Source of the DNA: Bacteroidota bacterium
GTDB taxonomy: Bacteria; Bacteroidota; Bacteroidia; CAILMK01
DNA: 37,560 nucleotides
Assembly (NCBI GenBank): GCA_026391915.1
Contig: JAPLCZ010000237.1
Location: forward strand, 1-37,560
Direction of reading: 5' to 3'
The notes under the pieces are model-generated. The model worked only from the letters and a program-made list of their open reading frames with translations, was not told the origin of the DNA and did not search any database. Below, piece after piece: positions 1 through 37,560 of the stretch (within the stretch, counting starts at the first letter, position 1; each line of letters opens with the position of its first letter). The position numbers and the translations under genes were made by a program.

Positions 1-3000
1 AGCTATCAGAATAATAAGGATAAACACCGCCATTATAGCTAGAGTCAATTTCATTATCTAAAATGCGAAGATTATTATCATGGCTGTAATATCCACCTTG
101 TAAATAGATGCTATAATAACCACCACTAATGTGGTTACCTTGTATAAGTAAATCATCATAACCACCACCACTTATTACTGCATCACCTGCATAATAATAG
201 TAGTTATTCTCACTGATAAGTCTATTATTGATAAATTTATTATGATTAGCACCACCACTTACTTTAACAGCAGTACGGTAGTAATAATAGTTAGATAGTG
301 AACCACCATTACTTCTATTAATAGTTAAATCCTTAAAGGTTACATAATCAGCACCATCAAGTTCAACAACATAGTCGTTTGTAGAACTAGTGCTACCAAT
401 ATAGTAGATACTTACTTTAGAGCTATCACCACTTTGGCTTTGGAAAGTCACAGTTTTGCTAGCAGAAGATCCAGTAATTGCACTAAGACTTATTTTCTCA
501 TTATAAGCACCATCTCTTACATTAAAGATTGCTGCGGCACAAAGACCACGTGTGTTAAGAGCAGTAGCAGCTAATGTGAAGGTAGCAAAACTAGGAGATG
601 TACCTCCAATTGTATAAGTGCCGCCCAATGAAGTTTGTAATGAGCCATTATAGAAAGTATCATTAGCATGATTGCCATCAGTAACACCATTCGGAACTGT
701 ACTATAACTCTTAAAGGTATAGGTACTTGATGATGAGAAGGTATAAGTACCAACGGTAACAGAAGCAGAAGTACCAGAAACTAAAGAACCAGTCCATGAA
801 TATGAACTAGGAGTAGCACCATTAATAGAATAATAAATAGTAGCACTTGTAAGAGTGGTTAGACCAAAATTCTTAAGTGTTACATTTATATTCTGACTTC
901 CAGCACAAGGAGTATTAGCTAAACCAGTAATACCTGCATCGTCAGTTGCAACAGCAAACTCATCAGCACCAATATCAGGTGTTGATGTGTGGCGTGTTGT
1001 ACCATCAATATCATCAGTGATAGATGTTATTACAGTGGCAGCACCATCAAGAGTAGGAGCTGATACGTGAAGATCTGTATTGCTTGTATAACCTGGGTCA
1101 ACATTTTGTCCATTTGCATCGTTACCAGTATTGCTCTGCCAATCACTGAAAGAACTTTGAGAAGTATACTGCCAGTCACCAAAGGTAGAACCAGTGATAT
1201 AATAGTTATTATAATCTACAGTACCGATACCTGAATAACCATACATTGAAACTGCTTGGCCACCACCTGTATTAACAATATTATTGTTCTCAGCATTGTT
1301 AGCACCAGCATTATAATAGATATATAAACCTATAGAGTTTGAAGCACCATAAACATTAATATTGTTGTAATACATGTTTACGTAGTTGTTGTAATAATTG
1401 TCGTATATACCATAAGTAGTATAGTAACTAGAGCTACCTCCAACAGAAATAAAGTTGTTGAAAATGTTAACAGCTTTGGTAGAACTAGAAGCACAATAGT
1501 ACATGTAGATACCACAGTTTTCATAATCTGGAGAACCAGTAAGTGAAATCTTATTATAAGAGATGTTTGATTTATCAACATAATACATATTTATACCATA
1601 CATACTTGTTGAGGTATAATTAACATTCATAACTTTCATTATGTTGTTGCTGATAGTCATATTCTTATGGTAGTAAAACTGATTTTGAGTAATACTATCC
1701 ATATCATTATTTGATATAACAGTACCCGACTCTTGGCTACCAGAACTTGCACCAAACCAGTAGAATCCTTGACCATTTCTCATAATGTTATTGGTGAAAT
1801 GATTTGCTGTATCATTAGTACCAGCTGAGTAAACCAAATAGTGTGGGAAGTATTCGTATGAAGGATATACAGAACGAATTCTGTTATAGGTAAAGTTATT
1901 ATTATTAGCACCATTCATAATTTGAATTACTGCACCATAATAATTACTGCCAGATCCTGTACGTTCAATAGTCATTTTATTAAAGGTAACGAAGTCAGCT
2001 CCGTTTAAAGTAACAACGTAAATACTAGAACCAGTCGCGTAGTTCAAACTTACTTTAGTATAATCTAAACTTTGGCTTTGGAAGGTAATAGTATTAGTTG
2101 CAGAAGTACCTGCAATAGCATTTAATGTAATATACTCATTATAGCTACCATCTCTAACATTAAATACAACTGCACCGCAAACACCAAAAGTATTTAAGGC
2201 TGCAGCTGCTGCAGTAAAGGTTGCATAATCAGGTGATGAACCACCAATCGTTTTAGTACCAGTTAATGCTTCTTTAACATTAACAGCGCTAATTGTATCA
2301 TTTGCAGGTTCGCCGTCAGTAAGACCATTAGGTAATGAAATGGTAAAGGCAACATTATAAACATTACCAGTACTATAAGTGTAAGTACCAATAGTAACAT
2401 TTGAACTTTGACCAACAGCCAAACTTCCAGTCCAAGAATAAGGGGTTTGCGCACTTCCGTTTACAGACCATGCAATATTCTCAGAGGTAACTGTAGATAG
2501 ACCTTGGTTAGTTAAAGTAACTACCACATTTTGAGTACCCAAACAGAAATTAACTGAAGGAGAGTTAAGAGTAACCGCCATATCCAAACTATCAGGAGTA
2601 AATTCATCAGAACCAATATCAGGAGTAGTACCACGAGTTTCGCCATCAATATCAGTTGTAACACCGCTATAGCTAACACCTTTATTATTGATACCAATGC
2701 CCTTAGCATGTAGGTTAGTTGCACTTACATATTTAGGATCTTTACTTATAGAACTAGCTTCTTTACCACTATAACTTTTCCAAGTAGAGAGGTCAGCAGT
2801 AGTGCTATAATTACACATTCCAAAACTACCACCATTAGGTTGCCAGAAATCATTGTAATCCATTTGCCCCATATAGTAAGTATAGTAAACAAACATAACC
2901 TGTCCAGTTGAGCTGGTATTTACATTGATGTTATTTACAAAACGGGTATTATTTCCAGAGTTGTAATCATACATATAGAAGTTTGCCTGGTAGGTACTGC

Positions 3001-6000
3001 TTGCCCCCATATTGGAATATAAACTGTTATTATAGAAGAAATTACCTTTACTAAAATAGCAATAGATATTTGCATAGTTAAGGTATGAATAAGTAGAGGT
3101 AGTTGTTGTAGAAATCCAGTTATTAGAGATTAATGATGAAGAACCATTGCCATAATAAAAGTACATTCCATTGCCACCATAATAACCAGTTTCAACAAAA
3201 ATTTTGTTCTTAGAAATTGCAGTGATTGTATTGCAATACTGAAGGTATAGACCATAAGTATTAGAATAGTCAGAAGAACCATTGGCCAATACCCTTAGGT
3301 AATTGCCAGTCATATTAATGTTATTAATATAGTAACAGTATAAACCGTATGTTCTAACACTATCAATGTAGTTATTTTTAATAACTAAACCATTGGTAGA
3401 ACCACTATAGTTATAATAGTGGAATGAATAGCTTCCGTTTGTAATGCTGTTTTGGTCAAAAGTATTTGCAGAGTCATCAGTAGTTCCATATTTATATATG
3501 TTATAGAAACTGCTATAGTAATATGGAGATTTAACACCAATAATTCTGCAATGAGAGAAAGTGTTGTTGGTTGAAGTATTCTGGATAGTTACTAAAGTGC
3601 CATAACTGCCATATACAGAACCAGTACGTTGGATGGTCATCTTGCTAAATTTCACAAAATCACAACCATTCAAAGTAATGTTAGAAGCAGAGTTAGAAGT
3701 AGAATTATAAAGATTTACTTTAGTACTATCTAAGCTTTGGCTTTGGAATGTAACAGTATTAATAGCAGAAGCACCAGGTACGTTACCAATAGAAATTCGC
3801 TGATTATAAGAACCATCTCTAACATTAAAAATAAGAGGTGCGCATACACCATAAGTAGTTAGGTCAGCAACAGCCAATGCAAAAGTTGAATAAGTTGGGG
3901 AAGACCCACCAATTGTTTTTGTACCACTAAGAGCTGCTTTTAAGTTTACAGAACTTAAAGTGTCATTAGAGTTATCGTTATCTGAATTGCCATTAGGTTT
4001 GTATGAGGTAGCAACAACATTATAAACACCAGAAACGAATGAGTAGGTTCCAAGTGTGATATTTGAGCTAGAACCTGCAGCAAGACTACCTGTCCATTGA
4101 TAAGGAGTTTGAGTAGTACCATTTACACTCCATGCTATAGAATCTGAAACAAGTGTAACACTACCATTATTTGTTAATGTAATAGTTACATTATTAGTAC
4201 CTACGCAATAGTTTGCTACAGGAGTAATATAAGCAGTAATTACAGCATCATATGGAGAAGGAGTAGGCTCATCAGCACCAATAGTTGGCTTAAGAGCATT
4301 TCTAAATTCACCATCATAGTCAGTGGTTAAACCAGAAATAGGAGTTCCTTTTTTCTTGATACCAGCTGCTGAAGTATGCAAATCAGTATTACTGGTAAAG
4401 GTTGGATCCATACTTACGCTATTAGCGTCATATCCAGAACCTGAACTTTGCCAAGAAGAAAGTGTATAATAAGTGCTTCCGTTATAAGAAACCAACGCAT
4501 AGCTTCCACCGCCTGCATTATATAAATTGTTATAATTACAAGAAGTAAATACTGGGCTATAGTAATAGTAGGAATAAAGTGCATAACCTCTGTTGGTATT
4601 TACCAAATTGTTATTTTTTATGTTCCAGTTATTAGCGCTATAGTAGTAGTAGTTATATAAGCAATAACCATTTGCATTATAGCTTGAGGTATTATAGATA
4701 TTTATATTGTTATAATAGATATCCCAGTTTTGACTGTAGTAAGCATAAATACCATAAGCGTTATAATTGATACCGTTAATAGCTATCATGTTATTAGTAA
4801 TTTTACCAGTACCAGAAGCAGGGCTACAATAGTAGTTTAAGTAGATTCCGTAACCACCAGTTGGTAAATCAATTTTATTGTTTCTGATGTAAGTATTATC
4901 AGTTACATACTGCATCATAATAGCATAACCATAACTGCTTAATTTATTGGTAATTTTATTTCCGGTAATAGTTAAGTCATTTTGGTACACGCAATAAATT
5001 TGATAATAGTAAGAGCTATCAATTGTATTATTTGTAATGCGGTAACCAACTTCATGGGTGCTATAATTACCTTGTAAATACATGGTATAATATCCACCAC
5101 GGATAATGTTATTATTAAATGTGTTAGCTGAGTCAAGTGAGCTATAGTCATCAAAAACAACATAGCCATAGTTATAAGAACTTGTAATACCCTTAAGGAT
5201 ACTATTCTTGAATGTGTTATGACTTGCACCACTTATTAATCTCACAACTTCAGTACTTACATAAGAAGCAGCTTGGCGCATGATAGTCATTTTGTTAAAA
5301 ATGATATACTCTGCTCCAACAAGACCTACAACGTAATTAGGAGAAGTGGCAGAACCACTTCTGTATAAGGTAACTTTAGTACTATCTAAGCTTTGGCTTT
5401 GGAAAGTAATAGTGTTGGTAGCAGAAGCACCAGTAATAGCTGGTATAGTTACATATTCGTTATAGCTACCATCTCTTACATTAAATGTTGTTGCACCACA
5501 AACACCGCGAGATGAAAGGGCTGTAACCGCAGCAGTAAATGTTGCAAAATCAGGAGAAGAACCACCAATAGTTTTAGAACCATTTAAAGCAGAATTCTTA
5601 GCAACAGCAGTAGTGTCATTTACATGATTTACATCAGCAACACCATTGGGGCTTTCACTCCAAACTTTTAGGTTATATACAGTATTTGCAGCCATCGATA
5701 AGCTACCAATATTAATGCTTACAGAAGTACCGGAAGCAAGAGATCCTGTATAAGAATAAGTAGAAGCAGTACCACCATTAACTTTCATTTTGATAGAAGC
5801 AGAAGTCAAGGTATTGATACCGCCATTCAAAAGAGTTACATATATGTTATATGATGTGCCACCGCAATAGTTGCTTGGGCTATCAATACTAGTAATACCA
5901 GCATCATCAGCAGGAGGAGTAAATTCATCAGAACCAATATCAGGAGTAGTAGCATTACGAGTAGTACCATCCATATCGGTAGTTACATCAGTGATTGGTG

Positions 6001-8880
6001 TAGCTGTTCCATTTAAGGCAGCGTTAAATACGTGCAAATTTGTATTGCTTGTATAAAGCGGGTCAACAGAAACAGAATTGGCATCAACGCCAGAACCACT
6101 TTGATGAGAAGCTAAATCAGAATAAGCAGAGCCACCATAATAAGTTAGGTTAGATCCTGATGTATAAAGATTGTTATAATTAATTGCACTAAAGTAAGAT
6201 GTAACTCCAACATACATTGCATAGCCGTTTGAATTATTAACAAAGTTGTTATTGTATAATACATTATTACCACCACCATAAGAGTAACTATATAAAGCAG
6301 CGCTACTTGTAGCTGTTGCAGAATAGATATTTACGTTATTGTAAACTACCTGTAGGTAACTATTGTAAGCCATATTGATACCGTAGCCATTGTAAGAACC
6401 TGGTACTATAGCAATTGTGTTATTTGCAATAAGGCCTTTTATACCACTTGTACATGTATTATCATAAAGATAAAGACCAGCATAGCAACCAATAGGAGTG
6501 TTAATATTATTATTGGTTACGCGTAAACGAGTATCGCAATACTCTAATAGAACGCCATAATATGGGAAATTAGTAACTGTGTTATGGTCAATTGTTAACC
6601 TATCTTGATTGATACAAAGTATAGCATAATAATAAGCACTATCAATTTGGTTATAAGTAAATGTATTTCCAAATGAGTGGCTGCTGTATGAACCATAGAA
6701 ATAAATGGCATAACCATATTTAATTACGTTATTAGAAATTAGGTTACCAGTATCCAGAGAAGAACCACCTTCGTAAAGACCTTGACCATATTGATAGTTA
6801 TATATACGGTTGTTTAAGATTTTATTTTTATGAGCTCCACCTTTAAATTCAATAGTATAACTACCGCTGGTCTGCTTAATAGTCATTTTTTGGAAAGTCA
6901 CGAAATCAGCACCATTAAGGGTGATTACTGTGCTGCCATTTTGCAAGGTAACTTTTGTGCTATCCAAACTTTGGCTTTGGAAAGTAATTGTATTAGTTGC
7001 AGATGCACCTTGTATTGGGTCTAGAGTAATGGACTCTGTATAAGATCCATTTCTAACATTAAAGGTTACTGCTCCACAAACACCATTTGCATTAAGTGCG
7101 GCAACTGCTAAAGCAAAAGTTGCATAATCAGGGCTACTGCCACCAATGGTTTTAGAACCACTTAATGATGCACCAAGTGTAGAACTTACTGAATCATTTG
7201 CTGCATTGCCATCAGCACCACCATTAGGGTTGGTAACTTTAGCAGCCACAGTATTGCTGCTACCGCTAAAAGTTTTTGTACCCACCATAACAGAGGTATT
7301 ACTACCGCTTGCCAATGAACCTGAATATACATAATCAGTTTGAGCAGTACCATTGAACCACCATTTAATAGTGGCACTAGTAAGCGTATTCAAACCAGCA
7401 TTTTTCAAATGAACATATACGGCTTTAGAATTACCTGCACAATAAGTAGAAGGACTATCTACATCTGTAATTCCGGCGTCATCAGAAACTGGAGAGATTT
7501 CATCAGCACCAATATCAGGTGTAGATGTATTTCTTACATCTCCGTCAAAATCTCTTGTATAACCAGTTATTACAACACCTTTAGCGTTAAGCCCGGTGTT
7601 ATTAATATGAAGGTCATTAGTTGCAGTATTGTTATAGCTTGGGTCAACATTTAAAGAATTTGCATCTTTACTTGTTCCGCTTTTCCAAGAGCTGAAGCTT
7701 GAGTAAGTGCTACTATTATATGTTCCAAAACTACCAGAACTTACCTGATAATAATTATTATAGTTTATAGAACCAGAAGACATAGTAGGGTAGATGTCAT
7801 AAATTTTATTACCGTAATTGGTAACAATATTATTGTTTTTGATAATACTACCAGTACTAGATGAAGACACATTTACAGCAGAATAGTAGCCATAAGATGC
7901 TTCATAATAAATATTGTTATAAACTAAATCTGTATAAGTTGAACTGCCCAGATAAACTGAACAATAAGAATAAGAATAACCTGCACCACTTGTAATAAAG
8001 TTGTTTGCAATTTTACAATGCTTAGAGGAAATACCTCCTGCATCATATAAATAAACAGGATAATAATTATCGCCAATTCTATTGCCAGTAATAATAGAAC
8101 TTCTGCAATATTGTAAATAGATATTCATCCCATAAGGATAACCAGTTGCACCAATGTTAGAATTGGTAACATGTAATTGAGTATAATTAGCTTGAATATT
8201 ATAGTACATTGGGTTGCTATCAATATCGCAATGGTCAAAATAAAATACATCCTGATAAGAAGTAGAATATGCACCATATAAATTGATACATCCGTAATAA
8301 GCTCCACGGTGAATACCGCAATAAGTGAAATGATTACCAGTATCCTGATAACCCCAATCTGATGTAATAGCTGCATCATAGGTAGACCATGATTGGTCTT
8401 CGGTACCTCTAATTTGGCAAGAGGTAAAGCTGTTGTTGTTAGAACCGCCATCAATACGAACACAAGTTCCGTAATAGTTACCTGAGCCATTAGTTACCTC
8501 AATGCTCATGTCTTTAAAATTCACCCACTCGCAACCATTTAATTGGATTACGTAATTGAGGTAAGTAGTGTTGGACATATCATAAGCATCCTTATATAGG
8601 TGTACTTTAGAACTGTCCCCAGAAGCACCTTGGAAAGTAATAGTGTAGGATGAGGAGGCACCTGAGATGGCAGAAATCTCCATCTGTTCATCATAGGCTC
8701 CATCAGCTACATTAAAAATTACTGCCCCAGAAACTCCGGAACCATTTGCAGAGCCCCCATCGGAACGGGAACCTGAGATAAGGTCTCCTACTGCAGCATC
8801 AAAACTTTGATAGTTTGTGCTGCTGGCAGAAGAGCCAGGATCAATTGTGTACGTACCACTTAGTTGAGCCCAACCGCTAA
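1..8880 (-). repeat. Six tandem modules (~1.6 kb each) inside the giant gene
   Basis: Module starts, marked by the TIGGSSP-like motif, lie near 8860 (divergent, TIDPGSS), 7165, 5585, 3935, 2270 and 630. The spacing is about 1580-1695 bases. Five modules are complete and the sixth is cut by the window edge. Each module holds one beta-helix segment and one CARDB-like domain. The first module is the most divergent and carries a Ser/Gly-rich insertion before GAVIFNVADG. Confidence 0.85.
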
Positions 8881-8953
8881 CGGTTGTAATCAACATAAAT
8901 AGCAGTACTAGAAAAGCACCCTTTAGGGGCGCGCCTTTGTAAATGTGTTTCAT
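1..8953 (-). CDS. Giant secreted modular beta-helix/CARDB-like repeat protein, C-terminus off window
   Basis: The frame opens at the ATG at 8953-8951 and no stop was met in a by-eye reading down to base 2. That is exactly 2984 codons, and the repeated D-I-G-A-D-E linkers near 7500, 5925, 4268, 2603 and 959 all fall in this one frame. The N-terminus MKHIYKGAPL continues into a hydrophobic stretch ending GWAQ, a good signal peptide with likely cleavage after A29. The remainder is modules of about 530 residues. Each has a start resembling TIGGSSPDYATF, the signatures GVCGAVTFNVRDGSYNE and TFQSQSLDSTKV, a long Asn/Tyr/Ser/Gly-rich stretch with the periodicity of a right-handed parallel beta-helix, a DIGADEF linker, and an about 110-residue CARDB-like Ig fold. 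Family knowledge points to a surface or extracellular adhesin or glycan-binding protein; a T9SS sorting domain is expected beyond the left edge but is not visible. No catalytic motif was recognised, so the function is unknown. Confidence 0.9.
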   Translation of the reverse strand, partial: MKHIYKGAPLKGAFLVLLFMLITTVSGWAQLSGTYTIDPGSSASSTNYQSFDAAVGDLISGSRSDGGSANGSGVSGAVIFNVADGAYDEQMEISAISGASSSYTITFQGASGDSSKVHLYKDAYDMSNTTYLNYVIQLNGCEWVNFKDMSIEVTNGSGNYYGTCVRIDGGSNNNSFTSCQIRGTEDQSWSTYDAAITSDWGYQDTGNHFTYCGIHRGAYYGCINLYGAYSTSYQDVFYFDHCDIDSNPMYYNIQANYTQLHVTNSNIGATGYPYGMNIYLQYCRSSIITGNRIGDNYYPVYLYDAGGISSKHCKIANNFITSGAGYSYSYCSVYLGSSTYTDLVYNNIYYEASYGYYSAVNVSSSSTGSIIKNNNIVTNYGNKIYDIYPTMSSGSINYNNYYQVSSGSFGTYNSSTYSSFSSWKSGTSKDANSLNVDPSYNNTATNDLHINNTGLNAKGVVITGYTRDFDGDVRNTSTPDIGADEISPVSDDAGITDVDSPSTYCAGNSKAVYVHLKNAGLNTLTSATIKWWFNGTAQTDYVYSGSLASGSNTSVMVGTKTFSGSSNTVAAKVTNPNGGADGNAANDSVSSTLGASLSGSKTIGGSSPDYATFALAVAALNANGVCGAVTFNVRNGSYTESITLDPIQGASATNTITFQSQSLDSTKVTLQNGSTVITLNGADFVTFQKMTIKQTSGSYTIEFKGGAHKNKILNNRIYNYQYGQGLYEGGSSLDTGNLISNNVIKYGYAIYFYGSYSSHSFGNTFTYNQIDSAYYYAILCINQDRLTIDHNTVTNFPYYGVLLEYCDTRLRVTNNNINTPIGCYAGLYLYDNTCTSGIKGLIANNTIAIVPGSYNGYGINMAYNSYLQVVYNNVNIYSATATSSAALYSYSYGGGNNVLYNNNFVNNSNGYAMYVGVTSYFSAINYNNLYTSGSNLTYYGGSAYSDLASHQSGSGVDANSVSVDPLYTSNTNLHVFNAALNGTATPITDVTTDMDGTTRNATTPDIGSDEFTPPADDAGITSIDSPSNYCGGTSYNIYVTLLNGGINTLTSASIKMKVNGGTASTYSYTGSLASGTSVSINIGSLSMAANTVYNLKVWSESPNGVADVNHVNDTTAVAKNSALNGSKTIGGSSPDFATFTAAVTALSSRGVCGATTFNVRDGSYNEYVTIPAITGASATNTITFQSQSLDSTKVTLYRSGSATSPNYVVGLVGAEYIIFNKMTIMRQAASYVSTEVVRLISGASHNTFKNSILKGITSSYNYGYVVFDDYSSLDSANTFNNNIIRGGYYTMYLQGNYSTHEVGYRITNNTIDSSYYYQIYCVYQNDLTITGNKITNKLSSYGYAIMMQYVTDNTYIRNNKIDLPTGGYGIYLNYYCSPASGTGKITNNMIAINGINYNAYGIYAYYSQNWDIYYNNINIYNTSSYNANGYCLYNYYYYSANNWNIKNNNLVNTNRGYALYSYYYYSPVFTSCNYNNLYNAGGGSYALVSYNGSTYYTLSSWQSSGSGYDANSVSMDPTFTSNTDLHTSAAGIKKKGTPISGLTTDYDGEFRNALKPTIGADEPTPSPYDAVITAYITPVANYCVGTNNVTITLTNNGSVTLVSDSIAWSVNGTTQTPYQWTGSLAAGSSSNITLGTYSFVSGVYNVVATSYKPNGNSDNDNSNDTLSSVNLKAALSGTKTIGGSSPTYSTFALAVADLTTYGVCAPLIFNVRDGSYNQRISIGNVPGASAINTVTFQSQSLDSTKVNLYNSTSNSASNITLNGCDFVKFSKMTIQRTGSVYGSYGTLVTIQNTSTNNTFSHCRIIGVKSPYYYSSFYNIYKYGTTDDSANTFDQNSITNGSYSFHYYNYSGSTNGLVIKNNYIDSVRTYGLYCYYINNINMTGNYLRVLANGSSDYSNTYGLYLQYCNTITAISKNKIFVETGYYGGNGMYFYYGNGSSSLISNNWISTTTTSTYSYLNYANIYCYFSKGNFFYNNSLYSNMGASSTYQANFYMYDYNSGNNTRFVNNINVNTSSTGQVMFVYYTYYMGQMDYNDFWQPNGGSFGMCNYSTTADLSTWKSYSGKEASSISKDPKYVSATNLHAKGIGINNKGVSYSGVTTDIDGETRGTTPDIGSDEFTPDSLDMAVTLNSPSVNFCLGTQNVVVTLTNQGLSTVTSENIAWSVNGSAQTPYSWTGSLAVGQSSNVTIGTYTYSTGNVYNVAFTISLPNGLTDGEPANDTISAVNVKEALTGTKTIGGSSPDYATFTAAAAALNTFGVCGAVVFNVRDGSYNEYITLNAIAGTSATNTITFQSQSLDYTKVSLNYATGSSIYVVTLNGADFVTFNKMTIERTGSGSNYYGAVIQIMNGANNNNFTYNRIRSVYPSYEYFPHYLVYSAGTNDTANHFTNNIMRNGQGFYWFGASSGSQESGTVISNNDMDSITQNQFYYHKNMTISNNIMKVMNVNYTSTSMYGINMYYVDKSNISYNKISLTGSPDYENCGIYMYYCASSSTKAVNIFNNFISVGGSSSYYTTYGIYDNYYNNYVNMYYNNINVYGASNSIGLYIYYNAGANNAENNNIVNTGGGQAVSMYGYSGIGTVDYNNYYITGSTFGDWQYTSQSSFSDWQSNTGNDANGQNVDPGYTSNTDLHVSAPTLDGAATVITSITDDIDGTTRHTSTPDIGADEFAVATDDAGITGLANTPCAGSQNINVTLKNFGLTTLTSATIYYSINGATPSSYSWTGSLVSGTSASVTVGTYTFSSSSTYTFKSYSTVPNGVTDGNHANDTFYNGSLQTSLGGTYTIGGTSPSFATFTLAATALNTRGLCAAAIFNVRDGAYNEKISLSAITGSSASKTVTFQSQSGDSSKVSIYYIGSTSSTNDYVVELDGADYVTFKDLTINRSNGGSLSNYYYYRTAVKVSGGANHNKFINNRLISENNYYYYAGDAVISGGGYDDLLIQGNHISGGYYSIYLQGGYYSHDNNLRILDNEIDSSYNGGVYPYYSDS

Positions 8954-9179
8954 GTATGAAAAATTTAATTTGTTTGCCTGTTAAAAAAGAACAGCCAAAT
9001 TATGTAATATTTTTACGATTGGTGCTAAAATTATTAAATATTTTTATGAACTCACTAAATTCATAGACCACTGTAAGTGGTTGATGTTTAGTAAAACATG
9101 TCAATGTAGCCAAATTAAACGGATTTTGGACTTTCTTTAGGATATTTATACCTCGGAAAATATTTTGTAAGAAATTAAA
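8954..9179. other. AT-rich intergenic region between ABC exporter and giant gene
   Basis: This 226-base stretch lies downstream of the minus-strand ABC gene and upstream of the giant minus-strand gene. It contains a short perfect hairpin, ACCACT-GTA-AGTGGT, at 9067-9081 with no T tract, so it is a poor terminator candidate. A near-consensus -7 element (TAATTTG, one base short of TAnnTTTG) reads towards the giant gene near 9004-8998. No coding signal was seen. Confidence 0.5.
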
Positions 9180-10943
9180 TTATAGCACCAATTCTGAGAA
9201 TTGCAAATCGTAAAGTTGGCGATACTTGCCATTGTTGGAGAGAAGTTGGGCGTGGGTGCCGGCTTCTTTTAGCTCTCCTTTATCCATTAGGATAATTGCG
9301 TTGGCATGCTGGATAGTAGATAGGCGGTGCGCCACAACTATGGAGGTTCTGCCTTGCAATAAAACCTGGGTAGCATGTTGCAAAAGCTCCTCAGTTTCGG
9401 GGTCAACGGAAGAAGTCGCCTCATCCAAAATCAGAATCCTAGGCTGTTGAAGGATAGCACGGATAAATGAAATCAATTGCCGTTGCCCAGAGGAAAGGGT
9501 AGCGCCTCTTTCCTGCACTTGGTAATTATAAGCATCAGGCAAACTCATAATGAAATCATGAACACCAATCAATTTGGCGGCATTGATAATTTCGGCTTCA
9601 GAAATGGCGGTATTGTAAAGTCGAATGTTGTTGAGGATGGTATCTGAAAACAGAAAGACATCCTGCAACACCACTGCAATGTTTTTTCGAAGATGTGTGA
9701 AATCAAAATCTTCCACATTTTTACCATCAATCAAGATGTTGCCTCTTTGGTAGGTGTAAAGCCGATTCACCAAATTAATGATGGATGATTTGCCTGAGCC
9801 TGTGTGCCCAACAATTGCCAGCATTTCGCCATCAGGCACTTTAAAGGAGACATCTTTGAGCACATAATCCTCTTCGTTGTAAGCGAACCACACATTTTTG
9901 AATTCAACTTCTCCTTTGATAGGAGTTTTTGAAGTTCCTGTTTCAGGGATGGAGTCTTCCATATCCAATACTTTAAAAATTCTGTCCGAGGCAACAATAC
10001 CCATTTGCAAAGTATTGAACTTATCCGCAATTTGGCGGATGGGGCGAAAGAGCAAATTGAGGTACATGATAAAAGCCACCACCACCCCAAAACTTAAATC
10101 TCCAGCAATAACGTGAGAGGAACCATACCAGACCACAAGAGCAATGGAGATAGCTGATAAGATTTCTATCACAGGAAAAAAAACAGAGTAGTATAATACC
10201 GACCTTATGTTGGCATCACGATGAAGTTTGTTAATTGCTACAAATCTTTTCATTTCCTCCTCCTCTCTGTTGAAGACCTGCACCACAAACATCCCGGTGA
10301 TATGTTCTTGCAAAAAGGAATTGAGTTTCCCAATTTGGGTGCGCACTTCCTGGAAAGATGATTTGATTTTCTCTTTAAAAATGTAGGCAGCTAATAGCAG
10401 TGGAGGGAGAATGGATAGGCTTACCAAACTCAGCCGCCAATCACTATAAAACATAAAGCAAAGTATCACGATAATTTGCAAGGAGTCTCCAATAATTTGG
10501 ATGAGTCCTTCACTGAAAATATCTGCCACAGCTTCCACATCCGAAATGGTGCGGGTAATCATAGTACCCACGGCAGTTTTGTCATAAACACGCAACCTGA
10601 AATTGACAATTTTATTAAAAATGTAATTGCGCAAATTCAAAATTGCCTGCTGCCCAAGCCATGCTGTTTGGTAGCCTTGCGTATAACTAATCAGCGCTTG
10701 CAAAATTAAAAGCACTGCCACAATCATAGAGTATTTTACCAAGCCAGAAACATCATGCTTTTGGATAAAATGGTCAATAACATATTGCACCGTAAATGGA
10801 ACGGAAGGCGAAACAATTGCCGCAGCCAAAGTTAAGAAAATGGATAGATATAATATCCTTTTGTGATGGGACACCAATCCCAAAACACGCCTTAATACGC
10901 TTAAATCAAATGCTTTTCCGGAAACTTTATAATCAAAACTCAT
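9180..10943 (-). CDS. ABC exporter half-transporter, MsbA-like (fused permease and ATPase)
   Basis: This 587-residue protein has the usual length of a homodimeric type I ABC exporter. Residues about 25-310 form the six-helix membrane domain and about 345-580 the nucleotide-binding domain. Visible ATPase motifs are Walker A GHTGSGKS (379-386), Q-loop Q427, signature LSSGQ (483-487), Walker B ILILDE (503-508) with catalytic E508, and the switch histidine H539. The family exports lipids, lipid A precursors, drugs or peptides from the inner membrane; the substrate cannot be told from sequence, and MsbA-type lipid flipping is only the commonest annotation. Its ATG directly abuts the truA stop with no gap, so it is almost certainly translated from the same message, downstream of truA. 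Confidence 0.93.
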   Translation of the reverse strand: MSFDYKVSGKAFDLSVLRRVLGLVSHHKRILYLSIFLTLAAAIVSPSVPFTVQYVIDHFIQKHDVSGLVKYSMIVAVLLILQALISYTQGYQTAWLGQQAILNLRNYIFNKIVNFRLRVYDKTAVGTMITRTISDVEAVADIFSEGLIQIIGDSLQIIVILCFMFYSDWRLSLVSLSILPPLLLAAYIFKEKIKSSFQEVRTQIGKLNSFLQEHITGMFVVQVFNREEEEMKRFVAINKLHRDANIRSVLYYSVFFPVIEILSAISIALVVWYGSSHVIAGDLSFGVVVAFIMYLNLLFRPIRQIADKFNTLQMGIVASDRIFKVLDMEDSIPETGTSKTPIKGEVEFKNVWFAYNEEDYVLKDVSFKVPDGEMLAIVGHTGSGKSSIINLVNRLYTYQRGNILIDGKNVEDFDFTHLRKNIAVVLQDVFLFSDTILNNIRLYNTAISEAEIINAAKLIGVHDFIMSLPDAYNYQVQERGATLSSGQRQLISFIRAILQQPRILILDEATSSVDPETEELLQHATQVLLQGRTSIVVAHRLSTIQHANAIILMDKGELKEAGTHAQLLSNNGKYRQLYDLQFSELVL

Positions 10944-11696
10944 TTATATATTGATGGGTTTTAATTTGCCTTTAGGATAAATTACTTTGCTTAAAAATAA
11001 TCCCGATGCAGGTGCTGCGGCAGCGGCTTTCTTTCTATCCCTATTGGAAATTATATTTTTAAAATCTTCTATTGATATTTTTCCTTTCCCTACCTCCAAT
11101 AAAGTCCCAACTACTATCCGCACCATCCCTCTCAGGAATCTGTTAGAAGTTATGGTAAACGTAATTTTGTTTTTATTTTTTTTCCAGTCTGCTTTGGTGA
11201 TTGTGCAGAGATGATGTTCCTCATCTTTGCTGACTTTACTAAGGGCTGTGAAGTCTGAAAAAGCTGTTAAAGTCTCAGCAGCTAAATTCATTTTTTCAAT
11301 ATCCAATTCATTCCTTTCTATGGCAGAATATCCTAACATTAATGGCTCTCTACCTTGGGTAATTATGTAGGTGTAAGTTCTACTTGCGGCATCCCATCTT
11401 GCATTGAAATTTGCGGGAGACTTATAGATTTTTCTTACTACAATATCTTGCGGAAGAAATGCATTTATGACATTCACAAAACTCTTCTTTATTATTTTTT
11501 CGAAATCAAAATGCAGAAAAAATTGAGAGGCGTGTACACCAGTATCTGTCCTGCCACATCCTGTGGTTTGTATCTCTTCTCCCAATTTCAGGCTAAGGCA
11601 TTTGTTAATTACCTCCTGCACCGTAACAGCATTTCGCTGAATCTGCCAACCATGATAAGCTGTTCCATTATATGTTATTTCCAAAAAATATCGCAA
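10944..11696 (-). CDS. truA: tRNA pseudouridine synthase A (TTG start)
   Basis: TruA converts uridines 38-40 of the tRNA anticodon stem-loop to pseudouridine in the cytoplasm. The 250-residue product has the family length. The active-site motif GRTDTGVHASQ carries the catalytic aspartate D51, and the N-terminal RYFLEITYNGTAYHGWQ is typical. That conserved N-terminus begins directly after the start codon, which is TTG. An in-frame TGA lies three codons upstream, so no earlier start exists. It is the first gene of a two-gene unit with the ABC exporter. A -7 element TAACTTTG lies about 30 bases upstream. Confidence 0.96.
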   Translation of the reverse strand: MRYFLEITYNGTAYHGWQIQRNAVTVQEVINKCLSLKLGEEIQTTGCGRTDTGVHASQFFLHFDFEKIIKKSFVNVINAFLPQDIVVRKIYKSPANFNARWDAASRTYTYIITQGREPLMLGYSAIERNELDIEKMNLAAETLTAFSDFTALSKVSKDEEHHLCTITKADWKKNKNKITFTITSNRFLRGMVRIVVGTLLEVGKGKISIEDFKNIISNRDRKKAAAAAPASGLFLSKVIYPKGKLKPINI

Positions 11697-11725
11697 GGGT
11701 AAAATTCAGTTTAAAGTTTAAGGTT

Positions 11726-11753
11726 CAAAGTTAGAAGTTGTTTTTAAGTCAAG
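11726..11753 (-). promoter_or_regulatory. Putative Bacteroidota promoter for truA-ABC unit
   Basis: On the minus strand TAACTTTG (11733-11726) matches the Bacteroidota -7 consensus TAnnTTTG exactly. CTTG lies 16 bases further upstream (11753-11750), a near match to the -33 element. The spacing is one base under the usual 17-23. Confidence 0.5.
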
Positions 11754-11827
11754 CTAATTTTAAGGGTCCAAGTGTCAATAGTAATATATGGTTGTAAATT
11801 GCAACTTGATTTTTTATCAATCCCTAC

Positions 11828-13246
11828 TTGAAAAAATTAATTCTAATTTTAGCTCTTACTGTATTAGGCATTACAATTATTAATGCTCAGGACAGCGTTG
11901 CCCCAAAAAAGAGGCATCTTATTCCTGAGTCAGCACGGCTATTAAGTAGATATATAAAATTCCGTTCAGTAACAGGTAATGAGAAAAAAGCTGGTGAGTT
12001 TTTTACCACCATTTGCATAGAGAAAGAGCTTTACACTAAGGTGCTAACTAGTGATTCTGGCAGCTACAATTTTTGCGCATCCTTATATCCGCTTGAGTTG
12101 GGCAAGCCCAATATCATTTTCTTAAATCATATTGATGTGGTTCCTCCCGGCGACTCTATGCAATGGAGTCATGCGCCTTTTTCAGGTGAAATTGCAGACA
12201 GCAATGTTTGGGGAAGAGGCGCACTTGATAATAAAAGTATGGGCATAATGGAGTTGATGGCTATTGCACGTTTTGCAAAAATGGCAAAGAGGAAAAACCT
12301 ACCTTATAATGTTACGCTACTTTGTGTTTCCTCAGAAGAAAACAGCGCTGGCAAAGGGGCTAAATTAATTACTGAAAAATACTTAAAGGAATTAAATCCT
12401 AAAGTGGTTTTTGGTGAAGGTGGAGCTGGAGTTAAAGGGACCCTTACCTCAAGACCTGAGAAAATTATTTATGGAATATCTACCGCACAAAAGAAAGAAC
12501 TTTGGTTGCGGCTGCGGGTTAAATCTTCTACCGCAGGGCATGGCTCTGTAACCCCCGATGTATATGCAAACAAAAAAATGATTCTTGCACTCAACAAACT
12601 TGTATCGCATAAAAATAGAATTGTGATTTCTCCATCAGCATATAGAATGTTTCGTGAGTTAGGGAAGATAGAAGGTGGCAAAAGAGGATTTGTTTTGCGC
12701 CACATAAGGTTGTTCAAACCCTTCATCAAAAACTTTTTGTTGAATGACCCCGTGAGTGCTGCTATGGTTTCTAACACTTTTACTATCACTAATATTGCAA
12801 GTGATTCTGGTGCGCCTAACCAAATCTCGCAAGGGGCAACAGCAGTGTTAGATTGTAGACTTTTACCTGAATCAAGCAGTAAAAATTTCATCAGATATCT
12901 CAAATCAATTATCAGAGATGATGATATTGAAGTTGAGGTTATGCTCAAAGATTTTAATGTGGAAGAGTCCAAACCCAACAACTTTTTTTATACCATGAGT
13001 GATGCCGTAAAAACAGTTCATAAAGATGTTGGGGTGGTTCCTATTCTATTTCTTGCTTTTACGGATAACGATTATTTCCGTGGGAAAGGCGTGCCCACTT
13101 ATGGACTTTTACCAGTGTTCCTTGATAGAAATTTATTAGAGAGCATCCACAATGTTAATGAGAGAATTCCTATCTCTTCTTTAGAAAATGGAATTGATAT
13201 TTACGCCGAGTTTTTGAAAAAGACTTTGAGGGAAGACGACAAATAA
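11828..13246 (+). CDS. Secreted M20-family zinc metallopeptidase (TTG start)
   Basis: The 472-residue protein begins at TTG. An in-frame TGA lies seven codons upstream and a textbook signal peptide (KKLILILALTVLG, ending NAQ) follows at once, so this start is the only sensible one. The M20 di-zinc ligand pattern is visible: HxD at H101/D103, D134 in GRGALDNKS, the catalytic/ligand pair E170-E171 in SSEENSAG, acidic E197, and a C-terminal H441 in SIHNVNERI. The lid (dimerisation) domain falls around 210-370. It resembles the carboxypeptidase-S/PM20D1-type branch, which hydrolyses or condenses amide bonds of amino acids or dipeptides; the actual substrate is unknown. Export to the periplasm is inferred from the signal peptide, and no T9SS domain is present. 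It is divergent from truA and 71 bases upstream of guaB. Confidence 0.9.
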   Translation: MKKLILILALTVLGITIINAQDSVAPKKRHLIPESARLLSRYIKFRSVTGNEKKAGEFFTTICIEKELYTKVLTSDSGSYNFCASLYPLELGKPNIIFLNHIDVVPPGDSMQWSHAPFSGEIADSNVWGRGALDNKSMGIMELMAIARFAKMAKRKNLPYNVTLLCVSSEENSAGKGAKLITEKYLKELNPKVVFGEGGAGVKGTLTSRPEKIIYGISTAQKKELWLRLRVKSSTAGHGSVTPDVYANKKMILALNKLVSHKNRIVISPSAYRMFRELGKIEGGKRGFVLRHIRLFKPFIKNFLLNDPVSAAMVSNTFTITNIASDSGAPNQISQGATAVLDCRLLPESSSKNFIRYLKSIIRDDDIEVEVMLKDFNVEESKPNNFFYTMSDAVKTVHKDVGVVPILFLAFTDNDYFRGKGVPTYGLLPVFLDRNLLESIHNVNERIPISSLENGIDIYAEFLKKTLREDDK

Positions 13247-13261
13247 TAACGTCTTTAATTC

Positions 13262-13290
13262 TTTCCACTCACAATTAAGGCTTAGTTTTG
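13262..13290 (+). promoter_or_regulatory. Putative guaB promoter
   Basis: TAGTTTTG (13283-13290) is an exact -7 consensus match. TTTC (13262-13265) stands 17 bases upstream as a one-mismatch -33 element. The predicted transcript start would be about 20 bases before the guaB ATG, so guaB probably has its own promoter within the 71-base gap after the M20 gene. Confidence 0.5.
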
Positions 13291-13317
13291 TACCGTAAAT
13301 AATAAACGATTATTTAC

Positions 13318-14790
13318 ATGACTATATTTAATGAAAAATTTGCCGGAGAAGGTCTCACTTATGATGATGTTTTAGTTCTCCCTGCCTACTCTGAGGTGTT
13401 GCCTTATCAGGTTTTACTGAACACCCAACTTACCAAAAATATTAGAATCAATGTGCCCATTGTATCTGCTGCTATGGATACAGTTACTGAGTCACCGCTT
13501 GCCATTGCTATTGCAAGAGAAGGGGGCATTGGCATTATCCATAAAAACATGACTATTGCCCAGCAGGCTGATGAAGTAAAGCGTGTTAAACGTAGCGAAA
13601 GTGGGATGATACAAGACCCCATTACTCTGTTTGAAAACGCCACTGTAGCGGATGCCTTAAAGGTGATGCGGGATCATAAAATTGGTGGTATCCCTATTTT
13701 AAATAATGATAAAAAGCTTGTTGGGATACTCACCAACCGCGATTTAAGGTTTGAGAAAGACTTCAACAGAAGTGTTACAGAAATCATGACCAAAGATAAT
13801 CTCATCACTGCAAATGAAGATATTGGGTTGGAAAAAGCGAAGGAAATTTTGGAACAATATAAAATTGAAAAACTCCCTGTAATTACTAAGGAAGGTTTGT
13901 TAAAAGGCCTCATTACTTTTAAGGATATGGAGAAATTAAGCTCCTATCCAAACTCCTGCAAAGATGGTTTTGGGAGGTTGCGTGTGGGGGCAGGTGTTGG
14001 CGTAACTGCGGACATGGAAGAACGTATGGAAGCCCTCATAAAAGCAGGAGCTGATGTGCTGGTGATTGACACAGCACATGGTAATTCACGCGGTGTAATT
14101 GACTCAGTAAGGAGTGCCAAAAAGCGTTTCCCGAATACTGATATTATTGCTGGGAATGTAGCCACAGGAGATGGTGCAAAAGCTCTTGCGGATGCAGGTG
14201 CAGATGCCGTAAAAGTGGGTGTGGGTCCCGGCTCAATTTGCACAACAAGAATTATTGCCGGCATTGGCGTACCACAATTATACGCGGTGATGGAATGCGC
14301 CAAAGCCCTTGAAGGAACTGGTGTCCCAATTATAGCAGATGGAGGAATTCGTTTTACAGGTGACATTGTAAAAGCAATAGCCGCAGGTGCAAGCACCATT
14401 ATGGCGGGGAGTATTTTTGCTGGCGTGGAGGAAGCCCCGGGAGAAGCCATCATCTATGAAGGACGGAAGTTTAAAACCTACCGCGGCATGGGCTCTATTG
14501 AAGCCATGAAGAAAGGTAGCGGAGATAGATATTTCCAAGACCCTGAAGATGAAATTAAGAAATTAGTGCCAGAGGGAATTGTGGGCAGAGTGCCTTACAA
14601 AGGAAAATTATCCGAGGTGATGCACCAATATATTGGAGGATTAAAAGCGGGCATGGGATACGCCGGTGCTAAAGATATTGAGGCATTGCAAAAAGCTAAG
14701 TTTATCAAAATTACCGCAAGCGGCATACGCGAAAGCCACCCGCATGATGTGTTTATTACCAAGGAAGCGCCGAACTATAGTCCGTCCTAA
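13318..14790 (+). CDS. guaB: Inosine-5'-monophosphate dehydrogenase
   Basis: GuaB oxidises IMP to XMP with NAD+, the committed step of guanine nucleotide synthesis in the cytoplasm. The 490-residue product has the standard length. The N-terminal [18 protein letters not shown] is followed by barrel strands, then a tandem CBS (Bateman) insert at roughly 98-205. The barrel then resumes with DTAHGNS around D251 (NAD side) and the catalytic loop GPGSICTTR with the nucleophile C308. The mobile-flap region with [10 protein letters not shown] and GSGDRYFQ is present. No key residue is missing. It converges with the exonuclease gene, leaving only 45 bases in which no clear terminator hairpin was found. 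Confidence 0.98.
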
Positions 14791-14835
14791 TTTCTGTTTT
14801 CTTTAATTTGCATTGAGGGGGAGAGTATTAAATTT

Positions 14836-16218
14836 TTAATACTCAATAACCACAGTGCCCTTGGTTTTTTTGCGTAAAAAGCCACGTATAATCTTATGGA
14901 TATCAGGGTGACTTGGATAGGGTGAAATGAATTCTTTGAGCATTTGCAAATCGGTGATTTCGGAACTCTCATCTTCAAAAAAACCGAAGCCTTTATATTT
15001 GCCATTCTCAATGCTAATAACACTTTTCTCTTGGGGGCGCCTGCCTTCACTTACTATAAAAAAATTGGGGTGGTTAAACTGAATTGTCTCTAAAGATTTT
15101 TCCACTTTGATGTTGTAATCATTGGCTGTTTCTTTACCAACACATGCGCCACTGCATCTGCCATTAAGGTAATTCATACAACCTTTTGAAGAGCCGTTAA
15201 GGTCAACATTACAATGGGCGAAACAAAGGTTATTGCGTTCTGCAAAATGCCTTAAAGTCTCTTCACCACGGCGGCGATGAGTAATATAAATAAGGGGTTC
15301 TTCATCCAGCTTTAGCATCCTCATTCTTAAATTCAAAAAGCCCTCTTTATCATATTCTTTATAGATGCCGTAGCGGTAAAGCCTACGTTTCTGGGCATGA
15401 TTAAATTCAGGCATCCAGCGTTTTATTTCCTGGCTCTCCACCACTAAAGCTAGCAACTCATTCCCCGTGAGTTCATAATCTACACTGTGCATTTTTTGTT
15501 TTAGGTAGATGTGTTTTTCCGAATGTATATCTTCTGAGAAATGACTTAAAACCCGCTTACGAATATTAGTGCTTTTGCCTATGTAAAGAATTTTTCCTTT
15601 CTCATCTTTAAAATAATAAATACCCGATTCTTCTGGGAGTTCATCCACCTCTTTTTGCTTAACATTGGGGGGGATAAGATTATTATTGATGGTCTCTTTT
15701 AGCACCTCCTCCATAATTTTATCCTTCTCCCGTTTCAGCATCAAATCAAAAAGCTGGGCGGTGGCTGCGGCATCACCAAAAGCGCGGTGGCGATGCTCTA
15801 TGGGGATTCCCAAACTCTGGCAAAGTTTCCCCAAACTATAAGAAGGCAGCCCAGGCAAAAGGCTACGGCTAAGCTTTACGGTGCAAAGTTGTTTGCGGAT
15901 ATATTTACTCCCCATCCGCTTAAATTCATTGGTGATGCAGCTATAATCAAACCTTACGTTATGGGCTACAAAAACCTTCCCGTCTGTTATTTCTATTATT
16001 TTATCTGCAATCTCTGCAAAGGTAGGGGCATCTGCCACCATCTCATTGGTGATGCGAGTAAGGGAACTAATAAATGGAGAAATATAAACCCCGGGATTTA
16101 CCAAAGTACAAAACTGCTCAGTAACTCTTTTGCCGTTATGGATAAAAATAGCAACTTCTATAACACGGTCTTTTAGGGGATTGCCTCCGCTTGCCTCTAC
16201 ATCTATTATTGCGTACAT
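14836..16218 (-). CDS. DnaQ-type 3'-5' exonuclease fused to GIY-YIG (UvrC/Cho-like) nuclease domain
   Basis: The 460-residue protein has two nuclease domains. Residues 1-165 are a DEDDh exonuclease: DVE with D6/E8, D91 in HNVRFDYS, and H144 with D149 in HRHRAFGDA. Residues about 194-275 are a GIY-YIG endonuclease: SGIYYF, then LYIGKSTNIRKR at 211-222. The remaining 185 residues include a cysteine-containing segment (CFAHCN, GCMNYLNGRCSGAC) like that found in the UvrC/Cho neighbourhood of this fusion family. Such DnaQ-UvrC-type fusions are known in Bacteroidota and mycobacteria and are presumed to act in DNA repair; the precise role is not settled. No replicative polymerase gene is nearby, so this is unlikely to be the proofreading subunit. 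Confidence 0.9.
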   Translation of the reverse strand: MYAIIDVEASGGNPLKDRVIEVAIFIHNGKRVTEQFCTLVNPGVYISPFISSLTRITNEMVADAPTFAEIADKIIEITDGKVFVAHNVRFDYSCITNEFKRMGSKYIRKQLCTVKLSRSLLPGLPSYSLGKLCQSLGIPIEHRHRAFGDAAATAQLFDLMLKREKDKIMEEVLKETINNNLIPPNVKQKEVDELPEESGIYYFKDEKGKILYIGKSTNIRKRVLSHFSEDIHSEKHIYLKQKMHSVDYELTGNELLALVVESQEIKRWMPEFNHAQKRRLYRYGIYKEYDKEGFLNLRMRMLKLDEEPLIYITHRRRGEETLRHFAERNNLCFAHCNVDLNGSSKGCMNYLNGRCSGACVGKETANDYNIKVEKSLETIQFNHPNFFIVSEGRRPQEKSVISIENGKYKGFGFFEDESSEITDLQMLKEFISPYPSHPDIHKIIRGFLRKKTKGTVVIEY

Positions 16219-16259
16219 CCTGCTATCTCTGGAGTGGGTGTGTTATGGGTTTGGTTGCA

Positions 16260-16289
16260 CAAAGATAGGGGGGAACTTTAAAGTTCAAT
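16260..16289 (-). promoter_or_regulatory. Putative promoter of the exonuclease/GIY-YIG gene
   Basis: On the minus strand TATCTTTG (16267-16260) is an exact -7 consensus match. ATTG (16289-16286) sits 18 bases upstream, giving an acceptable -33 element at normal spacing. The predicted leader is about 35 bases. Confidence 0.5.
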
Positions 16290-16439
16290 GTTTAAAATTT
16301 AAAGTTGGCGGGGGATGATTTGAAAATTTGAGAATTTGAAAATTTGGAAATGAAAAAAAGAGGTGGGTTATAGGTCGTCAGACTGAGGATGTCATTATAC
16401 CAATCTTCATCCCTATAGTAAATGATAATTATTGTATAG

Positions 16440-16578
16440 CCTCACCTAAATCCTCTCCAAAGGAGAGGACTTTACCTCCTGCGAATTTATGACTAAGGTA
16501 ACTTAGGAGCTTTTTCCCTTCTTCCCGCTTAGGCGGGATGCCCGCAGGGCGGATGAGGCTAAGAGGGCTTGGGTGAGG
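16440..16578. repeat. Dispersed hairpin element with imperfect terminal inverted repeats (copy 1)
   Basis: The left end CCTCACCTAAATCCTCT is mirrored at the right end by AGAGGGCTTGGGTGAGG. Inside are the hairpins CCTCTCC-AAA-GGAGAGG (16452-16468), CCCGC-TTAG-GCGGG and GCCC-GCA-GGGC. The left 36 bases recur nearly unchanged at 32523, and a related half copy is at 30508. This arrangement resembles REP/MITE-like noncoding repeats. No transposase is present in the window. Confidence 0.75.
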
Positions 16579-16659
16579 TTTCCTCATCCAGATACATCCC
16601 CAAAATTGTTTTGCCCCAAGAACAAATGAATTGCAGAAATTTGCCTCAAATCAAAATTC

Positions 16660-17661
16660 ATGAGGCTAAATATTATTCACTATTCACTATTCACTATTCA
16701 CTTGCTTTTTTTGGTTTCTTGCAATCATCCCAACAAATCTTTGCACCCCGAAACTGATCTAATTAAAGATACCTCTGCTACTGGTTTGCAAACTGCTATG
16801 GAGGGCATAAATAAAGACCTCAAAGCAAATAAAGAGGATGCTATTCTCTACATAAAAAGAGCAAGAGTTTATGAGGCAATGCACAAAACAATACCTGCCG
16901 TAAGTGATGTTGAAAAGGCAATGAAACTGGATAGCCTCAATGCTGGCTGGCATGTGTATTTAGGAGGATTATACATGACCCAAGGCTTTATTAAATGGAG
17001 CATTGGTGAGTTTAAAAAGGCAATAAATCTGGAACCCAAAAACAAAACTGCCGCACTTAAATTGGGTGAGGTTTTTTATTTTTTAAAGAACAGACCAGAG
17101 AGTTTTAAATACCTAAATGCCGCAATAAATATTGACCAGCAACTGGCAGAAGCCTATTATTACCGCGGCTTAAATTTTAGAGATATGGGTATGTTTGATA
17201 AAGCAGTTCTCAGCTTCCAAACGGCTATTGAGGCGGACAAAAATTATTTTGAGGCGCAGCTAAAACTGGGTGATTTATTTGCCAGCAAAAAGAACAAACT
17301 TGCCGCCGCCTACTACCGCAATGCCCTCAACTTAAAACCCGGTGATACCCGTACCCTATACGCCAGAGGTAGTTTTTACAGAGATGCCGACAGCCTGAAA
17401 CTTGCCATAAAAGATTTCTCAGAAATCATCATTACAGAGCCCGAAAATAAGGATGCCCACTATAGCCTTGGCTATTGTTTTTATTCTTTAAAAGATTACC
17501 AAAAAGGCATTACCCATTTTACCAAAGCATTAGAAACTGACCCCAAATATGCCGCAGCTTATTATGGTAGGTCACTTTGCTACGAAGCCTTGGGCAAAAA
17601 GAAAGAAGCCGCCGCAGACTTAGAAAGAGTCAACCATTTTGACCCTAAGTTTTTGAAATAA
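16660..17661 (+). CDS. TPR-repeat lipoprotein
   Basis: The 333-residue product starts with a short signal sequence ending in a lipobox (LFLVSC, lipidated Cys at C21), so it should be membrane-anchored, probably in the outer membrane. From about residue 45 to the end it is a run of roughly eight 34-residue tetratricopeptide repeats, recognisable from AYYYRGLNFRDMGMFDKAV, DAHYSLGYCFYSLKDYQKG and AAYYGRSLCYEALGKKKEA. TPR solenoids mediate protein-protein contacts; no enzymatic domain or defined partner can be named. The ATG at 16660 is chosen because it places the hydrophobic segment and lipobox at the correct distance. The tandem TATTCAC repeat in the leader codons is odd (see findings). It is a single gene, with a repeat array downstream. 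Confidence 0.88.
   Translation: MRLNIIHYSLFTIHLLFLVSCNHPNKSLHPETDLIKDTSATGLQTAMEGINKDLKANKEDAILYIKRARVYEAMHKTIPAVSDVEKAMKLDSLNAGWHVYLGGLYMTQGFIKWSIGEFKKAINLEPKNKTAALKLGEVFYFLKNRPESFKYLNAAINIDQQLAEAYYYRGLNFRDMGMFDKAVLSFQTAIEADKNYFEAQLKLGDLFASKKNKLAAAYYRNALNLKPGDTRTLYARGSFYRDADSLKLAIKDFSEIIITEPENKDAHYSLGYCFYSLKDYQKGITHFTKALETDPKYAAAYYGRSLCYEALGKKKEAAADLERVNHFDPKFLK
16674..16701 (+). repeat. Four perfect copies of the 7-mer TATTCAC within signal-peptide codons
   Basis: TATTCAC is repeated four times head to tail, in codons 5-14 of the TPR lipoprotein. Seven is not a multiple of three, so gain or loss of one unit would shift the frame ahead of the lipobox. Confidence 0.9.
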
Positions 17662-17760
17662 GGGAGGAGTGGGTAGCTGAAAATGAAATCATTCTAACTC
17701 AAAAGTTCAGTATGGCATGCTAAAAAAGCTGATGGCTTCTGGAAGACCTGTATTTGAATG

Positions 17761-18197
17761 CCCCTACAATATAGGAAGCATAACAAGCTGTATGTTTTAT
17801 ATAGCTGCCGTTAATGGAAGGTTAATGAATTAAGTGTTTTATACCCGTGTCATTAATGGCAGCCTAATGAAAGAAGTATTTGCACCTCCTTCCTTTAACG
17901 GAAGCCTACCAAACCATCCATTTCATATAGCTGCTGCTAACAGCAGGTCACTGAATTAGATGTTTTATACCCCTGCTCTTAACAGCAGCCTATTGAAATA
18001 GGTGACTACATGACCTGCTGTTAACGGAAGGATACCAAATCATCTGTTTCCTATAGCTGCTGCTAAAGGAAGGATGATGAATTAGATGTTTCATACCCCT
18101 GCTATTAATAGCAGGGGTATGAAACAGGTGTTTACACGACCTGCTTTTAATGGAAGCCTATCAAATCTTGCATTTCATATAGCTGCTGCTAACAGAG
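17761..18197. repeat. 42-bp tandem array with 126-bp (a-b-c) higher-order organisation
   Basis: The core resembling TTAAYGGMAG recurs with its 11-mer starting at 17810, 17852, 17894, 17936, 17978, 18020, 18062, 18104, 18146 and 18188, an exact 42-base step each time. A degenerate copy is at 17768. Monomers are of three kinds in fixed order: type a begins TAGCTGC (17802, 17928, 18054, 18180), type b begins with a CCC-type end (17844, 17970, 18096), and type c lies at 17886, 18012 and 18138. Like types therefore recur every 126 bases. Many monomers have a self-complementary core around TTAA. Confidence 0.9.
18087..18126. repeat. Perfect 40-bp palindrome
   Basis: The left half TGTTTCATACCCCTGCTATT is followed directly by its exact reverse complement, centred on ATTAAT, with no loop. 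It spans the junction of a type a and a type b monomer of the 42-bp array and is the longest perfect palindrome noticed in the window. Confidence 0.9.
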
Positions 18198-18234
18198 ATT
18201 TTATTTTTGGCTTTAGCTCATGACCGCAGGGAAT

Positions 18235-18276
18235 AATCCTTATAGTAAGGACTACTGGATTACAAATCCAGAAGAG
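18235..18276. repeat. Double-hairpin dispersed element, copy 1
   Basis: Two adjacent hairpins, CCTTA-TAG-TAAGG (18238-18250) and CTGGATT-ACA-AATCCAG (18255-18271), are followed by AAGAG. The same arrangement recurs at 18666-18707, and the pair flanks the second 42-bp array. It resembles small REP-like palindromes in type. Confidence 0.7.
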
Positions 18277-18348
18277 AAGGGGCTTAAAGAAATAAACCCC
18301 TTTTTTAGTAAAAAAGGCAAAAACCGCATTTTTGCAACCCCCAGATAG

Positions 18349-18557
18349 GGTAACATGGATGGAAGGCAGGCTGGGGATTCCCCAGACAGGGTAACACGGA
18401 TGGCGGGCAGGCAAATGAGTTGTTTTGTAAGGGTAACAGAGATGGGAGGCAGGCAATGCAACCTATTTGTATAGGTAACACGGATGGCAGGCATATAAAG
18501 TAAGTGCATTATATAGGTAACACGGATGGCAGGCAGGCAACGCAACTTAATTGTGCC
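18349..18557. repeat. Second 42-bp-period array: conserved ~22-bp block plus variable ~20-bp block
   Basis: Units start at 18349, 18390, 18432, 18474 and 18516 (steps 41, 42, 42, 42). Each opens with a version of GGTAACACGGATGGCAGGC followed by about 20 unrelated bases. A further degenerate copy (GGCAACAGAGATGGGG) is at 18580, out of phase. The reverse strand reads as a 14-residue repeat (CLPAIRVT plus six variable residues), but that frame has no other coding support. Confidence 0.8.
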
Positions 18558-18665
18558 GTCTTTCAGCAGGAACCTTGTTGGCAACAGAGATGGGGCAGCA
18601 GCGGGAGTTTTTAAACGCGCATTACAAATGCAGCATAGCGGGTTTTTAATTTTGGCGGATTAAAA

Positions 18666-18707
18666 AATCCTTACAGTAAGGGCTTATGGATTACAAATCC
18701 AGAAGAG
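18666..18707. repeat. Double-hairpin dispersed element, copy 2
   Basis: CCTTA-CAG-TAAGG (18669-18681) and TGGATT-ACA-AATCCA (18687-18701) followed by AGAAGAGC match copy 1 at 18235 in the same orientation. The copy ends just before the stop of the broken lipoprotein gene. Confidence 0.7.
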
Positions 18708-18712
18708 CAGAG

Positions 18713-19478
18713 TTATTGTTTATAATAAAAACTTGAATCTTCTTTATTATAAAAACCAATCAAACCTTCTTTAAAACTAAAATAAAACATTCCCCATAAT
18801 TTGCAATTTTTACACAAATATCGCTGCATCTGGAATACATTGGCATATTGTGTATGATTAATTAATTTAGTGCGGAAAAAGGAATCAGAAAAATATCTTC
18901 CAATGGCTGTGTCATATGGTATAATTACAGAATCCTTATTTAAGTTTTTAAAAACTGTAAAAGGGATATTAGTCGGAAACAACAGATTGAAAGAATCTAA
19001 TAAAAAATTAAACTTCCATTTATAACCATCACCAGAATCTAATTCCATTCTGAAAGTATGATCAATAAGTCCCAGAAATAACTTCATTTTGGTCACAATG
19101 CAATTCTTTGCATTTTAAGCATGTTTCATTTTGGTAAGGCAGACTAAATTCATATTTAACTTTAAACACTATTTTTTTCCCAACTTCATTATGATAAACC
19201 AAACTATCGCTAATTATTGGTCTGTAGACATTTTTCATCTCAAATCCTGTACAATAGTCAGTTCTTCTGCCACAAGAAGTTGTAGAAATAATTAGAAAAA
19301 GTGCAAGAAAAGAAAGTAAGTTTCCGTTACCTCGGTTGGCGGGACTCCAAACTAAAAAATAAAAGGAAAACCTATTTTTTATTCCACCTCCTAACCTCCG
19401 CCAGCGGAGGACAGCGCCCTGTTCAACCTTTACTCTTTGCAACACTTTTTTCACATCTTTTAATCTTAATATTTTCAA
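18713..19478 (-). pseudogene. Frame-broken putative lipoprotein (two overlapping fragments)
   Basis: Two overlapping minus-strand frames together look like one protein. The upstream frame (19478-19062) contains a hydrophobic segment and lipobox, LFLIISTTSC, then a hydrophilic region to a stop at 19062. The downstream frame (19096-18713, possible GTG start) continues with well-formed protein-like sequence containing SGDGYKWKFNFLLDSF but has no signal peptide. The simplest reading is a single frameshift within the 35-base overlap. The upstream part also lacks a good start: no ATG, GTG or TTG is in frame close before the hydrophobic segment, and the extension back to 19478 passes through a noncoding-looking palindrome (CCTCCGCTGGCGGAGG). 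An alternative is two translationally coupled genes. No family is recognised. Confidence 0.55.
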
Positions 19479-19492
19479 ATCTTCAAATCCCC

Positions 19493-22400
19493 CTACTTCA
19501 TCTTCACCACTCTCTTGGTTACCATCACGCCATCTGCATAAAACTTCACAAAATAAACGCCTGCTTTTAGGTTGTGCTTGGTGGCATCAAGGGTTAATTG
19601 GTGTGTGCCGTGGGTTTGGTTTCCCTCCTGCAATATGGCAATTTTTTTCCCTAAGATGTCGGTAATTTCTACCTTCACATTTGCTTTGGTATTTAAGGTA
19701 TATGCCAAAGTGGTTTGGGCAGTAAACGGGTTAGGAAATATGCTTATTTGCATGGCGGCTGTGGGGTTTTCTATCCCTGTAATGATTTTTAGAGTAGAGT
19801 CTTTTGAGGTAGCGCATCCATTGCTATTGGTTGCCAAAAGTGTAACGGTGTAGGTGCTGTCTTTGGCGTAAGTATGTGTGGTGCTAAAGCCAGCGCCAGA
19901 AAATCCATCTCCAAATATCCATTTGTAAGTAGTGAGACTTGTATCCGCAGCATGGAAACTGAAGTTATGGCTACTGGTTTCCACTGCCGCCCAATTAACA
20001 TTGGGGAGAGGGTTTACGGTGATGGTTACAGTGCCAGTATTGCTGCATCCTGCGGCGGTTACGGTTTCCGTGAGGGTATAGGTAGTGCTAACAGTTGGGG
20101 AAACTATTGGGTTGCTTTGGGTGCTTGTAAATCCTGTTGGGTTGCTTACCCATGCATAGGTATTTCCTGCTATTGCAGAGTCGCCTATTTGTGTGGTTTT
20201 GCCAATGCAAATAGATTGTTTATTTCCAGTTTTGGCAAGCGGAATTGCATTGACGGTTACGGCAACGGAATCCTTTTTACTGCATCCCGAGGCAGTGATG
20301 GTTTCTGTAACAATATAGGTGGTGTTTACGGTAGGGGTTACTGTTGGGTTGCTAACGGTAGAGGTGAATCCTGCAGGGTTGCTTGTCCACGCATAGGTAC
20401 TTCCGGCAGTTGCACTTCCGCCAATAATAGCTGATGTGCCTTTGCAAACGGATTTGGCAGAACCTGCATTGGGTTTAGGTGTGGCATTTACTTTTATCAA
20501 TACAGAATCTGTTTTGCTGCAACCAAAAGAGGTTTCAGTAAGTTTATAATAAGTGCTGGTAGTTGGGGTTACGGTAGGGTTACTTTGCGTTGAGGTAAAC
20601 CCAGTTGGGTTGCTTGTCCATGAGTAGGTATTTCCTGATACGGCAGTTGCACCAATTTGCAATGAAGTGCCAAGGCATATTGCCCCTGCAGTACCCACAT
20701 TTGCGTTGGGTAATGGGTTAACAATTACAGTTGTTTTTCCTGATGGGCTTGTGCATCCGCTTACGGTAATGGTAAGGGAGTATGTGCCGGAATCAGCAAG
20801 AGTAATTGATGTTCTTGAAGGGTTTTGTTGGGTGGATGTAAAGCTGTTTGCCCCCGTCCAGTTATAGCCCGCACCACTCACTGTGGCAGTGGATAAATTC
20901 AATGTTCCTCCCACACAAATTGGGGAATTGCTGGAGGCAGTTGGCGCAGCAGGAATTGGGTTTACAGTAATTTTTACTGAGTCGGTTTTGCTGCAAGTAG
21001 TGGTTGAATTTGTTTCTATCAATTTATAAACTGTGGTAACCGTGGGTGATACTGTTGGGTTGCTAATGGTGCTTGTAAATCCTGATGGGTTGGATGTCCA
21101 GGCGTATGTATTTCCACTTACTGATGAAGCTCCAATTGTTGTGCTTTTGCCACTGCAAATAAATGCGGCGCTACCCACATTTGCGGCAGGTGCGGGGTTT
21201 ACAGTGATAACAACAGTATTGGTTTTTGTGCAACCTGTGGCGGTTACTTTTTCGGTTAATGAATAGGTAGTTGTGGCGGTTGGTGTAACAGTTGGGTTGC
21301 TTACTGTAGAGGTGAAACCTGATGGGGAAGAACTCCATGAATAAGTGTTTCCTGAAACTGCAGTAGCACCAATTCCCACACTGCCTCCGGCACAAATACT
21401 TGCTGCGCTTCCAGCGTTTGCAGTAGGTAATGGGTTCACACTAATTTGCGCAGTATCAGATTTTGAACAACCTGTTGCGGTGGTGATTTCTGTGAGAGTA
21501 TAAGTGGTAGTAACGGTTGGTGAAACCGTTGGGTTGGATGCTGTAGAAGTGAAGCCAGATGGTTTAGATACCCAGCTATAAGTATGACCCGAAACAGAGG
21601 TGCTTCCTAATATTGTAGAAGAACCAGAACAGAGAGATTTATTCCCGCCTGTAGTAGCAGATGGCAATGGGTTTACAGTAACTTTTATGCTGTCAGATTT
21701 TGAACAACCCGTAGCGGTTATACTCTCTGACAAAATATAAATTGTAGTGGCAGACGGGGTGGTGGTTGTGCTGCCCAAAGTGGATGTAAATCCTGATGGG
21801 GAAGAAGTCCATGAGTAGGTGTGCCCAGAGGTTGTGGTGGTTCCTATTTTGGCAGTTCCGCCTATACAAAATGCGGTATCTTTTCCTGCGTTTACAGTCG
21901 GTAAAGGATTGACAGTTATTGTTACACTATTGGATGCGCTGCAACCTCCTGCATTGGTTTCGGTGATAGTATAAGTAGTAGTTGCAGTTGGTGAAACAGT
22001 TGGGTTTGGTGAGGTAGAAGTAAACCCAGATGGTGATGAACTCCAAGAATAAGTACTACCAGAAACGGCTGTTGCGCCAATGCTTGTAGAGCCTCCATTG
22101 CAAATAGATTTATTACTTCCTGCGGCAGCGGTTGGTGTTCCGTACACAGTAATTTTAATGGAGAAAGTATCATTGCCGGGAGTGCTGTCGGTAACTGTGT
22201 TTGGTTTTTCACTCCAAACTTTTATGGTGTAGCTGCCAGCGGTAAAACTCACAGAACCTAAAGTGATGGCAGTGTCTGTGGCGTTGGTAGCAAGTGTACC
22301 CGTCCAGCTATAAGTTGTTTTTGCAGTGCCGTTCACAGTCCATTTTATGGAGGCAGAAGTAATGGTTTTACTACCAAAATTTTTGAGTGTACATTTCACG

Positions 22401-25400
22401 GATTTAGTGCCTATGCAGAATGCAGAATTTGGTGCTTGTATAGCAGTAATTCCTGCATCAGTATTGGAAGGGGTGAATTCATCCGCCCCAATATCTGGGG
22501 TAGTGGTGCTGCGTTTTTGTCCATCAATATCATCAGCAATGCCAGTTACTACTTTTCCCTTTTTATCTAGTGAAGAACTGGTAACATGCAAATCAGAAGT
22601 GGTGGAATATCCGGGGTCCGTATTCAAAGAATTTGCATCCAACCCTGAGGCTGTTTTGTAGGCAGAGAAAGAAGTAAAGTCAGTCTTTTTCCAATGGATA
22701 AATCTATGACCATTGCCGTAAAAATTATTGTAATCAGAAGCATTAAAAGATGCAGAAATCGTATCCGTCCACATGGCATATCCTTTTGCATGATTCACAA
22801 AATTATTATTATGCATATAGAAAAATGCTTTGGCTGAATTTGCTTCAAAAGCCCAGCTATTGCTATCACTTCCATAAATATTTATGTTGTTATAAAACAC
22901 TTCTGTTTCACCGGTTGAAATAGCAACTAAGCCCTCACTATTGTTATTGGCTGCAATAAAATTATTGGCAATAGTTGCTTTGTTAAAAAAGGAATTGGTG
23001 AAGTTATAAGCAAGCATCCCTAAGCCACCGGCACCTAAATTTATTTTGTTTTTGATGACAGTAAATCTGCCAGTTTGGTTATACACGCCAAGCCCCATTC
23101 CGCCAGTATAACCTGATGGGTTTTGGGTGATAATATTATTGGTAACAAAGCCTCTGTTGCCATATTGATAAAAGACTCCGGCAGAGTAAAAGCTATCCAC
23201 AGTATTATTATCAAAACGGATGTTGGCAGCTTTGTAAATGGAGTCACCAATCAGCACTACAGCCCAGCTTCCATACTTAATCAAATTGTTTTTGAAGAGG
23301 ATGTTAGAATCATTGGCATACACACAACTTACTGCAGATTGGTTGAAGGTATTGGTAGTAGTTTTCACCCCAATTAATTGACAATTGAGGATGTTATTAT
23401 TCTGTGCCCAACCCGCAATTTGCAGCACACTGCCATAAGTTTTTGTTCCTGTTTTGCGTATGGAAATTTTCTTTAAAGTAACCCAAGTGGTACTATCCAA
23501 AGAGAAGGTATAATTGGCAGTACCTGCCACAGAAGAAGTATCAGAAATAAATACTTTGTTGCTATCCAAACTCTGACTTTGGAAGGTAACTGTATTCGTA
23601 GGTGAAGAGCCCGGAATAGTTCCTATCCTAACTTTCTCAGTATAAATTCCATCACGGATATTAAAGGTTACCGCGCCGCAAACACCCTTTTGCATCAGGT
23701 CTTTTACAGCTGCTTTTATGGTGGCATAATTTGGTGAACTGCCACCAATAGTATAGCTGCCACTCAAGCATCCTGAAGCCAAAAATTCATCAGCCCCAAT
23801 ATCGGGGAAAGAATTATTTCTTGCCTCCCCATCAATATCTGCGGTGATGCCGGTGCCTCCAACTCCAGCACCATTAATGGCGCTATTGGAAGCATGTAAA
23901 TCAAAGGTTGAAGTATAAGTTGGGTCCACATTTTTTGAACCTGCATCTTTACCAGTGGCGGTTCTCCAAGCGGCAATTGTGGTGTAGGAAGTACTATTAT
24001 AAAAACCAAGGTTAGTCCCCGATTTATAAAGATTATTATAGTTGCAATAATTTAAAGTATTGCTTGCATGATAGATGGCATAGCCACTCCCTTTGTTAAT
24101 GTAATTATTATTTACATGATAACAATTATTACCGGAAGTATTTTCATCCCACATGGCTGCGCCGGTGGTGAGGGTTGAGGTATTAAGCAAATTATTGAAG
24201 TAGGTAAGCAGGCTAAAACAATTCAAAGTTCTGATGCAAGTACTTGCTGAAGTACCCGTGGTTACAGTAACAAAATTGTTGAAAATATAACCGAAAGAAT
24301 AGCCATTAAAAGCTTGAACATAAATCCCTCTTGCAGTGGCACCATTGCCACTTATTCCAACTTTATTATTTGCTATGATGAGGCCACTATCACTGTTATC
24401 AACTCTTATCCCGTAGCACACTGATGGGGCAGTGGAGAAGGCATAACTCCTCATAATATTTCTGCGGATGGAGAGGTTGTTATTGTATCCTGTAAACACG
24501 GCACTCAGGCTAAAACTATCCATCACATTCCCTTCAATTAAATTCCCTATTGGGTGTGCCGAGGTGCTTCCGTAAATAAAAACACTATTCATCCCGTACT
24601 TTAAAAGATTGCCGCTGATGATAAGGTTTCTGGTGAATGAGCTATCATTTTTTATGAGAGAATTGGCATCTGTAACTCCTGTATTGGTAGCATAAACTCC
24701 ACTGATTTTATTCCCTATTAAACTTATATCCGATGCTCTGTTGCTAAGATAAACTGCCACACCATAGGTGTTAGTTCCTGTTCTGGAAATGCTGATTTTT
24801 TTGAAACTAATATATCTACTGCTATCACAATTTAAGGTGTAATTTTTAGCAGCTGACGAAGAGGATGCAAAGGTTAATTTCACTTTGCTGCTGTCTCCTT
24901 TTTCTGATTGAAAAACTACAGAATTATAGGGGGTGGTTCCTGGAACAGAACCAATTCTTATCCTCTCATTATAGCTGCCATCACGCACATTAAAAGTAAC
25001 TGCGCCGCAAACCCCGTTTCTATTAAGTGAGGTAACAGCAGCAGTAAAAGTTGTAAAATCTGGGGTTGTTCCGCCAACAGTATAAGTGCCACTTAATGGT
25101 TTGGCAAGGCTGTCATATTTACCGCCCACACCCACTGCATACCATGCATTTACAGTTTGTTTGTATTCGTTAGAGCATAGCCCAAAAAGGTCGGATGCAG
25201 CTACCAAAGAATAAAATCTTGCATCAGCATATTGCGCTGTGGAGGTAAGATAAAAAGCTAAATTTCTGTAAGCAATTCGTGATGCGCTTTTAACACTGAT
25301 AGCAGTTACGTTATACGCATTACCATTATCATTAGTGCCTGAACCACCCATTGATAAAAGATAAAACCAAAAATTTTGCACTGCACAATTGGTATGCACT

Positions 25401-26779
25401 CCTCCATTATCTGCTGCACCAGAATACCAATTTGTTCCTTTGTATGTATTGGGATGTGATATGGATTTAGGTGATTTTAAATTTCTGAAACCAGTACCGC
25501 TTTTGGTGATGTCTTCTGCCATTATCCAATTGGCATTAGTGGGTCTTGCATAAAACTCTACGGCAGTGCCCATAATATCACTGAAAGATTCATTCAAAGC
25601 ACCTCCTTCGTAAGATGTACCAAGTTTTGCAGAATTGCTGGTAACACCATGTGTGATTTCATGACCACAAACATCTAATGCAGTAAATATATTAGTACTT
25701 GTCCCGTTGCCATCTCCATATGTCATTCTCAATCCATCCCAATAAGCATTTTGATAACTAACATCAAAATGCACATAGCTTAAAAGTTTAAAGCCGTTAT
25801 TATCAACACTGTTTCTTCCATTGGTATAGAAATAATATTCCCATACTTTTTCCGCACCAAAGTGGGCATCAGTAGCGGCTTCATCTTGTGCAGAATTTAC
25901 ATTGTTCCAGTAATTATTGGCATCGGTAAAATCTACGGCACTTGTGTAGGTTTTACCTGTTTTCATATTAAAAGTTTCAACCCCTCCGCCAAGTACAGAA
26001 TCCCTGAGTTGGAATTTGCTTGAACTTACACTATCTGTATTGATGGTTTGTGTGCCGCTATATTTTGTTTTAGCAGTGCCCTTACTATTGTTGATATAAC
26101 ACAGTGTTTGGTGCGTAAAAACCAATTCTCCTGTCTTTGCATCCACATAAATATCCTGCCTCGCAAGCGGCTGTGTGGTGTAGATATCAAACTTATAGAC
26201 CAACCTAAAATCTTTCTTCTTAGGCTCACCATCTTTAGCACAAATCTGTAATTCACCCGTTGGGAAATAAGTTGCATTTGGGTTTTTGGTTATCTTTTTC
26301 AAGTTTTCGTTTTCACCCTTTATATCCCACATAAAAATTTTGCCACCACTGTATTTTTTGGCTAATTCCAATGCATCAACTGAAGAGAGGGTAGGGGAGG
26401 AGTTAATGTTAAGATGAGGATAAAAATCTCCATTGATGGAAACCACTTTGCCTTCTTTCTCATGGCAAATTATCATGGATTGGGCTACAGAAAGTCCTTT
26501 ATATTTTTGGATATAGCGGGTGTGTGTAAACCCAATATCATCTTTTTCTTTTTTGTATTCTACCAGCTTATCATCTGCTTGCATTTGCAATATTTTTTTA
26601 GCCTGATAGTAGAATTCATCAGCGCCAAATTGGGCATCTTCTTTAAACTGTACATAAGATGGAATACCAAATTCTTCACTCATCCTGAGTAAAGAAGCGC
26701 CTGAAATATTGGATTGATTTTGTGCAAAAGCAGCAACAGCAATAACAGATGCTGTTATAAAAAGTATTACTTTTTTCAT
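19493..26779 (-). CDS. Giant M4 (thermolysin-type) metallopeptidase-adhesin with T9SS sorting domain
   Basis: The 2428-residue product has a signal peptide (1-20), an FTP/PepSY-type propeptide (about 25-225) and an M4 catalytic domain (about 230-555). Zinc ligands H373 and H377 (HEITH, catalytic E374) and E397 (GALNESFSD) are present, with the second catalytic histidine H462 in GGVHTN. Two beta-helix modules follow (about 563-1000 and 1003-1430), both ending DIGADEF; then a CARDB-like domain (about 1435-1550), nine Ig-like repeats (about 1550-2260), a PKD-like domain (YKWIFGDG, about 2260-2335) and a T9SS type A domain (IFPNPF to the C-terminus). It is predicted to be secreted and attached or released at the cell surface, cleaving extracellular protein after removal of the propeptide; the natural substrate is unknown. 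All expected catalytic residues are intact. The beta-helix modules are paralogous to those of the left-edge giant gene. Confidence 0.95.
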   Translation of the reverse strand: MKKVILFITASVIAVAAFAQNQSNISGASLLRMSEEFGIPSYVQFKEDAQFGADEFYYQAKKILQMQADDKLVEYKKEKDDIGFTHTRYIQKYKGLSVAQSMIICHEKEGKVVSINGDFYPHLNINSSPTLSSVDALELAKKYSGGKIFMWDIKGENENLKKITKNPNATYFPTGELQICAKDGEPKKKDFRLVYKFDIYTTQPLARQDIYVDAKTGELVFTHQTLCYINNSKGTAKTKYSGTQTINTDSVSSSKFQLRDSVLGGGVETFNMKTGKTYTSAVDFTDANNYWNNVNSAQDEAATDAHFGAEKVWEYYFYTNGRNSVDNNGFKLLSYVHFDVSYQNAYWDGLRMTYGDGNGTSTNIFTALDVCGHEITHGVTSNSAKLGTSYEGGALNESFSDIMGTAVEFYARPTNANWIMAEDITKSGTGFRNLKSPKSISHPNTYKGTNWYSGAADNGGVHTNCAVQNFWFYLLSMGGSGTNDNGNAYNVTAISVKSASRIAYRNLAFYLTSTAQYADARFYSLVAASDLFGLCSNEYKQTVNAWYAVGVGGKYDSLAKPLSGTYTVGGTTPDFTTFTAAVTSLNRNGVCGAVTFNVRDGSYNERIRIGSVPGTTPYNSVVFQSEKGDSSKVKLTFASSSSAAKNYTLNCDSSRYISFKKISISRTGTNTYGVAVYLSNRASDISLIGNKISGVYATNTGVTDANSLIKNDSSFTRNLIISGNLLKYGMNSVFIYGSTSAHPIGNLIEGNVMDSFSLSAVFTGYNNNLSIRRNIMRSYAFSTAPSVCYGIRVDNSDSGLIIANNKVGISGNGATARGIYVQAFNGYSFGYIFNNFVTVTTGTSASTCIRTLNCFSLLTYFNNLLNTSTLTTGAAMWDENTSGNNCYHVNNNYINKGSGYAIYHASNTLNYCNYNNLYKSGTNLGFYNSTSYTTIAAWRTATGKDAGSKNVDPTYTSTFDLHASNSAINGAGVGGTGITADIDGEARNNSFPDIGADEFLASGCLSGSYTIGGSSPNYATIKAAVKDLMQKGVCGAVTFNIRDGIYTEKVRIGTIPGSSPTNTVTFQSQSLDSNKVFISDTSSVAGTANYTFSLDSTTWVTLKKISIRKTGTKTYGSVLQIAGWAQNNNILNCQLIGVKTTTNTFNQSAVSCVYANDSNILFKNNLIKYGSWAVVLIGDSIYKAANIRFDNNTVDSFYSAGVFYQYGNRGFVTNNIITQNPSGYTGGMGLGVYNQTGRFTVIKNKINLGAGGLGMLAYNFTNSFFNKATIANNFIAANNNSEGLVAISTGETEVFYNNINIYGSDSNSWAFEANSAKAFFYMHNNNFVNHAKGYAMWTDTISASFNASDYNNFYGNGHRFIHWKKTDFTSFSAYKTASGLDANSLNTDPGYSTTSDLHVTSSSLDKKGKVVTGIADDIDGQKRSTTTPDIGADEFTPSNTDAGITAIQAPNSAFCIGTKSVKCTLKNFGSKTITSASIKWTVNGTAKTTYSWTGTLATNATDTAITLGSVSFTAGSYTIKVWSEKPNTVTDSTPGNDTFSIKITVYGTPTAAAGSNKSICNGGSTSIGATAVSGSTYSWSSSPSGFTSTSPNPTVSPTATTTYTITETNAGGCSASNSVTITVNPLPTVNAGKDTAFCIGGTAKIGTTTTSGHTYSWTSSPSGFTSTLGSTTTTPSATTIYILSESITATGCSKSDSIKVTVNPLPSATTGGNKSLCSGSSTILGSTSVSGHTYSWVSKPSGFTSTASNPTVSPTVTTTYTLTEITTATGCSKSDTAQISVNPLPTANAGSAASICAGGSVGIGATAVSGNTYSWSSSPSGFTSTVSNPTVTPTATTTYSLTEKVTATGCTKTNTVVITVNPAPAANVGSAAFICSGKSTTIGASSVSGNTYAWTSNPSGFTSTISNPTVSPTVTTVYKLIETNSTTTCSKTDSVKITVNPIPAAPTASSNSPICVGGTLNLSTATVSGAGYNWTGANSFTSTQQNPSRTSITLADSGTYSLTITVSGCTSPSGKTTVIVNPLPNANVGTAGAICLGTSLQIGATAVSGNTYSWTSNPTGFTSTQSNPTVTPTTSTYYKLTETSFGCSKTDSVLIKVNATPKPNAGSAKSVCKGTSAIIGGSATAGSTYAWTSNPAGFTSTVSNPTVTPTVNTTYIVTETITASGCSKKDSVAVTVNAIPLAKTGNKQSICIGKTTQIGDSAIAGNTYAWVSNPTGFTSTQSNPIVSPTVSTTYTLTETVTAAGCSNTGTVTITVNPLPNVNWAAVETSSHNFSFHAADTSLTTYKWIFGDGFSGAGFSTTHTYAKDSTYTVTLLATNSNGCATSKDSTLKIITGIENPTAAMQISIFPNPFTAQTTLAYTLNTKANVKVEITDILGKKIAILQEGNQTHGTHQLTLDATKHNLKAGVYFVKFYADGVMVTKRVVKMK
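19995..22145 (-). repeat. Nine tandem Ig-like repeats (~240 bp each) in the M4 gene
   Basis: Units of about 80 residues share an N-terminal cysteine (SICxGxSxxIG), SGxTYSWxSxPSGFTST, SNPTVxPTxTTTYxLTE, a C-terminal cysteine (GCSKTDSV) and a linker VNPLPxxNAG. The two cysteines could form an Ig-type disulfide. Unit 6 (ICVGGTLNLSTATVSGAGY) is clearly divergent from the others. Confidence 0.85.
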
Positions 26780-26816
26780 AATGGTTTTGTAATAAAAAAT
26801 GCCTGAGTTTGAATAG

Positions 26817-26846
26817 CAAAATTAAGTAACCATTTGCAGTTATAAA
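26817..26846 (-). promoter_or_regulatory. Putative promoter of the M4 protease gene
   Basis: On the minus strand TAATTTTG (26824-26817) matches the -7 consensus exactly, and TTTA (26846-26843) lies 18 bases upstream as a near -33 element. The predicted leader is about 30 bases, A-rich just before the ATG. Confidence 0.5.
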
Positions 26847-26862
26847 CTATCTGGTATTCCAA

Positions 26863-26907
26863 AAAAATGGGGTATATAACTTCATCAAAGTTAGATACCC
26901 CATTTTT
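26863..26907 (-). terminator. Strong hairpin downstream of the OPT transporter gene
   Basis: AAAAATGGGGTAT pairs with ATACCCCATTTTT, and the inner arms TAACTT/AAGTTA extend the stem to about 20 bp around a CATCA loop. Flanking A and T tracts allow termination in either direction. It sits between the OPT stop and the M4 promoter, so it should insulate the two minus-strand genes. Confidence 0.75.
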
Positions 26908-26932
26908 ATGTATAGTTCTTAAAAGTATTCCG

Positions 26933-28942
26933 CTATTCTATTGCCTTCTTTCTTGTAGCAAACCAGTACATAATCCCCGCAAGGCAAAGGAAGGCTGCCA
27001 CGCCAAGTATGTCCCCAGTAGTTCCCATTTTCTCTGCAAGGGTAGCTCCCTCTCCAGATGCGCCAAACATATTTGATACGCCGTTATGGATGTTATCCAT
27101 CAGTGATTTCCCATTGCTCATATTATACCCCACCAGCACCGCAAGCAATATCCCTGTAAGTGCACCACCCGCAATTAAACCGGAACTAAAGAGGGCTCCT
27201 GGGCCGGTTTCAGCCTCAGCTTCTGTCTCTGCTTTTTTGGTTCTTTTGTCGGATAGCCATTTTACCAATCCCCCTATAAAAATGGGCGTAGTGCTGCTGA
27301 GGGGCAGATATGCACCCACCGCAAATGCCAAAGAGCTCACCCCGCAAAGTTCCAACACGGCAGAAATCCCCATGCCTGTAAGTACCAATCCCCACGGCAG
27401 GTTATGGCTTAATAATCCTTTGATAACGGTTGCCATTAAAGTAGCTTGTGGGGCGGGTAAAGGGTTGGGGTGTGCCAAGGTTTTTTCGCCGATACCTAAA
27501 GTGTCATTCAACAATAAAATCGTCATGCCAATAGCACCTACAGAAACCAGCACACCAATCAGCAGCGCCATTTGTTGTTTGATTGGGGTTGCCCCAATAA
27601 TATATCCTGTTTTTAGGTCCTGAGAAGTTGCCCCCGCGTTGGCAGATGCAATGCACACAATGGCGCCAACGGTTAAGGCAATGGGTTGATAAATATCGCC
27701 AGTCCAGCCAAGCCCCACAAAGATTAATGAGGTCGCCATCAGGGTGGCAATTGTCATCCCCGAAATGGGGTTGGATGATGACCCAATGATGCCGACAATC
27801 CGCGAAGAAACGGTAACGAAAAAGAAGCCAAACACTACAATCATCAAAGCAGAAAGGATGTTGTTATGGGTGGGTAAATTAGGAATCAAAATCATAAATA
27901 AAACCAACACAGCGCTGCCAATAAGCACATAAGTTAGTGGGATGTCCCTCTCAGTTCTAGGGGTTTCTGCGCTGCTTTTTTTATCCTTTTTCATGATGTC
28001 CGCCATGGAATCTTTAAAAGCACTTACTATGGTAGGCATTGTTTTAATGAGGGTCATTAATCCCCCAAAAGTTACCGCACCAGCACCAATATATCTTATG
28101 TATCTGTTCCAAATTTCTCCGGCACTCATGTCTTTAATCAGCTTCACGGTTTCGGGTGCAAAAGGCACGGTGAGGGCATCACCAATCATAGTAATTAATG
28201 GGATTAAAACCAGCCAACTTAGCACGCCACCTGCTACCATTACCCCTGCAATGCGGGGTCCTATAATAAATCCTACTCCCAATAATTCAGGGGTAATTTC
28301 TCCACTTACACTTGCGTTGGGGAGCGCACTTCCGCGCTTGAAAATATACTCAGGGCTATCCTTCCAAAGCCCCATAATGCTCATCAATAATTTATAGAGA
28401 AAGGCTATCCCTAGCCCATAATAAACCTTTTGGGCAAGCTTGCCACCCTTCTCCCCTGCTACCAAAACATCTGCACAAGCAGTACCCTCAGGATATGGGA
28501 GGTTGCCGTGTTCTTTCACGATTAAAGAACGGCGCAGGGGTATCATAAAAAGGACTCCCAAAATGCCACCCACTAACGCAAGAGAAAAAATCTGGAAGTA
28601 ATGAAAGTAATTTATACCACCTGATAAAAACAAAAGAGCAGGCACAGTAAACACCACCCCCGCCGCAATGGATTCCCCTGCAGAGCCAATGGTTTGTACG
28701 ATATTGCTCTCAAGAATAGTTGCCTTCCCAAACCTTTTAAAGATTGAGATGGAAAGCACCGCCACGGGGATGGAGGCACTCACGGTGAGCCCAACTTTTA
28801 GCCCCAGATAAACGGTGGCAGCGCCAAATATTATCCCGAAAATAGAGCCTAAGATTATAGCTTTTGCAGTGAACTCAGGGATGAAATCGGAGGCAGAGAT
28901 ATAGGGTTTGTGTTCTTGCTTTGGGGTTTTATTTTCTTCCAT
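26933..28942 (-). CDS. OPT-family oligopeptide/metal-complex transporter
   Basis: The 669-residue polytopic protein has about fourteen or more hydrophobic segments and the OPT hallmarks near the N-terminus: a first helix with ATVYLGLKVGLTVSASIP, ESNIVQTIGSAGESIAAG, and an NLPYPEGTACADVL stretch around residue 150. The family carries oligopeptides or metal-chelate complexes across the inner membrane by proton symport. Bacterial members of this length are usually annotated as putative oligopeptide transporters and the substrate is not known here. A hydrophilic cytoplasmic loop (KKDKKSSAETPRTERD) lies mid-protein. It is a single gene, divergent from clpS across 84 bases and followed by a strong hairpin. 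Confidence 0.93.
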   Translation of the reverse strand: MEENKTPKQEHKPYISASDFIPEFTAKAIILGSIFGIIFGAATVYLGLKVGLTVSASIPVAVLSISIFKRFGKATILESNIVQTIGSAGESIAAGVVFTVPALLFLSGGINYFHYFQIFSLALVGGILGVLFMIPLRRSLIVKEHGNLPYPEGTACADVLVAGEKGGKLAQKVYYGLGIAFLYKLLMSIMGLWKDSPEYIFKRGSALPNASVSGEITPELLGVGFIIGPRIAGVMVAGGVLSWLVLIPLITMIGDALTVPFAPETVKLIKDMSAGEIWNRYIRYIGAGAVTFGGLMTLIKTMPTIVSAFKDSMADIMKKDKKSSAETPRTERDIPLTYVLIGSAVLVLFMILIPNLPTHNNILSALMIVVFGFFFVTVSSRIVGIIGSSSNPISGMTIATLMATSLIFVGLGWTGDIYQPIALTVGAIVCIASANAGATSQDLKTGYIIGATPIKQQMALLIGVLVSVGAIGMTILLLNDTLGIGEKTLAHPNPLPAPQATLMATVIKGLLSHNLPWGLVLTGMGISAVLELCGVSSLAFAVGAYLPLSSTTPIFIGGLVKWLSDKRTKKAETEAEAETGPGALFSSGLIAGGALTGILLAVLVGYNMSNGKSLMDNIHNGVSNMFGASGEGATLAEKMGTTGDILGVAAFLCLAGIMYWFATRKKAIE

Positions 28943-28987
28943 GATTGTTTTGGTTTTAGAGGTGCAAACTATGAAAGTTTTATGTCT

Positions 28988-28995
28988 TAATTTTG
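28988..28995 (+). promoter_or_regulatory. Possible -7 element for clpS-lhgO
   Basis: TAATTTTG matches the -7 consensus, 31 bases before the clpS ATG. No good -33 element lies at the usual 17-23-base distance, so support is partial. Confidence 0.35.
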
Positions 28996-29026
28996 AATTT
29001 TTAATTCTTAATCAGGAAAAAGAGAA

Positions 29027-29296
29027 ATGAGCACACAAACCGAAGAGCTTTTAGAGACTGCTTTAGTGGCAGATTTGGAGAAGAACATCGTTGTTTTTAA
29101 TGATGATGTAAATACTTTTGACCACGTAATCCAAACTTTTGTGGATGTGCTGGGGCATCAGGTGCATCAGGCAGAGCAGTGTGCTTTATTAATACATACC
29201 AAAGGCAAATGCAGTGTAAAAAGCGGCGGCTATGATGCCTTAGAGCCTCTTTGTACTTCCATCTTGGAACGCGGCATCTCTGCTGAAATTCATTAA
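29027..29296 (+). CDS. clpS: ATP-dependent Clp protease adaptor ClpS
   Basis: The 89-residue protein matches the ClpS core. ClpS delivers N-degron substrates to the ClpAP (or ClpCP) protease in the cytoplasm. The substrate-pocket motif VVFNDDVNTFDHV (N25, D26, D27) and the pocket histidine H57 in LLIHTKGK are present, as is the C-terminal ERGISAEI strand. The N-terminal extension needed for substrate transfer is short, about 20 residues, and acidic. No clpA, clpC or clpP lies in the window. It is followed nine bases later, in the same frame, by lhgO, so the two are probably co-transcribed. Confidence 0.95.
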   Translation: MSTQTEELLETALVADLEKNIVVFNDDVNTFDHVIQTFVDVLGHQVHQAEQCALLIHTKGKCSVKSGGYDALEPLCTSILERGISAEIH

Positions 29297-29305
29297 AAAC
29301 ACATT

Positions 29306-30502
29306 TTGAAGTACCATGTAATAATCACCGGTGCTGGAATTGTTGGGCTGGCAACAGGGTTGAAATTATTGGAGAAAAATCCTGCCCTTAAACTTTGCAT
29401 TCTTGAAAAAGAAGACAAACCTGCCCAACACCAAACAGGGCATAATAGCGGTGTAATTCACTCAGGAATTTATTACAAACCTGGCAGCCTAAAGGCAACT
29501 AACTGCATTAGCGGTTATCATCAACTCATAAAATTTTGCGATGAGAATGGAATTAAATACGACCTCTGTGGGAAAATAATTGTTGCCTCCAATGGCAAAG
29601 AGCTCCCTGCTTTAGAGAATATCTTTAATAGGGGGAATGAAAATAAATTAGAGGGCATAAGAAAAATTTCCGTGGCAGAGATGAAGGAAATTGAGCCCCA
29701 TGTGGCAGGCGTTGCAGGTCTTTGGGTGCCGCAAACAGGCATCATTGATTATGTGGAAGTCTCCAATAAATATGCAGAACTTATTATAAAAATGGGTGGC
29801 GAAATAAAATATAATGAGAGGGTTGAGGATATCCATAAAACAGATGCTGGCGTTGAAGTAATCACAGAAAAAAATACTTACAACACCAAACTCCTCATCA
29901 ATTGTGCAGGCTTATACTCTGATAAAATTGCTAAGCTCACCAACAAAAATCTTGAAGTAAAAATCATCCCTTTCCGCGGTGAGTACTATAAAATAAAACC
30001 TGAAAGATACAGCTTGGTAAATAATTTAATCTACCCTGTGCCTGACCCTGAATTCCCTTTTTTGGGTGTGCATTTTACCAGAATGATTCATGGTGGGATT
30101 GAGGCGGGGCCTAATGCTGTGCTGGCTTTTAAAAGAGAGGGTTACAAAAAAACTGACTTCAATTTGGCAGAAGCCGCAGAGATAATTGCCTTCCCCGGGT
30201 TTAGGAAAATAGCCATCAAATTTTGGCGGACAGGTATAGGAGAAATGTATCGTTCTTTCTCCAAAGCTGCTTTTACCAAAGCACTACAAAAACTCATTCC
30301 TGATATTAGGGAGGAGGATTTAATGCTGGGTGGCAGTGGGGTAAGGGCGCAAGCCTGCCACATTAACGGCAACCTCTTGGATGATTTTTTTATTATAGAA
30401 GATAAAGGGCTAATTAATGTTTGCAATGCACCATCACCGGCTGCCACATCATCACTTGCTATTGGGGAGGCCATTGCAAATATGGCGGAGAAAAACGGGT
30501 GA
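29306..30502 (+). CDS. lhgO: L-2-hydroxyglutarate oxidase (FAD-dependent, TTG start)
   Basis: The 398-residue flavoprotein of the DAO/GlpO superfamily has the dinucleotide-binding motif GAGIVG (9-14) and the LhgO/YgaF signature HNSGVIHSGIYYKPGSLKA (about 46-64). A second conserved block is near the C-terminus, GGSGVRAQA and NAPSPAATSSLAIG. The enzyme oxidises L-2-hydroxyglutarate to 2-oxoglutarate, removing a by-product of promiscuous dehydrogenases. The start is TTG: the nine bases between it and the clpS stop contain no other start, and the Rossmann motif requires this N-terminus. Its length is typical. A hairpin repeat and a strong terminator follow. Confidence 0.93.
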   Translation: MKYHVIITGAGIVGLATGLKLLEKNPALKLCILEKEDKPAQHQTGHNSGVIHSGIYYKPGSLKATNCISGYHQLIKFCDENGIKYDLCGKIIVASNGKELPALENIFNRGNENKLEGIRKISVAEMKEIEPHVAGVAGLWVPQTGIIDYVEVSNKYAELIIKMGGEIKYNERVEDIHKTDAGVEVITEKNTYNTKLLINCAGLYSDKIAKLTNKNLEVKIIPFRGEYYKIKPERYSLVNNLIYPVPDPEFPFLGVHFTRMIHGGIEAGPNAVLAFKREGYKKTDFNLAEAAEIIAFPGFRKIAIKFWRTGIGEMYRSFSKAAFTKALQKLIPDIREEDLMLGGSGVRAQACHINGNLLDDFFIIEDKGLINVCNAPSPAATSSLAIGEAIANMAEKNG

Positions 30503-30507
30503 AGAAA

Positions 30508-30540
30508 CCTCACCCCAACCCCTCTCCAAAAGAGAGGGGC
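30508..30540. repeat. Half copy of the dispersed hairpin element
   Basis: CCTCACCCCAACCCCTCTCC followed by AAAAGAGAGGGGC resembles the left end of the elements at 16440 and the inverted right end of the one at 32523. It forms a CCCCTCTC/GAGAGGGG hairpin five bases after the lhgO stop. Confidence 0.6.
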
Positions 30541-30580
30541 AAGAAAAATCTTTTGTATTTCTTGATTGCAATCACCACAA

Positions 30581-30617
30581 AAAAAGAGAGTCCCGAAATT
30601 TCGGGACTCTCTTTTTT
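30581..30617. terminator. Bidirectional terminator between lhgO and the small T9SS gene
   Basis: AAAAAGAGAGTCCCGAAA is followed by its exact reverse complement with no loop bases, ending in a run of six T. The 18-bp stem with A/T tracts on both sides suits the convergent genes on either side. Confidence 0.9.
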
Positions 30618-30638
30618 ACATTTATTAGAAGCTAAAAA

Positions 30639-31331
30639 CTATTCCTTAATAAACTTTTCGTAGCCTGTATTGCCTTTGGCATCTACTGTTTTTACAATGT
30701 ATAAACCAGAGGCCAATGAAGTAACATTGATGTAGCTAATACCTGTTAAACTCATATTGCTTTTCACCACTTGTTGTCCGCTTAAGTTATAAACTGAAAT
30801 AACTTTGGTGTTGCCATAGTTCATTATTTGAAGGCTCTCTTTTACAGGGTTGGGATACAGTTTGATGTTATCTGTTTTACTAACCGTATAATTAATACCG
30901 GTAGTTTCTGTTTCAACTGCAATGCTCATAGTATCTTCTCTTACACCAGCAGAGGTAGTTTGAATCACCTGAATTACTACAGTGCCTTTGCCTTTAACGC
31001 CTTTGGTATCTACTAATAACTTAAAGAAAGCAGTATCTCCCGCTTTCATGGTGGTATTAGAGCCGCTATCTGGGATACCTGCAAAGCAATTTCCATTATC
31101 GCAAATAGAGTAATCCCAAGAGTTAATTAAGGTGTTGCTTATTCTTTTCCATCTCAAATTTAGGCTTTTGCCTGACATATTATAAAAATGACTATAAACC
31201 TCAGGGTAGCCTGTTAGTGGTATTTGAACAGATAAATGTTTGCCCTCTACATAACCTAAGTTTTGAGATTTAGCAGAAAAGGAAGCAATTACAGATAGAC
31301 TTATAATTGCTAATGTTAAGATGTTCTTCAT
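30639..31331 (-). CDS. Small secreted protein with T9SS sorting domain
   Basis: From the ATG at 31331 the product is 230 residues. An upstream in-frame ATG at 31355 would add eight residues, but the downstream one gives a clean signal peptide (MKNILTLAIISLSV) and lies about 15 bases after the predicted transcript start. A central beta-rich domain (about 20-145) contains a CDNGNCF pair of cysteines. The last 75 residues are a T9SS type A signal: KLYPNPVKESLQI, ISVYNLSGQQVV, SGLYIVKTVD and a basic end. The protein should be exported across the outer membrane. No enzymatic motif is recognised. A strong terminator lies at each end. Confidence 0.85.
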   Translation of the reverse strand: MKNILTLAIISLSVIASFSAKSQNLGYVEGKHLSVQIPLTGYPEVYSHFYNMSGKSLNLRWKRISNTLINSWDYSICDNGNCFAGIPDSGSNTTMKAGDTAFFKLLVDTKGVKGKGTVVIQVIQTTSAGVREDTMSIAVETETTGINYTVSKTDNIKLYPNPVKESLQIMNYGNTKVISVYNLSGQQVVKSNMSLTGISYINVTSLASGLYIVKTVDAKGNTGYEKFIKE

Positions 31332-31352
31332 GTTGTTTTGAATTAATGAGGA

Positions 31353-31385
31353 CAAAGATAAAGGATATTATTATCAGATTGGAAA
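31353..31385 (-). promoter_or_regulatory. Putative promoter of the small T9SS gene
   Basis: On the minus strand TATCTTTG (31360-31353) is an exact -7 match, with TTTC (31385-31382) 21 bases upstream. It lies between the terminator at 31403 and the ATG at 31331, implying a monocistronic unit. Confidence 0.5.
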
Positions 31386-31402
31386 TATTATTCTATAAAC
31401 TT

Positions 31403-31447
31403 AAAATAAATAAACCAACCTTCTTTCAAGGTTGGTTTATTTATTTT
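31403..31447 (-). terminator. Strong hairpin downstream of the 336-residue gene
   Basis: AAAATAAATAAACCAACCTT pairs perfectly with AAGGTTGGTTTATTTATTTT around a CTTTC loop. It lies 24 bases after the stop of the minus-strand gene at 31472, and could act in both directions. Confidence 0.85.
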
Positions 31448-31471
31448 ATTTATGGTTATTAGTAATCCCCC

Positions 31472-32482
31472 CTACCCATTCACCTGCGTATGCAAATTGG
31501 CAGCATCAGTACCATTATTGCGCACATAAAGGTGGGTATTTATCACGTTATCCCATCCAATATCACCTGCTAAATGGTTTTGTACTGGTGCGCCGCCGGG
31601 CATTTCAAAATGGTCTGGCGGTGCGGGCATTTCTGTAATATTATCACCATACCATATTTGCAGATTGCCACCCGGCGTTGCGCTGGCAAGGGTATCAAAC
31701 AGCATACTGGTATCTGCCCCAATGCCTGTGAGGCCTGTTATTTCTATAGTTGCACCTGCGTTAATAGTTGTATTGATGCTTTGTGTAGGCGCAGGTGCGC
31801 TTTCATTAATTACATATTCATCATATTTAGCAGGGTTATTACCTACGCCACCCCAATAAGTTTGCCCTATCTCTGCCAATAATATCATTTCTCTATATAA
31901 AGCATTGCCTTTATTAATTCTTTCTACCTTTTTGGTGGTTCTGGTCTTTTTTGCAGTGGTTAATGCTGTTTGATTGGCATCAAAAGCCGTTACCATATTG
32001 GTAAATGTGGTTACATAAGCGGCATTAATATTATATCCTGCTGCAAACCCAGCCTGATTAAGAATTAATGAATCTCTGCACACCTTTGCATTTGCCAAAA
32101 GCTCCTCAGTATTTTGCAAACTGAGGCTGCCCAACAGCCCAAAAGCATTGAGCATATCCTGCCCGCTTACCCCATTTGCCCATACATTTTGCCCTACTTT
32201 CACCACCAATTTGTGCATTTCATCATATACCGCTTTTTGGGCAGTATCCCTTGCGCCCCGCGCCAAAGTAATAGGGCCCATAAAAACCTGGTCACCCGGC
32301 ACCGCCTCAAAAGTATCTCTAAGAGCCTGTAATGCAATAATCCGCGCCGCAGATACATTGTACTCTGCCAATACTGCTTGGTCAGTATTTAAAGAAATTT
32401 TAAGGCTATCCGCCCTTTCAGTTAAGTGTGTATCAGAGAAATTATACTCTCTTACTACTGCGTCTGCTTTTTGTGTGGTCAT
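31472..32482 (-). CDS. Uncharacterised 336-residue protein (helical N-half, beta-rich C-half)
   Basis: No family is recognised. There is no signal peptide, lipobox or membrane segment, so it is predicted cytoplasmic unless exported by another route. Residues 1-210 look mainly alpha-helical and rich in Ala, Thr and Asn (NAAYVTTFTNMVTAFDANQT, then the basic TAKKTRTTKKVERINKG). After a SAPAPTQSINTT linker at about 230, the C-terminal 100 residues look like a beta-sandwich (GATIEITGL, GNLQIWYGD, NTHLYVRNNG). Only one cysteine is present. The start ATG is followed by a polar N-terminus and no upstream -7 element was seen; a hairpin repeat lies 40-140 bases upstream. The codon pattern and length argue for a real gene. 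Confidence 0.75.
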   Translation of the reverse strand: MTTQKADAVVREYNFSDTHLTERADSLKISLNTDQAVLAEYNVSAARIIALQALRDTFEAVPGDQVFMGPITLARGARDTAQKAVYDEMHKLVVKVGQNVWANGVSGQDMLNAFGLLGSLSLQNTEELLANAKVCRDSLILNQAGFAAGYNINAAYVTTFTNMVTAFDANQTALTTAKKTRTTKKVERINKGNALYREMILLAEIGQTYWGGVGNNPAKYDEYVINESAPAPTQSINTTINAGATIEITGLTGIGADTSMLFDTLASATPGGNLQIWYGDNITEMPAPPDHFEMPGGAPVQNHLAGDIGWDNVINTHLYVRNNGTDAANLHTQVNG

Positions 32483-32522
32483 TTTATAATAGTTTGATGT
32501 TTAAAGTTTAAGGTTTAAAAAA

Positions 32523-32624
32523 CCTCACCTAAATCCTCTCCAAAGGAGAGGACTTTACCCCTGAATAACCTTGGCAGGTTGTTTTTTTAAGCCCCTCTCT
32601 TTTGGAGAGGGGTTTGGGGTGAGG
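32523..32624. repeat. Dispersed hairpin element (copy 2)
   Basis: It begins with the same bases as copy 1 at 16440 (CCTCACCTAAATCCTCTCC, then AAAGGAGAGGACTTTACC) and ends CCCCTCTCTTTTGGAGAGG followed by GGTTTGGGGTGAGG, an imperfect inverse of the left end. Two internal hairpins, each with about 7 bp of stem, are present. The 102-base copy is shorter than copy 1 (139 bases) because the centre differs. Confidence 0.75.
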
Positions 32625-32916
32625 TCTTTACCGCCACAAATCTAAAACGTATATTTTTATTATCAAAATAAAAAATATTATTATTTTGATAGTTAAAAAT
32701 TCAATACCGCTGACTATTCATGTAATGCCACTGTAAATATATTTAATACCGCTATTTAAAAAATCTATTCAGTTATCTAATTTTTCTATTCAGATATATT
32801 TTTAAGCCATTCCGTTGCATATTTAAACAATAAATATGGTAGATTTTAGTCTTGGTTTTAGTGGCGGAATTGTTTGCAATGTTAAAGGAATATATAAAAT
32901 TGTTATAGGGTTATAT
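32625..32916. other. AT-rich intergenic region
   Basis: The stretch between the dispersed element and the end of the TonB receptor gene is strongly AT-rich and has no convincing frame. It holds an AT-only inverted repeat, TATCAAAATAA (32661-32671) with TTATTTTGATA (32681-32691), which may help end transcription from the receptor gene but lies 225 bases beyond its stop. Confidence 0.5.
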
Positions 32917-35112
32917 TTATAGTTTCACTTTTATCCCACCATTTACAACAAAGCCTTCGGTATGTGTCCATATTTCATCAAAGGAGGGGTTGCTATGGGG
33001 TGGGTTTACTACGGTTTTGTAGCGGCTTTGGCGCACATCGGCAAAGTTTTCAAAATTGATGAAGATGGCTACTTTTCCAAAGGTTTTTTCTGCCATAGCA
33101 CCAACTTCCCAAAAGGATTTGGTGGTGGTGTGGTTGCTTAGGTATTGTGTGCCGCTATTGTAGCTCTCTAATCCTATTTTTAGGTTTTTCTCCAGCTCAT
33201 ATACAAGGGCAAGGTTTAGTTTGTGGCGGGGCAAAAGGGGTAAGTATTGGTTGCCACTTAGGTATTTTGCTTGTGCATCGGTATAGGTGTAGCCTGCAAA
33301 AAATTTAAGATGCTCTTTAAAAATAAGTTTGATGTTGGTCTCCCAGCCTGTGCTTATTACGGGTTTGGTGGCATTGGTAAAATAGTAGTTGCTTTTGGCA
33401 GAATCCCATTGTAGCACGGTGGCGTTATTGATAATGGTGTAAAAAAACATTTGGTTGATGGAGAAAAATAAATCATCACCCAATGGGGTTTTGTAATTTA
33501 CATCAGCAGTGCTGCCGTAGCTTCTTTCGGCAGTTACATTAGCAAGTGGGGCAAGGCTGCGGTACTGGAAACTTTCGGTTTGTTCTGTAAAAACCGTGGG
33601 GGCTTTGTAGCCCATGCCGCCGCCAATACGTGAGCTTAGTTTTTCATTGATTTTAAAGAGTAAAGAGAGGCGTGGCAGCAGAAAGTACTCAGTATTTTTA
33701 TAGGTGGCATTAAAATAATTTACAGCCTCTGCCCTTATCCCTGCTTCTGATTTTATGATGGGGGTAATATCCCATGTGTGCTGGGCGTATATGCCTGTGG
33801 TTTGGGTGGTGTAGTTTTTCTTATTTAAAACCACCGAATCTGTTTGCAGAAATTTATCATAAATAATGCTACCGCCCACAATTATGGTTTGGTTGGGCAG
33901 GTTGTGGGCATAGGAGGCATCAACAAAAGTATTATAATTATCGCCTTTAAAAAGATAATTGCTTAGGGTTATGCTGCGTTGGTAGTAGCTAAATGAGGTT
34001 TTGATGGTGAGGGCATTTTTGCCATTGAAAAATTGATGAAACTGGGCGGTGGCAATGTTGCGGCGGGTTTTGTTTAGCTCAAAATAGGTGTGCAGGCTAT
34101 CTGTTTTATTATTTATTACATTAATATCACCTCCTTTGCGGCTGCCTTGGGTGTAGCTATTGCCAAGCATAAGGGTGGCTTTGGGGGTGATGTAAAAATA
34201 GAGTTTGGGGTGTATGGTAAAATCTGAGGCAAGGGGTAATTCGGTAAAATCATCCTTATCTACATCATAGGGTTTTTGGTAATTATAAAGTGCTAAAACA
34301 GAGTAGCCTATTTTGCCATTTTTGGCAGAGGCATAGCCGCCAATATTGGTTTGCCCTATATGGCTTTGGTTAATTAAAAAGCTGTATTCAGGGGTTTCTG
34401 TAGGGGTTTTTGAGATAAAATTAACCACCCCTGCTATAGCACCGCCGCCGTAAAGTGTGGAGGCGGGTCCTTTAATTATTTCTACTTGTTTAAGGTCTAG
34501 TGGGGGTATTTCTAGTATGCTTAATCCGCTGGCAAAATTGCCGAAATTAGGGTAGCCATCCTTTAGCAGTTGGGTGTATTTGCCATCCAACCCTTGTATG
34601 CGTATGCTTGCATTGCCACTGGTGGCAGAGGTTTGCTGCACTTGCATACCTGTGCTCTCATGCAGTAGCATACTTACATTGGCGGGGCGCATATTATTTT
34701 TTTCGTCAAGTTCTTCGGTTTCTATGGTTTCTACCCTTGTGGGGGTGTTATCAATAGTGCGGCTGGTACGGGTGGATGATATTATGATTTCTTCGGTTTC
34801 ATTAGCAGTAGAGGTTAGATAAATAAGGATGGGTTTTGCGGTGTTATCCAAGGGGAATTGGTAGGTTTTCTCAAAGGTATTATAGCCTACAAATTTTATA
34901 AGGATGGTTTGCATACCATTGGGGATATTGAGGATGGTAATTTCTCCATTGACACCCGCCACAGTGCCATTGGTTGTGCCTTTTACTATGGCAACAGCAC
35001 CTATTAAAGCCTCTTGGGTGGTGCTGTCTTTTACTATGGCATTAAAGGTATTTTGGCATATAGCCGTGTTTATACTAAAGGCTGCTATTAGCAGCATCAT
35101 TATTTTTTTCAT
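32917..35112 (-). CDS. TonB-dependent outer-membrane receptor, probable metal uptake
   Basis: The 731-residue protein has a signal peptide (MKKIMMLLIAAFSINTAICQ) and a carboxypeptidase-regulatory-like beta-sandwich (about 22-110). A possible TonB box is EEIIISSTR (about 107-115). A plug domain (about 120-235) contains IRIQGLDGKYTQLLKDGYP and VEIIKGPASTLYGGGAIAGV, and the rest is a 22-strand-type barrel. Its length suits the shorter receptors used for siderophores, vitamin B12 or metals rather than the about 1000-residue SusC glycan receptors. Family and position suggest copper or copper-chelate import or sensing: it lies downstream of the DUF6660-like gene and divergent from multicopper-oxidase-like genes. 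The ligand itself is inference. Confidence 0.9.
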   Translation of the reverse strand: MKKIMMLLIAAFSINTAICQNTFNAIVKDSTTQEALIGAVAIVKGTTNGTVAGVNGEITILNIPNGMQTILIKFVGYNTFEKTYQFPLDNTAKPILIYLTSTANETEEIIISSTRTSRTIDNTPTRVETIETEELDEKNNMRPANVSMLLHESTGMQVQQTSATSGNASIRIQGLDGKYTQLLKDGYPNFGNFASGLSILEIPPLDLKQVEIIKGPASTLYGGGAIAGVVNFISKTPTETPEYSFLINQSHIGQTNIGGYASAKNGKIGYSVLALYNYQKPYDVDKDDFTELPLASDFTIHPKLYFYITPKATLMLGNSYTQGSRKGGDINVINNKTDSLHTYFELNKTRRNIATAQFHQFFNGKNALTIKTSFSYYQRSITLSNYLFKGDNYNTFVDASYAHNLPNQTIIVGGSIIYDKFLQTDSVVLNKKNYTTQTTGIYAQHTWDITPIIKSEAGIRAEAVNYFNATYKNTEYFLLPRLSLLFKINEKLSSRIGGGMGYKAPTVFTEQTESFQYRSLAPLANVTAERSYGSTADVNYKTPLGDDLFFSINQMFFYTIINNATVLQWDSAKSNYYFTNATKPVISTGWETNIKLIFKEHLKFFAGYTYTDAQAKYLSGNQYLPLLPRHKLNLALVYELEKNLKIGLESYNSGTQYLSNHTTTKSFWEVGAMAEKTFGKVAIFINFENFADVRQSRYKTVVNPPHSNPSFDEIWTHTEGFVVNGGIKVKL

Positions 35113-35155
35113 TAAATAATTTTAATTAAAGGTTAAATAAAAAGGAAAGCTTGCG

Positions 35156-35172
35156 GCATCTTAAAAAGATGC
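35156..35172 (-). promoter_or_regulatory. Stem-loop between the DUF6660-like gene and the receptor gene
   Basis: GCATCTT-AAA-AAGATGC forms a 7-bp stem in the 93-base gap within the presumed operon. It lacks a T tract on the minus strand. It might tune receptor expression or mRNA stability, but no regulator can be named. Confidence 0.35.
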
Positions 35173-35205
35173 AACTGCTATATAAAAGTAAAAATCGGGA
35201 TTTAC

Positions 35206-35520
35206 TTAACCTCTCCTTGGTGGCTGCCAGATGGCAGCAATAAAATCATCAGTAACCAAAGCCTGATATTCTGCAATTTTTAGTTGGGTAGCATTGATAA
35301 TAATCCCTTTTACTAAAAAACTTAGAGGGATGCTAAAACCACTGCATCCGCAGCAATTACAAATGCAAAAGGGGCTGCATGATTCGTTATCATGGTTAGT
35401 ATTATCAGAATGTTGGGTGGTGGAAACAGAATTCACCACCGCCTCATCTTCATCCATACAAGGCATACCTGTAGCCATCAGCACATAAAAAGATAGGAGG
35501 ATGCAAAGGTATTTCATCAA
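35206..35520 (-). CDS. Small cysteine-rich exported protein, DUF6660-like
   Basis: The 104-residue protein has a signal-like N-terminus (KYLCILLSFYVLMATGMPC), an Asp/Asn/His-rich linker, and a dense cysteine cluster, CSPFCICNCCGCSG (C48, C52, C54, C56, C57, C59). It ends with the motif IWQPP. From memory this pattern (N-terminal PC, Cys/His middle, C-terminal IWQPP) is that of the DUF6660 family, which sits beside TonB receptors and heavy-metal genes in Bacteroidota; no search was possible. The cysteines and histidines suggest copper binding in the periplasm or outer membrane. Two adjacent ATGs (35520 and 35517) are equally possible starts. It is the first gene of the minus-strand unit with the receptor. 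Confidence 0.75.
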   Translation of the reverse strand: MMKYLCILLSFYVLMATGMPCMDEDEAVVNSVSTTQHSDNTNHDNESCSPFCICNCCGCSGFSIPLSFLVKGIIINATQLKIAEYQALVTDDFIAAIWQPPRRG

Positions 35521-35522
35521 TG

Positions 35523-35570
35523 CAAAGGTAGAGGGTTTTATAATTTGAGATAAAAAACTTTCTACCTTTG
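35523..35570. promoter_or_regulatory. Symmetrical divergent promoter/operator of the copper-like locus
   Basis: A perfect 10-bp inverted repeat, CAAAGGTAGA (35523-35532) and TCTACCTTTG (35561-35570), flanks 28 bases. Each arm contains the -7 consensus TACCTTTG reading outwards: the left arm towards the DUF6660-like gene (start at 35520) and the right towards the cupredoxin gene (ATG at 35578). Each -7 element is within 2-7 bases of a start codon, so transcripts would be nearly leaderless. The only -33-like motif is TTTG at 35544-35547, 15 bases before the right element. Confidence 0.5.
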
Positions 35571-35577
35571 AGGTGTT

Positions 35578-36432
35578 ATGAAACAGAAACTACTCGGGAT
35601 TGCATTTATATTTATTGCCCTACAATGTGCAGGAGGGAATATTTATCAGAAAATTTACATCAATAAAGGGATGATGACGGGTGCGGATACTACCCTTTTC
35701 CCTGCATTGGCATTTAACAGCACCTCTGCTTTTTCGCAAGAAAATACCCGAATTAATTTAAAGCCCGGTGATAGTTTGCATTTGTGGGTAGTGAATAATG
35801 ATAGTGATGCTCATTTTATAAGAGCTCAAGGATTTGGGATGGTGTATGGAATGAAAAAAGGAGATTCATTGTTATGCACTTTTAGTTTCTCCAAAGAGGG
35901 AGTTTATATTTTGTATGACAGAGGCTCCAACAATAAATTTTCATACCTCGGCTTAGCCACCATGATTTGTGTAAGCAATTCCACCAAGAATAATTTCTAC
36001 TGGAATATTAAAGAGCAGGAAAAATCTTACAACAAAACACTGGCAAATGATAGCCCTGTAAACTGGAAAAAATACCTGCCTGATTATTTTACCATCAACA
36101 GCAGAAGCTACCCTGTTTTGCAGAAAGACACAGCGGCTTTGGTGAAGGGAAAGGTGGGTGATACAATTAGAATTTTTGTGGCAAATACTGGCATCAGTAT
36201 GCATGCAATGCATTTTCATGGATTCCATACCAAAGCAATTTTTTGTTCTGACGCTAACATGATTGGCTGGCAAAAGGACACATGGAATATGAAACCCATG
36301 CAAACATTTATTCTTGAAATGATTCCGGACAAACCCGGAATGTACCCTGTGCATGACCACAATTTAGTAACCCTAACAGGTGGCGGCAGATACCCTAATG
36401 GAATGATGGTGATGATGGAAATAACAAAGTAA
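35578..36432 (+). CDS. Cupredoxin-fold protein with half of a multicopper oxidase site (subunit A)
   Basis: The 284-residue exported protein (signal peptide about 1-20) has two cupredoxin-like domains. Domain 1 (about 25-135) lacks a copper motif: DSDAHFIRAQGFG stands where HxHG would be expected. Domain 2 (about 175-284) has MHAMHFHGFH, giving the HxHG pair H212/H214, and YPVHDHNL, giving the HxH pair H259/H261. These match the first-half (HWHG and HSH) trinuclear-copper ligands of multicopper oxidases. There is no HCH and no type 1 cysteine, so alone it should not be an oxidase. The next gene has the complementary ligands. No T9SS domain is present. C17 precedes the likely cleavage site, but the -1 residue is Gln, so a lipobox is doubtful. 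Confidence 0.85.
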   Translation: MKQKLLGIAFIFIALQCAGGNIYQKIYINKGMMTGADTTLFPALAFNSTSAFSQENTRINLKPGDSLHLWVVNNDSDAHFIRAQGFGMVYGMKKGDSLLCTFSFSKEGVYILYDRGSNNKFSYLGLATMICVSNSTKNNFYWNIKEQEKSYNKTLANDSPVNWKKYLPDYFTINSRSYPVLQKDTAALVKGKVGDTIRIFVANTGISMHAMHFHGFHTKAIFCSDANMIGWQKDTWNMKPMQTFILEMIPDKPGMYPVHDHNLVTLTGGGRYPNGMMVMMEITK

Positions 36433-36463
36433 TTTGAAAATGAGAAAATTTGAAAATTTGAAA

Positions 36464-37560
36464 ATGAGAAAATGGTTAGTGATTCTAATCATCTTTGCAA
36501 CATATGGAGGAGAAGTATTAGCTCAGAAAAACGTAGATTATTTATTGATTATGCGCAACACAGGTAAGGATACCATGTGGGATGGTGTGAGTATGAAAAC
36601 CTACGGATTTGCACAAGGCCTAAAGGAAAATCCTAAAGTGCCGGGAGTAACATTATATGCCAATGAAGGTGATACTTTAAGGCTCACCGCGTGGAATATT
36701 TCTCAGGGTGACCCTCACACCATTCACCCACATGGGTTGGATGTTGACCAGATGAATGATGGTGTACCAATGACTTCATTTTCCATCAAACACATGAAAA
36801 AATATGTGTATAAAATCCCTTGCACAAATGCCGGGACATACTTTTATCATTGCCACATGGCAGATGTGGTGCATCTACAAATGGGGATGTATGGATTTGT
36901 GGTGGTGCGCCCAAAAGATGGTAGCAAAACCACTTGGACAGGGGGCTATAAATTTGATAAAGAGTTCAATTTACTCTTCTCTGAATTTGATAAAATGTGG
37001 CATGATTCATTAACGGATTCTGTGGCTATGAAGAAGGACAGTATGATGTTAGAAAATTTCAATATCCCAACCTATAACCCTAATTATTTTTTAGTGAATG
37101 GAAGGAGTCATCAGCAAATAAAAAAGGACTCCACTTCTTTTCTAAAAGCCAAAGCCAATGAGACTATTTATCTACGATTAGGGAATATGGGTTATTATTT
37201 AAACGAGGTAATTTTCCCTGCAAATTTGGATGCTACTTGGGTGGATTCTGATGGAAGACAACTGCCCAATGCGGTTAAAAATAACAGTCTCCAAATAGCC
37301 CCCGGAGAAAGATATGGAGTGCTTTTAAAAGCCAAAACAGAATTCATAGATTCTATAAAAGTGCGCTATATAAACCCAAATACTTATGCTGCGCATGATT
37401 CGGAATTTATCCCTGTGGAGATAAAAGGAACAGTTGGTATTGAAGATAATTCTTTGGTGAAACCAAGGCTTCGTATTTCTCCCAATCCTGTTCATGATTT
37501 TGTGAAATTGGAAGGGTGGGGGAGTGGTGATTTTGGCGAAGCCAAAATCACCATACTTAC
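36464..37560 (+). CDS. Multicopper-oxidase-like protein with T9SS domain (subunit B), C-terminus off window
   Basis: The start at 36464 gives a clean signal peptide (MRKWLVILIIFATYGG, ending LAQ). An in-frame ATG at 36440 would add MRKFENLK from an intergenic-type repeat and is disfavoured. 365 codons are visible with no stop. Domain 1 (about 25-150) has HxxHxH at H85/H88/H90 (PHTIHPHG) and HCHx5Hx4M at H129, C130, H131, H137 and M142, a full type 1 copper set plus four trinuclear-centre histidines. Domain 2 (about 160-318) lacks histidine pairs (GNMGYYLNEVIFP stands where HxH would be expected). From about 335 LRISPNPVHDFVKLE begins a T9SS sorting domain cut by the window edge. It probably oxidises Cu(I) or a phenolic substrate outside the cell, if completed by the neighbouring protein. 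Confidence 0.88.
   Translation, partial: MRKWLVILIIFATYGGEVLAQKNVDYLLIMRNTGKDTMWDGVSMKTYGFAQGLKENPKVPGVTLYANEGDTLRLTAWNISQGDPHTIHPHGLDVDQMNDGVPMTSFSIKHMKKYVYKIPCTNAGTYFYHCHMADVVHLQMGMYGFVVVRPKDGSKTTWTGGYKFDKEFNLLFSEFDKMWHDSLTDSVAMKKDSMMLENFNIPTYNPNYFLVNGRSHQQIKKDSTSFLKAKANETIYLRLGNMGYYLNEVIFPANLDATWVDSDGRQLPNAVKNNSLQIAPGERYGVLLKAKTEFIDSIKVRYINPNTYAAHDSEFIPVEIKGTVGIEDNSLVKPRLRISPNPVHDFVKLEGWGSGDFGEAKITIL

Follow-up and report, generated by a model that had tools for sequence, protein, structure and literature searches.

Two adjacent genes with complementary ligand halves encode a putative heteromeric multicopper oxidase

Results

A tandem pair of cupredoxin genes at the locus

We analysed a 37,560-nucleotide stretch of a Bacteroidota genome (contig JAPLCZ010000237.1, positions 1 to 37,560), hereafter the window, in which two genes, A and B, follow one another at the downstream end (Table 1). 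A first-pass annotation had assigned coordinates and residue numbers to both genes, and all of these proved correct on recheck. It had also placed the ligand motifs of A in its second domain only and those of B in its first domain only, and this confinement was confirmed. Reading B from the ATG at 36464, residues 129-142 are HCHMADVVHLQMGM; alternative in-frame starts lie at 36440 and 36434. In the assembly, B continues through a short N run and ends about 150 bases past the end of the window, which gives a completed protein of 415-425 aa. The TIGR04183 match to the completed B is weak, with the N run falling inside the matched region. Gene A encodes eight histidines in total, six of them within the two domain 2 motifs and the other two being H68 and H79, whereas its Cys223 lies outside any copper motif. 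The fuller form of the first A motif is HxxHxHGxH, in which H209 and H217 are invariant too. The two A motifs appeared together in none of 20,000 shuffles of A, and their co-occurrence by chance is excluded.

Table 1 Coordinates of the paired genes, their motifs and the gene C homologue within the window.
Feature	Position	Strand	Description	Basis or conservation
Gene C homologue	30639..31355	-	238 aa T9SS protein; 27% identity with the A-upstream gene of Lishizhenia tianjinensis	Family alignment
Gene A	35578..36432	+	284 aa, predicted secreted, two cupredoxin domains, no T9SS tail	ORF, motifs, Pfam, PDB sequence matches
A domain 1, degenerate cupredoxin	35647..36027	+	Type 1 Cys replaced by Asp, trinuclear His gone	Alignment
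A domain 2 motif HAMHFHGFH (residues 209-217)	36202..36228	+	H209, H212, H214, H217	Invariant, 83 aligned pairs
A domain 2 motif HDHN (residues 259-262)	36352..36363	+	H259, H261	Invariant, 83 aligned pairs
Gene B	36464..37560, on to about 37711 beyond the window	+	Predicted secreted, two cupredoxin domains, T9SS sorting tail	
B domain 1 motif HTIHPHG (residues 85-91)	36716..36736	+	H85 type 1; H88, H90 trinuclear	Invariant in 83 pairs; 18/18 cross-phylum
B domain 1 motif HCHx5Hx4M	36848..36889	+	H129, C130, H131, H137, M142	Invariant in 83 pairs; 18/18 cross-phylum
B domain 2, degenerate	36974..37423	+	Four type C domain 2 His-ligand positions lost	HxH pairs kept in 0/18
B T9SS C-terminal sorting domain, start	37451..37560	+	Remainder outside the window	TIGR04183 weak match; PNP motif in 80/80 relatives

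A and B belong by domain content to the multicopper oxidase superfamily

Pfam Cu-oxidase_2 matched A domain 2 (1.1e-9) and Cu-oxidase_3 matched B domain 1 (2.2e-18), B also being matched by Cu-oxidase_2 and Cu-oxidase. The Cu-oxidase_2/3 matches of both proteins exceed the cut-off, which places them by domain content in the multicopper oxidase (MCO) superfamily. Among relatives of A, domain 1 is likewise recognised, as Cu-oxidase_3/Cupredoxin_1. By sequence, the nearest relatives in the PDB are type C two-domain MCOs: A domain 2 aligned with domain 2 of 2zwn and 3g5w over the exact ligand loops, and B domain 1 aligned with domain 1 of 3gdc, 3g5w and 2zwn, the matches to the last two spanning the exact ligand loops. 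The NirK equivalog model TIGR02376 gave 18 bits for A and 54 bits for B against a cut-off of 296, and neither is thus a NirK by this model.

The full MCO set, comprising two His, Cys and Met of the type 1 site and eight trinuclear His, is present in A and B jointly and in neither singly. Taken individually, both proteins lack the combination that marks a type C single chain (type 1 copper in domain 1 plus HxHG/HxH in domain 2); encoded by two genes with two domains each, they also differ from six-domain MCOs, which are one polypeptide. Single-chain relatives with both halves occur within the same phylum (L010, L011 and L118), and that of L118 adjoins an A-B pair. We also considered DUF4396 proteins of Rhizobiales, to which only A-like matches were found. 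They are single chains with their own HxHG/HxH in domain 1 and HxHG/HCH in domain 2, and were placed outside the split system.

The two ligand halves are complementary and invariant

We aligned 19 A proteins, 18 B proteins and 5 single-chain homologues. The four domain 2 His-pair positions carry His in 19/19 A proteins and 5/5 single chains, and in B none does bar one chance His. Conversely, the domain 1 set of HxxHxH, HCH, His and Met is complete in all 18 B proteins, whereas in domain 1 of A the Cys is missing from 19/19 proteins, with Asp in its place in 16/19, and the Met is missing from 19/19. The single-chain homologues retain both ligand halves. Within the degenerate domain 1 of A, the first type 1 His is kept in 17/19 beside the Asp of 16/19, forming a conserved His/Asp pair.

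The first-pass annotation had proposed that A domain 2 and B domain 1 share one MCO copper set, with degenerate partner domains, and the sequence tests support this. It had further named co-conservation of both halves among other A-B pairs as a check, and by pattern 83 of the 85 distinct pairs show it; one of the two exceptions is a truncated contig and in the other the pattern overlooked a His motif. All ligands are 100% conserved over the 83 aligned pairs, at overall identities down to about 30%; since the pattern of the 84,980-genome scan described below included A's motif, the conservation of A there is partly selected and that of B is not, while 13-14 A genes reached via B are free of this motif selection bias.

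A and B occur together across Bacteroidota

We searched 395 genomes of the class for B-like genes, leaving the A motifs out of the query. Clear B relatives with intact ligands were found in 15 of the 395, the window's genome included, and A lies immediately upstream in 15/15. Homologues of A in genomes lacking B, or of B acting alone, had been named as findings that would speak against a joint site. An A profile run over the same 395 genomes returned the same 15 genomes and zero A lacking B, and the one lone B that was found has lost all copper ligands. This homologue (L086 4228-5169, genome G068) keeps the fold region while every copper ligand is gone, and its genome contains no A. It may be regarded as a natural loss experiment.

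We then ran the A profile over 84,980 species genomes, obtaining 176 relatives, and B follows A in 80/80 of those kept. In total, 94 Bacteroidota A-B loci were collected, 85 of them distinct; in 82 the two genes lie at most 20 bases apart, the commonest gap being -4 (overlapping stop and start). A and B were absent from the 11 other genomes of the window's order. A first scan of contigs with A as the sole query gave no match, and none was found in viral contigs.

Two candidate forms of the pair deserve mention. An apparent natural A-B fusion of 689 aa (L074 4126-6195 and L143 5938-8007) was rejected, as it arises from a frame change in a G run and retains the B signal peptide internally; annotation pipelines would call a false fusion from this metagenome assembly. 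At L151, A makes up the C-terminal end of a protein of 1092 aa (3511-6789). Pfam gives no match to the first 800 residues of this protein, and the partner B has 680 aa (6802-8844). The unusual extension might point to an electron donor or a substrate.

Split pairs on plasmids outside the phylum and the origin of the pair

The same split was found on plasmids of Indioceanicola profundi, with two pairs, and on a Paraburkholderia plasmid, where the gene order is B then A. On a plasmid of Arthrobacter sp. FW305-BF8 (L172 3539-5886), the A frame enters the N-terminus of B and is then interrupted by a frameshift; from its sequence, this copy suggests a single-chain, four-domain A-B MCO in Actinobacteria. 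An apparent orphan A in Paenarthrobacter was discounted as a case of A without B, for B fragments lie elsewhere on the plasmid and the copy is damaged.

In the tree, the B proteins group together (96/78), as do the A proteins (100/99) except for the long-branched Paraburkholderia A. The A and B groups are adjacent within the single-chain set, although this placement is weak (85/77). The simplest reading of these sequences would be a single duplication of a type C enzyme, then loss of complementary halves and, at a later stage, transfer; the Paraburkholderia pair may have arisen separately.

Export signals are divided between the subunits

The first-pass annotation had noticed a T9SS signal on B and none on A. 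This observation holds as a general rule among the Bacteroidota pairs, where the T9SS tail motif is present in 80/80 B and 0/80 A proteins, and a signal-peptide-like start in 79/80 of each. In Indioceanicola, a twin-arginine signal (KRRSFLKRG) is located on A, and B is without a signal. For other enzymes, it is established that a partner lacking a signal can hitchhike through Tat (PMC4273604, PMC10924467; reviewed in PMC9251779). The T9SS rule and the Tat/no-signal pairs both fit an assembly of A and B ahead of the last export step, as we infer. In Bacteroidota, the T9SS tail of B would then carry A out of the cell.

A predicted ring order places A domain 2 against B domain 1

In L087, the closest relative, A and B stand in one frame with a single TAA between them, and read-through would yield one chain. 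We predicted the structure of this tethered A+B chain with AlphaFold2 (33 alignment rows) and obtained a pLDDT of 88.7 and a pTM of 0.90. Large mixed alignments had placed B rows on A; these were left out, and alignment A8 was used for folding, once A4, made in the same manner from fewer rows, had been verified row by row. Searched with Foldseek, the tethered chain gave ceruloplasmin, factors V/VIII and MnxG as the top four-domain PDB matches, with a TMq of 0.58-0.67 and an rmsd of 7-9 Å; at 7-8 Å, the fit of the model to the ceruloplasmin ring is loose. Structures 2zwn and 3g5w match one subunit of the tethered chain (TMt 0.71). The match runs sequentially across four domains of the ring MCOs and thus gives the predicted order A1-A2-B1-B2 (domains 1 and 2 of A, then of B), as in the ceruloplasmin ring, with A2 abutting B1. 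Predicted alone, the A2-B1 fragment reached a pTM of 0.51 and was not confidently docked. We also examined covariation between the two proteins, and A2 x B1 accounted for 49 of the top 100 pairs, compared with 9.6 in full shuffles and 48 in swaps between near relatives. As proof of contact this signal was set aside, because the near-relative swaps almost equal it and phylogeny alone could suffice.

Neighbouring genes

A third gene, C, recurs beside the pair. Its family consists of conserved 220-260 aa T9SS proteins with the motif N..P..W..S.CDY..C...IP..G.M, and in most Bacteroidota pairs it lies directly upstream of A (for example, L092 5283-5969); L007 8860-9540 is also a member. The window's copy is 4 kb from A on the opposite strand. 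Elsewhere in the genome, a C copy follows a three-domain CueO-like MCO. C is possibly an accessory factor or a redox partner of secreted MCOs. The A-B locus also has as neighbours a TonB receptor and a DUF6660 protein rich in Cys, which hint at a role in handling copper or metals but do not establish it. The window further encodes a 336 aa protein (31472-32482, minus strand) with no Pfam or NCBIfam match, situated between the TonB receptor and gene C.

Discussion

The analysis establishes that A and B carry complementary ligands, pair obligately as coupled genes and are homologous to MCOs in their domains, and it predicts their ring order. We consider it very probable, judging from the sequences and the predicted structure, that the two are paralogous subunits of one heteromeric MCO with a putative shared copper site at A2-B1. 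In such an enzyme, B domain 1 would hold the type 1 (blue) copper together with four trinuclear His (H88, H90, H129 and H131), A domain 2 would give the remaining four (H212, H214, H259 and H261), and the trinuclear centre would arise only where these two domains make contact. Electrons would pass from the substrate to the B type 1 copper, across the Cys130-His129/131 bridge to the shared trinuclear centre, and on to O2. Copper binding, oxidase activity, co-export and stoichiometry of the pair are what we infer from these data.

Other explanations of the pair have to be weighed. B could by itself transfer electrons through a type 1 copper, while A would serve separately, with its own histidines, as a chaperone or store for copper, the complementarity being a relic of shared ancestry. 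The type 1 site of B domain 1 is complete on its own, and the nearby DUF6660 protein and TonB receptor may be concerned with metals, yet we find this account unlikely, as it leaves unexplained the strict conservation of four B and four A trinuclear His, the obligate pairing, and the loss of all ligands in the sole genome with B but without A. That A and B form separate homotrimers, meeting as extracellular neighbours and exchanging electrons without a shared copper site, seems highly improbable: an A trimer would have no complete site, in a B trimer every trinuclear centre would lack half of its ligands, the tethered chain folds in the prediction as an A-B unit (pTM 0.90), and the signal-less B of Indioceanicola needs A to exit the cytoplasm. 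In favour of separate trimers one may cite the homotrimeric state of two-domain MCO relatives (PMC13151041) and the missing T9SS tail of A, which could remain periplasmic.

It is scarcely credible that A and B are the remains of one MCO gene that is decaying or was damaged in sequencing. Conservation refutes decay, as the pair recurs in 85 distinct versions with invariant ligands even where identity falls to about 30%, and each subunit has two domains and its own signal peptide, A not being a truncated B. In favour of decay or damage one may cite the frameshifts in the L074/L143 'fusion' and the Arthrobacter copy and the N run in B of the window's assembly.

Returning to a heteromeric oxidase with the site at A2-B1, we consider how its subunits could be arranged. 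The first-pass annotation had envisaged a trimer with copper sites at A-B interfaces; the mixed A-B site is supported, whereas the trimer in its alternating form does not stand. A six-domain ring comprises three two-domain units, so that alternating A and B cannot close it. The assembly must therefore be A2B, AB2, larger, or differently closed, with fewer active sites than a homotrimer. The pair probably originated by duplication of a two-domain MCO, after which each copy lost a different half of the ligands; a single active site would then remain in place of the three of the homotrimer. On balance, the sequences incline us to view A-B as a widespread, obligately heteromeric MCO class, with a single A2-B1 trinuclear centre and mutual export dependence (T9SS via B, and Tat via A in Indioceanicola), that would represent a living counterpart of the hypothesised step from the three-site homotrimer to the single-site six-domain chain.

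Two-domain MCOs have been proposed as missing links between cupredoxins, laccases and ceruloplasmin. Models lead from three equivalent sites to one inside a fused six-domain chain (PMC3600357). The A-B split would present the three-to-one reduction of sites between separate, coupled genes, where the order of events is open to direct test. The opposite placement of export signals on A and B would offer a natural system for studying the co-export of a folded complex. For genome annotation, the label 'multicopper oxidase domain-containing protein' would hide a two-component enzyme, and either gene alone should give an inactive protein.

Among known copper proteins, NirK is a homotrimer with its catalytic copper site between subunits. 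That site is a single type 2 site, whereas A and B together carry the eight-His trinuclear set of O2-reducing MCOs. In POXA3-type laccases, the copper site is not known to be divided between homologous subunits. These fungal heterodimeric enzymes are, like A/B, MCOs with two different subunits, and pair a laccase-like large subunit with a small protein that enhances both activity and stability (PMC10741624). Our search of a 5.39-million-paper library found no heteromeric, heterotrimeric, heterodimeric, split or two-subunit MCO.

The six-domain MCOs include ceruloplasmin and the bacterial MnxG. The bacterial members have a single trinuclear centre, located between domains 2 and 3 (PMC3600357), a contact that corresponds to A2-B1. 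Six-domain MCOs are, however, one polypeptide, whereas A and B are two genes with four domains in total, and MnxG-like proteins have the type 1 site in domain 2, whereas that of A/B lies in the domain 3 equivalent, B1. Type C two-domain MCOs have type 1 copper in domain 1 and form trimers in which each trinuclear centre is built from two protomers (PMC13151041). Those of known structure (mgLAC 2zwn and Nitrosomonas europaea 3g5w) have the two-cupredoxin architecture in common with A and B, and A2 and B1 align with them correspondingly. The type C enzymes carry both halves on one gene and form a homotrimer with three sites, whereas A and B carry half each, with at most one site per contact. By its sequence, the A-B pair would thus resemble a type C two-domain MCO in its working, yet neither protein fits the single-chain definition.
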